Below are positions 1 through 11,400 of a stretch of 11,400 nt of DNA, in pieces. The DNA is from Candidatus Nesterenkonia stercoripullorum (GTDB lineage Bacteria; Actinomycetota; Actinomycetes; Actinomycetales; Micrococcaceae). How positions within the stretch are numbered: the stretch's first letter is position 1; every line of letters begins with the position of its first letter. The notes beneath the pieces are model-generated. The model ran no database searches, had not been told where the DNA came from, and saw nothing but the letters and a program-made list of their open reading frames with translations. The stretch lies in contig DXGD01000319.1 in the NCBI GenBank assembly GCA_019114115.1, positions 1-11,400 of the forward strand, in the 5' to 3' direction. Made by a program: the position numbers and the translations under genes.

Positions 1-102
1 CTGGCTGTCTCCACCGAGCTCTCACTCGAAGAATGGCGCACCCGCCCGATCATGGAGCGGTATCTGGACAATGTGTTCCGGCTGACCTCAGCACTCCAAT
101 GA
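1..102 (+). CDS. Cardiolipin synthase / phospholipase D-family protein, C-terminal end (partial)
   Basis: Frame 1 is open from the window edge to a TGA at 100-102, giving 33 residues that end in RLTSALQ. The tail has a SLEEWRTRP segment followed by a short amphipathic helix. This resembles the extreme C-terminus of actinobacterial cardiolipin synthases, which join two phosphatidylglycerol molecules into cardiolipin at the membrane using two HKD motifs. Those motifs would lie upstream of the window, so the assignment rests only on the tail and is tentative. The next gene starts 72 bp later on the same strand and no convincing terminator is visible between them. Confidence 0.5.
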   Translation: MAVSTELSLEEWRTRPIMERYLDNVFRLTSALQ

Positions 103-174
103 GCGTCTGGCCGGCTCGGCGGTGAGGCCGATGGGCATGCCCCCGGCGCTCGGACACCCCGCTGGGACGTTACT

Positions 175-828
175 ATGGCCGTCATGGGCGATAAGAGCGG
201 ATCGGGTTCCTGCGTGGCGGGCGTTGCCCGGCGCAAGCGGGGCCGTCCGCGCAGCGAGGCCTCGCGAGTGGCGGTTCTGAAGGCCGCCGCCGAGCTGCTC
301 GATGTGGATCAGATTTCCTTCGACGCGCTGACCGTGGAGCGGATCGCATCACGGGCCAAAGTCGGTAAGCAGACGATCTACCGGTGGTGGCCCAATAAGG
401 CCGGCGTAGTGCTGGATGCGATCATCGACGACCACCTCTCGCTCACGTTCCCCCCGGTTCCCGATTCCGGGGACTTGGCCGCGGATGTGCGGTCCTGGAT
501 GGAGACGATGCTCGACGAGGCCATGACCGAGGAGCTCATCTCGATGGTCCGGCACCTGGTCGCGGCGATCGCGATGGGCTCGGCTGAAGTCCAGGCGCGG
601 CTGAGGGTCTCGGAGCTGTGTGAGAACCCGCAGCTCAGAGCGCGATTTCTGGTCGAAGAGAGCCGTGGCGGACTGCGGCCCGGAGTGGACCCGATGGTTG
701 TGACCTCAGCCATCATGGACCCCCTGTTGCTGAGGATGCTCGCTATCGGCGCGCCGGAGCCTGAGTGGGCGCATGATCTTGTCGACACGGTGCTTCGCGG
801 GGCACTCCCGGCCACCTCCGGGGTGTGA
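175..828 (+). CDS. TetR/AcrR-family transcriptional repressor
   Basis: This is a 217-residue protein. A basic N-terminal arm containing RKRGRPRS (about residues 20-27) leads into a TetR helix-turn-helix, with LTVERIASRAKVGKQTIYRW at about 52-71 as the recognition unit. The rest is an all-helical ligand-binding and dimerisation domain of the TetR_C_11 kind, ending near residue 210. ATG 175 is used; an in-frame ATG at 184 is an alternative, and neither has a clear ribosome site. The gene precedes an MMPL transporter by 118 bp on the same strand, and that gap holds a palindromic operator candidate overlapping a promoter. This is the usual layout of a drug- or lipid-responsive repressor controlling an efflux gene. 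The effector cannot be read from sequence. The family call is secure; the target is inferred. Confidence 0.9.
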   Translation: MAVMGDKSGSGSCVAGVARRKRGRPRSEASRVAVLKAAAELLDVDQISFDALTVERIASRAKVGKQTIYRWWPNKAGVVLDAIIDDHLSLTFPPVPDSGDLAADVRSWMETMLDEAMTEELISMVRHLVAAIAMGSAEVQARLRVSELCENPQLRARFLVEESRGGLRPGVDPMVVTSAIMDPLLLRMLAIGAPEPEWAHDLVDTVLRGALPATSGV

Positions 829-867
829 CTTTGATCTCAGCGGAGCATCCACAGCAGACGATCCAAT

Positions 868-894
868 TATGAGACGTACCGTTTCGTTTATACT
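868..894 (+). promoter_or_regulatory. Promoter of the MMPL gene, -10 TATACT
   Basis: A good -10 hexamer, TATACT, lies at 889-894. A weak -35-like TATGAG lies at 868-873 with a short 15-bp spacer, so -10 recognition may dominate. The predicted start near 900 gives a leader of about 45 nt to the ATG at 947, with AGGA at 938-941 as a modest ribosome site. The palindrome at 871-885 fills the spacer. Confidence 0.5.
871..885. promoter_or_regulatory. Candidate TetR operator (imperfect palindrome)
   Basis: GAGACGTACCGTTTC is a 15-bp imperfect palindrome centred on position 878: half-sites GAGACG and CGTTTC match as inverted repeats in 5 of 6 positions around a 3-bp centre. It lies between the -35 and -10 of the transporter promoter, where a bound TetR dimer would block RNA polymerase. 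Size, symmetry and position fit the upstream TetR protein as ligand; binding is inferred. Confidence 0.55.
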
Positions 895-946
895 GGATCC
901 GGCTCGGAATCCCACAGCTCTCTAGCGGAACGGAATCAGGACCCCT

Positions 947-3535
947 ATGGCCTCTTTGCTCCACCGTCTCGGACTGCTCGCCGCCAGGCGAGCGAAGACA
1001 ATCCTCGCGGCCTGGTTCGCCGTCCTGGCTATCGCCGTGACCTCCTTCCTGACCTTCGGCGGGCAGCTCACTGATCAGATCACGCTGCCCGACCTCGAGA
1101 CGACCGAAGTGGCCGACAGGCTCGTCGAGGAGATGCCCGATGCCGGAGGTGGCAGTGCCACTGCTGTGATTCAGGCTGAGGACGGCACGTTCACCGATGA
1201 GCAGATCAGCGCCATCTCTGACCTTGCTGAAGAGGTCGAGGCTGATTCTGCGGTGCACTCCGTCACTGATCCGTTCGCCACCGAGCAGGAGCTCGCTGAC
1301 GGTCGCGCGGAGATCGATGATGCCAGCCAGGAGCTGCAGGACGGCGAGGACCAGCTCAGCGACGCCCGGGCCGAGGCTGAGGAGGGGCAAGAAGAGCTCG
1401 ACGCCAATGCCGCTGAACTCGAGTCCGGCCAGGAGCAGCTGGACGAGGCCATCGAAGAGGCCGAAGATGCTGGCGCCTACGAGGCGATGGCCGAGCAGTT
1501 CGAGGAGCAGCAGGCCGAAATCGACGCCGGCCGGGAAGGGCTCGACGAGGCGCAGCAGCAGATCGACGAAGGCAATGAGGAGATCGAGTCCTCGGCCTCC
1601 GAGCTGGAGTCAGGGCGCGAAGAGCTCGAACGCAACGAGTCCATGCTCGAGCTGAGCGAGCAGGCGGGCATGGTCTCCGAGGGCGACGACGCCGCGATCA
1701 TGATGATCACCTTCAACGACCCGTTGGAGAACGTCGGCACTGAGGAGCTCGCCTCCGTATCCGATCTTCTGCTCGATGCCGATATCGACGGCGTCGAGGT
1801 GCTGCCCTCGGGTGACCTGAACATGGAGCTGCCGCACCTGTTCTCGGTGGCCGAGGCCGTGGGCCTCATGATCGCCGCCGTCGTGCTGCTGATCATGCTG
1901 GGCACTTTCGTCGGTGCCGGGCTGCCGCTGCTCAACGCGCTGATCGGCGTCGGTGTCGGCGTCGCCGGTGCGCTGGCGTTCTCCGGCGTCGTGGAGATGA
2001 TGTCCATGACCCCGATCCTGGGTCTGATGCTGGGTCTGGCCGTGGGCATCGACTATTCGCTGTTCATCCTGCACCGGCACCGCCGGCAGCTGAAGTCAGG
2101 CATGAAGCTGCACGCCTCGATCGGGCTTGCCAATGGAACCGCAGGCAACGCCGTCGTCTTCGCCGGTGCCACAGTGGTCATCGCGCTGCTGGCACTCAAC
2201 GTCACTGGACTGCCGTTCCTGGCTCTCATGGGCACGGTGGCAGCGGTCTGTGTCGTCATCGCCGTGCTGGTGGCCGTGACGGTGACCCCCGCACTGCTCT
2301 CGCTCGTGGGCACCAGGATCCTGAACCGCCGGGAGAAGCGCCGTGCCGGGCGCGGCAGCGGCGCGACGGTCACCGAGCCGATGAGCACTCCCAAAGCCGT
2401 GGTCATCGCCGTCGGGGCCGTCGCAGCGCTCGCGATCCTGGCGATCCCCACCTTCTCCCTGCGACTGGGGCTGCCTGATGCCAGCTCCGATCCGGAGGAT
2501 TCCACCTCCTACCAGGCGTACCACGTGACAGAGGAGTCCTTCGGGCAGGGCATGAACGGGCCGCTCGTCGTCGTCGCGGATCTTCCGGAGGCCATGGACG
2601 ACGACGCCGCCACCGATGAGCAGATCGCCATCGCCGAGGCGCTGGGTGATCAGGACCGGATCGACTACGCCGTGCCCATCGGCCTCAACGATGACAACAG
2701 CGTCGCCGCGTTCCAGATGGTCCCGACCGACGGGCCCGCCAGCGTGAGCGTGGAGGAACTGGTTCACGACATCCGTGACGGGGTCCTGCTGGACGGCTCG
2801 GATGTCAGCGACGTCGAACTGTCGGTGGCCGGTTTCACTGCAGCCAATATCGACATGTCAGACGTGATCTCCGATGCGATGCCGCTGTATCTGGCCCTTG
2901 TGGTGGGTCTCTCCGTGGTGCTGATGATCATGGTGTTCCGATCCCTGCTGCTGCCGGTGATCGCCACGCTCGGGTTCATCGGCTCTGTGACGGCGGCCCT
3001 GGGGGCCGTGGTGGCCGTCTTCCAGTGGGGCTGGCTGGGCAGCCTGTTCGGAATCACTGAGCCAGGCCCTGTGCTGACGTTCTTGCCGGTGATCACCATC
3101 GGCATCCTCTTCGGACTGGCCATGGACTATCAGCTCTTCACGGCCTCGGGAATGCGTGAGGCCTATGTGCACGGCGCCCCGGCCCGGCTCGCGGTCAGGC
3201 AGGGCCTCCATCTGGGCCGGTCAGTGGTCACCGCGGCGGCGCTGATCATGGGTTCGGTCTTCGGAGGCTTCATCTTCACCCCGGACCCGATGATCGCCTC
3301 GATCGGGCTGGCGCTCTCCGTCGGCGTGCTGCTCGACGCCTTCGTGGTGCGTCTGCTGCTGGTCCCGGCGCTGCTGCACCTAGCGGGCCCGGCGGCCTGG
3401 TGGCTGCCGAAATGGCTGGACCGCATCGTCCCCGATGTCGATGTCGAGGGCTCGGCGCTGGAACGTGAGGTGCCCGAGGCCCAGGGGCATGACGCCGAGC
3501 AGGAGACCCGCGAGACGAGCCCGGCGAAGGGGTGA
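947..3535 (+). CDS. MMPL/RND-superfamily membrane transporter with coiled-coil extracellular domain
   Basis: This 862-residue protein has the duplicated MMPL layout: one N-terminal helix (about 18-38), a large extracytoplasmic region, helices 2-6 (about 303-450), a cytoplasmic linker rich in Arg, a helix near 483-505, a second extracytoplasmic domain, a last helix bundle (about 645-800) and an acidic cytoplasmic tail. Each half carries the Asp-Tyr pair thought to relay protons: D369-Y370 in GLAVGIDYSLFIL and D727-Y728 in GLAMDYQLF. Such proteins use the proton gradient to export lipids, siderophores or drugs. Residues about 122-240 form a long, very acidic coiled coil with regularly spaced glycines. 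The gene follows a TetR repressor and an operator-bearing promoter, suggesting inducible export. It ends 8 bp from the convergent HAD gene. The family is certain; the substrate is unknown. Confidence 0.92.
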   Translation: MASLLHRLGLLAARRAKTILAAWFAVLAIAVTSFLTFGGQLTDQITLPDLETTEVADRLVEEMPDAGGGSATAVIQAEDGTFTDEQISAISDLAEEVEADSAVHSVTDPFATEQELADGRAEIDDASQELQDGEDQLSDARAEAEEGQEELDANAAELESGQEQLDEAIEEAEDAGAYEAMAEQFEEQQAEIDAGREGLDEAQQQIDEGNEEIESSASELESGREELERNESMLELSEQAGMVSEGDDAAIMMITFNDPLENVGTEELASVSDLLLDADIDGVEVLPSGDLNMELPHLFSVAEAVGLMIAAVVLLIMLGTFVGAGLPLLNALIGVGVGVAGALAFSGVVEMMSMTPILGLMLGLAVGIDYSLFILHRHRRQLKSGMKLHASIGLANGTAGNAVVFAGATVVIALLALNVTGLPFLALMGTVAAVCVVIAVLVAVTVTPALLSLVGTRILNRREKRRAGRGSGATVTEPMSTPKAVVIAVGAVAALAILAIPTFSLRLGLPDASSDPEDSTSYQAYHVTEESFGQGMNGPLVVVADLPEAMDDDAATDEQIAIAEALGDQDRIDYAVPIGLNDDNSVAAFQMVPTDGPASVSVEELVHDIRDGVLLDGSDVSDVELSVAGFTAANIDMSDVISDAMPLYLALVVGLSVVLMIMVFRSLLLPVIATLGFIGSVTAALGAVVAVFQWGWLGSLFGITEPGPVLTFLPVITIGILFGLAMDYQLFTASGMREAYVHGAPARLAVRQGLHLGRSVVTAAALIMGSVFGGFIFTPDPMIASIGLALSVGVLLDAFVVRLLLVPALLHLAGPAAWWLPKWLDRIVPDVDVEGSALEREVPEAQGHDAEQETRETSPAKG

Positions 3536-3543
3536 GGTGCTCG

Positions 3544-4374
3544 TCAGGCCGAGCCGATCGAATCGACGTCGTCATCGTCGCCTAAGGGCTCGTCGAGGAG
3601 CTCGTAGACGCCGTTGATGATGCGGTTCGGCCGGAACGGGTAGTCGGCGACATCAGCCTGGTTGGACACGCCAGTCATGACCAGCACGGTATGCATGCCG
3701 GCTTCCATCCCGGCGACGATATCGGTGTCCATGCGATCGCCGATCATCGCCGTCTGCATCGAATGCGCGCCCAGGTGGTTCAACGCTGAGCGGAACATCA
3801 TCGGATTGGGTTTGCCCACCACGTAGGGGTTGCGGCCGGTGGCCTTGGTGATCAGCGAGGCGATGGCACCGGTGGCCGGGAGCACGCCTTCCGGGCTGGG
3901 GCCGGTCGCGTCCGGATTGGTGACGATGAATCGTGCCCCGGAGTTGATCAGCCGGACCGCTTTGGTGATCGCCTCGAAGCTGTAGTTTCGGGTCTCTCCG
4001 ACGACGACGTAGTCCGGGTTCGTCTCGGTCATGATGAACCCCACCTCGTGCAGGGCGGTGGTCAGGCCTGCCTCGCCGACCACGTAGCAGCTGCCAGCAG
4101 CGTTGGACTCCGGGTTGACCTGCTTGGCGAGGAAGGTCGCGGTGGCCAGTGCGGAAGTCCAGATGCGGTCCTCTGGGACGACCAGCCCGGAGTGACGCAG
4201 CCGCGCGCTGAGATCACGTGCGGTGAAGATGGAGTTGTTCGTCAGGACAAGATAGGGCAGGTCCTGACTGCGCCACTGCTCCAGCAGCTCCGCTGCGCCC
4301 GGCAGCGGCTCGTACTCACGGACCAGCACGCCGTCCATATCGGTCAACCAGCATTCGATGCTCTCACCTGTCAT
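3544..4374 (-). CDS. HAD-IIA family sugar/nucleotide phosphatase (NagD-like)
   Basis: From ATG 4374 the protein has 276 residues, the usual size for NagD-type HAD hydrolases. All motifs are present: motif I DMDGVL near the N-terminus (nucleophile and acid/base Asp), motif II Thr in LTNNS, motif III Lys in VVGKPNP, and motif IV Asp in IGDRMDTDI. A C2-type cap domain lies between motifs II and III, where substrate choice is made. These cytoplasmic Mg-dependent enzymes remove phosphate from small sugar or nucleotide phosphates; the actual substrate cannot be read from sequence. An in-frame ATG at 4383 adds three residues; the frame stays open to 4602, but that extension has no family resemblance and crosses a tandem repeat. 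A -10-like TAGGAT seven bases upstream suggests leaderless initiation. The gene is convergent with the transporter and divergent from the GntR operon. Confidence 0.9.
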   Translation of the reverse strand: MTGESIECWLTDMDGVLVREYEPLPGAAELLEQWRSQDLPYLVLTNNSIFTARDLSARLRHSGLVVPEDRIWTSALATATFLAKQVNPESNAAGSCYVVGEAGLTTALHEVGFIMTETNPDYVVVGETRNYSFEAITKAVRLINSGARFIVTNPDATGPSPEGVLPATGAIASLITKATGRNPYVVGKPNPMMFRSALNHLGAHSMQTAMIGDRMDTDIVAGMEAGMHTVLVMTGVSNQADVADYPFRPNRIINGVYELLDEPLGDDDDVDSIGSA

Positions 4375-4381
4375 ACCTCTC

Positions 4382-4387
4382 ATCCTA
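4382..4387 (-). promoter_or_regulatory. -10-like hexamer of the HAD gene, possible leaderless start
   Basis: On the minus strand TAGGAT (4 of 6 matches to TATAAT) is followed by seven bases and then ATG 4374, so transcription could begin at the start codon. No clear -35 is visible. The AGAGG immediately before the ATG is too close for a normal ribosome site. Confidence 0.35.
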
Positions 4388-4421
4388 GGCGCAGGAGCCG
4401 AGCGCGCATACAGGCAGCACC

Positions 4422-4564
4422 AAATGCCTGGGTGAAATGCCTTGGTGGGATGCGGGGGACACTGCGTGCCCTGAATGAGTGCGTTGCGCCAGCGCCTTGC
4501 GCTAACGCACGTCACGAGTGCCCTGCGCGAGTGCCCTGCGCGAGTGCACTGTGTGATTGAGCTG
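4422..4564. repeat. Degenerate 13-bp tandem array (about 11 units)
   Basis: The non-coding interval between the divergent HAD and GntR genes divides into eleven contiguous 13-mers. The best units are CGCGAGTGCCCTG at 4526-4538, its near twin CACGAGTGCCCTG at 4513-4525 and CGCGAGTGCACTG at 4539-4551. Older, more diverged units (for example 4461-4473 and 4474-4486) keep the GTGC core and terminal TG. At the left end AAATGCCTGGGTG (4422-4434) and AAATGCCTTGGTG (4435-4447) form another 13-bp pair with different content but the same period. The decay from near-identical to barely recognisable units suggests repeated slippage duplication. No function is apparent. Confidence 0.75.
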
Positions 4565-4606
4565 AGCCCCTGCGGTATGCGAGTGAGAAACCCCGGCCCC
4601 ATACGG

Positions 4607-4636
4607 TTGACACCGAGCTAGCTTCAGTGGTTAGTT
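4607..4636 (+). promoter_or_regulatory. Promoter of the GntR-ABC operon
   Basis: A perfect -35 TTGACA at 4607-4612 is followed after 18 bp by TTAGTT at 4631-4636, a poor -10 that is preceded by TG at 4628-4629 (extended -10 form). Predicted initiation lies near 4643-4646. The -35 is convincing and the -10 is only fair. An inverted repeat overlaps the -10 and the start site. Confidence 0.5.
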
Positions 4637-4652
4637 AGTCAAGTAATGAACC
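4629..4652. promoter_or_regulatory. Inverted repeat, candidate GntR operator
   Basis: GGTTAGTTA (4629-4637) and TAATGAACC (4644-4652) are inverted copies matching at 7 of 9 positions, separated by 6 bp. The repeat covers the -10 and predicted transcription start of the operon whose first gene is a GntR regulator, the position expected for autorepression. It also covers the ATG at 4646. Binding is inferred from symmetry and place. Confidence 0.5.
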
Positions 4653-4708
4653 AACGTACGCAGGTCCTGATTCCCAGGTCGTGGCCGGCGCAGGAAACGG
4701 AGGCCTCC

Positions 4709-5080
4709 GTGGACGAAGGCAAGGCGCTGTTCCTCCAGATCGCAGAGGAGATCGAGTCCTCTGTTCTGGACGGCTCCCTCCATGAGGGGGAGCGTGCCCC
4801 GTCCACGAACGAACTGGCCAGCTTCTACCGGGTCAACCCTGCTACGGCAGGAAAGGGAATCAATCTCCTGGTGGATCAAGGGATCCTGATCAAGCGCCGA
4901 GGGCTGGGAATGTACGTGGCAGAAGGTGCCCGGGAGCTGATCCAGGCGGAGCGGCGTCGGCAGTTCGTCGAAGGCTATCTGGCCCCTTTGATCTCCGAAG
5001 CGCGCGCACTCGACCTATCAGCTGAGCGGGTCATCGAGCTGATCAGAGAGCGCGCTGCAGACTTCAGTCGAAGTTCCTGA
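4709..5080 (+). CDS. GntR-family regulator, YtrA subfamily
   Basis: Starting at GTG 4709 the protein has 123 residues. It opens FLQIAEEIE, continues through the winged helix-turn-helix (PSTNELASFYRVNPATAGKG and LLVDQGILIKRRGLGMYV) and ends in a short helical tail, the hallmark of YtrA-type GntR proteins, which are about 120-130 residues and lack a large effector domain. GTG 4709 has GGAGG five bases upstream (4699-4703). ATG 4646 would add 21 residues unlike the family and has no ribosome site, but could serve a leaderless transcript. The ABC ATPase gene follows after 14 bp, so the regulator probably controls its own operon. In Firmicutes such regulators respond to cell-wall-active antibiotics; the signal here is unknown. 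Confidence 0.88.
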   Translation: MDEGKALFLQIAEEIESSVLDGSLHEGERAPSTNELASFYRVNPATAGKGINLLVDQGILIKRRGLGMYVAEGARELIQAERRRQFVEGYLAPLISEARALDLSAERVIELIRERAADFSRSS

Positions 5081-5094
5081 GAGAGGAATGCACT

Positions 5095-6000
5095 ATGGAA
5101 ACAGCAATCGAAGTCAGTGGCGTCAGTCGCCACCACAAATCAACGACTGCTTTGGACAACGTCTCAGTGCGGTTCCAACGCGATACGATCCACGGCCTGC
5201 TGGGCCGTAACGGTGCCGGGAAGACCTCACTCATGTCGGTCATGACGGCGCACGACTGGCCCGATGCCGGCGATGTGCGCGTCTTCGGTCACCGCCCCTA
5301 CGAGAACGAGCAGGTTCTGCCGCGCATCTGCTTCGTCCGCGAGGATCAGAAATACATCGATGACGCCAAAGTGCACCACGCGCTGAATGCGGCTGCGCTG
5401 GCCTTTCCCCGGTGGGATCAGGATCTGGCGGCTCGTCTCTGCCAGGAGTTCCAGGTCCCTGAGAAGACCCGGATCAAGAAGATGTCACGTGGTCAGCGCT
5501 CCGCTGTGGGCGTCATCATCGGCCTCGCCTCGCGCGCCGGCGTGACGTTCTTCGACGAGCCCTACATGGGTCTCGACGCCGTCGCTCGGCAGCTCTTCTA
5601 CGATCGGCTGATCGAGGACTACAGCGAGCATCCGCGCACTATCGTGCTCTCCTCGCACCTGATCGACGAGATCGCGCACCTGATCGAGAATGTCGTGCTG
5701 CTGGATCACGGGAAGATCCTGCTGGACGAGCCCGTAGAGGACCTGCGGGACCGCGCCGTCACCCTCGTGGGCAGGGCCGATGCTGTCGAGGAGATCACGC
5801 GCGGCCGGGAGATTCTGCATGAGGAGCTCATGGGCCGGACCACGCGAGTCACAGTGCTGGGTGCGTTGAGCCTGAGCGAGCAGCGCAGGGTGCAGCAGCT
5901 CGATATCGACGTCACCCCGGTGTCCCTGCAGCAGCTCATTGTCCGGCTCACCTCACGCGGTACGCCGGTCTCCACCGATACTGAGGAGGTCGCAGCATGA
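5095..6000 (+). CDS. ABC transporter ATP-binding protein (YtrB-like)
   Basis: This 301-residue cytoplasmic ATPase carries Walker A GRNGAGKT at residues 37-44, an ABC signature MSRGQ at 130-134 (Arg replaces the first Gly of LSGGQ), Walker B ending VTFFDEP with D154-E155, and an H-loop SSHLIDE with H188. Residues after about 215 form the C-terminal extension common in exporters of this class. ATG 5095 has GAGAGGA at 5081-5087. It should drive the membrane protein encoded immediately downstream, whose ATG overlaps this stop codon (ATGA, translational coupling). The pairing with a YtrA-type repressor suggests an inducible exporter or envelope-stress pump. The signature substitution is, as far as I recall, common in this subfamily, so it does not imply an inactive enzyme. 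Confidence 0.92.
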   Translation: METAIEVSGVSRHHKSTTALDNVSVRFQRDTIHGLLGRNGAGKTSLMSVMTAHDWPDAGDVRVFGHRPYENEQVLPRICFVREDQKYIDDAKVHHALNAAALAFPRWDQDLAARLCQEFQVPEKTRIKKMSRGQRSAVGVIIGLASRAGVTFFDEPYMGLDAVARQLFYDRLIEDYSEHPRTIVLSSHLIDEIAHLIENVVLLDHGKILLDEPVEDLRDRAVTLVGRADAVEEITRGREILHEELMGRTTRVTVLGALSLSEQRRVQQLDIDVTPVSLQQLIVRLTSRGTPVSTDTEEVAA

Positions 6001-6761
6001 GTGCCATCGCTCACACGGAAACGACTGTGAGGGCGCCCGCGCCGTCGAGCTTTGCTCGGGTGCCGGCGGCTTTCAAACTGCAATTCACGGTCCCCAGTGC
6101 TCTCGTGTGGATACCGTTGATGGCGTTCTTCGGGGCCTGGGCGATTTCGGTGGGTGTCGGCCTGTGGGTCGAGGCCGCTGGAGCCGACTTCACTGCCCAG
6201 AGCCCGTTCTACTCGGGTGCGAGTCAGGCGGCGGTATGGTGCCTGCTGTTCATCGGCGCCTATGCGGCCTCGCATACCTTCTCGTTCGCGATGGCGCTGA
6301 GCTTCAGCCGGCGAGTCTACATCTTCGGCGTGCTGCTGGCCTTCGGGCTGGTCTCCGTGGCCTACGGAGTGCTCTTCGGGCTGCTGGCCGCCCTGGAGCA
6401 GGCCACCGACGGGCTCGGCGGACACTTCTACACGTTCGCGCTGCCGTTCCTCGTCGCTGACAGCGGGGCTGTCGGCGCGGGGGCACTCGCTGCGGCACTG
6501 TGCCTGGCCGCCATGCTCTTCGGCTTTTTCTGGGCGATTCTGTACCGGAGGGTCTCGGTCATGGCCGTCACGATCGTGGCGCTCGCCCTGGGCGTGGTGA
6601 TTCTGGCCGCAGTCATGCTGGTGACGACGAACGACTGGTGGCCCGAGGTGGGCGAGTGGGTCATGAACCAGTCAGCGCTCACCGGGGCGGGCTGGTTCTT
6701 GATCCCGATCGTCGGCCTCATCCTGGCCAGCTACGCGATCATCCGACGGGCCACGCCCTAG
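5997..6761 (+). CDS. ABC transporter membrane protein, six predicted helices
   Basis: The 254-residue product is almost entirely hydrophobic, with about six membrane spans: near residues 35-58, 80-103, 104-130, 145-178, 182-205 and 225-249. A short polar N-terminus precedes them. It has no recognisable enzymatic motif and is identified as a permease by hydropathy and context. Its ATG overlaps the ATPase stop by 4 bp, and a strong site, GAGGAGGT at 5983-5990, lies six bases upstream. A homodimer with two ATPases would make a complete exporter. The product ends in positively charged IIRRATP, placing the C-terminus in the cytoplasm. The substrate is unknown; export of an antimicrobial or envelope component is a guess from the YtrA-type regulator. 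Confidence 0.8.
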   Translation: MSAIAHTETTVRAPAPSSFARVPAAFKLQFTVPSALVWIPLMAFFGAWAISVGVGLWVEAAGADFTAQSPFYSGASQAAVWCLLFIGAYAASHTFSFAMALSFSRRVYIFGVLLAFGLVSVAYGVLFGLLAALEQATDGLGGHFYTFALPFLVADSGAVGAGALAAALCLAAMLFGFFWAILYRRVSVMAVTIVALALGVVILAAVMLVTTNDWWPEVGEWVMNQSALTGAGWFLIPIVGLILASYAIIRRATP

Positions 6762-6771
6762 GGGCCGACGT

Positions 6772-6798
6772 CGGCGGCGGCTGGTTCGCGGGCCGCCG
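6772..6798 (+). terminator. GC-rich hairpin after the ABC operon
   Basis: CGGCGGC (6772-6778) pairs perfectly with GCCGCCG (6792-6798) across a 13-nt loop, starting 10 bp after the permease stop codon. There is no T-tract, which is common for actinobacterial terminators but leaves the call weak. Confidence 0.4.
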
Positions 6799-6814
6799 TC
6801 AACGGGTCCCAGCC

Positions 6815-6881
6815 TTTGCAGTGCACCAGCCTTTGCAAGGGCTCAGTGTTTGAAGGGCTCAGTGCTTGCAAGAGCTCAGCA
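6815..6881. repeat. 17-bp degenerate tandem repeat (four units)
   Basis: Units begin TTTGCA at 6815, TTTGCA at 6832, TTTGAA at 6849 and CTTGCA at 6865, spaced 17, 17 and 16 bp. The best-matching middle units follow the pattern TTTGCAAGGGCTCAGTG. The first two units also share the preceding CCAGCC (CCAGCCTTTGCA at 6809 and 6826). The array lies in the 328-bp gap between the ABC operon and the Rieske gene, before structured element A. No coding potential is evident. Confidence 0.7.
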
Positions 6882-6905
6882 CACCAAAGAGCTCACGACA
6901 TGAAA

Positions 6906-7040
6906 GAACCCCGAGCCGGGAGCGTGAGGGGGGTCGCTCTAGAATCCGGCTCGGGGTCCTTGTATCACTCGCACCTTGATGAGGTAGTTACTACGTTAAC
7001 GAACGAAAATGGCCCTGCGCTCAATATTCCCTGGGAGTTT
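6906..7040 (-). repeat. Structured intergenic element, copy A
   Basis: This is one of two diverged copies of an intergenic element (the other is at 8095-8239). In plus-strand order it has: a hairpin with a 12-bp stem (6908-6919 with 6946-6957), an inner 5-bp stem (GAGCG 6920-6924, CGCTC 6935-6939) and a G-rich apical loop; the block TGTATCACTCGCACCT at 6961-6976, identical in copy B; a region 6977-6994 matching at 14 of 18 positions; 12 unmatched bases; AAATGG at 7007-7012; and TCCCTGGGAGTTT at 7028-7040, again identical. Copy A lies 49 bp downstream of the minus-strand Rieske gene. Read on the minus strand, the conserved blocks precede the hairpin, which is followed by a T-rich stretch. This suggests a 3'UTR module or small RNA ending in a terminator. 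Strand and function are inferred. Confidence 0.75.
6908..6957 (-). terminator. Hairpin of element A, terminator-like on the minus strand
   Basis: ACCCCGAGCCGG (6908-6919) and CCGGCTCGGGGT (6946-6957) are perfect inverted repeats. Read on the minus strand the stem is followed by TTCTTTC, a moderate U-rich tail, downstream of the Rieske gene. It could also stop plus-strand transcripts leaving the ABC operon. Confidence 0.45.
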
Positions 7041-7089
7041 CCTGTGCATTTTTGCGAAGCTGCGAGCAGGGTCTTTGCGCGGCCCCGTT

Positions 7090-7443
7090 TCAGGACGTCG
7101 CGGCGTCTGGCTGGGATGTCCCAGGATGCAGAATGATGTGTCCATCCTCGATGGAGACCACATGGGTGCGGACGGGGCTGATGGCCGGCAGCGTCTCCGG
7201 GACACCGGTCTTGAGGCAGAAGGCGGAGGCATGCATAGGGCACTCCAGGGTGTCTTCTTCGACGAACCCATCCGAGAGCGCAACTGACTCATGGGAGCAT
7301 TCATCGTCGAGCGCGTAGAATTGCCCATCCTCGGCATGCACGACGGCGATATCGCAGCTGTAGCCGCTGGTTTCGGCATCGACTCGCATCACCTCTCCCT
7401 CAGGGAGCAGGGAAGTAGGGCCGAGATCCACACGAGCTGTCAT
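7090..7443 (-). CDS. Rieske [2Fe-2S] ferredoxin (non-haem iron oxygenase ferredoxin type)
   Basis: The 117-residue protein carries the Rieske cluster motif: C49-S-H51 and C68-P-M-H71, separated by 16 residues. These two Cys and two His ligate a 2Fe-2S cluster that passes single electrons. Length and sequence (SDGFVEEDTLECPMH, SAFCLKTG) match small cytoplasmic ferredoxins of dioxygenase systems and the related protein encoded in many actinobacterial suf iron-sulfur operons. No oxygenase, reductase or suf gene is in the window, so the partner is unknown. ATG 7443 is chosen because family similarity begins there. AGGG just upstream is too close for an ordinary ribosome site, while TATGTT seven bases upstream could support a leaderless transcript. 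ATG 7455 would add four residues. The S4-protein gene lies 74 bp upstream on the same strand. Confidence 0.9.
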   Translation of the reverse strand: MTARVDLGPTSLLPEGEVMRVDAETSGYSCDIAVVHAEDGQFYALDDECSHESVALSDGFVEEDTLECPMHASAFCLKTGVPETLPAISPVRTHVVSIEDGHIILHPGTSQPDAATS

Positions 7444-7450
7444 ATCCCTC

Positions 7451-7456
7451 AACATA
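7451..7456 (-). promoter_or_regulatory. -10-like hexamer of the Rieske gene, possible leaderless start
   Basis: On the minus strand TATGTT (4 of 6 matches to TATAAT) is followed by seven bases and ATG 7443, the spacing expected if transcription starts at the initiation codon. No good -35 is visible. Confidence 0.35.
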
Positions 7457-7517
7457 ACAGGTTCGAGGCCACGAGGGATCGGCGCAGAAGGGCGATACAG
7501 GAAATCCCTGCAGGGGG

Positions 7518-7946
7518 TCATTCTCCGCGCAGTCTGTCGAGCTGGCGACGTTCGCGTTTGGTGGGCCGTCCCGCGCCACGCGGGCGGACGGGCAGCCCGA
7601 CGTCTCGTGGCCGGATGCGCTCGGGGGAGTGGTCGCGGTAGGCCTGGCGAGCAGCCGGTGCGCCTACACGGGATGAGAGCGTGCGGACCACTTCGATGAT
7701 GAGTTCGTGTCCGGGCCTTCTGAGGTGAATCGTCGTTCCGGGGGTCACGCGGACGGAGGCTTTGACGGGCTGACCATCGATTTTCACGTGGCCCGCTCGG
7801 CACGCCGTCGTCGCCGCGGACCGCGTCTTGAACAGCCGCACAGACCACAGCCACGCGTCCACCCGTACTGGGGTGGTGGAGCCGACCTGGGCTGGGGCGG
7901 GGGCACCGCCAGCGTCCGAGGGGGCTTGCTGCTGATGATCGGACAT
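7518..7946 (-). CDS. S4-domain RNA-binding protein (Hsp15-like)
   Basis: The 142-residue product begins with a disordered Gln/Ala/Pro-rich stretch of about 25 residues. An S4 domain follows (about 27-80): RVDAWLWSVRLFKTRSAATT, then AGHVKIDGQPVKASVRVTPG, the helix-turn-strand fold that binds structured RNA. The C-terminus is very basic (RPRGAGRPTKRERRQLDRL). E. coli Hsp15 is similar in size and layout; it binds free 50S subunits carrying a stalled nascent chain and helps recycle them. That role here is by family analogy. ATG 7946 fits the domain start; the frame stays open to 8162 without family similarity. TAAGCT seven bases upstream of the ATG suggests a leaderless transcript. The Rieske gene follows 74 bp downstream and might be cotranscribed. 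Confidence 0.87.
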   Translation of the reverse strand: MSDHQQQAPSDAGGAPAPAQVGSTTPVRVDAWLWSVRLFKTRSAATTACRAGHVKIDGQPVKASVRVTPGTTIHLRRPGHELIIEVVRTLSSRVGAPAARQAYRDHSPERIRPRDVGLPVRPRGAGRPTKRERRQLDRLRGE

Positions 7947-7953
7947 GGCATCC

Positions 7954-7959
7954 AGCTTA
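7954..7959 (-). promoter_or_regulatory. -10-like hexamer of the S4-protein gene, possible leaderless start
   Basis: On the minus strand TAAGCT lies seven bases before ATG 7946. There is no ribosome site in the intervening GGATGCC and no clear -35. Confidence 0.3.
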
Positions 7960-8058
7960 GGTCCCAACGGCGGATGATGCAGTCCGTCCCGTTCTGCCCT
8001 CGGGAGCTGCGCCGCCTCGGGCGTCCTTATCGGTGAGCGCAGGCGCGGAGTGAGGTCC

Positions 8059-8082
8059 GGGGGTGGGGTGGGCGCGGGAGGG
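8059..8082 (+). other. G-quadruplex-forming motif
   Basis: Five runs of at least three G occur within 24 bases, separated by 1, 1, 3 and 1 bases (runs at 8059-8063, 8065-8068, 8070-8072, 8076-8078 and 8080-8082). This meets the standard pattern for an intramolecular G-quadruplex with very short loops. It lies in the non-coding gap between element B and the S4-protein gene; minus-strand RNA would be C-rich here. Confidence 0.6.
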
Positions 8083-8094
8083 CCCGCAGAAGAG

Positions 8095-8239
8095 GACAGG
8101 CCCCGTGCCGAGAGCGTGAGGGGGACGCTGTCTCGGCACGGGGCCTGCTGTATCACTCGCACCTAGAAGAGGCAGTTACCACTCTAGGGAGAGTAAATGG
8201 GCATTCAATGCACGTGACCTGGGGAGTCCCTGGGAGTTT
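8095..8239 (-). repeat. Structured intergenic element, copy B
   Basis: This is the second copy of the element found at 6906-7040. It has a perfect 17-bp stem (8097-8113 with 8131-8147); the shared GAGCG plus loop TGAGGGGGA (8117-8125); TGTATCACTCGCACCT at 8149-8164, identical to copy A; the 8165-8182 region; AAATGG at 8195-8200, at exactly the same distance as in copy A; and TCCCTGGGAGTTT at 8227-8239. An 11-bp length difference lies between the last two blocks. The stem differs from copy A by compensatory pairs. The element starts 7 bp after the stop codon of the minus-strand lipoprotein gene, so on that strand it is its 3'UTR. Confidence 0.75.
8097..8147 (-). terminator. Hairpin of element B, terminator-like on the minus strand
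   Basis: A 17-bp perfect GC-rich inverted repeat with a 17-nt loop, containing a further 3-bp stem, lies about 100 bp downstream of the lipoprotein stop. On the minus strand it is followed by TGTCCTCTTCT, only loosely U-rich. It is the strongest hairpin in the window. Confidence 0.5.
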
Positions 8240-8246
8240 TGGAGGC

Positions 8247-8987
8247 TCAGGCGTCGTCGTCCGCTGAATCCGGATCGCCGGGGGCGTCGGCTGCATCCTC
8301 AGGCACATCTTCAGCTTCATCGGGGTCTTCGCCGGGTGGCTGATCGTCGAGCTGATCGTGATACTCGCCTTCGCAGAAGCCCTCGTCAATCCAGGTCTCG
8401 ACCTCATCCAGATCGTCGCCGACGGCGCTGGTGTCGAGTGCTTCGGGTTCAGTGTCCAGATGCTCGGTGAGCGACTCCAGGGTCGCTTTCACGTCGTCAG
8501 GCGCGAGCTCGGCTGTCTGTTCGACAGCTTCTCGCGCGTCGTCGAGGTCAGCTTGGGAGCCGAATCCCTCTTCGATATCAGTGCGTAGACCCTCCGCCAT
8601 CATCCCCACGGTCATACAGGCCTCATCCTCGGAGAAGAACTCTCCGAGCTCCTCTGAGGATTCCGGCTCGCCGCCTTCTTCGTTATCCGCGTCCTCAGTC
8701 GTCGGCGCGGATTCGTCGGATTCATCCGTCGCGGCAGGAGAGTTCTGCGCAGTCTCCTCGGCAGGTGACGCGGATGGATCGTCCCCGCTGCCCTCCTCGG
8801 TGGTGCAGCCGACCAGCAGCGCGGGTATCGCAGCGAGCGCGAAGACGGCGGCGGCCATCCGCGGGCGCGACGCTGCGCGGTTCGTGCGGTCCTGCGATAT
8901 ACAGCTGAGCTGCCAGGTGCCGACGCCGGCCGTACTCGGCGACGAGGCGGATACGGAGGGGGCTGCAAGGTGATGGAGGCCTGTCAT
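8247..8987 (-). CDS. Acidic lipoprotein of unknown function
   Basis: A lipobox LVGC ends at C61 when ATG 8987 is used. Before it lies a positively charged stretch (RTNRAASRPR, 34-43) and a hydrophobic core (about 44-58), a lipoprotein signal peptide for export and lipid anchoring. The start is uncertain: 8987 gives 246 residues with an unusually long leader, ATG 8858 removes the charged region, and the frame stays open to 9089. The mature protein has a Ser/Glu/Asp-rich linker, a predicted helical domain of about 95 residues bounded by two cysteines (in EDEACMTVG and DEGFCEGEY) that may form a disulfide outside the cell, and a strongly acidic tail. I recognise no family. The high acid content fits a salt-tolerant organism. 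Element B follows its stop directly. Confidence 0.75.
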   Translation of the reverse strand: MTGLHHLAAPSVSASSPSTAGVGTWQLSCISQDRTNRAASRPRMAAAVFALAAIPALLVGCTTEEGSGDDPSASPAEETAQNSPAATDESDESAPTTEDADNEEGGEPESSEELGEFFSEDEACMTVGMMAEGLRTDIEEGFGSQADLDDAREAVEQTAELAPDDVKATLESLTEHLDTEPEALDTSAVGDDLDEVETWIDEGFCEGEYHDQLDDQPPGEDPDEAEDVPEDAADAPGDPDSADDDA

Positions 8988-9099
8988 GGTGAACAGTGTC
9001 GCATGCAGGAGGGGCGCCGGCATTACATTCTCATCACAGAGCCTGTGGCGCGTGAGAAATTTCCCCTGAGGCATCACTGGGGGTGACATAGTCGGGGGT

Positions 9100-9162
9100 G
9101 AGGGGCAGCGGCCTCGCCGCGGGCTTGCGGTAGGGCCTCACAGCGGGAGGCCGCTGCTTCTC
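9100..9162. other. Strong hairpin in the divergent region
   Basis: GCAGCGGCCTC (9105-9115) and GAGGCCGCTGC (9147-9157) are perfect inverted repeats around a 31-nt loop. The stem extends outward to 9100 and 9162 through five more pairs, two of them G-T. It could be a terminator for readthrough on either strand, or a structured leader element. It does not share the loop or flanking blocks of the elements at 6906 and 8095. Confidence 0.55.
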
Positions 9163-9185
9163 ACGTCCGGCGGGCATGAGCTTCA

Positions 9186-9230
9186 GCTGAGATCATCGAC
9201 GCTGAGGTCTTGACCGCTGAGAGCTTCGTC
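9186..9230. repeat. 15-bp tandem repeat (three units)
   Basis: Three adjacent 15-mers begin with GCTGAG at 9186, 9201 and 9216 (GCTGAGATCATCGAC, GCTGAGGTCTTGACC, GCTGAGAGCTTCGTC). Beyond the shared six bases they are diverged but keep a pyrimidine-rich second half. The array lies between the hairpin and the peptidase promoter. Confidence 0.5.
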
Positions 9231-9302
9231 GCCGCCGGTGCCGCGACACGAGAGTACCCCAGAAAGCTTCAACTCGCGCTTTAACCTGGCGGTGCTCAAC
9301 CG

Positions 9303-9331
9303 TTCTCAAGACGTGATCTCTGCGTTACAGT
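9303..9331 (+). promoter_or_regulatory. Promoter of the M23 peptidase gene
   Basis: TTCTCA (9303-9308) and TACAGT (9326-9331) are each 4 of 6 matches to the -35 and -10 consensus, with an ideal 17-bp spacer. A small inverted repeat, CGGT/ACCG (9290-9302), abuts the -35. Predicted initiation near 9338 leaves about 235 nt of leader before GTG 9574. Confidence 0.45.
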
Positions 9332-9573
9332 ATTGCTGACACCAGCGAGCGTTCAGCGTAGGCTTCCCATCTTCTCAGGATGCTCGTTGCTTCCCCAGTC
9401 ACTAGTCAGCCTCTGACCACGCGGTCGGGTGCGCCCGTTCGCGCGGGTACGTCTACCGCGGGCTGTCCACGCCAAACGAGCGAGGGACGGAATAGGAACG
9501 AGATGTTTCGCGCCTTCCGTCAGCGACGTTTCGCGCGGGTCGTCACCGTTGAACGTTTAGTGAGGAAGCAGCT

Positions 9574-11400
9574 GTGTCGAAAAAACTTTCGACGGCCGTT
9601 GTCGGCACCCTTGCCGTCGGCCTGACTCTGCCGTTGAGCACCACTGGTGCCGCGGCCTCTCCTATTGTCCCCAGCACTGCGCCGCAGGCGCCTGGCGTCG
9701 GGGTGGATGCGCCGTCGTCCACGCTGAACACCGGGGCGGGGGTGGACATCACCTCCAACCGGAATGCCACCACGTTCCGACTCCCATTGGCCGCGGGCAG
9801 TTACAGCTACACCTCACCGTATGGGCCCCGCTGCATGCCGATAGCCGGCGCGTCGACGTACCACCTCGGCCAGGATCTCGGAGCCCGGGATGGCAGTCCC
9901 ATCTACTCCATCGCCGATGGCACTGTGGTGCGGACCTTCAGCGGCAACCGGTACAACGCCGGCTACATCGTGGTCCAGCACCGCATCGACGGGCGGACCT
10001 TCCACAGCGCGTACCTGCACATGTGGAACGCCAATACTCACGTCCGCACCGGGCAGAACGTCACGGCGGGTCAGACCATTGGGCTGGTGGGCAACTCGGG
10101 GCCATCAACGGCACCGCACTTGCACCTGGAAGTCTGGGACGGCGCATGGCTCAGCGGGAAATCGCTGAATCCCACCACCTGGCTGGCAGGCCGGGGAGTC
10201 AGCTTGAGCGGCAACGCCCATACTGTCCTCAACATCTCGAACCCCACCTCCTGCACGTACTACACGAGCACAGCCACTCAGCTGCGCGCGAGCGCAAGCT
10301 CCTCAGGCCGCATCCTTCAGCAGCTCAACCGAGGTACACAGGTCACCGCCATCCCGGGGGAGATGCGCAGCGGCATGGTCAAAGTGCGCGTCAACGGACG
10401 CACCGGCTGGGTCGCCCATGGGCATGTGACGCCGACTCGGCCCGCGGGGGTCACGACTCCGGCTGATAATGGCTCGAGCAGTTCCGGCTCCTCAGCCAAG
10501 AAGATCACGCCGACGTCGTACCGGGTCACTGCACCACTGAATGTGCGCAGTGGACCTGGCACGAACTATCGCGTGGTGCAGGGCATGCAAACCGGCGAGG
10601 TCGTGACAGTGACCGCTACACAAGGCAAATGGCTCCAGTTCACCCGAAACGGTCAGAAAGTCTGGTCCCACGGTGATTACATGCGCAAAGTGAACTCAGG
10701 TTCTTCCTCGTCAGGATCCTCGTCCTCGAGTAGCGGACAGGTGAACGCCGGGGTGAACGGCGCGAAGTACCGTGTGAGCAACGTGTGGCTGCGTATTCGC
10801 ACCGGGCCGGGTACGAACTACTCCATGCTCGGCACTCTCAGTCCCAACGCCCAGATCACGGCAACGGGCAAGAGTGGATCATGGATCAGCTTCCGGCACA
10901 ATAACCGCACTGTGTGGGTTCACGGTGACTACCTGCGCAAGACGGCCAATGCTCCCTCGAGCAGCGGAAGCTCGTCCAACGCTACTCGCACCGCCACGAC
11001 GACAGTGTGGCAGAACTTCCGCAGCGGACCCTCGCTCAGCGCCTCGGTGGTTCGCGGCGTCGCCCCGCAGCGCGCGGTCCAGATCATTTCGGGCCCGAAG
11101 AACGGCTGGTACCAGGTGCGCCTGGATGGCAGGACGGGGTGGATGTACGGCGCCTACCTGAACTTCTCCTCGGGTGGTCAGGTCTTCGACCCAGAGGAGA
11201 TGGATCTCTCTGACCTTGAAGAGGCCAGCCGGGAAGGTGCCGACCAGAGCACCGAGAAGCCAGCCGAGAAGCCAGCCAAGCAGAAGCCTCCGCAGAAATC
11301 TGGGGAGAACTCCGGGGAGAAGTCCGGGCAGAAGAAATCCGCCGCCCCGGAGCGCCCTGCTCAGCAGAAGGACGCCGAGGCTGAGCCCACCGACGAAGCG
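9574..11400 (+). CDS. Secreted M23 (LytM-type) metallopeptidase with four SH3b domains (3' end outside window)
   Basis: Frame 1 is open from GTG 9574 (GAGGA at 9562-9566, spacing 7) to the window edge, 609 codons without a stop. Residues 1-28 form a Sec signal peptide (KK, hydrophobic core, GAAAS). The M23 peptidase domain spans about 70-200: zinc ligands H97 and D101 in YHLGQD and H184 in APHLHLE, with H149 and H182 as the catalytic histidines. All are intact, so it should cut peptide cross-links in peptidoglycan. Four SH3b wall-binding domains follow (about 227-289, 316-372, 399-456 and 470-530), several with RSGPGTNY-like motifs, joined by Ser/Gly linkers. Beyond 531 is a charged, disordered Lys/Pro/Glu tail. 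Probable roles are cell separation or wall remodelling outside the cell. Confidence 0.92.
   Translation, partial: MSKKLSTAVVGTLAVGLTLPLSTTGAAASPIVPSTAPQAPGVGVDAPSSTLNTGAGVDITSNRNATTFRLPLAAGSYSYTSPYGPRCMPIAGASTYHLGQDLGARDGSPIYSIADGTVVRTFSGNRYNAGYIVVQHRIDGRTFHSAYLHMWNANTHVRTGQNVTAGQTIGLVGNSGPSTAPHLHLEVWDGAWLSGKSLNPTTWLAGRGVSLSGNAHTVLNISNPTSCTYYTSTATQLRASASSSGRILQQLNRGTQVTAIPGEMRSGMVKVRVNGRTGWVAHGHVTPTRPAGVTTPADNGSSSSGSSAKKITPTSYRVTAPLNVRSGPGTNYRVVQGMQTGEVVTVTATQGKWLQFTRNGQKVWSHGDYMRKVNSGSSSSGSSSSSSGQVNAGVNGAKYRVSNVWLRIRTGPGTNYSMLGTLSPNAQITATGKSGSWISFRHNNRTVWVHGDYLRKTANAPSSSGSSSNATRTATTTVWQNFRSGPSLSASVVRGVAPQRAVQIISGPKNGWYQVRLDGRTGWMYGAYLNFSSGGQVFDPEEMDLSDLEEASREGADQSTEKPAEKPAKQKPPQKSGENSGEKSGQKKSAAPERPAQQKDAEAEPTDEA

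Follow-up and report, generated by a model that had tools for sequence, protein, structure and literature searches.

The repeated element of the window, that is, of the whole 11,400-nucleotide stretch analysed here, is most likely a small regulatory RNA gene that occurs twice on the minus strand. The host belongs to Nesterenkonia (Micrococcaceae) and has a genome assembly of 2.63 Mb in 499 contigs that is 82% complete. Copies at 6906-7040 and 8095-8239 had been predicted from the letters of the window, and their coordinates are borne out in the sequence, as are the identical 16-mer (starting at 6961 and 8149), the segment matching at 14 of 18 positions, the AAATGG that follows 12 unmatched bases, and both long hairpins. 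Identical TCCCTGGGAGTTT blocks are also present (7028 and 8227) but do not share the register claimed for them. They lie 67 and 78 nt from the 16-mer, an offset of 11 nt, which equals one period of the direct repeat to which TCCCTGGGAGTTT belongs as a unit; different units had been matched. Read on the minus strand, both copies contain a direct-repeat box, a TAnnnT -10 box, a short 5' domain and a long hairpin in fixed register (Table 1). The unconserved stretches between the blocks are indeed of fixed length, as originally described, and are reread here as promoter spacing between the regulator box, the -10 box and the 5' domain. AAATGG, which reads CCATTT on the minus strand, is common to both window copies; over 89 copies, the commonest letters at that place are CCAAG.

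Table 1 Features of the two element copies and of the genes between them.
Feature	Position	Strand	Basis
Predicted small RNA, copy 1	6898..6986	-	Predicted ends: start ~7 nt below the -10 box; TCTTTCATGT end after the hairpin; terminator-like minus-strand site
Hairpin of copy 1, C-rich loop with 6 C's on the minus strand	6908..6958	-	Fold and covariation in 78 copies
5' domain of copy 1, UACCUCAUCAAGGUGCGAGUGAU	6964..6986	-	Conserved columns, sequence
-10 box of copy 1, TAACGT (TAnnnT)	6993..6998	-	Conserved TA...T, sequence
Box of direct repeats of copy 1, period 11 nt, with degenerate last unit (CCATTT)	7008..7050	-	Conserved columns; likeness to published response-regulator boxes
Predicted small RNA, copy 2	8085..8174	-	Predicted ends; layout as in copy 1; terminator scan without T-run site
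Hairpin of copy 2, C-rich loop (CCCCCUCA)	8097..8147	-	17-nt perfect arms; minus-strand fold z -7.5
5' domain of copy 2, UGCCUCUUCUAGGUGCGAGUGAU	8152..8174	-	Conserved columns, sequence
-10 box of copy 2, TAGAGT	8181..8186	-	Conserved columns, sequence
Box of direct repeats of copy 2, period 11 nt, with degenerate last unit (CCATTT)	8196..8238	-	Conserved columns, sequence
Rieske [2Fe-2S] protein gene, between copies	7093..7440	-	Pfam PF00355; synteny
S4-domain, Hsp15-like RNA-binding protein gene, between copies	7521..7946	-	Pfam PF01479; start codon chosen by the author

The host genome, at its 82% completeness, contains only the two window sites of the 16-mer when up to 2 mismatches are allowed (a reversed-pattern control gave 1 match), and the sequence profile described below, R1, also finds just these two copies. 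The element is not dispersed through this genome as a 3'UTR element, as had been proposed, and instead looks like a stand-alone minus-strand gene. The original prediction had pointed to related genomes as a place to look for further copies, and these were found. With one mismatch allowed, the 16-mer was present in 30 of 98 related genomes, comprising 29 of the 30 Nesterenkonia genomes and one other; the lone match outside Nesterenkonia (L079) is devoid of the flanking parts of the element. A pattern search of related contigs also identified the element in Arthrobacter, Paenarthrobacter and Paeniglutamicibacter, yielding 8 stretches only, as the pattern demanded AGTTAC, which is absent from many copies. 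R1 is a sequence-only profile whose 90 positions begin at the repeat box and finish with the 13-mer AGGTGCGAGTGAT; both R1 and alignment A3 were made from 66 of 88 sequences, hand-chosen to thin near-duplicates. At E<=0.001, R1 matched 353 of 395 sampled Micrococcaceae genomes from 31 of 32 genera, with 1 to 9 copies per matching genome. It matched 29 of 30 Nesterenkonia genomes, the exception being G014, and no genome of the genus g6 was among those matching in the family sample. Across 297 sampled genomes of the order, 24 matched. Of these, 21 belong to the host family; the other 3, from a single genus of a different family, match weakly and partially (best E 1.2e-4 to 9.1e-4), without reaching the end of the model. 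The family and order sets are samples of larger groups, matches were counted among those listed, and stricter filters were applied whenever R1 or the 6C model was run over more than 40 genomes. The family of predicted small-RNA genes of Micrococcaceae is taken to be real. It is new as far as the literature was searched, no prior description having been found among the titles and abstract beginnings of open-licence papers.

The promoter region was compared column by column in 110 distinct copies, numbered on the minus strand from the first base of the -10 box as 0. CAG is conserved at -46 and at -35, each preceded by a conserved T and C, followed by a weak third unit near -24, CA(A)G at -13 and TAnnnT at 0, after which come the 5' domain and the hairpin. 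The repeat units are 11 nt apart, and the core of the box can be written TCMCAGG-N4-TCCCAGG. The same columns stand out when the 79 Nesterenkonia copies and the 31 copies from other genera are scored apart, so that in both sets 11-nt direct repeats lie at a constant distance from the -10 box, as in promoters of the OmpR/PhoB type. The TAnnnT box is located ~10 nt below the last repeat unit, and a -35 consensus is absent; likewise, a promoter scan gave no sigma-70-type -35/-10 consensus pair at either window copy, which is expected if an activator stands in for the missing element. The stretch between the -10 box and the hairpin is among the most conserved parts of the element and carries the 5' domain motif [A/G]CCUC..UC-AAGGUGCGAGUGAU. 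The invariance of the 13-mer is partly a consequence of copies having been searched by the 13-mer itself. GAGTGAT was present in 23 of 23 other-genus copies refound by a looser pattern that did not ask for its letters, at loci obtained via R1, which had been trained on such sequences. The other-genus loci were drawn from the high-scoring end of the R1 list, and three of them repeat loci of the earlier pattern search.

Strong copies of the box are largely confined to the RNA genes in the DNA that was scanned. Of 90 boxes scoring at least 13 bits, 84 sit at RNA genes, as counted in 587 kb of partly redundant Nesterenkonia DNA fetched around RNA and pstS loci. A shorter box pattern gave 21 matches in 30 genomes, 9 at RNA genes and 12 at mixed places elsewhere. 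Among its sites are the region upstream of a pyruvate-carboxylase-like frame in two genomes (L227, position 636, in G009; L245 in G003) and, by eye, the region upstream of a tRNA-like gene (L235 in G022). These sites are possible further targets of the regulator.

Direct repeats with an 11-nt period are typical of OmpR/PhoB-type response regulators according to excerpts of PMC4832192 and PMC3353115. The box resembles those bound by this class, a likeness that suggests activation of the element by a two-component regulator. Six published boxes were scanned in both orientations against the 110 copies. The best fits by z-score were the Corynebacterium glutamicum PhoR box (z 5.3; on average 10.0 of 16 letters matched) and the Mycobacterium tuberculosis PhoP box (z 5.6; 8.5 of 14 letters), both at the same place in the element, with the Escherichia coli PhoB box next (z 4.8). 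In the same scan, the MtrA box, as described in the excerpted text of PMC6265350, did not fit, and the Streptomyces PhoP box was rejected as well.

Covariation of the hairpin was measured in alignment A2, which holds all 78 copies kept after dropping duplicates and copies that failed the downstream pattern. Over 12 pairs, including a small 5' stem, 95.9% of cells pair compared to 84.7% in shuffles and 31 to 55% in slid controls. Cells changed on both sides of a pair numbered 115 versus 35.8 (s.d. 8.5) in shuffles, and the covariation score was 0.429 versus 0.215; none of 500 shuffles attained these values or the observed share of paired cells. Two of the five covariation measures, the number of pairs with double change and that of further pair types, were not above shuffles (133 and 69 of 500), and relatedness of the sequences makes the other measures look stronger than they are. 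The hairpin double changes in excess of shuffles, together with the presence of the element in nearly every Nesterenkonia genome, show that the likeness of the copies exceeds chance. The view of the element as structured, modular and small-RNA-like stands, and so does the accompanying claim that the copies are no recent duplication.

Several observations bear on the strand and on the RNA. When the long hairpin is read on the minus strand, 76 cells are G.U or U.G and 19 are A.C or C.A, an excess that is supporting evidence and no proof: the copies share ancestry, and prediction of the structure on this strand in itself favours G.U. Single folds of the window copies gave z -2.1 and -7.5 on the minus strand versus z -1.5 and -4.7 on the plus strand. 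An unpaired run of at least 4 C inside a helix is found in 67 of 78 Nesterenkonia copies compared to 16% of dinucleotide shuffles, and in 26 of 34 other-genus copies compared to 24% of shuffles. The Nesterenkonia RNA would form a single long hairpin, whose loop reads, for example, GUCCCCCUCA. Two hairpins are common in copies from other genera, where UUCCCCCAA is an example of the loop letters and the tails are UUUAA-like; T-rich tails are present in 20 of the 34, the remaining 14 being without a T tract by the pattern used. A terminator scan returned overlapping minus-strand sites at copy 1 and no T-run site after the hairpin of copy 2. This lack at copy 2, the missing T tracts in the 14 other-genus copies and the good folding of the plus strand weigh against the minus-strand reading.

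In Nesterenkonia, the usual gene order is ABC permease, RNA, Rieske protein, S4 protein, RNA, M23 peptidase; some genomes carry two tandem RNAs after the Rieske gene as well as further copies elsewhere. The location beside gene 3' ends noted in the window reflects this local synteny. In other genera, the neighbour at 12 of 23 distinct loci (14 before two repeats were removed) is instead proC, ppx or a gene resembling a sugar isomerase. An imperfect palindrome (arms of 23 nt, 83% complementary) was also observed in the window at 9093-9169, where the lipoprotein gene and the M23 peptidase gene diverge. A match of this palindrome to an Rfam microRNA was below the gathering score and was taken as chance.

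Several other explanations were weighed against a minus-strand small RNA gene. Were the element a cis-acting leader, that is, an attenuator or riboswitch, the box would drive the mRNA of the next gene (the S4 protein gene in the case of copy 2) and the hairpin would act as a conditional terminator. By a simple ORF and GC3 heuristic, 38 of 108 copies have their nearest downstream gene on the same strand, often the S4 gene of Nesterenkonia, but for 70 of 108 that gene is on the opposite strand (2 of the 110 copies have no downstream gene in their stretch). A co-directional gene is thus missing from most copies; copy 1 points towards a convergent gene, and several other-genus elements face the 3' end of ppx or of the sugar isomerase gene. 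Gene orientation therefore argues against a leader, which we regard as unlikely. Convergent flanking genes, seen at several copies including copy 1, would suit an element that acts only as DNA, with a regulator site and a bidirectional terminator serving both strands and no functional RNA. The strong conservation between the -10 box and the hairpin, the retention of the C-rich loop beyond shuffles and the G.U excess on one strand speak against this, making it quite improbable, and the excess of G.U over A.C likewise argues against a plus-strand RNA. A small protein starting at a conserved GUG is highly improbable. The GUG is present in 110 of 110 copies and AAGG-N5-GUG looks like a ribosome-binding site; however, the GUG sits within the motif used for finding the copies, and the frame that it opens is of uneven length: 35 of 110 copies reach a stop within 12 codons and 35 of 110 exceed 40 codons, with residues after the second varying widely. 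This decay of the frame argues against a protein. A mobile repeat of the MITE or REP type is the least credible of the alternatives. Several copies per genome (9 in some) and a hairpin would be in keeping with one, but copy number is low (2 in the host), synteny and promoter layout are conserved, and the hairpin arms differ between copies while their pairing is kept.

The same RNA could also be controlled by the phosphate response regulator as a member of the Pho regulon. The box resembles the C. glutamicum PhoR box, as given in the excerpted part of PMC3353115, and the RNA gene is often beside the exopolyphosphatase gene ppx in other genera. We consider this very unlikely, as the M. tuberculosis PhoP box is a match of similar quality and pstS promoters, used as a Pho-regulon control, carry a different box. 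pstS was found in 26 of 30 Nesterenkonia genomes (27 loci), and an upstream GTTCACC-N4-GTTCACC matched at least 11 of 14 letters at 25 of the 27 loci, at least 12 at 23 and all 14 at 14; the box was taken as the best match per whole ~4 kb locus, with its upstream place in the 25 read from positions. An sRNA-type box of at least 13 bits was present at none of the 27 Nesterenkonia pstS promoters. This difference makes a response regulator other than that for phosphate likelier for the RNA. The boxes before pstS (L150-L176, 26 genomes) suggest that the Nesterenkonia phosphate regulator uses a Streptomyces-type box.

The small RNA gene is accordingly the reading pursued here. Read from the conservation, structure, promoter layout and family-wide presence that were observed, the element probably defines a new family of trans-acting small RNAs that would be transcribed under two-component activation and would act, like 6C RNA, by pairing through C-rich loops. 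A response regulator of the OmpR/PhoB class would occupy the box in place of a -35 element, recruit RNA polymerase and turn the gene on. Each copy would then yield a minus-strand RNA of ~85-90 nt terminating at its own hairpin. The C-rich loop, perhaps together with the 5' CCUC, may pair with the G-rich ribosome-binding sites of several mRNAs and lower their translation, and the conserved 5' domain could be another site at which RNA or protein binds. Where copies differ in their arms and slightly in their 5' ends, their targets would overlap. In 30 genomes, the loop complement was found before ATG 265 times versus 126 for the reversed pattern, a count that includes the RNA genes themselves and any general bias towards ribosome-binding sites. 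No convincing target emerged from the cases inspected individually. The loop of a Paeniglutamicibacter paralogue (L083, position 2249; L085, position 4127) reads CACCUCCUU, which we take to resemble the anti-Shine-Dalgarno tail of 16S rRNA.

A bolder extension of this model, which we regard as speculative and doubtful, is that Micrococcaceae possess a two-component system whose main output is a family of small RNAs that broadly adjust translation through a loop complementary to ribosome-binding sites, the 5' domain docking an RNA-binding partner for which the Hsp15-like S4 protein would be a candidate. The S4 protein matched the NCBIfam Hsp15 model at E 6.5e-11 with 42.5 bits, below the cut-off of 148. 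In favour of this extension are the share of strong boxes found at RNA genes (84 of 90 in the fetched Nesterenkonia DNA) and G014, a 99% complete Nesterenkonia genome that lacks the element and also gave no match for the Hsp15-like S4 protein. Against it, the two g6 genomes that were tested encode the S4 protein but lack the element, the S4 gene is mostly absent near the RNA in other genera (six loci), and the shorter box pattern occurs at 12 further places.

The RNA family is notable for its breadth and strict promoter anatomy. A stand-alone RNA gene that keeps so strict a promoter layout, reaches nine copies and occurs in 353 of 395 sampled genomes of a family whose bacteria are common in soil and on skin probably has an important regulatory role. 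Beyond a few model genera, small RNAs of actinobacteria have been little mapped.

No Rfam family matched over the window elements at E<=5 and none matched at the gathering score in 12 further loci, in agreement with the original remark that no known RNA family was recognised in the element. Three described systems are nonetheless similar in part. Mcr7 of M. tuberculosis is a small RNA under the OmpR-type response regulator PhoP according to an excerpt of PMC4038636, and the PhoP box, TCACAGC-N4-TCACAGC in the excerpted text of PMC4832192, resembles the box of the new RNA; the two RNAs are likened by box and description. The scr5583 and scr1434 families of Streptomyces are conserved actinobacterial small RNAs with a C-rich terminal loop, and RNAIII of Staphylococcus aureus pairs through C-rich loops, both as stated in part of PMC3765725. 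The Streptomyces families share the C-rich loop with the new RNA and are likened to it by description, R1 having been searched within the order of the host.

The closest comparison is with 6C RNA (RF01066), an actinobacterial RNA with C-rich hairpin loops through which it binds mRNAs, going by the title of a paper cited in PMC6789036. The C-rich loop is common to both. Membership in the 6C family was rejected, as the Rfam covariance model was not reached: it gave no match in the window (E<=5), none at the gathering score in 12 element loci and none in 30 Nesterenkonia genomes under strict filters. The 6C model describes two adjacent hairpins with about six C per loop, whereas Nesterenkonia copies have one long hairpin; in some other genera (L123, L135) the new RNA has two hairpins with C-rich loops, as 6C does. 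Unlike 6C, the new RNA has a conserved 5' domain. Among 149 sampled genomes of the family, the 6C model matched 13 at E<=0.01, 5 of them over the cut-off. Seven of these belong to g6, where the new RNA was not found. At the g6 loci L142, L144, L146 and L147, further hairpins with CCCCCC and CCCCC loops precede the 6C match near 1501-1576, raising the possibility of a longer RNA in g6 with four C-rich hairpins in all. A 6C-like match below the Rfam cut-off was also observed in g10 (L149, ~1380-1580), with TTCCCAGC-AAA-TTCCCAGC, repeats of the TCCCAGC type, just upstream. These repeats resemble the box of the new RNA but stand closer to the -10 box, a sequence likeness hinting that several RNAs with C-rich loops could share the box. 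The other six matching genomes, in g10, g11 and g22, have both RNAs, so the two are not strictly exclusive. With 6C concentrated in a genus without the new RNA and six genomes having both, the new RNA bears on whether C-rich-loop silencing arose more than once in actinobacteria.
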